Part shown: positions 1 to 42,852 of the stretch, piece after piece
Layout of the letters: every line of letters begins with the position of its first letter
How positions within the stretch are numbered: position 1 is the stretch's first letter
DNA from: an uncultured Elusimicrobia bacterium
Lineage (GTDB): Bacteria; Elusimicrobiota; Elusimicrobia; Elusimicrobiales; Elusimicrobiaceae
Direction of reading: 5' to 3'
NCBI GenBank assembly: GCA_947306425.1
Contig: CAMZGO010000011.1
Coordinates: 1-42,852 of the forward strand
DNA: 42,852 nucleotides
Notes under the pieces: model-generated
What the model was told of the DNA's origin: nothing
What the model saw: only the letters and a program-made list of their open reading frames with translations
Databases searched by the model: none
Made by a program: the position numbers and the translations under genes

Positions 1-3
1 TTT

Positions 4-540
4 ATGTTAAAAAATTGTAGAAAAAATTATAAAGGTTTTACTTTGATTGAACTTTTGGTTGTAGTTTTAATTATTGGTATACTTGCGGCTATTGCTTTGC
101 CTCAATATAAAAAAGCGGTAGAAAAAAGCAAAGCCGCGCAAGCTTTAACATTATTGCAAAGTGCATACCAAGCTGCTATGCTATATCAAGTAGCTACAGG
201 CAATTGGCCTTCTTCCATAGAAGAATTAGATGTTGATATTCCTTCAGATTTTAAGGGGGGTGGTGAGTGGGTAATTTCAATACAGAATGAGAACTCAAGT
301 AAGCAATTAGGGGTAGCGTTAAATCATGTAAGCGGTAAATATACCGGAACAGGTTTTGCAAAATATCAAAAACATCCATATTCAGTGGTTCCGAAAGAAA
401 TAAATTTATGTTTTGAAAACAAGAAAGGAAGTACCTATATTTTTAATGGAGCCTTAGGAAGTTATTGTGAACAAATTTTTAATGGTAAAGCTAAATATGT
501 AGGAACAAATCATTGGGGAAATATTTGGGCTCTTCCTTAA
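4..540 (+). CDS. Type IV pilin / pseudopilin (prepilin N-terminal domain)
   Basis: This 178-residue protein begins with a class III prepilin signal. A short basic leader ends in Lys-Gly, is followed by [20 protein letters not shown], and has the conserved Glu at +5 (residue 16). PilD-type peptidase would cut after Gly11 and methylate Phe12. The hydrophobic helix both anchors the subunit and packs the fibre core. Residues 35-65 continue the pilin alpha-1 helix, and the rest is a small globular domain without a recognisable subfamily. The start codon lies 3 bases from the window edge, so the promoter and RBS are out of view, but the leader has the usual length. The N-terminus closely resembles the pilin at 30634-31179. 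Major pilin, minor pilin or type II pseudopilin cannot be told apart from sequence alone. Confidence 0.9.
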
Positions 541-662
541 ATTTAAGAAACCTAATCCAATAAGTATTTTCTTATTACTGCTGTTTAATTCTTGATGTTT
601 ACTTTTTAATACCAACAATTTTACATATTAGCCCTATAAACATAATCCTAAAAATAATTTTT

Positions 663-671
663 TGGTATAAT
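663..671 (+). promoter_or_regulatory. Extended -10 promoter, probably giving a leaderless mRNA
   Basis: TGG followed by TATAAT forms an extended -10 element, and only six bases separate it from the ATG at 678. Transcription would be expected to start at or next to the start codon. No Shine-Dalgarno sequence fits between them. No good -35 box is visible, as is usual for extended -10 promoters. Confidence 0.5.
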
Positions 672-677
672 TTATGT

Positions 678-1214
678 ATGGCAAATATCTTACGTTTGTT
701 TATAATTTTGGTACTTTTTATAGCCGGGGTAATTATCGGTAATGTCTACATAACGCAAAAAAATTTTGACCAAAAAAGCATAGTTGTTCCGCAAAAACCT
801 AAAACATCTTTTAATGTTGAAAATATTCCCTCTGTTGAAAGTATTTTAAAAGAAGCAGAAAATTATAAAGCACTTTTAATTGCTTCCGGACAAAACCAAG
901 AGGAAATTATAGGATTTGAAAATAATTTTAAACGTACTATTTTACAACTTTATTATAAAGATGCCGCCGCAAATTATGCTTTGGAATTACTTAGAATCCA
1001 ACTTCAACCTGAAAATACGGGCCCCTATATCAAAGCACGTGATGAATATAAAAAAATAATTACTTTAATTGAAACACTTTACCCGATTGAAGAAAAGAAA
1101 GAGGTCCTGATTATTAAGGAAGAATCTGCTTTGCCCGCAAGTACACAAACCGCGCCCACAACAATACCGTCTTCTAGAACAGTTCTGATAGAAAATAAAA
1201 CCCAAACTAATTAG
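678..1214 (+). CDS. Small membrane-anchored protein of unknown function
   Basis: I do not recognise a family. The 178-residue protein starts with a single strong hydrophobic segment (about residues 5-23) with no cleavage motif or lipobox, so it is probably anchored in the inner membrane with the rest in the periplasm. Residues 50-135 are rich in Glu, Lys and Leu and look alpha-helical. The C-terminal 30 residues are Thr/Ser/Pro-rich and probably disordered. It converges on holA, and the two ORFs overlap by a few bases around 1207-1214. A truncated copy with about seven substitutions, including loss of the start codon, lies at 42444-42723 on the minus strand. That shows this locus has been duplicated in the genome. 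Confidence 0.6.
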   Translation: MANILRLFIILVLFIAGVIIGNVYITQKNFDQKSIVVPQKPKTSFNVENIPSVESILKEAENYKALLIASGQNQEEIIGFENNFKRTILQLYYKDAAANYALELLRIQLQPENTGPYIKARDEYKKIITLIETLYPIEEKKEVLIIKEESALPASTQTAPTTIPSSRTVLIENKTQTN

Positions 1215-2220
1215 GCAGTAAAGAAAGAATTAAACCTTTTAAAATAATACCGGCATTATCGGCAGTTGAGGTTTTAAAGGCAAGGTCGGCTTCAATAATC
1301 TTATCTATTGCTTTTAACATTACGGTACTTGGCGGTAAATTTCTTGACAAGGCAACCAAACGTGATTCCCAAGGCATAAGCCCAGCCTGTGAAGTTATTT
1401 GAAAGGACGGAACACCTGCTTCCGCTAAGCGTTTGATTCTAAAGAGTTTCATGGCGGGATTACTGATTTTATTTAATATCGCGATAGGTTCCTCCCCTGC
1501 TTTTAAAAGATTATCAACTATTTTTAGTGCCTCTCTTTTGTTTAAAGACAAAACAGCATTATTTAAAGCAAAAGGGTTTTCTTCTTTAGAATAACCGATA
1601 CTTGAAAGAATATCTCCTTCTTTTACAGTTTTATCTTCGCGCTTTGCAAGGAGCAAAGATAATTTTTCAATTTCCATAGTAAGAGCATTAAGGTCGGCAC
1701 CGGCTAGTTCTTCCAACATAAATAAAGTGTCATTATCTATACTTAAGCCTTTAGCGTTAAAATTTTCTTTAATCCATTTATGAAGCCCTGCACCTTTAAG
1801 TTCCTCAAAAATAACTTCTGCAGAATCTTCATTTAAAGAGGAAATAAGTGATTTATCCTTCTTGAACTTTTTATAGTCATTATGGAACAATATTAAACAA
1901 GTTGTATTTAAAGGGTTTTGCAAATAATTTAATAAAGCAGATAGGGGGTTTTTGGTAAGTTTATCAATATTATTTAAGACGATTACACGCCTTTCGGCAA
2001 AGGCGGGCATTGTGTTGGCAAGGGTTAAAATTTCCCCTATTTCCTTGCTTTGTTGGCAATCCTCTTGTGTCAAATTAAACTCATCAATTTTTAAAGTTGA
2101 AATAATTTTTTTGGTTATTTCCTTTTTTCTAAAGACATCATCCCCGCTGAATAAATACACCGGTGCTACTTGCATATCGGCAATATTTTTTTTAAGCTGG
2201 TCTATGGTAAGTTTTGTCAT
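1207..2220 (-). CDS. holA: DNA polymerase III delta subunit
   Basis: HolA is the clamp-loader subunit that opens the beta sliding clamp. The 337-residue product has the family's beginning: a short helix, then APVYLFSGDD (about residues 20-29) in the AAA+-like domain I. ERRVIVLNN follows in the core, and the C-terminal collar domain ends with repeated Leu-rich helices. The ORF can be extended to 2304, but the ATG at 2220 gives the standard N-terminus and avoids overlapping lptE, so I chose it. It is the third gene of leuS-lptE-holA, an order seen in many Gram-negative bacteria. The RBS is weak, consistent with coupling to lptE, whose stop lies about 5 bases upstream. An N-terminal fragment is repeated at 42283-42445. 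Confidence 0.9.
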   Translation of the reverse strand: MTKLTIDQLKKNIADMQVAPVYLFSGDDVFRKKEITKKIISTLKIDEFNLTQEDCQQSKEIGEILTLANTMPAFAERRVIVLNNIDKLTKNPLSALLNYLQNPLNTTCLILFHNDYKKFKKDKSLISSLNEDSAEVIFEELKGAGLHKWIKENFNAKGLSIDNDTLFMLEELAGADLNALTMEIEKLSLLLAKREDKTVKEGDILSSIGYSKEENPFALNNAVLSLNKREALKIVDNLLKAGEEPIAILNKISNPAMKLFRIKRLAEAGVPSFQITSQAGLMPWESRLVALSRNLPPSTVMLKAIDKIIEADLAFKTSTADNAGIILKGLILSLLPN

Positions 2221-2224
2221 TGTA

Positions 2225-2809
2225 CTAATTTGTAATAGTTGTTTGATTTGGATTGATTTGGCTTTGCTGCCTTGTCGGACTACCGACTGAACCAAACCCC
2301 TCAACAGTACGTTTTACAATCATTTTAGCGAAATTTTTCCAAAGTTGTTCTCTTGCTTGCTCCTCGCTCATACCGCCCGGCAAAGTTGAAGCGGAGTAAA
2401 TGTAAATTTGCTGCAAGGCCGGTTCTTGCCATATCGTTTCTTGGGAATTTTTGTCAATAAAACGGAGATTTAGCATAACTTCCATACGGTAAACCGTAGG
2501 CACAAGCTGGGTATCATACTGTACAGGAATTAAAATGTAGCGCAAAATCTCACCGGCTAAGACGCCGTCTGCCTGATTCTCTTGCACAACATTATAGGAA
2601 CCGTTCCTTAAAAATTCATCAACCACTTCAATTACAAGACGGTCTTCTAAAGCAAAGACCTCTGTTCTGTTAATAATAGGTCTTACATGTATCTTTGTAA
2701 TATGTTGGGGCATAATTTGGGCATTTGGACGGTAATACATCTGATTTTGCAAACCGCCGCACGCCGGCATTAAGGCCGTTAAACATAAAAGGAAGATGAA
2801 TTTTTTCAT
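2225..2809 (-). CDS. lptE: LPS-assembly lipoprotein LptE-like
   Basis: The product is a 194-residue lipoprotein. Its signal peptide ends in the lipobox LMPAC with Cys17 as the lipidation site. The body fits the LptE family (DUF/PF04390-type): beta strands with the pattern IHVRPIINRT near the start, a helix containing LVIEVVDEFLRNG, then GVLAGEILRY and YRMEVMLNLRF. LptE plugs the LptD barrel that inserts lipopolysaccharide in the outer membrane. I start it at the MKKF methionine because GGAG lies at the right distance upstream. The longer in-frame start overlaps leuS. Position between leuS and holA supports the call. Overall sequence conservation in this family is low, so the family call rests on lipobox, size and context. 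Confidence 0.8.
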   Translation of the reverse strand: MKKFIFLLCLTALMPACGGLQNQMYYRPNAQIMPQHITKIHVRPIINRTEVFALEDRLVIEVVDEFLRNGSYNVVQENQADGVLAGEILRYILIPVQYDTQLVPTVYRMEVMLNLRFIDKNSQETIWQEPALQQIYIYSASTLPGGMSEEQAREQLWKNFAKMIVKRTVEGFGSVGSPTRQQSQINPNQTTITN

Positions 2810-2819
2810 AAACACTCCG

Positions 2820-5336
2820 TTATTTTTTGGGTTTCGCAACTATACTAACCATTTTCAAAGGCACTACTATTATTTTAATTATTTCCTGGCCTTCAAGCAA
2901 GGTTTTTATTTTTGCTGAATTTAAAGCAGCCTCTTGTTGCATTTCCTTTGTTGCACTTGCAGGTATTTTAACCCTATCTTTAATTTTACCGTTTATTTGA
3001 ACACCCATTTCAAGTTGTTCTTCTTTAAGCATTTCAGTATTAACTGCCGGCCATGTTTCGTTCAAAAGAAATGTTTCCTTACCGGCCTGTTGCCAAAGTT
3101 CATCGGTTAAATGCGGAGCAAAGGGATGCAAAATTTTCATAAAACTTGCAAATATATCTTGGCTGACTTCTCTACATTTGCCAAGTTCATTAAAGAAAAT
3201 CATCATCGCGGAAATTGCCGTATTGAAACTAAAATTTTCAATATCTTCCGTAACTTTTTTGATAGTTTTATTCTTTAAGATTTCAAGTTCTTGCGGCATC
3301 TGTATTTCGGTAATTTTTAGGTCTTCGGCCCAAGCAAAAATGCGTTTTAAGAAGCGTGAAATACCTTCAATACCCTTAGTATCCCACGGTTTGCTTGCAT
3401 CAAAGGGGCCCATGAACATTTCATAACACCTAAAAGCATCGGCACCGTATTCGCTTAAAATTTCATCGGGGTTGATAACATTTTTCTTACTCTTGCTCAT
3501 CTTTTCCACCATTGAAGTTAAAGCACCGCCGTTATCTTTTAAGCAAGGGTTTTTAGGGTCTTTAAAATCAATGTCTTCATAAGGATGATAAGAACCATTT
3601 TTGTCGCGGTAAGAAAAGGCAAGTATCATCCCTTGGTGGCGCAATTTTGTAAAAGGTTCTTTTGTGTGTACTAAACCCAAATCATATAAAACCTTATGCC
3701 AAAAGCGCGCGTATAAAAGGTGCAAAACAGCATGTTCCGCACCGCCGATATAACAATCAACGGGGCCCCAGGCTTGTTCAATATCTTTATCTACAAAAGC
3801 AGTGGTATTTACAGGGTCCATATACCTTAAATAATACCAACAAGAACCGGCCCATTGGGGCATGGTATTTGTTTCGCGTTTAGCTTTACTGCCGCAAATC
3901 GGGCAAGTAGTGTTTACCCAATTTTCTACATTTGCAAGCGGGGATTCACCCGTTCCGCTCGGCTCAAATTTTTCCATGTCCGGTAAACGTAAAGGCAGTT
4001 CACTTTCCGGTAAGGGAACGACGCCGCATTTTTCACAATGTACTATCGGTATAGGCTCGCCCCAATAGCGTTGGCGGGAAAACACCCAATCGCGCAAGCG
4101 GTAAGTAGTTTTTGCTTTACCGATATTGTTTTCTTCCAAAAACTTGATCATTTTGGCTTTTGATTCTTCCACATTTAAGCCGTTTAAGAAACCGGAATTG
4201 ACAAGTTTACCGTCTTCGGTATAAGCCTCTTTTGAAATATCGCCGCCGGAAATAACTTCAATTAAAGGTAAATTGAATTTTTTGGCAAAAGCATAATCGC
4301 GTGTATCGTGGGCCGGAACAGCCATAATTGCCCCTGTTCCGTAACCGGTCAAAACATAGTCTGCAATCCAAATCGGAATTTGTTTATTATTGACGGGGTT
4401 TATTGCGTATGCGCCGGTAAAAGCACCTGTTTTTTCCTTTTCCACGTCGGAGCGTTCAATATCACTTTTAGCGGCAGCTTGTTTTTGGTAGGCCAAAACT
4501 GCCTCTTTTTGCTCAGGAGTAGTGATTTTGGAAACTAGTTCATGTTCCGGCGCAAGTACCATATAAGTAGCACCAAATAAAGTATCGGGGCGCGTTGTAA
4601 AAACTGTGATTTTTGCATCACTGTTTTCCACTTGGAAAGTTACTTCCGCACCTTTAGACTCGCCTATCCAATTTTTCTGCATTAACAGTGTGGATGCAGG
4701 CCAATCAAGCCCTTCCAAATCTTCAAGCAAACGCGGTGCGTAAGCGGTAATTTTTAACATCCATTGACGAAGATTTTTCTTTTCTATCGGTGTTTGGCAG
4801 CGTTCACAACGCCCACCAAAGACTTCTTCATTTGCAAGCCCTGTTTTGCAAGAAGGGCACCAATTTATTGGCACCGTGCTTTGATAAGCAAGCCCTTTTT
4901 TATAAAGTTGTAAAAATATCCATTGTGTCCATTTGTAATATTCGGGGGATGTGGTGTTAATTTCGCGGCCCCAATCATAAGCCATACCAAAAGACTTAAT
5001 TTGACGGCGGAAATTATCAATATTTTTTTGTGTGGTTATTGCAGGATGCACTCCTGTAGCAATAGCATAGTTTTCAGCAGGCAAACCAAAAGCATCCCAA
5101 CCCATAGGGTGTAAAACGGAGTAGCCGTTCATCTTCTTAAAACGCACCAAAATATCGGAAGCGGTATAACCTTCCGGATGACCGACGTGTAAGCCTTGCC
5201 CTGAGGGGTAAGGAAACATATCTAAACAATAAAATTTTTTGTTAGATTTAGGCAATTTGCCTGTTTTGAAAAGTTTTGCATCTTCCCAGCGTTTTTGCTG
5301 ACGAGCATCAATTTCTTTAAAGTTTGCTATAGACAT
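2820..5336 (-). CDS. leuS: Leucyl-tRNA synthetase
   Basis: LeuRS charges tRNA-Leu with leucine, and two tRNA-Leu genes lie in this window. The 838-residue product has all class I landmarks. The HIGH-type motif is HVGH (residues 50-53). Zinc-finger-like Cys pairs follow (CPSC and CERC near 158-180). The CP1 editing domain has the TTRPDT motif, then [15 protein letters not shown]. The KMSKS loop is at about residue 612, with the anticodon-binding and C-terminal domains after it. Length is normal for bacterial LeuRS. It heads a minus-strand operon with lptE and holA. An extended -10 box lies seven bases before the ATG with no Shine-Dalgarno, suggesting leaderless translation. Confidence 0.98.
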
Positions 5337-5343
5337 ATATTAA

Positions 5344-5352
5344 ATTATAGCA
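5344..5352 (-). promoter_or_regulatory. Extended -10 promoter of leuS (leaderless)
   Basis: On the minus strand TGC precedes TATAAT, and seven bases separate that box from the leuS ATG at 5336. The predicted transcription start therefore coincides with the start codon. No -35 consensus is evident at 17-18 bp. Confidence 0.55.
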
Positions 5353-5469
5353 AAATAATAAATGAGAAATTCCAATATGTGCCTGATATTTTGTAAAATA
5401 CTATATTTTTGGCTGATCAATTTTTTAAAGCAGTTATAACGATAATTGTTGCATGTACAATTAATAAAC

Positions 5470-6366
5470 CTACTCAAACTTGCCCCAGAAAATTTGTTCC
5501 GGTTCAAGTTCAAAACCTGTTTTGGCTTTAACTATTTTTTGAACTTCTTTGATAAGATTGTAAATATCTTGAGCAGTTGCTTCCTGATAGTTAATTATGA
5601 AACCCGCGTGTTTTGTGGAAACTTGCGCACCGCCAACTTTTAAACCGCGCAAGCCGCAATCGTCAATGAGTTTGCTTGCATAAGCACCTACAGGACGCTT
5701 AAAAACACTGCCTGCAGACGGATAATCAAGCGGTTGTTTGGCAGAACGGCTACGTAAAATTTCTTCGCGGCGGTTTTGTAAAATTTGCTTTTCTCCACCA
5801 TCAAGCCGCCAAGTAGCAGATAAAATTACACAACCTTCAAGGCCCCAAACTTTGCGGTACTCATATTTAACATCTTCTTTTTTTATTTCCTTAACTATGT
5901 CTTCTTTTAATACGGTAAAAGAAATAAGTTTATCAAATGTTTCCGTTTTGAAAGCACCTGCATTCATAAAAACTGCACCGCCTACACTGCCGGGAATACC
6001 GCTTAAATTTTCAAGCCCGCTAAGACCTTCTTTAATACTTGCACGCACTACATCATCAAGCGCAGTTCCGGCAAGTGCGGTAATTGTTTTACCTTCTATT
6101 TTAATACCTTGAAAGTGCTTCATACAACAAGTTATGCCGGGTAAGCCCAAATCACTAACCAAAATATTTGAGCCAAGCCCAAGCACCCTAAAAGGCAAGT
6201 GCTTTTTTTTGCTAAAATCCATTAAATATTTGATTTGATTTTCCGTTTCGGGCAAAGCCAAAACTTGCGCTACACCGCCTACCCTATAAGTGGTGTATAG
6301 AGATAATTGTGCCTCAAAAACAAAAGGGACATCAGGCAAACTTTTTAAAAAAACCTTTGAATTCAT
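5470..6366 (-). CDS. murB: UDP-N-acetylenolpyruvoylglucosamine reductase
   Basis: MurB reduces UDP-GlcNAc-enolpyruvate to UDP-MurNAc using NADPH and FAD, in cytoplasmic peptidoglycan precursor synthesis. The sequence shows the FAD-binding segment with LGLGSNILVSD, then GLSGLENLSGIPGSVGGAVFMNAGA, the YEYR arginine, SAGSVFKRP carrying the catalytic Ser, and a C-terminal catalytic Glu region (LEPEQIFWG). At 298 residues it matches the shorter type II-like MurB proteins. The ORF extends upstream to 6456 but would overlap the divergent pgm gene. The ATG at 6366 lies seven bases after a TATAAT box and begins the natural N-terminus, so I use it. Confidence 0.95.
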   Translation of the reverse strand: MNSKVFLKSLPDVPFVFEAQLSLYTTYRVGGVAQVLALPETENQIKYLMDFSKKKHLPFRVLGLGSNILVSDLGLPGITCCMKHFQGIKIEGKTITALAGTALDDVVRASIKEGLSGLENLSGIPGSVGGAVFMNAGAFKTETFDKLISFTVLKEDIVKEIKKEDVKYEYRKVWGLEGCVILSATWRLDGGEKQILQNRREEILRSRSAKQPLDYPSAGSVFKRPVGAYASKLIDDCGLRGLKVGGAQVSTKHAGFIINYQEATAQDIYNLIKEVQKIVKAKTGFELEPEQIFWGKFE

Positions 6367-6373
6367 TAAAGAT

Positions 6374-6379
6374 ATTATA
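6374..6379 (-). promoter_or_regulatory. -10 box of murB (probable leaderless start)
   Basis: TATAAT on the minus strand ends seven bases before the chosen murB ATG, and there is no Shine-Dalgarno. This is the same arrangement as leuS and the gene at 678. Here the upstream TG of an extended -10 is absent. Confidence 0.45.
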
Positions 6380-6403
6380 TAAAATAAGTAAAAGGAGTGT
6401 CTC

Positions 6404-7948
6404 ATGATAAATGAAAATGCAGGTAAATTACCAACAGAAAAAATTGATTTAGACAAACTTAAAAATGATTTTTACAAAGCCCAGCAACCAAAACCGGTTA
6501 AATTCGGTACTTCGGGACATCGCGGGCAATTAGGTAACGGTTTTTGCGAAATGCATGCTTTAAGCATAACACAAGCAGTCGCAAAAATGCACCTTGAAGA
6601 TAATATTAAAGGTAAAATTTTAGTTGGTGGTGATACTCGTTTAATGTCAAAAGCAACTGCTGAACTTTGCGCGCAAGTATTAACGGCAAACGGATTAAAA
6701 GTTATTTTACCTGATATTCCTGTTCCGACACCTGTATTTTCCTTTGAAATCTTAGAAGGGCGTGCTTGTGCTTGTTTAAATGGAACTGCCTCGCATAATC
6801 CTCCGCAGGATATGGGGCTTAAATATAACGGTGCAAACGGGGGGCCTGCTTCAGGTGATATAACTTCACGTATTGAAAAATACGCAAATTACTTTATGGA
6901 AAATCCTAAAGAAATAAAACAAATTTCTTTACAAGAAGCAAAACAAAAAGGCCTGCTTGAAGATGCAGACATTATATCCCCTTATATCAAAGCACTTGGC
7001 AGAAAGATTGATTTTAATATAATTAAAAACGCAAAAATCCGCGCGGCAATACATCCGCTGGGCGGCACTACTTTGCCTTTTTGGAAAGCAATAAAGCGGG
7101 AATATAAACTTGATGATTTAGATATTGTCAGCCATGATATTAACCCAAGTTTTGATTTTATTCCGCTTGACCACGACGGTAAAACACGTATGGACCCTTC
7201 TTCCCCTTACCCTATGGCGCCATTACTTAAATTGGTACAAGGGGCTTATCAATTCGCCGGTGCGTGCGATCCTGACGGCGACCGTTTTGGTTCAGCCACA
7301 CAAAAAGGCGGATTAATTGTGCCTAACCACGCACTTTGTGTTATGGCAGATTATTTGATTAAAAAACAAAAAGATTTAGCGGGTAAACAAATCGGCAGAA
7401 CACTTGGCACAACTATGCTTTTAGATAAAATCGCCGAGGCAAATAAGATAACTGTTGATGAAGTTAATGTAGGTTTCAAATATTTTGTTAAAGGCTTAAG
7501 TGAAGGCAGATATATTTTAGCCGGGGAAGAAAGTGCCGGTATGTCAATTGCTAACTGGACCACTGAAAAAGACGGCATGTTCGCCGTCTGTCTGCTGCTT
7601 GAAATAATGAGTGCAACCGCACAAGATATAGCCGGCCTTTATAAACAACTTACTTTAGTTTACGGGAAACCAGACTATACCCGCATTGATAATACCGTTA
7701 CCGATGATATAAAAGCGCGCTTTGCAAAACTTTCGGCAGATAGTTTTAATAATTTACAAACTTTAGCCGGAGAAAAGGTGTTAAAAATACGCGATACCGA
7801 CGGCATAAAAATTTACCTTGAAAATTCCTGGGTACTTGCAAGAATGTCAGGCACGGAACCAATAATTAAATTGTACGCAGAAACATTTAAAGGCAAAGAA
7901 CATTTACAGAAAATTTTAAAGGAAAGCGCAAAAATTTTTAATCTTTAA
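6404..7948 (+). CDS. pgm: Phosphoglucomutase (alpha-D-glucose-specific type)
   Basis: This enzyme interconverts glucose 1-phosphate and glucose 6-phosphate, linking glycolysis to glycogen and to nucleotide sugars for the envelope. The 514-residue protein has FGTSGHRG near residue 34 and the phosphoserine loop TASHNPPQD with catalytic Ser130. The metal-binding DPDGDRFG loop is near 285, the sugar-binding GEESAGMS loop follows, and the C-terminal phosphate-binding loop is SGTEPIIK. The SHNPP...GLKYN form matches the E. coli Pgm branch rather than GlmM. The start is supported by AAGGAG eight bases upstream. It is transcribed divergently from murB, with only about 37 bp between the two start codons. 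Confidence 0.95.
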   Translation: MINENAGKLPTEKIDLDKLKNDFYKAQQPKPVKFGTSGHRGQLGNGFCEMHALSITQAVAKMHLEDNIKGKILVGGDTRLMSKATAELCAQVLTANGLKVILPDIPVPTPVFSFEILEGRACACLNGTASHNPPQDMGLKYNGANGGPASGDITSRIEKYANYFMENPKEIKQISLQEAKQKGLLEDADIISPYIKALGRKIDFNIIKNAKIRAAIHPLGGTTLPFWKAIKREYKLDDLDIVSHDINPSFDFIPLDHDGKTRMDPSSPYPMAPLLKLVQGAYQFAGACDPDGDRFGSATQKGGLIVPNHALCVMADYLIKKQKDLAGKQIGRTLGTTMLLDKIAEANKITVDEVNVGFKYFVKGLSEGRYILAGEESAGMSIANWTTEKDGMFAVCLLLEIMSATAQDIAGLYKQLTLVYGKPDYTRIDNTVTDDIKARFAKLSADSFNNLQTLAGEKVLKIRDTDGIKIYLENSWVLARMSGTEPIIKLYAETFKGKEHLQKILKESAKIFNL

Positions 7949-8038
7949 TGTATAATGGTGTGCTAATTAGTTATTATTTGGATATAATGTCCGATAAATG
8001 CCCTGGTTTTCGCGGTTTGAGGATTTTGTTTTTATAAA

Positions 8039-8860
8039 ATGTATCTTTATAAAAAGAATAAAAGATTTACAGCTGTTAACAGACGCTATGCCCGTCAAGC
8101 ACGAATTAGGAAAATAGCAATTTTCCTGACATTTTTGGCTTTTGCGGAGGGATTTCTTTTATTTTGGCTTGAAGGCAGAGATTTTTGGAAAGATATGAAA
8201 ATGCCCTCTGCTTTAACTTGGCATATAAAACAAGTAAGCATTAATGCCCCTACGGAAAATTTGGAACTTAAAATTGAAAATGAATTAAAAAAGCATCAAA
8301 TAAAATTAAACCAACCGTTTTCAAGCACAGATTCATGTCTTTTGGAAAACGATTTAAGGAAGAATGTAGAACAGGTAAAAAGCATTAAAGTACAAAGAAA
8401 ATTTTTTAAAAAAGAACTATTAATTACGGTTGAAAAATATAAGCCTTTTGTTTATGTTTTAACACCGCAAGACAGTTTTTTTATAACACAGGAAGGAATT
8501 ATTTTCCAAGATGATGAAGAAAAAAATAAAGAGGGGTTTCTTAATGTCTATTTAAATGCTAAAATAGAAAGTGATATTTTAGCCAAAGAATTGGTACAAT
8601 TTATTAAAGAGATAAAAAATACCTCTTTACGTAAGACAGATAGTGTTTTTGTTGATTTTGAGGGGCAAACAGCACGTTTTGAAACACCTTTCGGCCCTGT
8701 AAAATTAAAATATTTTAAAGACGCAAAAATACAACTTTCCGTATTAACGGAAATTTTGGAAATTGCAAAAGAAAAAGATTTTACTCTCCCCTGCTTAGTA
8801 GACTTTACTTACTTTGACAGAGGGAAGGTGTACCTAAAACAAAATTATAAGGAATTATAA
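8039..8860 (+). CDS. ftsQ: Cell division protein FtsQ
   Basis: FtsQ is a bitopic membrane protein that links cytoplasmic and periplasmic parts of the divisome. The 273-residue product has a basic cytoplasmic tail of about 24 residues and one transmembrane segment (about 25-44). A POTRA-like domain follows at about 60-130, with the pattern LRKNVEQVKSIKVQRKF. A beta-rich FtsQ domain containing a FFITQEGIIF-like strand comes next. Sequence conservation in FtsQ is always weak. The call rests on this architecture and on its position one base upstream of ftsA. No Shine-Dalgarno is obvious before the ATG. Confidence 0.85.
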   Translation: MYLYKKNKRFTAVNRRYARQARIRKIAIFLTFLAFAEGFLLFWLEGRDFWKDMKMPSALTWHIKQVSINAPTENLELKIENELKKHQIKLNQPFSSTDSCLLENDLRKNVEQVKSIKVQRKFFKKELLITVEKYKPFVYVLTPQDSFFITQEGIIFQDDEEKNKEGFLNVYLNAKIESDILAKELVQFIKEIKNTSLRKTDSVFVDFEGQTARFETPFGPVKLKYFKDAKIQLSVLTEILEIAKEKDFTLPCLVDFTYFDRGKVYLKQNYKEL

Positions 8861-8861
8861 A

Positions 8862-10106
8862 ATGGCAAAACAAATTTTAATAGCGGCACTTGATATAGGC
8901 GGAGGTAAAATTACCGCTGTTGCCGCGGCAGTAAACAATCAGAAAAATTTCGTAAAAATAGTGGCCGGCAAAGATTTTATTTGCGAGGGATTGGCAGGCG
9001 GTACAGTTACAGATATCAGCGAAACAACCGCCACGGTAAGCGAAGCCATTGCCTATTTAGAAGAAGCAGCCCAGGCACAAATAGGTGCGTTATATCTTGC
9101 TTTACGCGGGGAACATATTGAGAGTTTTACCAACAAAGGTTCCCTAAATATTGCGCGTATGGACAGGGAAATTACACCGGAAGATATTGAACAACTGATT
9201 GCCAATGCAAAAAGCATACAGATAAAGAGTAATACTGAAATTTTAAGTGTTGTTCCGCAAGGGTTTTATGTGGACAGACAACTTGTAAAAAATCCTGAAG
9301 GTATGGATGCTACTTCACTTGAGGTAGATGTTCATATTACTACGGGCTTAAGTTCTACCTTCAATAATTTAAATAAAGCCGTAGAACGGGCGGAATGTTC
9401 CGTTACAGGCCGTTTTTACGGCCTCATCTGCTTGGCAGATGCCGTACTTCCGCAAGAAGCAAAAAATATGGGTGCGCTTTTGATTGATATGGGTAAGGAT
9501 AATACCTCCGCAGGTATTTATGCGGACGGGGCCTTGTTGTGTTCTTATGATATTGAACTAGGTTCGGACCTTATTACAAGTGATATTGCAAAAATATTGC
9601 GCATAACCCATAAAGAAGCAGAAGAAATTAAATTAAAATACGGAACTGCTTTCCCAGATAATTATGAAGAAGAAACAGAGATAGTTATTTCCCCTATCGG
9701 CAGTAAGACAGAAAACAGAATTAACCGTGATTATTTGCTTGAAATAATACGCCCCCGTGTGCAAGATATTTTTGAAGCAGTAAAAGAAAGAATGCAAGGA
9801 AGCGGTTTTTATGAATTAGCGAATGTCGCTGTTTTAACGGGCGGCGGATCTCTGTTACCCGGTGTTCAAGAGCAAGCGCGTACAACTTTGGATATAAAGG
9901 AAGTTATGTGTGCCTCCGTTCAAAAGGATTTAGTAGAGTGTGATAAAGAATTTCTGGACCCTAAATTCGCTACGGCAGTTTCTTTAGCGTATTTTGTTGC
10001 TAAAAGGGAAATTCTTGATACCGGTTCAAGGAAAAATACCCGCAAAGGAAATTTCTTTGCTAACATTTTCAGAACATTAAAAAATTCGGACTTTTTCGGT
10101 GGTTAA
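8862..10106 (+). CDS. ftsA: Cell division protein FtsA
   Basis: FtsA is the actin-like ATPase that tethers FtsZ to the membrane and recruits later division proteins. The 414-residue sequence begins with the phosphate-1 motif ALDIGGGKI (Asp11). The FtsA-specific 1C domain follows (about 85-165), then the phosphate-2 motif LLIDMGKDNTS near 205 and the adenosine motif VLTGGGSLLPG near 327. The C-terminus (FFANIFRTLKNSDFFGG) can form the amphipathic membrane-targeting helix. It follows ftsQ by one base and abuts ftsZ. Confidence 0.97.
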   Translation: MAKQILIAALDIGGGKITAVAAAVNNQKNFVKIVAGKDFICEGLAGGTVTDISETTATVSEAIAYLEEAAQAQIGALYLALRGEHIESFTNKGSLNIARMDREITPEDIEQLIANAKSIQIKSNTEILSVVPQGFYVDRQLVKNPEGMDATSLEVDVHITTGLSSTFNNLNKAVERAECSVTGRFYGLICLADAVLPQEAKNMGALLIDMGKDNTSAGIYADGALLCSYDIELGSDLITSDIAKILRITHKEAEEIKLKYGTAFPDNYEEETEIVISPIGSKTENRINRDYLLEIIRPRVQDIFEAVKERMQGSGFYELANVAVLTGGGSLLPGVQEQARTTLDIKEVMCASVQKDLVECDKEFLDPKFATAVSLAYFVAKREILDTGSRKNTRKGNFFANIFRTLKNSDFFGG

Positions 10107-10107
10107 T

Positions 10108-11226
10108 ATGCAGGAAGTACATGATAAATTTGAAGCAACTCTCAGAACTTTACAACGCCTTGAGGGTAAAAAAGCAAAAATTAAATGTGTAGGTATCGGC
10201 GGCGGCGGTGGAAATGCTATAAATCACATGATGGAAGCAGGTATAAATGACGTTGATTTTATTGCCGTCAATACCGATGCCCAAGACTTAAGGCGGAATA
10301 AAGCACCTTATCTTTTACAAGTCGGAAATAATCTTTTAAAAGGTCTTGGTGTAGGCGGGGATCCTGAACTTGGTAAAAAAGCAGCGGAAGAATCCCTGGC
10401 AGAACTTGAGGATTTAATTATTGACACAGACCTCCTTTTTATAACTGCCGGTATGGGGGGCGGAACAGGTACAGGTGTTGCCCCTGTTTTGGCTAAAATC
10501 GCAAAAGAAAAATATAAAGATGATATTTTGGTTATCGCAGTTGTAACACGCCCTTTTACGTATGAGGGTTATACAAAAGCAAAACGCGCTCAAGACGGCA
10601 TAGATGAGTTACAAAAGTATGCTGACTGTACTTTAATCATTCCAAATGAACGCATGTTTGAAATTATAGATAAAAGTACGCCAAGTGATGTCGCTTACAG
10701 AAAAGTTGATGATGTTTTATTACAGGCCGTAAAGGGTATCTCGGAAGTAATAATAAAACCCGGGGAAATAAATATTGATTACAATGACCTAAAGAGAATA
10801 ATGTTACATTCAGGACGTGCCTTAATAGGCATCGGGGAAGCTTCTGGAAAAGACAGACATTCAGTAGCTTTAAGGCAGGCATTAACTTCGCCACTCCTTG
10901 AAAATACCAATATAACAGGGGCGAAAGGTTTGCTTGTATCTTTTAACTATTCGGGAAATATTGCTGCTTATGAAGAAGGTGAGGTTATGAACACCGTTAG
11001 GCAATATACAAGCAGTAAAGCCCTTATAAAAATAGGCAAAACACGCGATGAAAGCCTAGATAAAGATTCTTTAAAAGTTGTAGTAATTGCGGCAAATTTC
11101 CCAAAGAATTCGGAAACTAAAATGCCTCAAAAGGGACAAAAACCGGAGACCACCAGCCGATGGATTCCAATTGATTTAAGGAGAAGTTTACCCGCTATGA
11201 AGCGGCATAATCAGGAGGTAAAATAA
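10108..11226 (+). CDS. ftsZ: Cell division protein FtsZ
   Basis: FtsZ is the tubulin-like GTPase that forms the division ring. It has an N-terminal GGGGGNA nucleotide loop (about 31-37), the tubulin signature GGGTGTG (117-123) and a T7 synergy loop (NIDYNDLK). The C-terminal [10 protein letters not shown] segment probably takes the role of the conserved FtsA-binding tail. The 372-residue length is usual. A GTG at 10099 in frame overlaps the end of ftsA. I prefer the ATG at 10108, which begins one base after the ftsA stop and has a weak GGTGG ahead. The stop codon shares one base with the pilT start, indicating translational coupling. Confidence 0.97.
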
Positions 11227-12311
11227 TGGCAGTAAGTTTAAGTACACTTTTGAAAACCGTAATAGACAACAAGGCAAGTGGGTTACATATAAGAGGGAAC
11301 TCCAATGTTTTTGTTCGTATAGATGGCAAAATAAGGGCAATTGAAAATTGTTTCCTTACCAACGACGAAGTTAAAAAGATTGCAACCGCAATAATGGGTG
11401 AAAGAGAGAAAAAACTGTTTGAACAAAACCTTAGCGTTGACTTCGCTTTGGATGCAAAGGAACATGGCCGTTTTAGGTTCAATATTTACAGACAATCAGG
11501 TAAAATGTGTATGTCAATTAGGCACATACCTTTGAAAATACCTACTTTTGAAGAACTCTCTTTACCTGGCGATACCCTAACAAAAATGTCAGAAAACAGA
11601 AGGGGATTAATCTTAGTAACGGGAATGACAGGGTCAGGGAAATCCTCTACTTTAGCTGCTATGATATCAGCAGTGAACCGTACGCGTGCCTGCCATATTT
11701 TGACGGTTGAAGACCCTATAGAATTTGTTCACATGGAACAAAAAGCAATAGTAAGCCAATTATCTTTGGGAACAGATACTTTATCTTATACTTCCGCTTT
11801 ACGCTATGCTTTACGCCAAGATCCTGACGTTATCATGCTTGGTGAACTTAGAGATGTTGAAGTTATAAAAGCAGCCATTTTTGCTGCAGAAACCGGCCAC
11901 TTGGTATTTTCCACCATTCATACGGTAAGTGCTACGCAAACAATATCCCGCTTAATTGAATCTTTCCCTGCAGAACAACAAGAGCAAGTACGGGTTCAAG
12001 TGGCAGATTTGATTAAGGGCATTGTTTCCCAACGTTTAATACCTAAAACAGGAGGGGGCCTGATACCGGCTTTGGAAATTCTGCTGCCTACCGGACAAAT
12101 TAAAAGTGCCATTGAAGATAATAAATTGTCCGATATAAACAAAGCAATGCTTAACGGTGATTACTACGGAATGACAACATTTGATAAATCTCTTGCCCGT
12201 TTGCACATGGAAGGCAAAATAACATTAGAAGATGCTTTAGCAAATGCAACAATTTCTGAAACTGTCCGCCTTTTAGTTAAAGGGGCAGCCGTAGACGGGT
12301 TTAAATTATAA
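11226..12311 (+). CDS. pilT: Twitching motility ATPase PilT
   Basis: PilT is the hexameric cytoplasmic ATPase that depolymerises type IV pili. The 361-residue protein has the N-terminal PAS-like domain, GMTGSGKSS Walker A (133-141), an Asp box (EDPIEF), atypical Walker B LGELRDVE near 205 and the His box GHLVFSTIHT near 223. A C-terminal helical domain follows. AIRA, the typical PilT motif, is not obvious. PilU or another retraction paralog is possible, but PilT is the closest fit. A strong GGAGG lies inside the end of ftsZ, and the ATG overlaps the ftsZ stop by one base, so pilus retraction and division genes are in one operon. Confidence 0.9.
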   Translation: MAVSLSTLLKTVIDNKASGLHIRGNSNVFVRIDGKIRAIENCFLTNDEVKKIATAIMGEREKKLFEQNLSVDFALDAKEHGRFRFNIYRQSGKMCMSIRHIPLKIPTFEELSLPGDTLTKMSENRRGLILVTGMTGSGKSSTLAAMISAVNRTRACHILTVEDPIEFVHMEQKAIVSQLSLGTDTLSYTSALRYALRQDPDVIMLGELRDVEVIKAAIFAAETGHLVFSTIHTVSATQTISRLIESFPAEQQEQVRVQVADLIKGIVSQRLIPKTGGGLIPALEILLPTGQIKSAIEDNKLSDINKAMLNGDYYGMTTFDKSLARLHMEGKITLEDALANATISETVRLLVKGAAVDGFKL

Positions 12312-12312
12312 T

Positions 12313-12993
12313 ATGAAAACTAATAAACTTCTTATCGCTATTGACGGACCTGCAGGAGTAGGTAAAACCTCCGTAGGCAAGGCTCTTGCTTTGAAGTACG
12401 GCCTTGGTTTTTTAAGTACCGGTATAATGTACCGCTGCCTTGGTTGGAAAGCATTAAACAGCAAGGTTAATTTACAAGATGAAGAACAAGTCTATCAAGT
12501 AGCAAAAAATATAGTTTGGGACTTTGAAAAAGAAGAAGACAGTAATTTAAGAGTTCTCATTGACGGACAATACTTAGGTGATAGTTTGCTTAGTGAAGAA
12601 GTCGCCCGCGCAGCAAGTATAACTTCCGCCTTACCGAAAGCACGTGCTGTTATAACCGAAAAACAAAAAGCCCTTGCTTTGGAGGGAGGAATCGTTATGG
12701 AAGGGCGAGATATAGGCACTGTTATAGCACCAAAAGCACCGTTAAAATTTTATCTGACTGCCTCCGCCGAAGCGCGCGCAAAAAGACGTGTTTTACAGTT
12801 AAAGGAAAAAGGACAAGAGGCAAATTATGATGAAATTCTAAAGTCAATAATATCACGTGATGAACGCGATTCATCACGCAAGACTGCTCCGTTAAAACCG
12901 TCGGAAGATGCTATTTTGATAGATACTTCCTTCCTTACTTTGGAAGAAGTAATTAATAAAGTTTTGGAGTTGAGCCGCACAAATGCTTCTTAA
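12313..12993 (+). CDS. cmk: Cytidylate kinase
   Basis: Cmk phosphorylates CMP and dCMP. The 226-residue protein starts with the P-loop DGPAGVGKTS (11-20), followed by LSTGIMYRCL in the CMP-binding region. The signature EGRDIGTVIAP lies near 135-145, and the lid region has RRVLQL plus SRDERDSSRKTAPLKPS. That pattern separates Cmk from adenylate kinases. It starts one base after the pilT stop without a clear Shine-Dalgarno, and overlaps plsC by 11 bases. The cmk-plsC-rpsA order is common in other bacteria and supports the assignments. Confidence 0.95.
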   Translation: MKTNKLLIAIDGPAGVGKTSVGKALALKYGLGFLSTGIMYRCLGWKALNSKVNLQDEEQVYQVAKNIVWDFEKEEDSNLRVLIDGQYLGDSLLSEEVARAASITSALPKARAVITEKQKALALEGGIVMEGRDIGTVIAPKAPLKFYLTASAEARAKRRVLQLKEKGQEANYDEILKSIISRDERDSSRKTAPLKPSEDAILIDTSFLTLEEVINKVLELSRTNAS

Positions 12994-13573
12994 TTTGGTA
13001 AAATTTACAATGAGGATGTTTTTCGGCATCTTCTATAATGTTCAGGTTATAGGACTTGAAAATATTCCTTTAAGCGGGCCGGTAGTGTTTGCTTGTAATC
13101 ATAAGTCAAATTTTGACCCGCCTCTGGTGGGTTCACATGTCGGGCTTAAAAGGGACCCTATATACATAGTAAAAAAAGAACTCTTCAAAGTCCCGATAGT
13201 CGGGGCTGCGTTAAAGAGTTTTGGCTTTATAGCGATGGATAGGTACAGAAAGGGTGGTGATATGCACTCTATAAAAAGTGCCTTAAAAGTAATAAAAGAC
13301 GGTAAAGCACTTTTTATTTTTCCTGAGGGAACCCGTTCAAAAAGCGGCGAACCGTTAAAACCAAAAGCAGGAATCGGTTTTTTGCTTTGGCATTGTAAAG
13401 CCCCGGTAGTACCTATAAAAGTATTGAATACCGAGAATATGCCTTTTACAAGGAAATTAAAGGTAATTATAGGCAAACCTTTTCTGCTTGAAAAGCAAGA
13501 AGGTAAAGACGCAAAAGAACAATTTCAAGATTTTGCAGACAAAGTGATGCAGGAAATTATGAAGTTAAGTTAA
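12983..13573 (+). CDS. plsC: 1-acyl-sn-glycerol-3-phosphate acyltransferase
   Basis: PlsC acylates lysophosphatidic acid to phosphatidic acid at the inner membrane, which feeds the psd/pssA pathway also present in this window. The acyltransferase block I NHKSNFD (His40, Asp45) and block III FPEGTRS (113-119) are intact, with a proline-rich block IV region near APVVPIKVL. A hydrophobic N-terminal helix provides the membrane contact. The 196-residue length is on the short side of normal. The gene begins inside the 3' end of cmk. Confidence 0.93.
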   Translation: MLLNLVKFTMRMFFGIFYNVQVIGLENIPLSGPVVFACNHKSNFDPPLVGSHVGLKRDPIYIVKKELFKVPIVGAALKSFGFIAMDRYRKGGDMHSIKSALKVIKDGKALFIFPEGTRSKSGEPLKPKAGIGFLLWHCKAPVVPIKVLNTENMPFTRKLKVIIGKPFLLEKQEGKDAKEQFQDFADKVMQEIMKLS

Positions 13574-13583
13574 AATAAATTAA

Positions 13584-13633
13584 ATGGAGGTAACGCCTTT
13601 TTTATCAAGTATAAAAAAGGTAAAACTAATGTT
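13584..13633 (+). promoter_or_regulatory. rpsA leader with hairpin between Shine-Dalgarno and start
   Basis: GGAGG at 13586-13590 lies more than 40 bases before the rpsA ATG. Between them, CCTTTTTTAT (596-605) pairs with ATAAAAAAGG (611-620) around a CAAGT loop, a perfect 10-bp stem. Folding brings the GGAGG closer to the start. An ATG at 13584 could also open a 17-codon ORF whose TGA overlaps the rpsA ATG, but it has no RBS of its own. Leader hairpins control S1 synthesis in other bacteria. A control role here is inferred. Confidence 0.45.
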
Positions 13634-14887
13634 ATGACAAACCCTGAAAATAAGGAAATACAAACAAGCCAAAATAATGAAGAAATGACAATGGACCAGT
13701 TGTTTGCCCAACAAGATGAAATGCACGATAAGTTAAATAAAAAGGAAATTGTTGAAGTAACTGTTGTGCAGGTTTCGCAAGACAATGTACTTGTGGATGT
13801 GGGTAGCAAAAAAGAAGGCCTCATTTCTTTAAGTGAGTTTGAAGGCAAAGAAGTTCCGGCTGTAGGTTCAACCATCACTGCCGTTTTGGTAAAAAAGGGA
13901 GGAGATGAGCGCCATAGTATTTTATCACATAAAAAAGCCATTGAAACACTTGGCTGGGCGCGCTGTAAAGAAGCTTTTGAAACAAAACAAAGAGTCAGGG
14001 GTTTAATCACTGCATGTGTAAAAGGCGGTTATAAAGTAGAGGTAAACGGAGTGCCCGGTTTTATGCCTCTTTCTTTATCGGAATTACATACCGCTTATAA
14101 ACACTATCTCCCGCAAGGGGCCAAAATTAAAGCCATGATAGTAGAGTTTGCGAAAGAAAAACAAAAACTTATTGTTTCAAGAAAACAAGTTTTAGAAGAA
14201 GATGAAGCCGTTCGCAGAACAGATGTTTTAAAAGAAATTAAAGCCGGCGACACGTTAAGAGTCGTAGTTTCCAAAGTAGGAAAGGATTGCCTCCACTTAC
14301 GCTTTCATGGAATAGAAGGTTTGGTTTCATTGGAAAATATCGCATGGAAAGACCCGCAAGTTATTTTAGAAAATTATAGACGCGGACAACGTATCAAAGC
14401 CAAACTCCTTGCTATTAATGAGGAAACCGGCAATTTAACTTTCGGTATTAAACAACTTTTCTTAAACCCGGCTGATATGTTAAAAAGACGCTACCCCTAT
14501 ATGAGCACAGCAAAAGCCGTAATTACAAAAGTTTCACCGGAAGGGTTGGAAGTTGAACTCGGTACAAAAAATAAAACAAAGGGTTTTATTGCGGCGCAAG
14601 AATATTCCGAAGGATTTGAAGGTAAAGTCGGGGAAACTGTCTCCGTAGCCGTTATTGGCGTGGACGGCGTAAATTATACTGTAAATCTTTCAATCAGACG
14701 TTTTGACCAAGTGCAAAACAGGAAAGTTGTTGCCCAATACTTAAAGCAGGCCCCGCGCCCTACTTTAGGACAGCTTTTACAAGGTTCTTTTGAAGCGGAC
14801 ACAGAGGAAGAGGAAGAAGAAACCTCCCCTAAAACAAAGAAAGAAGAAACAGAAATTACCGAAGGCGCGAAGCCAGAGGTTAAATAA
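13634..14887 (+). CDS. rpsA: 30S ribosomal protein S1 (four S1 domains)
   Basis: S1 binds single-stranded mRNA and aids initiation on structured messages. The 417-residue protein has an acidic, disordered N-terminal 35 residues. Four S1-type OB domains follow, at roughly 36-106, 120-190, 208-280 and 295-365. The first has VLVDVGSKKEGLISLSEF and the third LRFHGIEGLVSLENI. The tail is very acidic, with Glu runs. E. coli S1 has six domains. Four-domain forms are usual in many other phyla, so this is not obviously truncated. Gene order cmk-plsC-rpsA supports the call. See the separate leader entry for possible control. Confidence 0.92.
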   Translation: MTNPENKEIQTSQNNEEMTMDQLFAQQDEMHDKLNKKEIVEVTVVQVSQDNVLVDVGSKKEGLISLSEFEGKEVPAVGSTITAVLVKKGGDERHSILSHKKAIETLGWARCKEAFETKQRVRGLITACVKGGYKVEVNGVPGFMPLSLSELHTAYKHYLPQGAKIKAMIVEFAKEKQKLIVSRKQVLEEDEAVRRTDVLKEIKAGDTLRVVVSKVGKDCLHLRFHGIEGLVSLENIAWKDPQVILENYRRGQRIKAKLLAINEETGNLTFGIKQLFLNPADMLKRRYPYMSTAKAVITKVSPEGLEVELGTKNKTKGFIAAQEYSEGFEGKVGETVSVAVIGVDGVNYTVNLSIRRFDQVQNRKVVAQYLKQAPRPTLGQLLQGSFEADTEEEEEETSPKTKKEETEITEGAKPEVK

Positions 14888-14898
14888 GGAGTTTTACT

Positions 14899-15654
14899 AT
14901 GGGTGGACATTCACATTGGGCCGGTATTAAACACAAAAAGGCCTTAGTAGATGCTAAAAAAGGCAAGGTATTTACAAAACTTATCAGGGAAATAACTATT
15001 GCAGCTAAAATCGGCGGGGCAGACCTCGGCAGTAATGCTCGCCTCCGCAAAGCAGTAGATGATGCAAAAGCCGCCAATATGCCTGCGGAAAATGTAAAGC
15101 GTGCTATCATGAAAGGGACCGGACAGTTACCAGGTACAGTGTATGAAGAAATTACTTACGAAGGTTATGGACCGAATTCCGTTGCTGTGATAGTAGAATG
15201 TACGACTGATAATAAAAACAGAACTTTTGCGGAAATCCGCAAAATATTCCAAAATCACGGTGGTGCAATAGGAACTTCCGGCTGCGTTTCTTACATGTTC
15301 AGCAAAAAAGGTGTTATCTTGGTAAGCAAGGAAGATGCTACGGAGGAAACTTTAATGGATATTGCTTTAGAAGCCGGGGCCGAGGATATTAAAACTTCTG
15401 CAGAAGGTTTTGAAATAATAACCGCACCCGATACTTTTGAAACAGTAAAATCTGCTTTAGAAAGTAAAAATATCAAACTTGCTTCTGCGGAAATTACTAT
15501 GTTACCTTCTAACGAAGTGGAAGTTACAGATGCGGAAGCGGCTTCAAAAATCGTACGTTTAATTGAAACATTAGATGAACACGATGATACAAAAGAGGTT
15601 TATTCTAACGATAAAATCTCCGAAGAGGTCTTAGCCAAAATTGAAGAAAAATAA
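14899..15654 (+). CDS. yebC: YebC/TACO1 family protein
   Basis: YebC/TACO1 proteins help translate difficult (polyproline) stretches and have also been described as transcription regulators. This 251-residue member has the invariant start GGHSHWAGIKHKK, the FTKLIREI segment, NMPAENVKRAI, the YEGYGP motif and TDNKNRTFAEIR. The acidic third domain contains LPSNEVEV near the end. AAGGAG lies nine bases before the ATG. Its last 14 bases overlap the ruvC start, the widespread yebC-ruvC pairing. Confidence 0.95.
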   Translation: MGGHSHWAGIKHKKALVDAKKGKVFTKLIREITIAAKIGGADLGSNARLRKAVDDAKAANMPAENVKRAIMKGTGQLPGTVYEEITYEGYGPNSVAVIVECTTDNKNRTFAEIRKIFQNHGGAIGTSGCVSYMFSKKGVILVSKEDATEETLMDIALEAGAEDIKTSAEGFEIITAPDTFETVKSALESKNIKLASAEITMLPSNEVEVTDAEAASKIVRLIETLDEHDDTKEVYSNDKISEEVLAKIEEK

Positions 15655-16207
15655 GGTCTTGGGTATAGACCCTGGTTTAGACAGAACCGGTTGGGCTGTT
15701 ATTGAAAACGGCTCAACCGGCCCGTTTTTGTCAGCTGCAGGCCTAATACATACAGATAAAAATTCGCCTTTCCAGGAACGTTTAAAACAAACTTATGAAG
15801 CAGTGCAAGAAGTAATAGTAAAATTAAAACCAGAGGTTGCCGCATTGGAAGCAATGTTCTTTTTAAAGCGGGCAATGACTATGTCCCATACAATTCAAAC
15901 ACGCGGGGTTATAATGCTTGCAATGGCGCAAAATAATTTAGAAGTGTTTGAGTATCCGGCAAAACGCGTTAAACTAACAATCAGCGGCAATGGCGCGGCC
16001 GATAAAAAACAAATGCAGCGTATGGTACAATTAACCCTAAAAATGAAAGAACTGTTAAAACCCGATGATGTTGCAGATGCCGCAGCGATTGCATTATGCC
16101 ACCTAAAATCCTCACCGTTAACTGAACAAATTAAAATCAAACAGGATTTTTTATCCCGCCTTGCTTTAGCAAAACAAGAGCAAATCAAAAATAAAATCAG
16201 GAAATAG
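15641..16207 (+). CDS. ruvC: Crossover junction endodeoxyribonuclease RuvC
   Basis: RuvC resolves Holliday junctions in recombination and repair. The 188-residue protein shows GIDPGLDRTGWAV with catalytic Asp10, Glu70 in ALEAMFF, and the C-terminal Asp pair in PDDVADAAAIALCH (Asp143, Asp146). The only start that preserves the first strand is a TTG at 15641, inside the end of yebC, so this gene probably uses a rare start codon and is translated by coupling. ruvA and ruvB are not in the window. Confidence 0.95.
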   Translation: MKKNKVLGIDPGLDRTGWAVIENGSTGPFLSAAGLIHTDKNSPFQERLKQTYEAVQEVIVKLKPEVAALEAMFFLKRAMTMSHTIQTRGVIMLAMAQNNLEVFEYPAKRVKLTISGNGAADKKQMQRMVQLTLKMKELLKPDDVADAAAIALCHLKSSPLTEQIKIKQDFLSRLALAKQEQIKNKIRK

Positions 16208-16245
16208 GACAAAAAGGCCTAAGTAAGATATAGGTCTAAAGGTCC

Positions 16246-16274
16246 TTGCAAAGTGGTTTAATTTGCCTTATAAT
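16246..16274 (+). promoter_or_regulatory. Promoter TTGCAA-17-TATAAT for the 16312 gene
   Basis: TTGCAA at 16246-16251 and TATAAT at 16269-16274 are spaced by exactly 17 bp, 37 bases before the start codon. The same layout recurs before the paralog at 18469 and at three other places in this window. Confidence 0.7.
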
Positions 16275-16311
16275 ATATTAATGTGATATCTCTATACGAT
16301 AGGAAGGCACT

Positions 16312-18363
16312 ATGAAATTGAATGATTTACTTAAAAATAAAACCATAAAAAGTTTTTTTATTTTTGCTTTTGTTATATTTTTATCTCTACCGATAATATT
16401 CCCCGAAACATCACCGTTAAAAATTATCAAGAGAGAAAATGTATTTACCCATGAGGACAGCCCCCTTCCGATTTTCCCTAAGGAAAACTTATTTAAAAAA
16501 TACGTAAACCGTGTAAAAGAGTTTTATAATTTGGAAAAAAACTCGCAAAATGATGACAAAAACACTGAAGCAAATTTTAAAACTTTTAAACAAGAAAAAG
16601 TAAAGTCAGAAAAATATGTATTTGACGAAGAAGATAATTCAGATACCGATGAGAATGATTTATTAACTTTGTATACTTTAGAAGATAATACTGACAAACA
16701 TACACATGGTACAAAAGACCCCGTGAACTTACAAGAGGGGACTGTATTAACCAAAGATAATTTATTATTAAAACCACAGGTTGACGGCTATTATTATCAG
16801 GATAATTTTTTTAAAAACGGCACTTACCCGCAATTTGCAAACAGACGATATATAGAAGGTGCTTTAAGCAAGTATCATAACAAACTCGCTGCTAACTTTG
16901 GGAAAAGAGCATTTTATTACCAAGATACAAACGGTAAATTAACCGTAAATTATGCAGATAAATTACCCAATAATTATACCGCTGAAAACATATTGTCACC
17001 CAAATCTTATGAAGATAACATATATATCGCCTTAAGTAAATTTAAAGATGCCTATGGAAAATATAAAGATGCTCATGTAAACCATCGTACTATTACAGAT
17101 TTTGATATTGCATTGGCTTCTTTGCAGGATATGCACTCTGCTTATGAATTATTAAAAGCCCAGATACAAAACGGTATGCTTGTAGATTTTATTGATGTGC
17201 AAACATTAAAAGATAAGGGCTCTGAAAATTCCGCAAGGAACTTATCTGATATAAAAGCTATTAATGATTTTTTTAATAATTCAAATAATTCCGATATTAC
17301 TATTTCCGATAAACCTGCTGTTAACAATAATAATTTAATAGCAGATACCGAGGATACCTTAACTATTGTTATGGGAGACAAAAATTTTTCTGAAGATTAT
17401 GCTTATGCCATACACGATTTGGGCTGCAGTACAGGTGAAATTTTTACCAGAAGAGAAATAAAAGAACATAATATTGCCCAAAAGATGGAGGAAAACCCTT
17501 TAATCACCATACAACTTGGAACTTGCGCCCCCCCTTTGGAAATATCACCTTCAAGTGAAATAGATACACATATTTCCCAAAGTCAAGAGGCTGAAGAATT
17601 AAAAACCCAGATAAATGCTTTGACACAAAAAAGTGCAAAAACAAAAGCAAAAATTGTATCTACAGATAGAAATATTGTCCCAATAGTAGAACAATTAAAT
17701 GATGAGCAAAGTGTAACAAACATCTACGGTAAGCCGGTTACGATTATCGCTGTCGCCCCTAAAGCTGAGGAAAGGGATTTAGCAAATACTTTAGAAAGCA
17801 TAACCAGTTCCGTAATAGAAGAAAAATCAGATGTAGAAAAACTAAACAAAACACTTTCGGAATATTATTTAACAACACAATTAAAACCAACGAATACAAT
17901 TCTAGCTTTTCCGGCAGGAGATGACAAAGTTTTTGTTGTAAATGACCCAAATAACTCTTATTGGATTAAAAACCCTAAGGAAGTTAACCAATATCCCAAG
18001 CAATACATGATAAAAAAAGGAGTATATTATGAAGGGGCAATTATTAGTAACAAAGAAGTTGGAAATATGGTAAACAAAGATAAAACAAATTTATTGCTGG
18101 TATCAGATGCAAGCGGTGAAAAAAGATTAGAAAATGGCTCTGTCTTACTAACAATAAAAGAAGATGATGTTAATATTAATTCCCTTGCCCCGCAAGCAAT
18201 AGTACAAAACACTAGTTTAATAAAACAAATTACTAAAATCGGAGATGAAACCCTTAATAGTTTAAAAAATATCATAAGAAAAAAGAAACAAGAAGAACTT
18301 AAATATTACGACCCTGAAAAGAAGAAATCTATACTAACACCAAGAATAGCAAGTAAAAAATAA
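16312..18363 (+). CDS. Membrane-anchored protein of unknown function, paralog A
   Basis: I do not recognise a family. The 683-residue protein has an N-terminal transmembrane segment (about 14-32), followed by IKRENVFTHEDSPLPIFPKE. An acidic low-complexity spacer comes next, then a domain with EGALSKYHNKLAANFGKRAFYY (about 180-205). A further spacer leads to a C-terminal domain (about 545-630) with DPNNSYWIKNPKE, YMIKKGVYYEGAI and NLLLVSDASG. Most of the chain should be extracytoplasmic. The next gene is a full-length paralog with the same three blocks. A good GGAAGG RBS precedes the ATG. The protein has few cysteines and no catalytic motif I can name. It may be a lineage-specific envelope or surface protein. 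Confidence 0.75.
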   Translation: MKLNDLLKNKTIKSFFIFAFVIFLSLPIIFPETSPLKIIKRENVFTHEDSPLPIFPKENLFKKYVNRVKEFYNLEKNSQNDDKNTEANFKTFKQEKVKSEKYVFDEEDNSDTDENDLLTLYTLEDNTDKHTHGTKDPVNLQEGTVLTKDNLLLKPQVDGYYYQDNFFKNGTYPQFANRRYIEGALSKYHNKLAANFGKRAFYYQDTNGKLTVNYADKLPNNYTAENILSPKSYEDNIYIALSKFKDAYGKYKDAHVNHRTITDFDIALASLQDMHSAYELLKAQIQNGMLVDFIDVQTLKDKGSENSARNLSDIKAINDFFNNSNNSDITISDKPAVNNNNLIADTEDTLTIVMGDKNFSEDYAYAIHDLGCSTGEIFTRREIKEHNIAQKMEENPLITIQLGTCAPPLEISPSSEIDTHISQSQEAEELKTQINALTQKSAKTKAKIVSTDRNIVPIVEQLNDEQSVTNIYGKPVTIIAVAPKAEERDLANTLESITSSVIEEKSDVEKLNKTLSEYYLTTQLKPTNTILAFPAGDDKVFVVNDPNNSYWIKNPKEVNQYPKQYMIKKGVYYEGAIISNKEVGNMVNKDKTNLLLVSDASGEKRLENGSVLLTIKEDDVNINSLAPQAIVQNTSLIKQITKIGDETLNSLKNIIRKKKQEELKYYDPEKKKSILTPRIASKK

Positions 18364-18399
18364 AATTATAAAGCTTGAGAAATATATCTTTAAAAATTC

Positions 18400-18428
18400 T
18401 TGCTAATTTAGATAATTTACTCTATAAT
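18400..18428 (+). promoter_or_regulatory. Promoter TTGCTA-17-TATAAT for the 18469 gene
   Basis: TTGCTA at 18400-18405 and TATAAT at 18423-18428 are 17 bp apart. Both this -10 and the one before the upstream paralog continue into ATATTA, so the promoter was probably duplicated along with the gene. Confidence 0.65.
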
Positions 18429-18468
18429 ATATTATAGTAGTTAGGAGATATCCGTAAGAGGTATATTT

Positions 18469-20493
18469 ATGCAGTTCAAACATCTATTTAATATCAAAAA
18501 TATCTGGCGTATGCTCATATTGGCCTTTGTAGTCTTTTTAGCATTACCCATAATCTTTCCGGAAACAGCAAATATAAGAATTATTAAAAGGGAAAACTTA
18601 TTTACCCGTGAGGACAGCCCCTTACCAATATTTCCCAAAGAAAATCTGGTCCAAAAATATCTAACCAGTCTAAAAAAATTTTACAAGATGGAAAGTCAAG
18701 ATTTCAATACTCCGGAAATGGAAGTACAAAATATTATAGAAAGAGACGAAGAAGATATAACCGCTGCCGACTTGTTTTTTACCGATGATTACGACGATGA
18801 AGATATTTCTTCTTTCGCTAATGCTTCCGTAAATGCTGATAATTCCGTTAATTTACAAAAGGGTACTGTTTTGACAAAAGACGGGCATACCTTAGAACCA
18901 ACCCAAGAAGGTTATTATAATAAAGGAAAATTTTATAAAAATGGTACTTATCCACAAAACGCCGACAAAATTGCCATTGAAGGTGCTTTAAGCCGTTACC
19001 ATAACAGTATCGCAAAAAAGTTAGGAAAAAAAGCCCTTTATTATGCCGATGACGATGGAAATCTAACTGTTGACTATATAGATAATTTACCCTATAATAT
19101 TTCTTCCGGTATTGATAATTATCTTGCAAAGAATCCTATTCAAACAAATTCAAATAACAAAAATATCAGTGGAAATAATAGTGATGTTACAGCCAAAAAT
19201 TTTAATACAAACTATGATAAGTACAGGGGCGCGCATATAAATTCATTGAATAATAAAGAAATAAAAAACTCTGATATTGCTATGGCTTCTTTAAGCAATA
19301 TGCATGCCGCATATAACTTAGTACAAAACAAAATAACGAGCGGGGAAATCGGAAAAGATATAGAAATACAAAAGCCAAACACACAAAATACCGCTTTAAA
19401 TAATTTCCTAAATAGTTCCGGAAGCACAAATATAACAATAACCACAAACCCGGAAGGTAATCAAAATGAATCTAATTATCAAGGTGACCCTGAGGAAATA
19501 TCAACTATGGTTGTAGGAGACCAAAATTTCGCACAAAATTATGCTGATGGAATTCATGAATTAAATTGTTCTAATGCAGACACTCCCACCAAAATGAATC
19601 AGGAAATACCTATTTTCGAACCTATGTTGTCTAAAATTGACAGTAACATAAATACGATAATTTGTAATCAAGCACCTTTGGTGGTAGAACAGTCTTCCTC
19701 TATAACAAATAGTTTGCCTGAAGAAACGGATTTTTATAAGTTTAAAAAAGAACTTAACAAAGTAACAAATCAAAGTAACAAAACAAATGTTAACATAATG
19801 TCTACGGATAAAAACTTTTATCCTGTGGCAACAGTACTAAATGAAGAAGGCAGTATAACCAATAGTGAAGGAAATAAAGTTACGGTATATGTTACAGGCC
19901 CTAAAGAAGGAGCTTCGGATTTAGCGGATGTATTGCAAGACATAACGTTTTCAATTACAGATGATACCAATGTCGCCAATCAATTACATGACGAACTCGC
20001 CAATTATTATGTTTTGACACAAAATCAAGATACAGATACAATAGTTGCCTTCCCTACAAAAGATGATAAAAATGTTTTTGTATTGACAGATCCAAATAAT
20101 TCTTATTGGATTAAAAACCCAAAAGAAATTGAAAAATATCCTAACCAGTACATGGTTAAAAACGGTGTGTACTACAAAGGTGCAATAGTAGATAAGAGGG
20201 CCATAGGATCAATGGTAAATGCAAGAAAAACTAATTTACTGCTTGTATCTGATGAGCAAAATACTCAATATTTACCCAATGGTTCTGTATTAGTAACGGT
20301 AGATGAAAAAGATATAAATATAAATTCTTTTGATCCAAAGATGGTTGGTAAAAATGTGGAAATGGTTAAAACTTTATCTGAAACAGGGGAAAGTCAAAAA
20401 TCAAAACAAAAAAATACAAATAAAAAACAAGATATAAATCAACAATTAACCATAAATTACGGATTGGAAAAAAACAAAAATAAAAATAAATAG
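18469..20493 (+). CDS. Membrane-anchored protein of unknown function, paralog B
   Basis: This is a tandem paralog of the preceding gene, 674 residues, and I do not recognise its family. It shares the N-terminal transmembrane segment and the RENLFTREDSPLPIFPKENL block after it. It also shares the EGALSRYHN...KALYYADDDG domain and the C-terminal DPNNSYWIKNPKE / YMVKNGVYYKGAI block. Spacer regions are Asn-, Asp- and Ser-rich and have diverged strongly, while the three blocks remain similar, so those blocks are probably folded and functional. The C-terminal 30 residues are Lys/Asn-rich. It ends seven bases before the malic enzyme gene, so read-through into metabolic genes is possible. Confidence 0.75.
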   Translation: MQFKHLFNIKNIWRMLILAFVVFLALPIIFPETANIRIIKRENLFTREDSPLPIFPKENLVQKYLTSLKKFYKMESQDFNTPEMEVQNIIERDEEDITAADLFFTDDYDDEDISSFANASVNADNSVNLQKGTVLTKDGHTLEPTQEGYYNKGKFYKNGTYPQNADKIAIEGALSRYHNSIAKKLGKKALYYADDDGNLTVDYIDNLPYNISSGIDNYLAKNPIQTNSNNKNISGNNSDVTAKNFNTNYDKYRGAHINSLNNKEIKNSDIAMASLSNMHAAYNLVQNKITSGEIGKDIEIQKPNTQNTALNNFLNSSGSTNITITTNPEGNQNESNYQGDPEEISTMVVGDQNFAQNYADGIHELNCSNADTPTKMNQEIPIFEPMLSKIDSNINTIICNQAPLVVEQSSSITNSLPEETDFYKFKKELNKVTNQSNKTNVNIMSTDKNFYPVATVLNEEGSITNSEGNKVTVYVTGPKEGASDLADVLQDITFSITDDTNVANQLHDELANYYVLTQNQDTDTIVAFPTKDDKNVFVLTDPNNSYWIKNPKEIEKYPNQYMVKNGVYYKGAIVDKRAIGSMVNARKTNLLLVSDEQNTQYLPNGSVLVTVDEKDININSFDPKMVGKNVEMVKTLSETGESQKSKQKNTNKKQDINQQLTINYGLEKNKNKNK

Positions 20494-20500
20494 GAATAGT

Positions 20501-21961
20501 ATGGGGCTAAATTTAAAAAAAGAATTCTTGGAAATAAAATATATTAAAGAACTTAATATCCAAAAACAAGCCGAAGCATATACTTATTTTTTAAAGAATT
20601 TATCACTTAAATTACATAAATTCTATGCAGGTAAAATAAAAACATCGCTAAAAGTTCCTTTAAATGAAAAGGAACTCTTTGATTTGTGGTATACACCGGG
20701 TGTATCTTCCGTATCAACGGAAATAAAAAAGGACCAGCAAAATTCTTTTTCTTACACCAATCGTGCAAACAGAGTTGCAGTTGTTTCAGACAGTACCCGT
20801 GTTTTAGGGGACGGGGATTGCGGCCCAAGCGGCGGGCTTGGAGTAATGGAAGGCAAGGCCCTTTTAATGAATAGGCTTGGCGGAATAGATGCAGTACCTC
20901 TATGTATTGACAGCCATGATAATCTGGGCAAAAAAAGTGTTAAAAAAATAATTGATTTTGTCATGATGATTGCACCAAGTTTTGCCGCTATTAACCTTGA
21001 AGACATAAGCCAGCCAAATTGTTTTTTTGTGCTTGAGGATTTACGTAAAAATTGTTCAATTCCTGTATGGCACGATGATGCACAGGGTACAGCCTGCATA
21101 ATAATGGCGGGGCTTATAAATGCTTTAAAAATAGTAAATAAAAAGATTGAGAATATAAAAATAGTTCTAATCGGCGCAGGGGCAGCAAATACTACAGTCG
21201 CTAAATTTTTGCTTTTAAGCGAAATAAATCCAAGAAATTTAATTATATTTGATAAAGACGGTGCTTTAAGTAAAAAACGCAGGGATTTAAAAGCAAACCC
21301 TACTGCTTTTGTTCAATGGGAACTTTGTACTAAAACTAATTTAAACCAAATACAAACACAGGAAAAAGCCTTTAAAAATGCCGACGTAGTTATCGCCCTT
21401 TCAAAACCCGGGCCCAATACTTTTGACCCTAAATTAATTTCAACAATGGCACAAAAACCAATAACGTTTTTATGTGCAAATCCGGTACCGGAAATTTACC
21501 CGGAAACAGCCAAAGAAAACGGGGCATTCATTATTGCTACCGGCAGGGGAGATTATCCAAATCAAATAAATAATTCTTTATGCTTTCCAAGTATATTAAA
21601 GGGAGCTATGCTTTGCCGCGCTAAGGCAATAACCGATACTATGGCCCTTGCCGCTTCAAAAGCTATAGCAAAACGTGCGCAGGACTTGGGCTTAAAAACT
21701 AACTTTATTTTACCCCTTATGCAAGATAAGGAACTTTATCCTTTAACTGCAAAAGCAGTTGCAGCCCAAGCAATTAAGGAAAATTTAAATCAAATTAAAA
21801 TAACTCCTGCCGAGGTTTACAAAATTGCTAAACAGGATATCTTACAAAATCAACGTGAACTTGAACTGTTAACGAAAGAAGGATTAATAAAAAAATTACC
21901 TAAAGATTTAATTAAAAAAGCCTTAAAGGAAACTATTGCTTATGCGCGTAATAAAAAATAG
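20501..21961 (+). CDS. Malic enzyme (malate to pyruvate)
   Basis: Malic enzyme oxidatively decarboxylates malate to pyruvate with NAD(P). The 486-residue protein has the catalytic Tyr region LWYTPGVSSVS (about 62-72). The malate and metal-binding segment INLEDISQPNCF is followed by PVWHDDAQGTACI with the conserved Asp pair near 198. The Rossmann loop is IVLIGAGAANTTVAKFL, and NPVPEIYPE and a GRGDYPNQINN loop lie downstream. It belongs to the shorter prokaryotic malic enzymes, without the phosphotransacetylase-like fusion of MaeB. The coenzyme cannot be decided by eye. It overlaps the fumarase alpha gene by about 20 bases, pointing to a fumarate-malate-pyruvate module. Confidence 0.9.
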   Translation: MGLNLKKEFLEIKYIKELNIQKQAEAYTYFLKNLSLKLHKFYAGKIKTSLKVPLNEKELFDLWYTPGVSSVSTEIKKDQQNSFSYTNRANRVAVVSDSTRVLGDGDCGPSGGLGVMEGKALLMNRLGGIDAVPLCIDSHDNLGKKSVKKIIDFVMMIAPSFAAINLEDISQPNCFFVLEDLRKNCSIPVWHDDAQGTACIIMAGLINALKIVNKKIENIKIVLIGAGAANTTVAKFLLLSEINPRNLIIFDKDGALSKKRRDLKANPTAFVQWELCTKTNLNQIQTQEKAFKNADVVIALSKPGPNTFDPKLISTMAQKPITFLCANPVPEIYPETAKENGAFIIATGRGDYPNQINNSLCFPSILKGAMLCRAKAITDTMALAASKAIAKRAQDLGLKTNFILPLMQDKELYPLTAKAVAAQAIKENLNQIKITPAEVYKIAKQDILQNQRELELLTKEGLIKKLPKDLIKKALKETIAYARNKK

Positions 21962-22775
21962 CGTAATTACAAATAATGTTGCGAAACTATGTAAGCAAGC
22001 GGCTTATATTTTACCGAATGAAATTACAAGAGCATTAAAACAATCTAAACAAAAAGAAAGAGGCCAAGCAAAAAAAATTTTGGAACTCACTTTAAAAAAT
22101 GCTGAAATAGCAAAAAAGCAAGTTTTCCCCTTATGCCAAGATACTGGTACCGCTGTTTTATTCATAGAAATCGGACAAGATTTAAAAATTGATGGTTCTT
22201 TAGAAAATGCTTTACAGGCCGGAATAAAAAAAGGATTTACGGAAAATTATTTAAGAAAGTCTATTGTTTCAGATCCGCTTTTTATACGTAAAAACACAAA
22301 AACCAATACTCCTGCGGTTATTCATTATAATATAGTTAAAGGTAATAAATTGAAAATAAATTTAATGCTTAAAGGCGGAGGGGCAGAAAACAAAAGCCAA
22401 ATAAAAATGTTTAACCCTACCGCTTCCAAAGAGGAAATTATTGAATTTATTTTATCTACAGTTAAAGCAGCCGGGCCCTATGCTTGCCCTCCTTTTATTA
22501 TCGGCATTGGTCTTGGCAGTAATTTTGAAGGGGCGGCTTTACTTTCAAAACAAGCATTATTAAGAAACAAATCAAACAAAAATCCTTTTTATAAAAAATT
22601 GGAAAAAGAGATTTTGCAAAAAATTAACAAAACCCATATCGGTGCACAGGGATTGGGAGGAAAAATTACCGCTTTAAAAGTTTTTATTGAATATGCTCCC
22701 TGCCATATTGCCAGTTTGCCATGTGCGGTAAATATTTGCTGTCATAGTGCCCGACATGCCGGGGTAGTGCTATGA
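21942..22775 (+). CDS. Class I fumarate hydratase, alpha subunit (FumA/TtdA N-terminal family)
   Basis: This 277-residue subunit, with the next gene, forms a two-subunit [4Fe-4S] hydratase for fumarate-malate interconversion. Iron-sulfur ligands are visible in PLCQDTGT (Cys65), in GPYACPPFIIGIGLG, and in the C-terminal NICCHSARH. The IGAQGLGG motif is also present. A TTG two codons upstream (21936) is nearer to the AAAGGA box, so translation could begin there. Both starts lie inside the malic enzyme gene. L-tartrate dehydratase is an alternative for this family, but the malic enzyme partner favours fumarase. Confidence 0.88.
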   Translation: MRVIKNSVITNNVAKLCKQAAYILPNEITRALKQSKQKERGQAKKILELTLKNAEIAKKQVFPLCQDTGTAVLFIEIGQDLKIDGSLENALQAGIKKGFTENYLRKSIVSDPLFIRKNTKTNTPAVIHYNIVKGNKLKINLMLKGGGAENKSQIKMFNPTASKEEIIEFILSTVKAAGPYACPPFIIGIGLGSNFEGAALLSKQALLRNKSNKNPFYKKLEKEILQKINKTHIGAQGLGGKITALKVFIEYAPCHIASLPCAVNICCHSARHAGVVL

Positions 22776-23293
22776 AAAGTTACGAAATAATTGATACATC
22801 CTTGAAAGAATTATCAAAATTAAAAGCAGGAGATTTTATTACTTTAACAGCAACTGTTTATGTCTTACGCGATATGGCCCACAAAAAATTATTAAAGGAA
22901 AAAATATTTCCTTTGAATTTAAAAGACAAGATAGTATATTATGCAGGTCCGACACCGACTAGAAAAGGTTATAAAAGCGGCTCCTTAGGCCCGACCACAA
23001 GTGTAAGAATGGATAAATTTTGTAAGGAATTTATCAAAAAAACAAGTATAATTGGTATTATAGGCAAAGGCCCTCGTTCAAAGGAAGCAAATACCTGTAT
23101 GCTTGGTAAGGTTGTTTACTTTGTTGCCCTTGGCGGGCTCGGTGCTTTGGGCGGAAGCTGCGTAAAAAATAGTACAATTATATTGTACCCGGAACTAGGG
23201 CCGGAAGCAGTTTACCAAGTTCAAATTGAAAATTTGCCTGTAATAGTTGCGCAAGATTTGAAAGGCAATAATATTTATGGAGAGTGTCTATGA
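22772..23293 (+). CDS. Class I fumarate hydratase, beta subunit (FumA C-terminal / TtdB family)
   Basis: The beta subunit supplies the swivelling domain of the class I hydratase. Its 173 residues include RDMAHKKL near 35, YAGPTPTRKGYKSGSLGPTTS (about 54-74) and IGKGPRSKE. Also present are FVALGGLGALGGSCV and PELGPEAVYQVQIENLPVIV. All are typical of the FumA C-terminal domain. The ATG overlaps the alpha-subunit stop by four bases, so the two are translationally coupled in a 1:1 arrangement. Confidence 0.9.
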   Translation: MKSYEIIDTSLKELSKLKAGDFITLTATVYVLRDMAHKKLLKEKIFPLNLKDKIVYYAGPTPTRKGYKSGSLGPTTSVRMDKFCKEFIKKTSIIGIIGKGPRSKEANTCMLGKVVYFVALGGLGALGGSCVKNSTIILYPELGPEAVYQVQIENLPVIVAQDLKGNNIYGECL

Positions 23294-23844
23294 AAAAATT
23301 TATTTTACCACTTTTATTTTGTGTTATAATAGGTTGTTTTACCGCCTGTCATCAGAAAAAGGAACCGTATAACAGAAATCCAAATATCTCTTATGAACAA
23401 AAATTAAGACGTTCGGCTTTTGCCCCTTTTATGTATGAAGGGAAATTCTATGCTTATTATGCCTTAGCAAAAAGAATTGAAGGACCGGATAAGGACGGTA
23501 ATTACCGTTTGGAATTTACCAACGGTCCTAAAAAAGGTGAAAGAATTAAAACAAATGAAGCCATTATTTCAACTTATCAATCAAACGGTTATGACCTTAG
23601 AAAGGGTATGGTAGTTTTGGTTAACCATTTTAACCCGAAAAAACATGACGATAATACCCGTACAGATACTTGGCGTAAAGCAGTTATTTACAGTCTGAGT
23701 AATTTAGAAAACAATATTGTAATTGTAGAATTCCCGCATGACAGTAATGATTTCGCCGCGCAAAAAGAGGCCTATGATTTAAAAAATATACGTGTAATAA
23801 CAAAACCGGATAATATAAGGGATATTCGTAATTTTATTTATTAA
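23290..23844 (+). CDS. Small lipoprotein of unknown function
   Basis: The product has a lipoprotein signal peptide. MKKF is followed by a hydrophobic stretch ending in CFTAC, with lipidation predicted on the Cys near residue 20. The 160-residue mature part has SYEQKLRRSAFAPFMYEGKFYAYYALA-type sequence, a beta-rich middle and many aromatic residues. I cannot assign a family. A GTG two codons upstream is possible, but the ATG at 23290 fits the GGAGAG RBS and overlaps the fumarase stop as ATGA. It begins a run of envelope genes (lipoprotein, HAMP-like protein, TolC-like, patatin, TPR) with very short junctions, so a role in an envelope complex is inferred. Confidence 0.7.
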   Translation: MKKFILPLLFCVIIGCFTACHQKKEPYNRNPNISYEQKLRRSAFAPFMYEGKFYAYYALAKRIEGPDKDGNYRLEFTNGPKKGERIKTNEAIISTYQSNGYDLRKGMVVLVNHFNPKKHDDNTRTDTWRKAVIYSLSNLENNIVIVEFPHDSNDFAAQKEAYDLKNIRVITKPDNIRDIRNFIY

Positions 23845-23856
23845 AAAAAGTAACAA

Positions 23857-24282
23857 ATGCCAAAATATCAAAGAAAAACCATCTTTATTAAAAAGGATTT
23901 ACAAATAAGATTCATCTTATTTGTGCTTCTTTCGGTTTTATTTGGTATGGTTTTGTTCGGGTATCAATTCCTTAATTTTATGCAGGAAGTTTTTAAGGAA
24001 CACCCGACTTTGCTGCAGCATGTTTATGAGGAAGGCCCGGCACTTGTTTATCCTTTAATTATAAAAAGTACAATATTTTTTGCTCTGCTGGCAATCGTTT
24101 CTGCTTTACTTTCACACCGTATTGCCGGACCTATTTATCATTTTGAAAGAATCTGCCGTGAAGTAAAAGAAGGGGACAAAAAAGCCCGTGTACGTCTGCG
24201 TGAGGGGGATACTATGTTTGATTTAGCAAAAGTGTTTAATGCTATGCTGGATGTCCTTACTAAAGAGGGGGGAAAAAAGTGA
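23857..24282 (+). CDS. Two-TM protein with HAMP-like domain, no output domain
   Basis: The 141-residue protein has a basic N-terminus, transmembrane segments at about 20-42 and 66-86, and a short extracytoplasmic loop of about 24 residues. The second segment runs into ALLSHRIAGPIYHFERICREVKEGD, the proline-containing start of a HAMP domain, and a second helix around FDLAKVFNAMLDVL completes it. Nothing follows: there is no kinase, cyclase or methyl-accepting domain. Stand-alone HAMP proteins usually partner another signalling protein. None is adjacent, so the role is unknown. Its stop overlaps the GTG start of the TolC-like gene. Confidence 0.75.
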   Translation: MPKYQRKTIFIKKDLQIRFILFVLLSVLFGMVLFGYQFLNFMQEVFKEHPTLLQHVYEEGPALVYPLIIKSTIFFALLAIVSALLSHRIAGPIYHFERICREVKEGDKKARVRLREGDTMFDLAKVFNAMLDVLTKEGGKK

Positions 24283-25577
24283 GGAAATTTTCATTTTTAA
24301 TTTTTATCTTTCTATTTGTTTGTATAAATTTAGAGGCTCAGCAATATCGGATGAAATATTCCGCAGATGAGAAAAGGCCTCTTTCTTTAGAAAATGTTAT
24401 ACGTTTATCTTTAGAAAACAGTTATGATGTTCTTTTAATTGAACAGGATTTAATTATAGCCCAACAACGAATACAAGAAGCAAAATTTTTATACCGCCCG
24501 CAATTAAGTTTAAACGGTTCGGCAACAGGTTATAATATTGATTCCCCGATGATTTTACCTGATGCAATCGGTCAACGTATTTTGTTGCCTGATACAAACC
24601 ATAATAAAAGTGATTTCTTTTACGGGGTAGGCATTTCCGCCGTGCAATACATATACGGCGGCGGCAGAATTTCAAGCACTGTTGATTTGGCAAAAACATC
24701 ACATAAAGAAATACAAAGCCGTTACCAAAGTGCAAAGAATGCAGTAATTTATTCCGCAAAAGCTGCTTTTTATAATTATTTATATGAGCAGGAAAAAGAG
24801 AAATTTGCCCTAGATATTCTTTCCCAAGCAAAACAATTAATAAAAAAACGGGATTTAACACCATCGCAACAGATTTTATTATCAGCGGAACTTTCTGCTT
24901 TTGAAAGTTTGGCAGCAAAAGCCAAAGCAGAATTAACAAAAGCAAAAATAAACCTTCTTAAAGTATTAAACAAAGAACTTAACAGTGAGATTTCCTTTGA
25001 GGGAACATTAGATTATTCCCCCATTGAAGTTGATTTGAAGAAACTAAATCTTTGGGCTATGGAATTCCGTCCTGAAGTTAAAGGAGCGATGTATAAACTT
25101 GAGATGGATAATATTGCAGTAAAACTTTCTTTGACCCGCAGATACCCCGATATCCTATTAGGTGCCTCTTATGACAGACAGGGGGTAGATAATTTAAGAC
25201 AGGAAAATATGCAAGTAAGTTTGGCTGTTAAATTGCCGTTGGGTTATGATTACGGCACACAAGTGAGGCAAAAAAGAGCGGAACAACGCCAAACAGTGTT
25301 GAGGCAGGCTTCCATAGAAGATACAATAAGAATGCAGGTTTTGGAGGCCTATAATAATTTAGTTTTTTGGCAAACGGAAACACCCAACCGTTTAAAAACT
25401 TGGGAAAGTATTGATATGCAATTTAAAAATTTTATAAAAACAAAAACGTCTTTAAAGGAAACTTTTGACTCACTTAATTATTACTATCAAGCGGGGGTTA
25501 GGGGCCTTGAATCACAGAAGGAACATCTTTTAGCAATAGCATACTTGGAAAATGTGGTTGGAAAAGACCTTAAATAA
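24279..25577 (+). CDS. TolC-family outer membrane efflux protein
   Basis: TolC-like proteins form trimeric outer-membrane tunnels for efflux pumps or type I secretion. The 432-residue product has a signal peptide (about 1-21, ending near LEAQ). SLENVIRLSLENSYDVLLIEQDL, the family's first helix, follows near 37-60. Then come beta-strand segments with RPQLSLNGSATGY, long Ala/Lys/Leu-rich coiled helices, and a second half beginning near RPEVKGAMYKLEM and RRYPDILLGASYD. It starts at a GTG that overlaps the preceding TGA and has a GAGGGGGG RBS. No membrane-fusion or inner-membrane pump subunit is adjacent. Confidence 0.85.
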   Translation: MRKFSFLIFIFLFVCINLEAQQYRMKYSADEKRPLSLENVIRLSLENSYDVLLIEQDLIIAQQRIQEAKFLYRPQLSLNGSATGYNIDSPMILPDAIGQRILLPDTNHNKSDFFYGVGISAVQYIYGGGRISSTVDLAKTSHKEIQSRYQSAKNAVIYSAKAAFYNYLYEQEKEKFALDILSQAKQLIKKRDLTPSQQILLSAELSAFESLAAKAKAELTKAKINLLKVLNKELNSEISFEGTLDYSPIEVDLKKLNLWAMEFRPEVKGAMYKLEMDNIAVKLSLTRRYPDILLGASYDRQGVDNLRQENMQVSLAVKLPLGYDYGTQVRQKRAEQRQTVLRQASIEDTIRMQVLEAYNNLVFWQTETPNRLKTWESIDMQFKNFIKTKTSLKETFDSLNYYYQAGVRGLESQKEHLLAIAYLENVVGKDLK

Positions 25578-25578
25578 A

Positions 25579-26538
25579 ATGTTTTTTCGTTTCACAAAAT
25601 ATATTTTGCTTGTATCTTTGTTTTGCTTATTGGGACAAAGCTCTTTTGCTTTGCAACAAAAAGAAGAAGATGTTATTTTGAGAGATTTTATTTGGCAGAA
25701 ATTTATAGACCTGCCAAAATCTAAACGCCCTAAAATAGGAGTAACTTTATCTGCCGGTGCTATGAGAGGTGCTTCCCATATAGGGGTAATGGAAGTTCTA
25801 TCGGAAGCAGGGGTGCCGATTGATTATATGTCCGGCACTTCCATGGGGTGCATTGTCGGCGCTCTATATAATGCCGGAATACCTTTAAATGACTTACAGA
25901 ACCTTATCAACAATATCAAAACAAGTTCTATTTCCAGGGATTTCAATATCGGCGGCATATTGAAATATTTATTTGCTGAAAAATTATTTTCTTCAGAACA
26001 GTTCCAAGAATTTATTGACAGTAAAGTCGGTTCAAAAAATTATGAAGATTTACCCATACCTTTTGCCTGTGTTTCTGCGGATATTAAGACGGGGGAAAAG
26101 GTTGTATTTGACAGCGGACCACTTGCTTTGGGGGTTAGGGCAAGCATGAATTTGCCTGGTATTTTTGAACCGGTAGAATATAGGCAAAGGCTTTTGGTAG
26201 ACGGCGGTATTGTAGACTATATGCCGGTGGACCTTGTAGAAAAAATGGGGGCTGATTTTACCATAGCAGTATATGCTTTGCCTAATTTTTCCGGTGTTAT
26301 GCCTTCTAATGTACTTGGTTATGTTTTGCGTATAGGAGATTTAAGAGGAGCGGTGTTGACTGAAGATTCCGAACATCAAGCGGATTTTGTTATTTTATCA
26401 AGGGTTGGGGAAATTAGTTCATCAGACAGGTCCAAAACACCGCTTGCTATTGAAATAGGTGCTTCTTCTGCTTATCAGGAGTTGCCAAAACTAAAAGAAA
26501 AGTTAATTATAAACGGTATAAAATATGTCTTTAAATAA
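25579..26538 (+). CDS. Patatin-like phospholipase, secreted or periplasmic
   Basis: The 319-residue protein has a signal peptide (about 1-24) and a patatin-fold acyl hydrolase domain. The oxyanion region reads SAGAMRGASHIGVMEVL, where Ala/Met replaces part of the classic Gly-rich loop. The nucleophile elbow is GTSMG (Ser88), and the catalytic Asp is in VDGGIVDYMP near 207. These give the Ser-Asp dyad of the RssA/YlbK branch. There is no C-terminal barrel, so it is not a full PlpD-type autotransporter. The neighbouring TolC-like gene may matter for export. An upstream in-frame start at 25552 lies within the tolC-like gene. The ATG at 25579 begins the signal peptide directly, so I prefer it. 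Confidence 0.88.
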   Translation: MFFRFTKYILLVSLFCLLGQSSFALQQKEEDVILRDFIWQKFIDLPKSKRPKIGVTLSAGAMRGASHIGVMEVLSEAGVPIDYMSGTSMGCIVGALYNAGIPLNDLQNLINNIKTSSISRDFNIGGILKYLFAEKLFSSEQFQEFIDSKVGSKNYEDLPIPFACVSADIKTGEKVVFDSGPLALGVRASMNLPGIFEPVEYRQRLLVDGGIVDYMPVDLVEKMGADFTIAVYALPNFSGVMPSNVLGYVLRIGDLRGAVLTEDSEHQADFVILSRVGEISSSDRSKTPLAIEIGASSAYQELPKLKEKLIINGIKYVFK

Positions 26539-27496
26539 TGTGTTTGTTCTATTCTTATGTTTGTTATTCATACCTTTACAGGGTACGGCATTTTTAGGCT
26601 TAACGAAAAGAACAGACCAAAAACAAAAAATTTCTGTGGCCAGAAATGCTTATTCTAACGGTAATTATGAACAAACAATAGAAATTTGCCAAGATTTTTT
26701 AATGCAAAACCAAGAAGCCCCCATGCGAAGGAAACGCCGTATTTATTCCCTGCTTGGAAATGCTTATGCCGCTATTGGGGATTATGACCATGCACTTTTA
26801 ACGTATAACTCCGCATTAGAAGTTTTGCCAAATGATGTTGAGCTTAACTTAGCCCTTGCAAACCTTTATTACAAAACCGAACTTTATGATAAAGCCATAG
26901 AGTTCTATAATAAAACCTTAAATATTGATAAAAACAATCAACAAGGACTGCTCGGGCTTGGAAGATCTTATTTAAAGATAGGTTTTTTATCCAAATCAAA
27001 ACAATATTTTAAAGAATATCTTTCATTAAACGGAGAGAAAGATAAAAATGTTTACTATGAATATGCTTCCGCAAATTTTTTATCACGGAATAATAATACT
27101 GCGCTTGACTATGCTTTAAAAGCAAAAGAAATAAATGAAAATAATCCGGATATTTATTTTCTAATCGCTAAAATTTACAATACTCTAAATGCACCGCAAA
27201 GGGCAGAGGAAAATATAAATACCGCCTTGCAGCTTGCACCTGACAGGGAAGATATATTTTTAACTTCAATGCTTTGGAAGGCCTATGACAAAACAACAGC
27301 TGAAATTGCATTGAATAAGATAAAGGAATATCAAATAAAAAATCCTGAAAGCAAATTGGCTTTGTTTATTGAATATGTAGCTCTCTTGAAACTAAATAAG
27401 GAAGGGCAAGCCATTAAAACCCTGCGCAACCTACAACAGATGAAAGGGGAAAGTTTTATTAAAAAAGTAACAGAACAAATTTTAAAAAATGATTGA
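26525..27496 (+). CDS. TPR-repeat protein, secreted or membrane-anchored
   Basis: The 323-residue protein starts with a hydrophobic signal or anchor (about 5-22). A series of tetratricopeptide repeats follows, from about residue 35 to 240. Clear repeat cores are LGNAYAAIGDYDHALLTYNSALEVLPND, LANLYYKTELYDKAIEFYNKTLNIDKNN, LGRSYLKIGFLSKSKQYF and IAKIYNTLNAPQRAEENINTAL. Such proteins act as scaffolds for envelope complexes. It overlaps the patatin gene by 14 bases and ends six bases before coaX. The specific partner is unknown. Confidence 0.88.
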   Translation: MSLNNVFVLFLCLLFIPLQGTAFLGLTKRTDQKQKISVARNAYSNGNYEQTIEICQDFLMQNQEAPMRRKRRIYSLLGNAYAAIGDYDHALLTYNSALEVLPNDVELNLALANLYYKTELYDKAIEFYNKTLNIDKNNQQGLLGLGRSYLKIGFLSKSKQYFKEYLSLNGEKDKNVYYEYASANFLSRNNNTALDYALKAKEINENNPDIYFLIAKIYNTLNAPQRAEENINTALQLAPDREDIFLTSMLWKAYDKTTAEIALNKIKEYQIKNPESKLALFIEYVALLKLNKEGQAIKTLRNLQQMKGESFIKKVTEQILKND

Positions 27497-27502
27497 GGTC
27501 TT

Positions 27503-28273
27503 ATGCTTTTAACAATAGATGTAGGAAATACTCAAATATATTGCGGTGTTATAAAAAATAATAAGGTTACGGCAAGGTTCCGCCACACATCAAACGGGGC
27601 TGTAACTTCTGATGAACTGGGTGTATTTTTGCTTGGTGCTTTAAAGGCAAACGGGGTTAATCCGTCACGAATTAAAGAAGTTGCTATATCATCAGTAGTG
27701 CCGGCACTTACACGTTCTATAGTGCATACGATGGAAAAATATTTTTGTCTTAAACCTTTTGTTATCAACCAAAAAACCAAAACAAAAATTTATTTTAAAA
27801 ATGGAACTTTAAACGACCTTGGGGCAGATAGAATCGCTGATATTGAGGGTGCTTTTTATTTGCACCCAAAAAATAATTTATTAATTATTGATTTCGGAAC
27901 AGCAATTACTTTTGATACTGTTGCCAAAGACGGCCAATATCTGGGCGGCGCAATTTGTGCAGGACCTATGCTTTCAATGCGGGCTTTGGCCGGAGGAACA
28001 GCCTTACTTTCTACCGTAGAAATAAAAAAACCTAAAAATGCGGCTGGCACAACTACGGAAACACAAATTCAATCCGGTTTAGTTTTAGGAACTATCGGGC
28101 TTGTGAAAGAACTAACAGAACGTTTAAAACAAGAGTGTTTTAAAAAAGAAAAATGCTTAATTATCGGTACCGGCGGGCTTGGGCGTTTATTTGAAAATGA
28201 AAATATTTTTGACTTTTATGAACCGGACCTTATTTTGTTCGGTTTATCTTCTTTGACACATAAAAACAAATGA
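27503..28273 (+). CDS. coaX: Type III pantothenate kinase
   Basis: CoaX carries out the first step of coenzyme A synthesis, phosphorylation of pantothenate. It has the ASKHA-fold phosphate motif IDVGNTQ (5-11), GADRIADIEGA near 108 and LIIDFGTAITFD near 128. A glycine-rich GGAICAGPMLSM segment follows, and the GTGGLG adenosine region lies near the end. CoaX needs potassium and is resistant to CoA feedback. The 256-residue length is typical. GAGG precedes the ATG, and the stop overlaps the next gene by four bases. Confidence 0.95.
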   Translation: MLLTIDVGNTQIYCGVIKNNKVTARFRHTSNGAVTSDELGVFLLGALKANGVNPSRIKEVAISSVVPALTRSIVHTMEKYFCLKPFVINQKTKTKIYFKNGTLNDLGADRIADIEGAFYLHPKNNLLIIDFGTAITFDTVAKDGQYLGGAICAGPMLSMRALAGGTALLSTVEIKKPKNAAGTTTETQIQSGLVLGTIGLVKELTERLKQECFKKEKCLIIGTGGLGRLFENENIFDFYEPDLILFGLSSLTHKNK

Positions 28274-28665
28274 TTACAACTAAGCCAACCGTTTATTTAA
28301 TTGATGCCCTAAATTTTGTTAGAAGTTTTCTTCAAGTTCCTTATAATGAAGAAGAAAAAATCTTAAGGGCTTTAGTTTCGGCCTTAAATGAAGCTTCTTT
28401 AACCGATTTTAAAGGTTCAACTTTCCGTTTAATTATAGACGGCAGTTTTAGAAATATCGGCCCGACGGCTTATGAAAATGTTGACGCATTATTTTCTGAA
28501 GAACGAAGTGCCGATGAAATTATTTTAGAACAAGCCCTGTATTTAAAAAATACTTCAAAGCGGGTTTGCGTAGTAACTTATGACAGAGGAATAACACAAA
28601 ATTTACATAATGAAAGAATAAAAATTTTAAGTTGTGGAAAATTTTTTGATATTTTTCTTTCATAA
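28270..28665 (+). CDS. NYN-domain (YacP-like) putative ribonuclease
   Basis: The 131-residue protein matches the NYN/PIN-like nuclease fold. An N-terminal strand ends in LIDALNF (Asp12), acidic residues lie mid-protein in RSADEIILEQAL (about 79-90), and a C-terminal strand gives VVTYDRGI with another Asp. These acidic residues would hold the metal. Bacillus YacP (Rae1) is a ribosome-associated mRNA nuclease of this family. It is shorter than YacP, so the exact role is unclear. Overlap with coaX as ATGA indicates co-translation. Confidence 0.72.
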   Translation: MITTKPTVYLIDALNFVRSFLQVPYNEEEKILRALVSALNEASLTDFKGSTFRLIIDGSFRNIGPTAYENVDALFSEERSADEIILEQALYLKNTSKRVCVVTYDRGITQNLHNERIKILSCGKFFDIFLS

Positions 28666-28685
28666 TTTGCTAAAATATATATGTT

Positions 28686-28769
28686 GGGCTGGTGGCGGAA
28701 TTGGTAGACGCGTCAGACTTAAAATCTGATGATCGCAAGATCGTGGGGGTTCGAGTCCCCCCCTGCCCA
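28686..28769 (+). tRNA. tRNA-Leu (UAA)
   Basis: The gene has a D arm with GGCGGAATTGGTAGACGC and an anticodon loop CTTAAAA between CAGA and TCTG stems (anticodon TAA). A long variable arm (GATCGCAAGATC), a T arm with GGGGG-TTCGAGT-CCCCC, and the 7-bp acceptor complete it. CCA is not encoded. The acceptor pairs GGGCTGG with CCTGCCC, leaving one U-U mismatch at the fifth pair, which is slightly unusual. It follows the NYN gene by about 20 bp. Confidence 0.96.
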
Positions 28770-28790
28770 CACTATTGAAATATAATTGTT

Positions 28791-28814
28791 GCCGCTTAAA
28801 GCGGCTCTTTTTTT
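28791..28814 (+). terminator. Intrinsic terminator after tRNA-Leu(UAA)
   Basis: GCCGCT pairs with AGCGGC around a TAA loop and is followed by TCTTTTTTT. The T run ends directly at the psd RBS (AGGAGG at 28815-28820). A TATAAT at 28781-28786 could start a transcript inside the stem and so escape termination. Confidence 0.75.
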
Positions 28815-28826
28815 AGGAGGCCCTTT

Positions 28827-29507
28827 ATGATTTCTGATTTTGTGCGTACGCTTAAAAATACTTTTTCTTGGCTGACCACCGTTTTACCGCAAGGAATAAA
28901 AATGGCAATAAAAATATTCTTAGCCGCAATTTTATTTTGTGTTTTAGGCATGTTGTTTTGGAAATCGCTTTTTGCATTTTTAACTTGCGTTTGTTTAATT
29001 TTTGCTCTTTTTGTTCTTTTCTTTTGCAGGGACCCGAAACGCGAAACTGATTTTAATGAAAATGAAATTGCATCCCCTGCTGACGGAACAATACTTTCAA
29101 TTAAAACTGAAGATGACCCTAATATCTTAGTCATACGTATTTTTCTATCAATTTTTAATGTTCATATACAACGTGCGCCTTTTAGCGGGGAAGTTACGGA
29201 AACAAAATACACAAAAGGTTCTTTTCTTTTTGCTAACAACCCTGGTGCTGATAAAAATGAACGCAATTTAATTGCTTTTAAAACAAATAAAGGCAACGTT
29301 GCTATAGAACAAATAACAGGGGCCATCGCAAGAAGAATTGAATGCTGGACAAAAAAAGGCGACGAAATAAAAACAGGGCAAAAAGTCGGTTTCATTTATT
29401 TCGGTTCACAAGTGGCATTGTATTTGCCTAAAGATAAAGTTACAATAACCGTTAAAGAAGGCCAATGCGTACAAGGAGGCCTTACCGTAATGGGTATTTG
29501 GAGGTAA
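28827..29507 (+). CDS. psd: Phosphatidylserine decarboxylase (short, Asd-like type)
   Basis: Psd makes phosphatidylethanolamine. The 226-residue proenzyme has hydrophobic helices at about 26-66 and the substrate region SPADGTI near 83-89. The histidine segment is FNVHIQRAPFSG (110-121). The self-cleavage site is Gly193-Ser194 in GFIYFGSQV, where Ser becomes the pyruvoyl group. The GS site in an FGS context, rather than LGST, marks the short soluble-type family. AGGAGG lies six bases upstream. It pairs with pssA one base downstream. Confidence 0.95.
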   Translation: MISDFVRTLKNTFSWLTTVLPQGIKMAIKIFLAAILFCVLGMLFWKSLFAFLTCVCLIFALFVLFFCRDPKRETDFNENEIASPADGTILSIKTEDDPNILVIRIFLSIFNVHIQRAPFSGEVTETKYTKGSFLFANNPGADKNERNLIAFKTNKGNVAIEQITGAIARRIECWTKKGDEIKTGQKVGFIYFGSQVALYLPKDKVTITVKEGQCVQGGLTVMGIWR

Positions 29508-29508
29508 T

Positions 29509-30282
29509 ATGAATTTACAAAAAGTTAAACACATGGGCATAGTTACAATACCGTCTTTATTTACAATCGGTAATATTACATGCGGATTCTTTTCAATACT
29601 TGCTTCTTTTGAAGGTGATTTTGCCTTTGCCGGCTTTCTGATTTTTATTGCCATGTTATTTGATGCTTTTGACGGGAGAGTAGCAAGAATGTTACATGCT
29701 GAATCATCTTTCGGCGTAGAAATGGATTCATTGGCCGACTTAATTTCCTTTTGTACAGCACCGGCCTTTTTAATTTATTTTATTGCTTTAAAAAATACTC
29801 CTTTTGGTGCACCTATATCATTTATCTTTATGCTTTTTGGGGCTATACGCTTAGCAAAATTTAATGTTTTGGCAAATTCAGGGAAGGGTTCAAAGCAATA
29901 TTTTTCCGGTTTACCTACGCCGGCAGCAGCAGCGGTTTTGGTTTCCCTTGCAGTATCTTATAATGCTTTTGCTTTAGACGGTGCAGGCCGTGTTTTGCCG
30001 ATAGCAAAGGTCTATATACCATATATTTTCAGCGGGGTTTCTTTGATAACCGTCGGGCTTGCACTTTTGATGGTTTCAAATATTCCTTATGCTGCTTTTA
30101 AGAGTTCACCAACAGGACAAAAGAGGAAAGTTACTTTATCTAAATTCTTATTTTTAGCAGTTTTAATTGTTTTATTTATTAAATACCCGCAGGATATTAT
30201 TTTTATCGTTTTCGGGTTATATGCCTTAATTGGTTTAATAATTGCTATGGTAAGAAAATTTATGTCCTTGCATATAAAATAA
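29509..30282 (+). CDS. pssA: CDP-diacylglycerol-serine O-phosphatidyltransferase
   Basis: PssA condenses CDP-diacylglycerol with serine to phosphatidylserine, which Psd then decarboxylates. The CDP-alcohol phosphotransferase signature is complete from Asp55 in DAFDGRVAR through ESSFGVEMDSLAD (about 52-77). Several transmembrane helices span the 257 residues. The GGAGG RBS lies in the end of psd. A hairpin follows the gene at 30293. Confidence 0.95.
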   Translation: MNLQKVKHMGIVTIPSLFTIGNITCGFFSILASFEGDFAFAGFLIFIAMLFDAFDGRVARMLHAESSFGVEMDSLADLISFCTAPAFLIYFIALKNTPFGAPISFIFMLFGAIRLAKFNVLANSGKGSKQYFSGLPTPAAAAVLVSLAVSYNAFALDGAGRVLPIAKVYIPYIFSGVSLITVGLALLMVSNIPYAAFKSSPTGQKRKVTLSKFLFLAVLIVLFIKYPQDIIFIVFGLYALIGLIIAMVRKFMSLHIK

Positions 30283-30292
30283 CACTTTAATA

Positions 30293-30319
30293 CCCCGTAT
30301 AAAAATACGGGGCATTTTA
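30293..30319 (+). terminator. Probable terminator after pssA
   Basis: CCCCGTAT pairs with ATACGGGG around AAAA, an 8-bp stem, followed by CATTTTAT. The T run is short and interrupted, so strength is uncertain. Part of the hairpin sequence (16 bases) recurs in the candidate ncRNA at 31413-31428. Confidence 0.65.
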
Positions 30320-30337
30320 TGCCAAAAATATATTTTG

Positions 30338-30343
30338 TATAAT
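30338..30343 (+). promoter_or_regulatory. -10 box of tRNA-Leu(CAG)
   Basis: TATAAT ends eight bases before the mature tRNA 5' end, so transcription would begin next to the tRNA. No clear -35 is seen. It lies just after the pssA terminator. Confidence 0.5.
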
Positions 30344-30351
30344 TTAAATAC

Positions 30352-30435
30352 GGGCGGGTGGCGGAATTGGCAGACGCGTACGGCTCAGGACCGTATGTCC
30401 TAACGGACTTAGGGGTTCAAATCCCCTCTCGCCCA
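30352..30435 (+). tRNA. tRNA-Leu (CAG)
   Basis: The acceptor GGGCGGG pairs with CTCGCCC through one G-U pair. The D arm contains GGCGGAATTGGCAGACGC, and the anticodon loop CTCAGGA between TACGG and CCGTA gives anticodon CAG. A long variable arm and a T arm AGGGG-TTCAAAT-CCCCT complete the class II tRNA. CCA is not encoded. Its last 18 bases plus three flanking bases are repeated exactly at 30611-30631. Confidence 0.96.
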
Positions 30436-30438
30436 AAA

Positions 30439-30631
30439 TAAAAACACACCCTTTCGGGTGTTTTTTTTATTTTCGGTCGTCGCAATGCCAACTGCTTGGC
30501 ATTGCGGGGGATTTGAAGCCCGCAGCGATGTGTGAGTTTTGCCGAAGGCAAAGGCGAACACCGCGAGGGCAGGGGTGTAGGAAAATTCCGTCAGGAATTT
30601 TACCGGAACCCAAATCCCCTCTCGCCCAAAA
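30439..30631. repeat. Structured element flanked by a duplicated tRNA-Leu 3' end
   Basis: The 21 bases at 30418-30438 (end of the tRNA) recur exactly at 30611-30631, 193 bp apart. The DNA between is more G+C-rich than its surroundings and full of perfect stems: 30481-30490 with 30497-30506 (10 bp), 30538-30543 with 30547-30552 (6 bp), and 30582-30589 with 30594-30601 (8 bp). In addition, an inverted T-arm piece at 30507-30515 can pair with 30611-30619 and close the whole structure. No ORF of note lies inside. It looks like a small mobile or tRNA-derived structured repeat inserted at the tRNA end. It has no integrase, so it would have to move in trans. Confidence 0.6.
30444..30468. terminator. 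Bidirectional terminator between tRNA-Leu(CAG) and pilin
   Basis: ACACCC pairs with GGGTGT around TTTC. A run of eight T follows on the plus strand, and GTTTTTATTTT follows on the minus strand. It can end both the tRNA transcript and the convergent pilin transcript, which would carry the structured element as its 3' UTR. Confidence 0.85.
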
Positions 30632-30633
30632 AA

Positions 30634-31179
30634 TTACATTTGCCAATAACCGTCAGATATTTTTTTTGAAGCAAACATTGAACAATAATAATTGTCCTCT
30701 TTGTAAGAACCATCATAACATTCTAACCTACCTGTCCCTTCGGAATAAGCTAAGCTATAAAATTCAACATATTCACCATTTTCTACTTCACTGATAGTTG
30801 TTCCTTTTTTTACTCGTATAAGAGAAGGAAAATAAGGATTCGTTCCACCATCCCCCCAATAACATCCTCCATTTTCAAAACAAAACTCATCGGAACAGCA
30901 TATTTGACCGCCACACTCATCCATAAAACATCCCCAATCACTTGGTAATTCTATACCAATTTTATCGTTAGTTAGAATTCCACTCGTATGATCATTGTAT
31001 AGAATAAACTCCTGACCTCTTTCACGCATATATTTTAAAGTTATAAGTGCTTGCGATACTTTGCTTTTTTCCACTGCTTTGTTATACTGCGGCAAAGCAA
31101 CTGCGGCAAGTATTCCAATAATTAAAACAACTACTAATAATTCAACTAAGGTAAAACCTTTTTTACAATTTTTTAACAT
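30634..31179 (-). CDS. Type IV pilin / pseudopilin, cysteine-containing
   Basis: The 181-residue prepilin has the class III signal: MLKNCKKG is cleaved after Gly8, then [20 protein letters not shown] with Glu13 at the +5 position. The long helix [23 protein letters not shown] follows. The globular part is rich in cysteine (clusters near 94-117 plus two near the end), suggesting disulfide bonds outside the cell. Its first 40 residues nearly match the pilin at the window start, while the rest differs. AAGGAG precedes the ATG. The stop codon directly abuts the repeat copy at 30611-30633. It is read separately from the ncRNA candidate upstream, which has its own terminator. Confidence 0.9.
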
Positions 31180-31239
31180 TTTTTTCTCCTTAATTTAATT
31201 TTTACTGTAATTACAATTTTTTCTATTAAATACCTCCTA

Positions 31240-31275
31240 AATTTATAAAATAAAAACGGCTAATATATTTAGCCG
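31240..31275 (-). terminator. Intrinsic terminator of the ncRNA candidate
   Basis: On the minus strand CGGCTAA pairs with TTAGCCG around a five-base loop, then TTTTTATTTT follows. It lies about 60 bp upstream of the pilin ATG, so it separates an upstream minus-strand transcript from the pilin gene. Confidence 0.75.
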
Positions 31276-31327
31276 AATTCACTGACCAAAAGTAATAGCC
31301 GTGGTTTATCAATGAAGATAAACGCTC

Positions 31328-31359
31328 GATGCAAAATGAGTGGCCACTCATTTTGCATC
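31328..31359. repeat. Perfect 32-bp palindrome
   Basis: GATGCAAAATGAGTGG is followed at once by its reverse complement. It forms the longest stem of the ncRNA candidate. As DNA it could also bind a dimeric protein. Confidence 0.85.
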
Positions 31360-31495
31360 TTTAACGAACTATTTTTGAAGTGAATTCGTGCCTCTGAGTT
31401 TTCAAAAGCTCGCCGTATTTTTATACGGTTCCAAAAACAGATTACAAATTTCTTAGGGTTTTTAGCCCTCTGTAAATTAATTTAACCTCTAAATT

Positions 31496-31524
31496 ATAAT
31501 AACAAAAATTAATATTCCTTGCAA
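31496..31524 (-). promoter_or_regulatory. Promoter TTGCAA-17-TATTAT for the ncRNA candidate
   Basis: On the minus strand TTGCAA (31519-31524) and TATTAT (31496-31501) are 17 bp apart, just after the amidase stop. The spacing and -35 hexamer match the promoters at 16246 and 37425. Confidence 0.6.
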
Positions 31525-31531
31525 ATTGTGA

Positions 31532-33439
31532 TTAACGTTTTTGCTGTAAATTTATTTCTTCGGCTTTCAAAACAGCATTTTCTAATTCTTTGCGTTTCCT
31601 TTCCATTTGCAGAGGAATATTTTTCTGTGCCCATTTTGGATTCTCAAAATACAAAACACCCTCCGCTATAGAAGATGCAAGCAAATCAATAAAACGCTGC
31701 TTTTTTAAAAGTTCTTCTTGCCAAGGTACCATCATATATAAACTTTCAATCAAAACAGCAGGAACCTGCGGCATACCGCGTGTTACCGCGAAATCAGCTT
31801 GCAAAATGCCGTTATTGGGAAGGGGTATATTTTTTGTATAACTCCTCTCCATTGCTTTTGCAAGCGGTATGCTTTGTTGGTAATAGTAATAAAAAGAGAA
31901 ACCGAGTTCGCGTTTAAGCGGATTAATATGGTCCGGTAAAGCATTTAGATGTAAACTCAAAAATAAATCCGGTTCAAAGAGGGATGCACGGTAAGTCCTG
32001 TCACTTAAACCTAAGGTCTCGGTTTCATCTTTTGTGATGAAAACCAAAGCACCGTATTTTTCAAGTTCTTTTTTTGTGGCAAGGGCTATTTGATAATTCA
32101 TTTCATATTCAAGCAGACCGCTTGGACCGACAGCACCGTCGTAAGGAACCGTTCTCTTCGGCGAATGGCCGGGGTCCAAAACAACACGAAGAAGGTTAAG
32201 CGGTTTTTTATCAGTAAATTTAAAATCCGGAGAACCAACAAGTTCAAAAATCAAATTATTTTCCTCATACCTATAATTAAAGCCGCGCAAACGCTTTCCG
32301 TTTTGAAAACGCGCCGTAATCTTTTTACTGGTCGGTGATAATACTTGATAATCAAGCCCGCTGATTAATTCCGTAGTTGCGTTAGTATTAAAAGTATTAA
32401 ATGCTTGGGTATTATGCAAGATTATTCCAAATGTTTGGTCCGTTTGTGATGTAGCAAAACTAACACGTTCTGTATTTTTTACGATTATTTTTGTTTTATT
32501 ATCTGCTTCTTCCACTGCAATTTGCCAGGCAATATTTCTTGGAAGTGAAACTTTTTTTTGGTTATTAAGTAAGGTTTTGTCCAAATAACCTATCTTATTA
32601 TCATCTAAAATAATTTTATAAAAGCCGTCTACAGCACCTTCAGTCAAAACAGTATTAAAAATACGGGTTTGAAAATCATATCCGCCGGTTTTATTAGGTT
32701 CCAAACGTAAACGCAAATTTTGACCGCGTACTTGTGCAGGTTTCAAAATTTCTTCTTCCGGTAAAATTTTAATTTTACCTTTACTTGATACCTTTCCCTT
32801 ATATTTACCGCCGTACTCATATATGCGATAAACAGGTTTTTTACCTGTTTTGAGAACTTTGTCTGCCCCTAAAATTACGGTTTTTTTATAAATACTCGGG
32901 GTTAAGACTTCTTCCTCAAGTTCCATTTCTTCAAATAAAGGAGGCAAGGAAACTGTTACTTTATGGTAAGGGCTTGCTTCCACTTTAAATGTGATTTCCG
33001 AAGTGTTTGAAAGTTCACTATCACCGACGGGGAAAGCAGAATCTTCCATTAAGCGGGGTGTTTTAAAATAAGCGTTTTTATCAATCCCCTGAACATTTAT
33101 GTTGCGTACTGCCTTATATGTTTTATCCGCACTTTCGTACTGTAAGACCAAACTATTTAGGCCGGCTTTTACCGGAACATAACCCAAATAAGCACCGCTG
33201 GGATAGACATCAATTTCCCGTCCGTTTATCGTTAAAATGCCCGGGCCTAAAGTTTTACCAAAAATAAAAACACCTTTTGCACCCGCACCTATTTGTGCAC
33301 CTTCAGGAGGATATTCAACGGTAATAGGATAAATTCTATTAGGGTATTTTTCCCTCACCTCTAAACTTGGGGCTATGGGCAAAGCATACAATTGAACCGT
33401 TAAAAAAAGCAAAAAAATAAAGTAGGGTATTTTATTCAT
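31532..33439 (-). CDS. N-acetylmuramoyl-L-alanine amidase (Amidase_3)
   Basis: This periplasmic zinc amidase removes stem peptides from peptidoglycan, usually during cell separation. The 635-residue protein has a signal peptide (about 1-20) and a large beta-rich N-terminal region of about 400 residues. That region may include SH3-like and AMIN-like cell-wall or divisome-targeting parts. The catalytic domain starts near 418. Its zinc and catalytic residues are in VVLDPGHS, GLLEYEMN (Glu), FLSLHLNA (His) and VLIESLYM (Glu). A charged Lys/Glu helix ends the protein. It is longer than E. coli AmiC. The start is 25 bp from the divergent Nif3-like gene, with TATAAT about 20 bases upstream. Confidence 0.9.
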   Translation of the reverse strand: MNKIPYFIFLLFLTVQLYALPIAPSLEVREKYPNRIYPITVEYPPEGAQIGAGAKGVFIFGKTLGPGILTINGREIDVYPSGAYLGYVPVKAGLNSLVLQYESADKTYKAVRNINVQGIDKNAYFKTPRLMEDSAFPVGDSELSNTSEITFKVEASPYHKVTVSLPPLFEEMELEEEVLTPSIYKKTVILGADKVLKTGKKPVYRIYEYGGKYKGKVSSKGKIKILPEEEILKPAQVRGQNLRLRLEPNKTGGYDFQTRIFNTVLTEGAVDGFYKIILDDNKIGYLDKTLLNNQKKVSLPRNIAWQIAVEEADNKTKIIVKNTERVSFATSQTDQTFGIILHNTQAFNTFNTNATTELISGLDYQVLSPTSKKITARFQNGKRLRGFNYRYEENNLIFELVGSPDFKFTDKKPLNLLRVVLDPGHSPKRTVPYDGAVGPSGLLEYEMNYQIALATKKELEKYGALVFITKDETETLGLSDRTYRASLFEPDLFLSLHLNALPDHINPLKRELGFSFYYYYQQSIPLAKAMERSYTKNIPLPNNGILQADFAVTRGMPQVPAVLIESLYMMVPWQEELLKKQRFIDLLASSIAEGVLYFENPKWAQKNIPLQMERKRKELENAVLKAEEINLQQKR

Positions 33440-33464
33440 ACTAATAAAATGATAACATAATTAT

Positions 33465-34196
33465 ATGGAGATTGCACGAAAAATTGTTAAAGACCTAAAT
33501 ACACTTTTGCAAATTGATTTAACACCGGAACAAAACGGGCTTCAAGTAGAAGGGGCAAAAGAAGTAGATAAAATTGTTTTTGGAGTGTCTGCCAATATGG
33601 CCTTATTTGAAGCTGCCGTCAAAGAGCATGCACAGATGCTTATCGTTCATCACGGTTTACTTTGGGGGCATGAACAAAAATTAACGGGTATCTTCGGTGC
33701 AAGAATAAGATTTCTGATTAAAAATGATTTAAACCTTGTTGCCTATCATTTACCTTTGGACAAACATCCGACTTTGGGCAATAATGCCGGCCTTTCAAAA
33801 ATGCTGGGGCTGAAAAATCTAAAACCCTTTGGCACTTATAAGGGTATTAAAATAGGTTTTAAGGGTACTTTGGCAAAAGCAAAAAGTTTTGATAATATTT
33901 TAAAATTACTTGGCGGGGAAGGGTTAAACTTCGGGCCTAAAGATATAAAAACCGTTGCTATAGTAAGCGGCGGTGCACACGATATGCTAAATGAAGCCAT
34001 AACAGAAAGAGCAGATTTATATATTTGCGGCTCCCGTGATGAATATGTGCAAGAACTTGCCCGCGAAGGTAAAATAAATTTTATAGCAATGGGACATTAT
34101 AATTCTGAAAAACTTGGAATTTTGGCGCTTAAAAATTATATAGATAAAAAATACAAAGTAAGCACAAAATTTATAGACATAAAAAACCCATTCTAG
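33465..34196 (+). CDS. Nif3-like dinuclear metal center protein (DUF34/YbgI family)
   Basis: Members form toroidal hexamers with a dinuclear metal site. Some act as GTP cyclohydrolase I type 2-like enzymes, but the physiological role is poorly known. The 243-residue protein has the metal ligands: VHHG (His62, His63), LPLDKH (Asp99, His101) and, near the C-terminus, GHYNSEKLG with His and Glu. PEQNGLQVEG matches the usual DNxGL motif region, with Gln-Asn in place of Asp-Asn. The insert domain found in longer homologs is absent. It diverges from the amidase and lies nine bases upstream of the M20 peptidase gene. Confidence 0.9.
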   Translation: MEIARKIVKDLNTLLQIDLTPEQNGLQVEGAKEVDKIVFGVSANMALFEAAVKEHAQMLIVHHGLLWGHEQKLTGIFGARIRFLIKNDLNLVAYHLPLDKHPTLGNNAGLSKMLGLKNLKPFGTYKGIKIGFKGTLAKAKSFDNILKLLGGEGLNFGPKDIKTVAIVSGGAHDMLNEAITERADLYICGSRDEYVQELAREGKINFIAMGHYNSEKLGILALKNYIDKKYKVSTKFIDIKNPF

Positions 34197-34204
34197 GAGA
34201 GTAT

Positions 34205-35437
34205 ATGGAAAGCACAATAAAAAAGATAAACACATTAAAAGGGTATGCCTTAGAACTTCAAAAGAACATGACCTGCCGCCCTGCCATCTCACCGGCGTTA
34301 GGCGGGAAAGGGGAGTACCAAAAGGCCCTATATCTTGAAAGTGAATTAAATAAAATTAAATTTGATGAACTTTTCCACGTAGATGCCCCCGATACAAAGG
34401 CAGAAGGCAATATACGCCCTAATATTATTGCTAAGTATTACGGTGAAAATAAAAATAAAACCTTATGGCTTATGGCTCACATGGACGTTGTGGCCGCAGG
34501 CGATTTATCTTTATGGAAAACAAACCCTTTTGAACTTACGCTAGATAAAGATAAAGATACTATTTACGGCCGCGGTGTTGAAGACAATCAACAGGCTATT
34601 GTCGCAGCTTTGCTTACAGCAAAAATTATTACTGAAAGCGGCAAACGCCCGCCCATAAACTTAGGTTTAATGTTACTTAGTGATGAAGAAGTCGGTAATG
34701 AAAACGGTTTACTTTACGTAATAAAACAAAGGCCGGATTTGTTTGGAAAGGATGACCTTTTTATTGTACAGGACTGCGGCGACCCCGAAGGGCGTGAAAT
34801 TGAAATTGCTGAAAAAAATATTTTTTGGTTCAAATTTACCGTTACAGGAAAACAATGCCATGCCTCTATCCCTGACCACGGTATAAACGCTTTTGAAGCC
34901 TCATCCAATTTGGCTGTTCGTTTGACAAAAGGCCTCAGGGAAAAATTTAATAAAATAGATCCTTTATTTTCCCCTAATGTAAGTACCTTTGAATTAACCA
35001 AAAGGGAAGGGGGCGTTCCAAACGTAAACATCATACCCGGAAGTGATGTCTTTTATATGGACTGCCGTGTTTTTGCGGATTATTCCAAAGAAGATTTAGT
35101 AGAGGAAATTGAACGTATTGCAGATACCGTGGAAAATGAGTTTAAGGTTAAAGTAGAACAGGAAATAGTTGTAAATGTGGCCTCAACACCGACGCCGAAA
35201 GATTCACCTTTGGTTAAAGCATACGCAGATGCTGTTAAAGAACTGTATAAAGTAGATGCAAAAATTATAGGGGTCGGCGGCGGAACTTTTGCTGCAGATA
35301 TCAGAAATTTAGGCCTGCCGGCTGTAGTTGGTTCTAAAATGTACAGTAATCCACATGGTCCAAACGAGAGAACACGTTTGAGTTTTGTGTTAGACGATAT
35401 TAAATTACTCGTCTATGTAATAACGCATTTAAAATAA
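34205..35437 (+). CDS. M20-family metallopeptidase (ArgE/DapE/dipeptidase type)
   Basis: The 410-residue cytoplasmic enzyme has the M20 di-zinc site. MAHMDVV carries His and Asp near 88-92, GRGVEDN carries Asp near 122, and LLSDEEVGNE carries the catalytic Glu pair near 158. QDCGDPEG follows, and a C-terminal SNPHGPNE gives the last His. A dimerisation lid with a CHASIPDHGINAFE segment lies between. M20 substrates (acetylornithine, succinyl-diaminopimelate, dipeptides) cannot be chosen by eye. PepV/dipeptidase or the SgcX-like M20 branch is plausible. GGAGAG precedes the ATG. Confidence 0.88.
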   Translation: MESTIKKINTLKGYALELQKNMTCRPAISPALGGKGEYQKALYLESELNKIKFDELFHVDAPDTKAEGNIRPNIIAKYYGENKNKTLWLMAHMDVVAAGDLSLWKTNPFELTLDKDKDTIYGRGVEDNQQAIVAALLTAKIITESGKRPPINLGLMLLSDEEVGNENGLLYVIKQRPDLFGKDDLFIVQDCGDPEGREIEIAEKNIFWFKFTVTGKQCHASIPDHGINAFEASSNLAVRLTKGLREKFNKIDPLFSPNVSTFELTKREGGVPNVNIIPGSDVFYMDCRVFADYSKEDLVEEIERIADTVENEFKVKVEQEIVVNVASTPTPKDSPLVKAYADAVKELYKVDAKIIGVGGGTFAADIRNLGLPAVVGSKMYSNPHGPNERTRLSFVLDDIKLLVYVITHLK

Positions 35438-35438
35438 T

Positions 35439-35825
35439 ATGGTAAAAAAGACAGCACCCTTTGGAAGGGAAATTCTAATAACTGTTTTCTTAATTTTTTT
35501 ACTCTCAACCTTATGTGTTAAAAAAGTTAAGGATTTGAAAATAATGGCGCAGGACAGTATATCGCAAAAAAACGAGCAGATTATTCAAGAAGCCCTTGCG
35601 GTATACCGCGGTGATAATGAGGGGCGCTGCCCGATAAAACTAGCGGAATTAAAAGGCACTTATCTTGATAATTTCCCGGTAAATTATACGCAAGGCATAC
35701 CAAGCAATAAGGTAAAAGAAGGTGCAAGTTATAAAGAAGCATTTGACGGAACAGGCGGTTGGATTTACATCAATAATAAACAAGATAAGGATTATTGCGA
35801 AATATTTCCAAATATAAAGAAATAA
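35439..35825 (+). CDS. Degenerate pseudopilin-like protein
   Basis: The 128-residue protein begins FGREILITVFLIFLLSTLC, a hydrophobic helix in the position of a prepilin helix. It lacks the G-F-x-x-x-E pattern: there is no Phe at +1 and no Glu at +5. The C-terminal part resembles type II major pseudopilins, with YLDNFPVNY and a GGWIYINNKQ segment followed by a conserved Cys. It lies directly before pilD and starts one base after the M20 peptidase gene. It may be an uncleaved pseudopilin that stays in the inner membrane, perhaps as a regulator or initiator. The function is inferred from fold likeness and context only. Confidence 0.6.
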   Translation: MVKKTAPFGREILITVFLIFLLSTLCVKKVKDLKIMAQDSISQKNEQIIQEALAVYRGDNEGRCPIKLAELKGTYLDNFPVNYTQGIPSNKVKEGASYKEAFDGTGGWIYINNKQDKDYCEIFPNIKK

Positions 35826-35837
35826 GAAAGGTAATTT

Positions 35838-36614
35838 ATGGAACAATTATTTGTCTATGTACTTAGCGCGATTTTGGGCTTAATGGTGGGAAGTTTTCTT
35901 AATGTTTGTATTTACAGGATACCGGCAAATGTTTCTTTGTGGTGGCCGCCATCCACCTGCCCTAAATGCAAGACAAAGATTAAATTTTATGATAATATTC
36001 CTGTTTTAAGTTACTTAATCTTGGGCGGTAAATGCAGACAATGTAAAGAAAAAATTTCCGCACAATACCCGATAATTGAAGCGGCAACTTCCTTTTTAAC
36101 TTTAATTGTAGTTTGGAAATTCGGGTTGACTTATTGGGCTGCTGTTGCTTTGTTGGTTACTTACTGTTTATTGGTATTATCTATAATTGACTTCCAACAT
36201 TTTATTATACCTGACAGGTTTTCTCTCGGTTTAACGATTTTAGGTTTACTTGTATTTTTTATAAACCCTGCTTTTACCGGTAATATAACTGCAAAATTTA
36301 TACAGTGCTTTATAGGCGGTGCGGTGGGCTTTTTGGGGCTTTGGATGCTTGCAATTTTCGGCAGTTTGGTTTTTAAAAAGGAAGCCATGGGCGGCGGTGA
36401 TATTAAACTATTGGCAGCTGTCGGCACATTAACGGGGCTTGGCGGGGTAATTTCAACCTTAATGATTTCCTCTTTTGCGGGGCTTGTTTATTACGGAACT
36501 TTAATGCTCTTGAAGAAAAACCCTCAAGATAAAACCATTCCCTTTGGGCCCTTTATTAGTTTGGGTTTATTTGTGAATATTTTATTTCCGAACAATTTAA
36601 TGCTACTATATTAG
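35838..36614 (+). CDS. pilD: Prepilin peptidase / N-methyltransferase
   Basis: PilD cleaves prepilin leaders and methylates the new N-terminus. It would act on every pilin and pilin-like protein in this window. The 258-residue membrane protein has the N-terminal methyltransferase part with GSFLNVCIYRIP and two zinc-binding CxxC pairs (Cys41/44 and Cys66/69). The aspartyl protease pair lies in IIDFQHFIIPD (Asp126) and GGGDIK (Asp188). Eight or so transmembrane segments are evident. The substrate list is unusual for its two very large pilin-like proteins. Confidence 0.96.
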   Translation: MEQLFVYVLSAILGLMVGSFLNVCIYRIPANVSLWWPPSTCPKCKTKIKFYDNIPVLSYLILGGKCRQCKEKISAQYPIIEAATSFLTLIVVWKFGLTYWAAVALLVTYCLLVLSIIDFQHFIIPDRFSLGLTILGLLVFFINPAFTGNITAKFIQCFIGGAVGFLGLWMLAIFGSLVFKKEAMGGGDIKLLAAVGTLTGLGGVISTLMISSFAGLVYYGTLMLLKKNPQDKTIPFGPFISLGLFVNILFPNNLMLLY

Positions 36615-36615
36615 T

Positions 36616-37410
36616 ATGTTTAGGATTTTAGCAGTTATTTTGGCTGTTTTCTTGTGCCCGATACTTAGGGCAGAGGTATCTGTATTAACAAGTAATGATA
36701 CGCAGGTAAAACAACAAAGAGAGGTTATTTACCCCACACCGCAAAACCTTGCAATAGATGACGAAATGCTGCCCAGCAGTTCCACCTTATATGTTTTTGA
36801 AGTATGTGCTATCGGCAAACAAGCAATTTTGGTACAATCCCAACAGGCCCAATCTCAAAGGGGAAATAAAGGGGCAATACAACAATATAAAGTCAAAAAT
36901 TATACGCCGGTCAGAAAGTGTAAGGACTATATCGGGGCAGATACCCCGCAAGACAAACGCAATATGTTAAACATCGCCATGCGTGAAATACAAGTACCAA
37001 ACAGGGAAAGTATGTCAATGAATATTAAGGCAACTCTAGGTAACCCTAATGCAACGTTTACGGTCAAAGATAAGGCCCTTATGCCCTATACTGTTCCATA
37101 TAATGATATGCCAAAAGGCAGTGTACTTAAAAAAATTTTGGTAAACCGGGAAAAAATTAAAAAATTTTATAATTTTAATTTACCGGCCTCTGTTTATTTG
37201 GGGTCAGTTATTCAAAAACGATTTGATAATTATTTACCAATCCGCATAAGTTTTTATGAAGAAATGATTGGAAACAACCAAGCACGCAATTTTATTGTGT
37301 TTGTCTTTAATGAAGCGGAAAAATATACCTACACTCCTGCGGCAAACAATACAGCAAGCGATAAAGTCTATGATATTGAACCCGATTTTGCCGTACAATA
37401 CCTGAAATAG
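36616..37410 (+). CDS. Secreted protein of unknown function in the pilin locus
   Basis: I do not recognise a family. The 264-residue product has a clear signal peptide (about 1-19, cleavage near ILRAE). The mature part has a beta-rich middle, two cysteines spaced about 35 residues apart (VFEVCAIG and VRKCKDY), and FIVFVFNEAEKY near the C-terminus. It starts one base after the pilD stop, without a Shine-Dalgarno, so it is probably translated by coupling. It ends about 80 bp before the giant pilin-like gene, which has its own promoter. A periplasmic role in pilus or pseudopilus assembly is a guess from position. Confidence 0.6.
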   Translation: MFRILAVILAVFLCPILRAEVSVLTSNDTQVKQQREVIYPTPQNLAIDDEMLPSSSTLYVFEVCAIGKQAILVQSQQAQSQRGNKGAIQQYKVKNYTPVRKCKDYIGADTPQDKRNMLNIAMREIQVPNRESMSMNIKATLGNPNATFTVKDKALMPYTVPYNDMPKGSVLKKILVNREKIKKFYNFNLPASVYLGSVIQKRFDNYLPIRISFYEEMIGNNQARNFIVFVFNEAEKYTYTPAANNTASDKVYDIEPDFAVQYLK

Positions 37411-37424
37411 CAAATTTACAACTA

Positions 37425-37453
37425 TTGCAAAAAATAGAAAAAGAGTGTATAAT
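37425..37453 (+). promoter_or_regulatory. Promoter TTGCAA-17-TATAAT for the 37491 gene
   Basis: TTGCAA at 37425-37430 and TATAAT at 37448-37453 are 17 bp apart. The predicted leader is about 30 nt and includes GGAG before the ATG. Confidence 0.7.
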
Positions 37454-37490
37454 TAAAATATGAGGCAGTAAATTTACATAGGAGACAATT

Positions 37491-39902
37491 ATGAACAGCA
37501 TCTTTCGCAAGTATCGTGCCAAACGCAAAAAGGGTTTTACTCTTTTAGAAGTTTTGGTAGTTGTTGTAATCTTGGGTGTTTTAGCGACGATAGCCGTGCC
37601 CACTTACAATAAAATAGTTAGAAGGAGCCGTGTCGCAGACGGTTTAAACGTGCTTGATATGTTGGCAGGCGCGCAAGATAAGTATTTTATACAGCATGGT
37701 ATTTATGCTGCAAAATTAACGGATTTGAATATTCCGATGAAGGATTATAGGTCTGAGAATCCTCAGGCCCAATTCGCAAACATTATTACCAAAAATTTTA
37801 CTTATGATAAAATCCCTGAGAAAAATTGTATTTATGCTACTTCTAACACGGGTACGAACTATACTTTGGTTAAAAATTATAAAAGTAATGCCAAAGTACG
37901 GTGTGTAGGCGAAGGATGTAAGGACCTTACTGGCTACGTCGATGAAACTAGTGACATTGGCAGTTTGTGTCCGGCAGTTGCTTCGGGGGAGCCTCCTTGC
38001 GAAGAAGAGGAATGTCCCGAAGGGGAACATTTTGATAGTGATGCCTGTAAGTGTTTTCCAGACGCACCGCAGCCGTCTGTGCCGCCTGCTAATACCGGTT
38101 GTCCGGACGGTGGACAAGATGGCGATACAAGGCCCTATAATACCGGTGAAGCGTGTGGTGTTAAAGGTTGTTATTTATGGACCACGCAAGTTTGTAAAGA
38201 TAATGAATGGATCATTATCAAAAATATCAAACCGGAATGTAAAGATGCACAAGGGAATGCGTGTCAAGAAAACCAAGGCGGAAATTTCTGTACTGATGGG
38301 GATACACAATATGTACAAACAGAAGAAAGTTGTACAAGCAGTTCTTTAGGGCGTACAGGTGGTTTAGGTAATGCCGGAGGTGATATTAAATGTGGCATAA
38401 AATATGTACTGCAAGAATGTGTAGAAAAACAGTGGGTTAATACGGAAAAATATGATTGCCGTCAAAAAGAGTGTCAGGAAGGTGTTAATTTAGTTCTTAA
38501 TCCAGAAACTTGTGAATGTGAAAGTTATAAGGAATGTAATCCTGCTGAGATACCGGTGTGTTCCAACGGTGTAACAATTTGTGACCCTTGCCCTGAAAGC
38601 CCCAGTACTCCAAACATTATACAACAGGCCTTGGCAGGTGTCAGCGGTAATAGTAATGATAAAGGTGGTAATGACAGAGGTGCACAAACTAATCCGGAAG
38701 TATCAACAGAGTGTTTCCATTGTGGTTATAGAAATGGTAGTACTACTCCGGAATGTAACCATAGTACCGGCCGTTGGTATTGTGCAGGAGATGAAAATAC
38801 AGACTGTACTAATATCAGTGGAGGTGTTTTTGCGTATGACCCTGATAGAGGTAATTGTGACGGCAGCGGTACAGAAGGAAATGCTTGCGGCGGTTATGAA
38901 TTAACTAATATCAGATGTTTCCAAGAAATAACCGGTGGTATACCGGAGTTAAGCGCACAATATTCAGGCTCTTGTTCATTAAAGACAGGTAATGCTTGTT
39001 TTAGCGGCGAAACAAGAGAATGTACTTTGCAAGGCGGCGGTTCCGGCGTACAACAATGCAAAGACTGCCAATGGGATGAAGAATGTAATTCTACATCTAA
39101 TTGTGATCCCGGAAACAAACCTCAAGGTAATGCTTGCGGTACATATGAGTGTAATGAAACTAGTCATGCTTGGGAGTGGGTTCCTGCAAATGGCACTGTA
39201 CAATGTAACCCCGATTTAAGCAGCACACAATTGGCCGCTTTAGGTATTGAAAGTTGTAGTGCGAACTGCCAGGCCACTTGTAAGGGCGGAAGTGCATCAA
39301 CATATTATCAAGGTAAATGCTATGAGGCCTATTGGAATTCTTCATTGAATACAGCGGTTTTTGGTGATGGAAATAATCCAAAGAAAACTTTTAGAGTTTA
39401 CAACAGTGCTTGCGGTTATACAGAAAGTGGTGTCGGCAGGGGCGGTGACGGTGACGGCGGAAAAGGTGGAGGGAGAGGCGATGTTAATTTTTGCGAAGGT
39501 TGTTACACTTTATCTCAAGTCTACCAATGTACGGATAGTTGTGTCGATTGGAACCAGTCTTGTGTCCAAGATTGTTATAGTCAAATGTGCGGCGTAGATT
39601 GCCTTGGTGCTGGTGGCACTAATAACAATTCTCCAAGTACCGGGTGTCTTAATGTCAGTTGTAGCTATTTAACATCAGCCAAAAGTGTATATAATGGCAG
39701 TTGTGCTGACTATTGTAAAGGACAAACAGGTACTTACTGTCTTTCAAAGGACCGTATATATAAAGGAGCGCAGGAAAATACTTCTACGAGCTGTAATCCT
39801 AGCTATCTGCCAGGCTTTAACGTTGGTGTTTACTGGTGTCGTATAGCAGGAACAAACTCTACCGGCAGCAACAGTGGTAGTGGCACCGGTATTCAGCATT
39901 AA
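37491..39902 (+). CDS. Giant cysteine-rich prepilin-like protein, copy 1
   Basis: The 803-residue protein starts with a prepilin signal (KKG cut after Gly15, then FTLLEVLVVVVILGVLATIA, Glu20 at +5). A pilin-like domain runs to about residue 160. The remaining 640 residues are extracellular, extremely cysteine-rich and modular. A core (about 320-530) has CRQKECQEG, CDPCPESPSTPNIIQQAL, ECFHCGYRNG, GRWYCAGDEN and KTGNACFSGETRECTLQGG, and is nearly the same in copy 2. The C-terminal 270 residues are unrelated to copy 2 and include a Gly/Asp-rich linker (about 646-667). Ordinary pilins have 130-200 residues. A disulfide-stabilised tip adhesin, or a pseudopilin-displayed enzyme or binder, is possible. 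No known adhesin domain is visible. Confidence 0.85.
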   Translation: MNSIFRKYRAKRKKGFTLLEVLVVVVILGVLATIAVPTYNKIVRRSRVADGLNVLDMLAGAQDKYFIQHGIYAAKLTDLNIPMKDYRSENPQAQFANIITKNFTYDKIPEKNCIYATSNTGTNYTLVKNYKSNAKVRCVGEGCKDLTGYVDETSDIGSLCPAVASGEPPCEEEECPEGEHFDSDACKCFPDAPQPSVPPANTGCPDGGQDGDTRPYNTGEACGVKGCYLWTTQVCKDNEWIIIKNIKPECKDAQGNACQENQGGNFCTDGDTQYVQTEESCTSSSLGRTGGLGNAGGDIKCGIKYVLQECVEKQWVNTEKYDCRQKECQEGVNLVLNPETCECESYKECNPAEIPVCSNGVTICDPCPESPSTPNIIQQALAGVSGNSNDKGGNDRGAQTNPEVSTECFHCGYRNGSTTPECNHSTGRWYCAGDENTDCTNISGGVFAYDPDRGNCDGSGTEGNACGGYELTNIRCFQEITGGIPELSAQYSGSCSLKTGNACFSGETRECTLQGGGSGVQQCKDCQWDEECNSTSNCDPGNKPQGNACGTYECNETSHAWEWVPANGTVQCNPDLSSTQLAALGIESCSANCQATCKGGSASTYYQGKCYEAYWNSSLNTAVFGDGNNPKKTFRVYNSACGYTESGVGRGGDGDGGKGGGRGDVNFCEGCYTLSQVYQCTDSCVDWNQSCVQDCYSQMCGVDCLGAGGTNNNSPSTGCLNVSCSYLTSAKSVYNGSCADYCKGQTGTYCLSKDRIYKGAQENTSTSCNPSYLPGFNVGVYWCRIAGTNSTGSNSGSGTGIQH
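38971..39018 (+). repeat. 48-bp exact inverted repeat, left arm
   Basis: These 48 bases are identical to the reverse complement of 40832-40879. Both lie in the conserved core of the two giant pilin-like genes, beginning with the codons for SLKTGNACFSGETR. Recombination between the arms would invert the 1.8 kb between them and exchange the C-terminal ends of the two proteins. Confidence 0.85.
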
Positions 39903-39916
39903 AATATAGTTTAGTA

Positions 39917-39956
39917 ATATGAAACTCCCCAAGCTTGTGCTTGGGGAGTTTCATAT
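39917..39956. terminator. Long hairpin between convergent genes
   Basis: An 18-bp perfect stem with TTGT loop sits between the two converging giant pilin-like genes. There is no T run on either side, so it may stop transcription weakly or act mainly on RNA ends. Confidence 0.6.
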
Positions 39957-39980
39957 ATACAACAATATTTCCGCTAGACG

Positions 39981-42149
39981 TTAATTATTATATGGAGTAC
40001 CATTAACTGAAACACATTTAAAGAATCTGCCTTGCAGACTTTGATTGGCTTGATATTGCCCCCCGCCGGTACATCTCCCCGGATGAATATCTAGTTGCCT
40101 AACTATAATATTATTCAAAGATGCTCCATTACTTAAACAATATGCATCAGGTGTTTTATTAGTTATAGCGTATATTGGTACAGTTCCGTAATTACAAGTA
40201 GGCGAATTACAGTTATGTAATGTATAATTATCAGTGCCGCAATTCTTATATGAGCTCAGGTTAGATGTACTTGAATTAGATGGATTGTAAAAGAAACCTT
40301 TATGATTTACTGTTTCCGATTTTACACAAGCACGATGATCATCAATCCAATTTGATCCGTTGGGACATGTTATTTTGCTACATCCTGAGGAACAATGAAC
40401 GCCGGAAGGTAAAGAATCTAATAGGGAGCATCCTACATTTGGTTTATTACGGCAAGAAGACCAACTGCCGGAATTTTTATCCCAATCATATTGTTCTTGT
40501 TGCAGTTGATAATTATATTGTAAAGTACATGATGTTATATATATTTGTTCTGCACAGAAACTATCTCTGGGACAATTCTTCCTATCAGCCGTATGCACAT
40601 TTGTACAAGGTTGACCGTCAAAATCCCATACCCATCTATAGTTGGTAGAAGCGTCACACTTTGCAACGGCTATTTGGGTACCGCAATATAGTTGTGGATT
40701 GCCATTATTACAAGCTCGTTTATTACTACCTGTCGGATTTGGTGTAACAGGGCATTGTTGTAATGTACATTCATCCCATTGGCAGTTTTTACATTTTTGT
40801 ACGCCGGTGCCGCCGCTTTGTAAAGTACATGCTCTTGTTTCGCCGCTAAAACAAGCATTACCTGTCTTTAATGAACAAGAGGTTGAATATTGTGGGCTTA
40901 ATTCCGGTATACCGCCCGTTATTTCTTGCCAACATCTGACGTTAGTTAATTTATAACCTCCGCAAGCATTCCCTGCTGTGCCGTTACCGTCACAAGAACC
41001 GTTGTAAAGAGGAATACTACCGTTTATTTGTGTACACCCGACATTCTCATCACCCGCGCAATACCAGCGCCCTGTTGTATGATTACAAGTTGCCGTAGTA
41101 GCACTATTTTTATAGCCGCAATGGAAACATTCTGTAGATAAACTAGGGTTTGAGGGGTGTTCCCCTTTTTCATTTCCCCCGCCTATTTCCATTAGGGCCT
41201 GTTGTATAATATTTGGAATACTTGGGCTTTCAGGGCAAGGGTCACAAACCGTAATGCCATAGGAACAGGAAGGCTTAGTGATGGGGTCGCAATTTTTATA
41301 AGTGTCACATTCGCAGGTTTCCAGGTTAAGGACTTGTCCCGAACCTTCCCCGCATGTTTTTTGACGGCAATCATAGTTACCTGTATTAACCCAATATCCG
41401 TTTTTACAGGTTTGCTCGTCAAACCTTATTCCGCAAGTAATATAGAGTGAAGGTGTGCCGGGGGGAGTGGATTCTCCTCTATTACCGCTGCATCTTTCTC
41501 CGCTATTGACAAATCTTACGGAACCTTCTTTGCTGCAATCGTTGCCCGAAGGAACGGATGGTGTTACTGCTTGGGGTACACACTCGCATTTTACCGGATC
41601 AAGATATGAATTTTTGTGCTTTCTGCAATATTCTTCTGTTAATGTACATCCTTCCGGGGCGGCAGGACATAGGGTAGAAATTTCATCCGCCTTTTTTACT
41701 AAACCTGATATAGCATCACAACCATCGCCGACACAACGAACCTTAGCTTTAGTTTTATAATTTTTAACTAAAGTATAATTTTGTTTTGCTTTATTCGGGG
41801 TAGCATAAATACAATGTTGTAAAGGAATTTTGTTGTAAGTAAAGTGGGTGGTTATAATATCTGTGAATGAGGAACCGGGGTCTTGACCTCTTAATTCCTT
41901 TATTGGGACATTTAAATCAGTTAATCTTGCTGCATAATGTCCGTGATGAATAAAATACTTCTCTTGTGCATTTTCTAACATTTTAAGGACTTTCAGCCCA
42001 TCTGAAACGCGTCCGCGGTTAACCGCTTTGTTGTAAATAGGTGCCGCTACGGAAACTAGCACTATAAAAATAATCAGCACAGTCAATATTTCAAACAGCG
42101 TAAAGCCCTTTTTATGTTTAACACAATTTTTGTTAAACAGACTACGCAT
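39981..42149 (-). CDS. Giant cysteine-rich prepilin-like protein, copy 2
   Basis: The 722-residue paralog of the 37491 gene has the same plan. The prepilin signal (KKG, then FTLFEILTVLIIFIVLVSVA, Glu20 at +5) is followed by a pilin-like domain with YNKAVNRGRVSDGLKVLKML and the shared IYAT...NYTLVKNYK segment. The cysteine-rich core is at about 260-453 (CRQKTCGEG, CDPCPESPSIPNIIQQAL, ECFHCGYKNS, KTGNACFSGETRACTLQSG). From the QWDEC motif on, the 270-residue C-terminal part is unlike copy 1 but equally rich in Cys, Asn and aromatic residues. The hydrophobic helix has more Phe and Ile than the other pilins. GGAGG precedes the ATG. Confidence 0.85.
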   Translation of the reverse strand: MRSLFNKNCVKHKKGFTLFEILTVLIIFIVLVSVAAPIYNKAVNRGRVSDGLKVLKMLENAQEKYFIHHGHYAARLTDLNVPIKELRGQDPGSSFTDIITTHFTYNKIPLQHCIYATPNKAKQNYTLVKNYKTKAKVRCVGDGCDAISGLVKKADEISTLCPAAPEGCTLTEEYCRKHKNSYLDPVKCECVPQAVTPSVPSGNDCSKEGSVRFVNSGERCSGNRGESTPPGTPSLYITCGIRFDEQTCKNGYWVNTGNYDCRQKTCGEGSGQVLNLETCECDTYKNCDPITKPSCSYGITVCDPCPESPSIPNIIQQALMEIGGGNEKGEHPSNPSLSTECFHCGYKNSATTATCNHTTGRWYCAGDENVGCTQINGSIPLYNGSCDGNGTAGNACGGYKLTNVRCWQEITGGIPELSPQYSTSCSLKTGNACFSGETRACTLQSGGTGVQKCKNCQWDECTLQQCPVTPNPTGSNKRACNNGNPQLYCGTQIAVAKCDASTNYRWVWDFDGQPCTNVHTADRKNCPRDSFCAEQIYITSCTLQYNYQLQQEQYDWDKNSGSWSSCRNKPNVGCSLLDSLPSGVHCSSGCSKITCPNGSNWIDDHRACVKSETVNHKGFFYNPSNSSTSNLSSYKNCGTDNYTLHNCNSPTCNYGTVPIYAITNKTPDAYCLSNGASLNNIIVRQLDIHPGRCTGGGQYQANQSLQGRFFKCVSVNGTPYNN
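40832..40879 (-). repeat. 48-bp exact inverted repeat, right arm
   Basis: Partner of 38971-39018, in the core of the minus-strand giant pilin-like gene. Similarity continues on both sides with scattered differences. Confidence 0.85.
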
Positions 42150-42187
42150 ATCACCTCCTCTTTTAATTCAATTTTGCGTATTTATTT

Positions 42188-42216
42188 ATTATACCCACTT
42201 TTTTAACTTTTTACAA
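42188..42216 (-). promoter_or_regulatory. Promoter TTGTAA-17-TATAAT for giant pilin copy 2
   Basis: On the minus strand TTGTAA (42211-42216) and TATAAT (42188-42193) are 17 bp apart, about 38 bases before the ATG. The -35 lies in an inverted repeat: TTACAAC (42211-42217) pairs with GTTGTAA (42224-42230), which could be an operator. Confidence 0.65.
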
Positions 42217-42282
42217 CCCCGCTGTTGTAAATAAATAAATAAATATCAGACTTTTAGGCTTAACGGAACTTTTTGCTAGTAA

Positions 42283-42445
42283 TTAAAAAATATTGCCGAT
42301 ATGCAAGTGGCACCGGTGTATTTATTCAGCGGGGATGATGTCTTTAGAAAAAAGGAAATAACCAAAAAAATTATTTCAACTTTAAAAATTGATGAGTTTA
42401 ATTTGACACAAGAGGATTGCCAACAAAGCAAGGAAATAGGGGAAA
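42283..42445 (+). pseudogene. holA N-terminal fragment (duplicate)
   Basis: This segment matches the minus strand of 2034-2197 almost exactly: one GTA to GTG change and two A fewer in an A run are seen by eye. It encodes holA residues from about IADMQVAPVYLFSGDD to KEIGE, without the original start codons, and then breaks into an unrelated fragment. It cannot make a delta subunit. Together with the next entry it is the remains of an inverted copy of the window's beginning. Confidence 0.85.
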
Positions 42446-42723
42446 GCAATTAAAAGTGCTTTATAATTTTCTGCTTCTTTTAAAATAATTTCAATAGGGG
42501 GAATATTTTCAACATTAAAAGATGTTTTAGGTTTTTGCGGAACAACTATGCTTTTTTGGTCAAAATTTTTTTGCGTTATGTAGACATTACCGATAATTAC
42601 CCCGGCTATAAAAAGTACCAAAATTATAAACAAACGTAAGATATTTGCCGTACATAAATTATACCAAAAAATTATTTTTAGGATTATATTCATAGGGTTA
42701 ATATGTAAAATTGTTGGTATTAA
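42444..42723 (-). pseudogene. Fragment of the 678-1214 gene (duplicate)
   Basis: It matches 607-885 with about seven substitutions in 279 bases. The start ATG has become ACG, although the TATAAT is kept. The reading frame stays open through the membrane anchor and up to KALLIA, then runs into the holA fragment. The order (holA piece, then this piece, both reversed relative to the original) is that of one inverted copy with 886-2033 deleted. The joint at 42444-42445 shares only two A. Confidence 0.85.
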
Positions 42724-42852
42724 TAGGTTTTTCCTTAAATTTCTCCCCAACACTTTTATAAAATAGATGGCGAAAATAAAAAGTAAAGTTAAAAATAATA
42801 TTAAATCATTTTTACGAAACTAACATTTTACTTGACGTTTTTTTTTTTTTTT
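42724..42852. other. Non-coding window end with poly-T tract
   Basis: After the duplicated fragment ends, about 110 bp of AT-rich unique sequence without a supported gene or signal leads to an uninterrupted T run at the window edge. The T run may mark an assembly end or part of a terminator. Confidence 0.5.

What the first reader, a model, noticed from the sequence alone, without database searches (positions are those of the whole stretch)
31186..31531. Complete transcription unit for an unknown structured RNA
A good promoter, several perfect stems inside a 10-bp closing stem, a 32-bp perfect palindrome and an intrinsic terminator occupy a gap with no ORF. The terminator ends before the pilin gene, so this is either a free small RNA or a termination-controlled leader of the pilin gene. 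I cannot place it in a known RNA family by eye.
Basis: partly seen in the sequence, partly recalled or inferred. Interest (0 to 1): 0.6.

Follow-up and report, generated by a model that had tools for sequence, protein, structure and literature searches.

The report
Multicopy attenuator RNA before pilin genes
Gut bacteria of the Elusimicrobia carry dozens of copies of a previously unlisted folded RNA that sits between the promoter and the start of pilin and other surface or defence genes, and its evolution suggests that it switches between letting transcription through and stopping it.

Summary
The region is real but reads on the MINUS strand (window 31525-31252). It is one copy of a large, undescribed RNA family. 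A covariance model built from 18 copies finds 47 elements in this 1.44-Mb genome, matches in 18/18 genomes of the genus and in 91/340 of the phylum, but no Rfam match. In 60 distinct relatives not used to build it, 95% of base-pair cells pair and 49/64 pairs show double changes.

The element starts behind a -10 box and ends in an intrinsic terminator. In 156/176 testable copies a same-strand gene with a Shine-Dalgarno follows within 400 nt: pilins mostly, also TPR proteins, glycosyltransferases, LicD, restriction-modification.

Two exclusive folds are conserved: P2 + terminator, or an antiterminator that pairs P2's 3' strand with the terminator's 5' strand. When the terminator arm mutates (9 copies) the antiterminator partner co-varies 9/9, the terminator partner 6/9. 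A copy-specific helix balances the folds. P5 often ends in a 6-nt palindrome (108/110 loops of 9-11 nt), as in kissing-loop dimers.

Most likely a cis-acting transcription attenuator. The signal is unknown; dimerisation is an open, testable idea. Neither transcript nor regulation was shown here.

The parts
31493..31525 (-). promoter: extended -10 TGTTATTATAAT (31504-31493), -35-like TTGCAA (31524-31519)
   Evidence: 9 of 12, TG; read; -10 enrichment in the family
31252..31490 (-). whole structured leader RNA (inferred start at AGAGG, end in the T-run)
   Evidence: model match 31252-31488, 184.4 bits
31455..31469 (-). P1 hairpin (AGGG/CCCT)
31431..31440 (-). P2 5' strand CTGTTTTTGG
31413..31428 (-). 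P3 hairpin CCGTAT/ATACGG
   Evidence: fold
31390..31409 (-). P4 hairpin
   Evidence: fold
31380..31388 (-). copy-specific helix (PK) 5' strand CGAATTCAC
31369..31379 (-). P2 3' strand TTCAAAAATAG
31364..31373 (-). antiterminator 5' strand AATAGTTCGT (overlaps P2 3' strand)
31328..31359 (-). P5: 32-nt perfect palindrome in this copy; position of the 9-nt palindromic loop in other copies
31304..31323 (-). P6 hairpin GTTTATC/GATAAAC
31286..31302 (-). terminator stem P7 5' strand; its first nine bases ACGGCTATT (31302-31294) are also the antiterminator 3' strand
31274..31282 (-). PK 3' strand GTGAATTCG, in the loop of P7
31251..31271 (-). P7 3' strand and T-run: intrinsic terminator
30634..31179 (-). 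downstream gene: type IV pilin-like protein, 181 aa (prepilin N-terminal methylation motif)
   Evidence: PF07963, 2.2e-9

Best explanation
The region is the 5' leader of the pilin gene and one copy of a new multicopy family of transcription attenuators. The RNA starts a few bases after the -10 box. While it is being made, the 3' strand of P2 can pair with the 5' strand of the terminator (antiterminator), extended outwards by a helix whose sequence is private to each copy. Once the terminator's 3' arm is made, the RNA can instead fold as P2 + terminator, and RNA polymerase stops before the gene. Which fold wins sets expression of the pilin or other accessory gene. Shown here: the family, its structure, both competing pairings, the gene association. 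Inferred: that the competition regulates read-through, and that something (a ligand or protein at the P2/P3/P4 junction, or pairing with another leader through the P5 loop) biases it. The signal is not identified.
For: Family: 50 model matches in the own genome, 47 kept as elements; 18/18 genomes of the genus; 91/340 of the phylum. Structure: 40 of 55 pairs with compensatory changes in 18 own copies; in 60 distinct relatives not used for the model 95.0% of cells paired (79.4% shuffled, at most 45.7% slid), 49/64 pairs with double changes, covariation 0.497 against 0.204. P2, antiterminator, both parts of the terminator stem and PK each pair better with their own partner than with permuted partners, 0 of 1000 permutations reaching, in both family groups. 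Antiterminator present at -5 kcal/mol or better in 173 of 176. Where the terminator 5' arm carries A for G (9 of 174), the antiterminator partner is T in 9/9, the terminator partner fits in 6/9. Predicted fold before the terminator's 3' arm exists: antiterminator in 160/174; full length: terminator fold in 127/174, within 5 kcal/mol in 111/174; swapping the private loop shifts the balance from -2.8 to -8.9 kcal/mol. Gene: same-strand gene with Shine-Dalgarno within 400 nt in 156/176, divergent one in 26/107. Gap 60 nt or less in 76/158, too short for a separate promoter in the shortest cases. Module boundaries: two leaders with different genes share only -35 to +260.
Against: No transcript, read-through or ligand was measured. 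Pseudoknot energy is not in the folding model, so the balance of the two folds is rough. In this very copy a short hairpin GGCTAA/TTAGCC followed by T (31273-31252) could terminate even in the antiterminator fold. Twenty of 176 copies have no Shine-Dalgarno ORF found within 400 nt by my filter, and some gaps exceed 200 nt. Most of the 108 prepilin motifs in this genome have no such leader, so it is not needed for pilin expression as such. The sequences are related, so permutation counts are not probabilities.
Confidence: 0.72

Rival explanations
1. A free-standing small RNA acting in trans; the terminator is its normal end and the downstream genes have other promoters.
For: Compact, highly structured, own promoter and terminator; palindromic P5 loops suit RNA-RNA contacts; terminator fold favoured in full-length RNA in 127/174.
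Against: A same-strand gene follows in 156/176, in many copies within 40 nt of the T-run; the antiterminator pairing is conserved, which a plain sRNA would not need.
Confidence: 0.13
2. A sub-case of the leader model: the input is a bound protein or the ribosome rather than a small molecule or another RNA.
For: GGAG at the inferred 5' end in many copies; conserved U-rich P2.
Against: No second NusG-type protein in carriers: 1 match in 21 of 23 genomes tested, carriers and non-carriers alike. The ATG after GGAG is not kept in many relatives. Other RNA-binding proteins were not tested.
Confidence: 0.3
3. A mobile promoter-leader module (or DNA recombination site) with no regulatory role, spread with accessory genes.
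For: Breakpoints of homology between near-identical copies lie just upstream of the promoter in several pairs, with different upstream genes; cargo is accessory genes.
Against: No mobility enzyme, terminal repeat or target duplication was noticed (not searched systematically); covariation in RNA pairs and the terminator T-run point to selection on the RNA.
Confidence: 0.06

Closest known systems
Terminator/antiterminator riboswitches and attenuators in general
   Same: 5' leader, intrinsic terminator before the gene, covarying exclusive antiterminator
   Different: ligand unknown; dozens of copies per genome on accessory surface and defence genes; outer antiterminator helix private to each copy and also placed to form a pseudoknot with the terminator loop; frequent palindromic P5 loop
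c-di-GMP riboswitches (GEMM) on pili and adhesion genes
   Same: control of pilus and adhesion genes by termination (papers in the listing; beginnings of abstracts only)
   Different: no Rfam match to any GEMM family; different fold. GGDEF proteins are present in carriers and non-carriers alike, so uninformative
HIV-1 DIS kissing loop
   Same: nine-nucleotide apical loop with a six-nucleotide palindrome, flanks 2+6+1 (PMC4066764, passages); 72 copies here have exactly 2+6+1
   Different: bacterial leader, mostly AU-rich palindromes, flanks not always purines, dimerisation not shown
OLE, ROOL, GOLLD homo-oligomeric RNAs
   Same: bacterial RNAs whose intermolecular contacts include kissing loops and leave covariation (PMC12286853, abstract and passages)
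   Different: those are larger and (recalled) free RNAs; no match in Rfam scans; oligomer formation untested here

Membership tests
Any Rfam 15 family | score at or above the curated gathering threshold | tested here: not met
   whole window and 13 loci holding family members: only tRNA and 5S rRNA
Transcription attenuator | intrinsic terminator between promoter and start codon | tested here: met
   (sequence level)
Transcription attenuator | mutually exclusive antiterminator conserved by covariation | tested here: met
Transcription attenuator | regulated read-through | not testable with these tools
   needs in vitro transcription or RNA-seq
Riboswitch | specific ligand binding by the RNA | not testable with these tools
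   no ligand proposed; needs in-line probing
LoaP/RfaH-type processive antitermination | specialised NusG paralogue in carriers | tested here: not met
   one NusG match per genome in 21 of 23 (two partial matches in G095, none in incomplete G010)
Kissing-loop homodimer (DIS-like) | six-nucleotide palindrome in the apical loop kept although its sequence changes | tested here: met
   108/110 loops of 9-11 nt; 19/21 distinct loops against 2.3 expected in shuffles; but 65 of 176 copies have no 6-nt palindrome in the loop
Kissing-loop homodimer (DIS-like) | dimer formation in solution | not testable with these tools
   needs native gel or mass photometry

The most novel reading that the evidence does not exclude
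These are self-pairing attenuators. P5 ends in interchangeable palindromic 'handshake' loops, so a leader can dimerise with another leader from the same locus, or from any of the loci carrying the same palindrome (in this genome at least UAAUUA, UCAUGA and UUAUAA classes), and dimerisation would bias the antiterminator/terminator choice. The genome would then coordinate or exclude expression of dozens of pilin, surface-sugar and restriction genes by RNA-RNA contact, a phase-variation-like logic without DNA change.
Probability: 0.25. Interest if true: 0.92.

Novelty: new variant of a known kind. Interest (0 to 1): 0.76.

Why it matters
A new regulatory RNA family with up to about 60 model matches in a genome of about 1.5 Mb would be among the densest cis-regulatory RNA systems, in host-associated bacteria with almost no genetics. 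It gives a concrete handle on how a bacterium with over 100 prepilin-like motifs chooses among them, and its gene set (pilins, sugar transferases, LicD, restriction-modification) resembles the classes usually under phase variation (recalled). The palindromic loops offer a test of whether mRNA leaders talk to each other by dimerising.

Tried and rejected
Plus-strand RNA: rejected; genes, promoters, terminators and the whole family lie on the other strand. Rfam families (mir-9256, mir-548, L20 leader and others): chance matches, mostly to the palindrome, below gathering scores. NusG paralogue as the regulator: not found. c-di-GMP: GGDEF present everywhere tested, no discrimination. Conserved leader peptide: GGAG...ATG is frequent in own copies (by eye) but the ATG is missing in many relatives, so dropped. 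Phage carriage: one pattern for the P2 stem in viral contigs gave 9 stretches; model matches there were weak and mostly limited to P2, so no carrier found by that one search. Plasmid search gave one 26-base match. Intramolecular partner for the P5 palindrome: none found for the palindromes other than UAAUUA, AUUAAU and UUAUAA (0 of 24). Literature: searches (listings with abstract beginnings) showed no description of this family; passages of PMC8040213 and PMC2864571 hold no Elusimicrobia or pilin mention; supplements could not be searched, so an earlier unnamed prediction is possible.

Rows dropped: of 212 aligned rows (98 + 61 + 53) I removed 20 by hand (antisense echoes of the palindromic terminator, partial or duplicate rows) and exact duplicates, leaving 188; 176 after removing near-duplicates; 174 with a parsed P2. 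Relatives were taken best-scoring first: 80 further copies were fetched from the listed matches, not all.

Full report
WHAT IS THERE. The region lies between an N-acetylmuramoyl-amidase-like gene (named by eye) and a pilin gene, both on the minus strand. Read on that strand it contains an extended -10 box, an RNA of about 240 nt and an intrinsic terminator that ends about 70 nt before the pilin start codon. The window is contig 11 of a 1,437,240-base, 21-contig genome. Named relatives found through the neighbouring gene are Elusimicrobiaceae metagenome assemblies, one of them labelled rumen.

A FAMILY. A DNA search of the own genome gave 22 matches. Eighteen copies were aligned; 40 of 55 predicted pairs have compensatory changes. 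The covariance model finds 50 matches at E<=0.001 in the genome; two are antisense echoes and one is a partial match near a contig start, leaving 47 elements, one of them weak (L107, 37.6 bits). In the genus all 18 genomes carry it, 1 to 61 matches each. In the phylum 91 of 340 genomes and 6 of 100 genera do (stricter filters): genus g1 18/18, g2 61/66, other genera of the same family 0/6, and 12 genomes of a distant family (f21). A laxer look at 23 of these genomes adds one weak g2 hit and none in g3-g6, and shows up to 25 matches in one f21 genome. The group without it includes G096, one contig of 1,643,562 bases, the size I recall for Elusimicrobium minutum; it has 76 prepilin motifs but no such RNA.

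STRUCTURE. Consensus: P1; P2 (CUGUUUUUGG/CCAAAAACAG) enclosing P3, P4 and one strand of a copy-specific helix (PK); P5; P6; P7, the terminator stem, whose loop holds the other PK strand. On 60 distinct rows of relatives not used in the model, the nested structure plus PK gives 95.0% paired cells against 79.4% in shuffles and 34.5-45.7% when slid; 49 of 64 pairs have double changes; covariation 0.497 against 0.204 shuffled (the alignment was fitted to the nested part, not to PK, whose register I chose on the same alignment). PK own-partner energy averages -16.4 kcal/mol against -6.8 with partners of other copies, and beats all 60 sampled others in 144 of 176. In the chosen register eight of nine PK column pairs pair in 90-95% of rows, neighbouring registers mostly in 10-65%.

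THE SWITCH. P2's 3' end and the next bases (AACAG-YYG) also complement the 5' arm of the terminator (CGGCUGUU). This antiterminator excludes the base of P2 and the terminator. It forms at -5 kcal/mol or better in 173 of 176 copies. In permutation of partners none of 1000 permutations reaches the observed mean for P2, antiterminator, lower and upper terminator or PK, separately in 127 f1-type and 47 f21-type rows (group labels follow the alignments, so two f21 rows, L109 and L110, sit in the first group, and L131, an f1 row, in the second). The cleanest evidence: nine copies have A instead of G in the terminator 5' arm; all nine have the compensating T in the antiterminator partner, while only six keep the terminator pair. 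Cells, not events: some of the nine are related. Folded without the terminator 3' arm, 160 of 174 copies take the antiterminator fold; at full length 127 take the terminator fold and 46 the antiterminator fold. The median difference is -2.8 kcal/mol; exchanging the loop with another copy's makes it -8.9 and leaves only 3 antiterminator folds. So the private helix keeps the two folds near balance. Caveat: pseudoknot energies are not modelled.

GENES. Of 176 copies with at least 400 nt downstream held, 156 have a same-strand ORF of 60 aa or more with a Shine-Dalgarno starting within 400 nt; the divergent control upstream gives 26 of 107. Median gap 62.5 nt; 76 of 158 are 60 nt or less. By motif, 90 of 158 are pilin-like (23 own, 48 f1 relatives, 19 f21), 9 TPR-like (an undercount, the filter misses some), 59 other. 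Pfam names among 20 proteins tested (the window pilin is one of them) include LicD, glycosyltransferases 2 and 8, sulfatase-type proteins, nucleotidyl transferase, outer-membrane beta-barrel, staphylococcal nuclease, subtilase, type I restriction N-terminus, SNF2/PLD helicase, N6/N4 and EcoRI-type DNA methylases; one protein had no family. This genome has 108 prepilin motifs, so only a minority have the leader.

MODULE. In several pairs of near-identical copies from different genomes the shared sequence begins only 26 to 104 nt before the element, in front of unrelated upstream sequence; in other pairs it runs on to the end of the DNA held; two leaders with different genes share only -35 to +260. 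The promoter-plus-leader thus behaves as a unit that moves with, and between, accessory genes. At the amidase site of the named relative L087 a pilin gene is present without the RNA.

PALINDROMIC LOOPS. P5's apical loop holds a six-nucleotide palindrome in 111 of 176 copies. Among loops of 9-11 nt it is 108 of 110, and 19 of 21 distinct loops, against 2.3 expected from shuffling. Different palindromes occupy the same place (UAAUUA, UUAUAA, UCAUGA, AUUAAU, UUGCAA, CACGUG, UCUAGA, UUCGAA, UAGCUA), 72 times in a 2+6+1 arrangement, which is that of the HIV-1 dimerisation loop (PMC4066764, passages). For palindromes other than UAAUUA, AUUAAU and UUAUAA no copy has the same hexamer elsewhere in its own RNA (0 of 24). 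Own copies fall into several palindrome classes, and other copies have alternative P5 tips, including a 33-nt form with an AGUA/GAAA internal loop that looks like loop E by eye. The window copy is an exception: its whole P5 is a perfect 32-nt palindrome with a GGCC centre. The natural reading is an RNA-RNA contact between leaders; a dimeric protein is an alternative.

HOW IT PROBABLY WORKS. Shown: family, structure, competing pairings, gene association. Inferred: the competition decides read-through into the gene. Unknown: the input. A NusG-type antiterminator protein is unlikely. I favour a cis-acting attenuator (0.72), and keep dimer-controlled attenuation as the boldest reading (0.25).

NOVELTY. 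No Rfam 15 match at gathering score (permissive scan) and nothing found in the held literature with the searches named in Tried and rejected. It works like an attenuator or riboswitch; membership of a named Rfam class was tested and not met, and ligand binding could not be tested.

Noticed in passing
L087 8029-8045: A run of 17 T lies just upstream of promoter-like sequence of the RNA-less pilin at the amidase site; such tracts are typical of slipped-strand phase variation (recalled).
   Followed up: no
L130 1268-1495 and 1501-1735 (-), genome G314: Two leader elements in tandem, five bases apart, before an EcoRI-type methylase gene; resembles tandem riboswitches.
   Followed up: partly
G000 whole genome: 108 prepilin N-terminal motifs in a 1.44-Mb genome; most lack this leader, and other leader RNAs may exist upstream of them.
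   Followed up: no
L116 against L112: The restriction-like gene after the leader is missing in L116 from about 30 nt after the terminator onward, while the leader itself stays almost unchanged.
   Followed up: partly
L109 3633-3882, genome G299 (family f21): An f1-like copy in the distant family, with the same private PK core as the window copy; horizontal transfer or contamination of a small contig.
   Followed up: partly
own copies, 5' end of the RNA: GGAG followed about 10 nt later by ATG, often directly followed by a stop codon, in most copies of alignment A1; not kept in many relatives.
   Followed up: partly
L043, L093, L095, L090, L097: Alternative P5 tip with an AGUA/GAAA-like internal loop resembling loop E (sarcin-ricin) by eye.
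   Followed up: no

What the first reader, a model, noticed from the sequence alone, without database searches (positions are those of the whole stretch)
37491..42149. Convergent pair of giant cysteine-rich prepilins with shared core and different C-terminal ends
Two proteins of 803 and 722 residues keep a processed pilin N-terminus and a nearly identical Cys-rich core, but their last 270 residues are unrelated. They are the reverse of normal small pilins and are placed tail to tail next to pilD. This looks like a pilus- or pseudopilus-displayed, disulfide-rich surface module with exchangeable ends. I know of no named system with this layout. The pilin part follows from the class III signal. 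The display role is inference.
Basis: partly seen in the sequence, partly recalled or inferred. Interest (0 to 1): 0.7.

Follow-up and report, generated by a model that had tools for sequence, protein, structure and literature searches.

The report
Giant cysteine-rich modular pilins, Elusimicrobiota
Two very large, cysteine-packed pilus subunits sit tail to tail in a gut Elusimicrobiota genome; they belong to a genus-specific set of giant pilins (up to 2,285 residues) whose shared parts are kept alike within each genome while their outer ends differ, probably to display different surface-binding modules.

Summary
The two genes are real, intact prepilins of 803 and 722 residues. In both, residues 16-160 are predicted to have a complete type IV pilin fold, followed by 540-640 residues with about 9% Cys that match no known family. 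Core identity is 70% at best, with an 88%-identical 231-nt stretch at the core/tail border. The 'unrelated tails' are unrelated to each other, but each has a homologue in another species. The core family occurs in 5 of 341 Elusimicrobiota genomes, all in one genus, at one fixed locus after pilD, in 1-3 copies. The genus carries further giant Cys-rich prepilins at other fixed loci (303 to 2,285 aa). In two species pairs the pilin and core segments group by genome while the tails group by orthologue, the signature of within-genome gene conversion (or recent tail exchange). All seven copies at this locus have an even number of mature cysteines (54-82), which fits full disulfide pairing. Best reading: modular minor pilins presenting disulfide-rich binding modules, most likely at the tip of a PilT-retractable type IV pilus. 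This is a new, extreme variant of the known 'modular pilin' kind. Assembly, location, disulfides and ligand are inferred, not shown.

The parts
37491..39902 (+). giant prepilin 803: leader, pilin module (res 16-160), Cys-rich core (to res 528), tail type B (res 529-803)
39981..42149 (-). giant prepilin 722: leader, pilin module (res 16-160), Cys-rich core (to res 458), tail type A (res 459-722)
37794..39074 (+). end of pilin module plus Cys-rich core of 803, used as the family profile (A2)
40776..41846 (-). the same region of 722
39075..39899 (+). tail of 803, homologous to the tail of G002_a
39984..40775 (-). tail of 722, homologous to the tails of G002_b and G002_c
38850..39080 (+). arm 1 of the 231-nt inverted repeat at the core/tail border (204/231 identical to arm 2, 50 nt exact run, same codon register)
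40770..41000 (-). arm 2 of the 231-nt inverted repeat
39917..39956 (.). perfect 18-bp hairpin with 4-nt loop between the two genes, probable shared bidirectional terminator
   Evidence: z -8.3
37425..37453 (+). sigma-70-like promoter match upstream of 803 (10 of 12); consensus match only
42188..42216 (-). sigma-70-like promoter match upstream of 722 (10 of 12); consensus match only
35838..36614 (+). pilD, prepilin peptidase (A24_N_bact + Peptidase_A24)
36616..37410 (+). conserved 264-aa exported protein of unknown family between pilD and the giants, syntenic in relatives
11226..12311 (+). PilT-type ATPase (T2SSE family), the likely pilus retraction motor

Best explanation
The two genes encode modular type IV minor pilins. 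PilD cuts the leader after Gly15 (inferred from the motif). Residues 16-160 form a complete pilin module that inserts into a type IV filament (fold predicted, assembly inferred). The remaining 540-640 residues are chains of small disulfide-locked modules, displayed outside the cell (inferred), most likely at the filament tip because such bulk would not fit along the shaft. The core acts as a shared stalk and the C-terminal tails are the part that meets different ligands (plant fibre, mucin, other cells) in the gut (inferred). Gene conversion keeps pilin and core alike within a genome while tails stay distinct (supported by comparative sequence). Retraction by PilT would pull the bound object towards the cell.
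For: Prepilin motif in both. AlphaFold models put residues 16-160 on type IV pilins: Foldseek's best hit is PilE 1ay2 for the 722 (prob 1.00, E 0.015), and VIA-align puts pilins and pseudopilins in ranks 1-18 (803) and 1-19 (722) at Z 3.7-7.9, with other folds at 3.9 or below. Profile hits in the PDB are all pilins or pseudopilins. First mature Cys at position 98, so the assembly helix is Cys-free. All 7 giants at this locus have even mature Cys counts (64, 54, 66, 54, 80, 74, 82). Columns with a Cys are identical 32/35 in the own pair against 239/421 elsewhere. The genome has PilB-PilC-secretin beside a prepilin cluster and two PilT-type ATPases. Gene conversion: in G017/G015 columns 51-200, 43 sites group paralogues and 1 groups orthologues; from column 251 on, 4 and 59; ML trees pair paralogues in the pilin and core segments. 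Precedent: S. sanguinis PilB, a modular pilin adhesin (PMC8179133).
Against: No match of the Cys-rich part to any known binding domain, and no confident structure for it (pLDDT under 50 over most of the core and tail). No DsbA, DsbB or VKOR family hit in the genome, so the oxidant is unknown. A Tad-type locus also exists (CpaF-like ATPase), and the PilB/PilC/secretin set could belong to a type II secretion system, so the filament that carries the giants is not certain. No expression or surface data.
Confidence: 0.6

Rival explanations
1. They are pseudopilin-like subunits of a type II secretion system, or membrane-anchored prepilins never built into a filament, with the Cys-rich part working in the periplasm or at the outer membrane.
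For: The best NCBIfam match of both is GspG (below cut-off). The PilB/PilC/secretin cluster alone does not separate T4P from T2SS.
Against: Two PilT-type ATPases point to retractable pili, and about 106 other prepilins point to pilus biology. Structural matches are led by T4P pilins (Z 7.5-7.9), with pseudopilins below (PulG 5.5, Xcp 3.7).
Confidence: 0.22
2. The giants are DNA receptors for natural transformation (ComP-like minor pilins).
For: Weak ComP_DUS match in the pilin module of most giants, over the cut-off only in G005.
Against: The ComP hit covers the generic pilin fold. The part after the pilin module is acidic in all seven copies at this locus (net -4 to -61), unlike a DNA-binding surface. 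The size is not explained.
Confidence: 0.06
3. Phase or antigenic variation: the convergent pair is an inversion switch whose tails swap between two pilins, as in PilV shufflons.
For: Convergent copies; a 231-nt inverted repeat at the core/tail border, 88% identical with a 50-nt exact run and the same codon register, so a crossover there would swap tails in frame. Four-fold sites are more alike there (19/28) than in the pilin module (10/35; Fisher p 0.0025).
Against: Repeats are not identical and I saw no site-specific recombinase gene near them in the window. G002 has three copies head to tail, so inversion is impossible there. Both own genes are complete and each has a promoter-like match. 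No reads were available.
Confidence: 0.1
4. Pseudogene, assembly or composition artefact.
For: The contig end just beyond the 722 gene (42285-42723) is an inverted partial copy of the contig start.
Against: Frames are open in seven full copies and synteny is conserved in five genomes; Cys positions are conserved and silent sites are near saturation.
Confidence: 0.02

Closest known systems
Modular type IV pilins (PilB and PilC of Streptococcus sanguinis; census in PMC8179133)
   Same: N-terminal class III signal and complete pilin module with a bulky module fused C-terminally; expected at the filament tip; adhesive role in the studied case.
   Different: Extra part here is 540-640 residues (up to about 2,100 in relatives), 7-12% Cys, and of no known domain; the most extreme multi-domain case named in that census is an 860-residue protein. 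Here several copies share pilin and core by conversion and differ in tails, and all are in one genus.
PilV minor pilins of IncI plasmids with shufflon (PMC9045228, PMC5430464)
   Same: Minor pilin with a constant N-terminal part and alternative C-terminal ends.
   Different: Shufflons use a recombinase (Rci) and multiple short inverted sites around one gene; here two full genes, no recombinase seen near them in the window, diverged repeats, tails kept apart between species.
Neisseria pilE/pilS antigenic variation
   Same: Gene conversion between pilin genes within a genome.
   Different: There conversion diversifies one expressed pilin; here it appears to homogenise the display module while the ends stay different. 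The Neisseria side is general knowledge; one search lists papers.
GspK/CofB-type large minor pilins
   Same: Larger than major pilins, proposed at the filament tip (as described in PMC8179133).
   Different: No sequence match found here to either; much smaller than these giants (general knowledge).

Membership tests
type IV pilin superfamily (prepilins) | class III leader G^[FY]xxxE followed by a hydrophobic helix | tested here: met
   Both giants; AlphaFold helix 18-69
type IV pilin superfamily (prepilins) | alpha1 plus antiparallel beta-sheet pilin fold | tested here: met
   Predicted models, residues 16-160 against PilE: Z 7.5-7.9, 129-130 residues aligned; ranks 1-18 and 1-19 are pilins or pseudopilins
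type IV pilin superfamily (prepilins) | cleaved by PilD and built into a filament | not testable with these tools
   pilD is 877 nt upstream of the 803 gene; cleavage and assembly not observable
modular pilins (PMC8179133) | pilin module plus a grafted C-terminal module that is not part of the pilin | tested here: met
   640 and 560 residues beyond the pilin fold
modular pilins (PMC8179133) | grafted module has a defined domain with a function | tested here: inconclusive
   No domain match except a 13-residue CXCXC repeat just above its cut-off; a domain unlike known ones is not excluded
PilV shufflon | invertible segments with a dedicated site-specific recombinase | tested here: inconclusive
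   No recombinase recognised by inspection of the window ORFs (not all were family-scanned); one inverted repeat of 88%; no reads to see inversion
ComP DNA-uptake receptor | ComP_DUS domain over cut-off | tested here: not met
   Own proteins 23.4 and 19.6 bits against 27.3; one relative (G005) 28.1
GspG major pseudopilin | TIGR01710 over cut-off | tested here: not met
   38.2 and 30.2 bits against 88.85

The most novel reading that the evidence does not exclude
A pilus-display system in which homologous recombination between paralogous giant pilins keeps the assembly module and stalk uniform while shuffling a repertoire of C-terminal binding modules between copies, without a dedicated recombinase: a recombination-driven set of pilus tips in one gut bacterial genus, with in-frame tail exchange possible in the convergent pair through its 231-nt inverted repeat.
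Probability: 0.13. Interest if true: 0.82.

Novelty: new variant of a known kind. Interest (0 to 1): 0.62.

Why it matters
Modular pilins are usually one-off fusions to known domains. Here one genus carries a family of giant prepilins (to 2,285 residues) with undescribed disulfide-type modules and concerted evolution of the constant part. If displayed, these are exceptionally large pilus subunits and a source of new small cysteine-rich binding folds. They would also pose a testable question: how an anaerobe with no recognisable DsbA, DsbB or VKOR oxidises proteins with more than 50 cysteines. Elusimicrobiota have no flagella, isolates are described as non-motile, and pilins are the only cell appendages encoded in the family Endomicrobiaceae (PMC11257099), so pili are a main candidate for how members of the phylum hold on in the gut.

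Tried and rejected
Pfam, NCBIfam, PHROGs and PDB sequence searches of the Cys-rich parts: nothing but a 13-residue CXCXC repeat. Plasmid and phage collections: no match to the core, so no sign of a plasmid or phage cargo. Profile of the type A tails against type B tails: 803 scores above 500 Cys-fixed shuffles but at negative bits, and G002_a does not stand out, so homology of the two tail types is inconclusive. AlphaFold on full lengths with 7 sequences gave pLDDT under 50 for most of the core and tails; fold matches outside residues 12-160 are not informative. The AU topology test did not print from IQ-TREE, so I rely on ML trees and site counts. PADLOC not run: nothing suggested defence. 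Herlemann 2009 (E. minutum genome) is not held, so earlier remarks on pilin number in this phylum could not be checked. Parity over all 24 large prepilins is 16 even, 8 odd; it is consistent within each locus family rather than independent evidence in every protein.

Full report
Observation. The window is contig C11 of a 1.44-Mb, 99% complete genome whose nearest named relatives are Elusimicrobiaceae MAGs, one of them from water-buffalo rumen. ORFs 37491-39902 (+) and 39981-42149 (-) encode 803 and 722 residues. They converge on a 78-nt gap that holds a perfect 18-bp hairpin (39917-39956; fold z -8.3), probably a shared terminator. Each gene has a promoter-like match upstream, and Shine-Dalgarno-like sequences are visible (GGAG, GAGGAGGTGAT). 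The genome holds 108 N_methyl matches; nearly all others lie in frames of 140-241 codons, so the two giants are clear outliers.

Anatomy. Leader of 15 residues ending in KKG, then FTLLE/FTLFE. AlphaFold models (7-sequence alignments) give pLDDT of mostly 65-83 for residues 20-80 and 100-165: a 52-residue helix and a beta-sheet. Foldseek's best hit for the 722 model is gonococcal PilE 1ay2. VIA-align gives Z 7.5 (803) and 7.9 (722) over 129-130 residues, with the next 17-18 rows all pilins or pseudopilins. So a full pilin ends near residue 160 and everything after it is additional. That part has about 9% Cys, no Pfam domain other than a 13-residue CXCXC repeat, no NCBIfam, PHROG or PDB match, and most of it has no confident predicted structure.

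Relatives. Searching the core in the genus gave G002, G005 and G012, and the profile added G014. Over 341 genomes of the phylum only these five, all in one genus of 18 sampled species, have it. The locus is conserved: amidase, 243-aa protein, 410-aa peptidase, 127-aa protein, pilD, ~265-aa exported protein, then one (G005, G012), two (own) or three (G002) giants of 658-953 aa; in G002, G005 and G012 infC and rplT follow. In G014 the locus is split over two contigs, a frame beside pilD and a pilin beside infC/rplT. Copy order and orientation differ: convergent in own, head to tail in G002.

A wider set. Searching the giant pilin module in the family showed more large prepilins at other fixed places in the same genus: after rnc and a 486-aa protein, and before lipA, frames of 2,285, 1,860 and 1,592 aa plus two cut off by contig ends; between frr and uppS, 490 and 489 aa; a 300-aa type; beside hisS, 506, 445 and 570 aa. 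All have 5-12% Cys and only pilin-type Pfam matches worth naming among those scanned. Of the listed rows, 17 of 18 genus members have a matching frame of 300 codons or more and the other genera show none (largest 293); the list was cut, so this is not a full census. G017 has only 18 prepilins, four of them large. Gene names here (rnc, lipA, frr, uppS, hisS, infC, rplT) are my reading of the translations.

How the set evolves. For G017 (490 and 303 aa, about 386 kb apart) and G015 (489 and 297 aa), codon columns 51-200 hold 43 sites that group the two copies of one genome and 1 that groups orthologues. From column 251 on it is 4 against 59, and within-genome identity falls from 86-100% to under 50% while orthologues stay 79-98%. 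The ML tree of columns 41-205 pairs copies within genomes. At the locus in question, core identity is 70% within own but 33-48% to other genomes, and G002_a/b pilin modules are 74% alike against 53-58% to own; yet tails match across species (803 with G002_a; 722 with G002_b and G002_c) and not each other. In the own pair, identity climbs to 88% over 231 nt right at the core/tail border (50 nt exact, same codon register) and then stops; four-fold sites there are more alike than in the pilin module (19/28 against 10/35, p 0.0025), which selection on protein alone would not give. The simplest account is interlocus gene conversion of the constant parts with long-kept tail types; recent duplication with tail exchange at the border is the alternative.

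Cysteines. Mature Cys counts at this locus are 64, 54, 66, 54, 80, 74 and 82, all even (chance 1 in 128 if independent; the copies are related, so this is only suggestive). Parity is also constant within the other locus types, odd in the 2,285-aa and 300-aa types. Gain and loss of Cys in pairs fits disulfides. No DSBA, DsbB or VKOR match was found in the genome; an unlisted thioredoxin-fold oxidant is possible.

Mechanism. The genome has a PilB-type ATPase with MshEN domain, PilC, secretin and several prepilins together on C9, two PilT-type ATPases (one in the window at 11226-12311), and a separate CpaE/CpaF-like Tad locus on C3. I conclude that the giants are modular minor pilins (0.6): cleavage, assembly, tip position, adhesion and disulfides are inferred from these families and from S. 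sanguinis PilB (PMC8179133). Rivals are pseudopilins or unassembled prepilins (0.22), a tail-swapping switch (0.1) and DNA receptors (0.06).

Known or new. The kind, modular pilin, is known: more than 1,200 proteins and 264 architectures, with an 860-residue protein as the most extreme multi-domain case named. New here are the size range, the undescribed Cys-rich modules, restriction of this core to one genus, and concerted evolution of the constant part with divergent ends. I did not search all bacteria for longer prepilins.

Noticed in passing
window 42285-42723: Contig end is an inverted partial copy of the contig start: 42285-42445 matches 2031-2191 (99.4%) and 42444-42723 matches 606-885 (97.5%), with the 1.1 kb between left out; a rearrangement, strain mixture or assembly artefact. 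infC/rplT synteny seen in relatives is lost here.
   Followed up: partly
G000, whole genome: About 108 prepilin N_methyl signals in a 1.44-Mb genome, nearly all in small frames, against 18 in the same-genus genome G017: an extreme and variable pilin expansion.
   Followed up: partly
L126:6390-13247, L129:5534-11116, L130:5588-10366: Prepilins of 2,285, 1,860 and 1,592 residues between a 486-aa (474 in G013) gene after rnc and lipA, with many tandem CTN...GKYWTGHGGTS...C repeats.
   Followed up: partly
window 36616-37410: Conserved exported 264-aa protein of no known family, always between pilD and the giants; a candidate partner.
   Followed up: no
window 35439-35825: 128-aa pseudopilin-like protein before pilD whose N-terminus (FGREILITVFLIF) lacks a canonical prepilin site; syntenic in relatives.
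   Followed up: no
G000, whole genome: No DSBA, DsbB or VKOR match despite proteins with more than 50 exported cysteines.
   Followed up: partly
L072:6227-6724: IS200-type transposase (Y1_Tnp) next to the giant of G012.
   Followed up: no
L070:15992-18847: AIDA-type autotransporter adhesin beyond rplT in G002.
   Followed up: no
window 16312-20493: Two tandem related proteins (683 and 674 aa) with similar N-termini and shared internal stretches such as GTVLTKD; family unknown.
   Followed up: no
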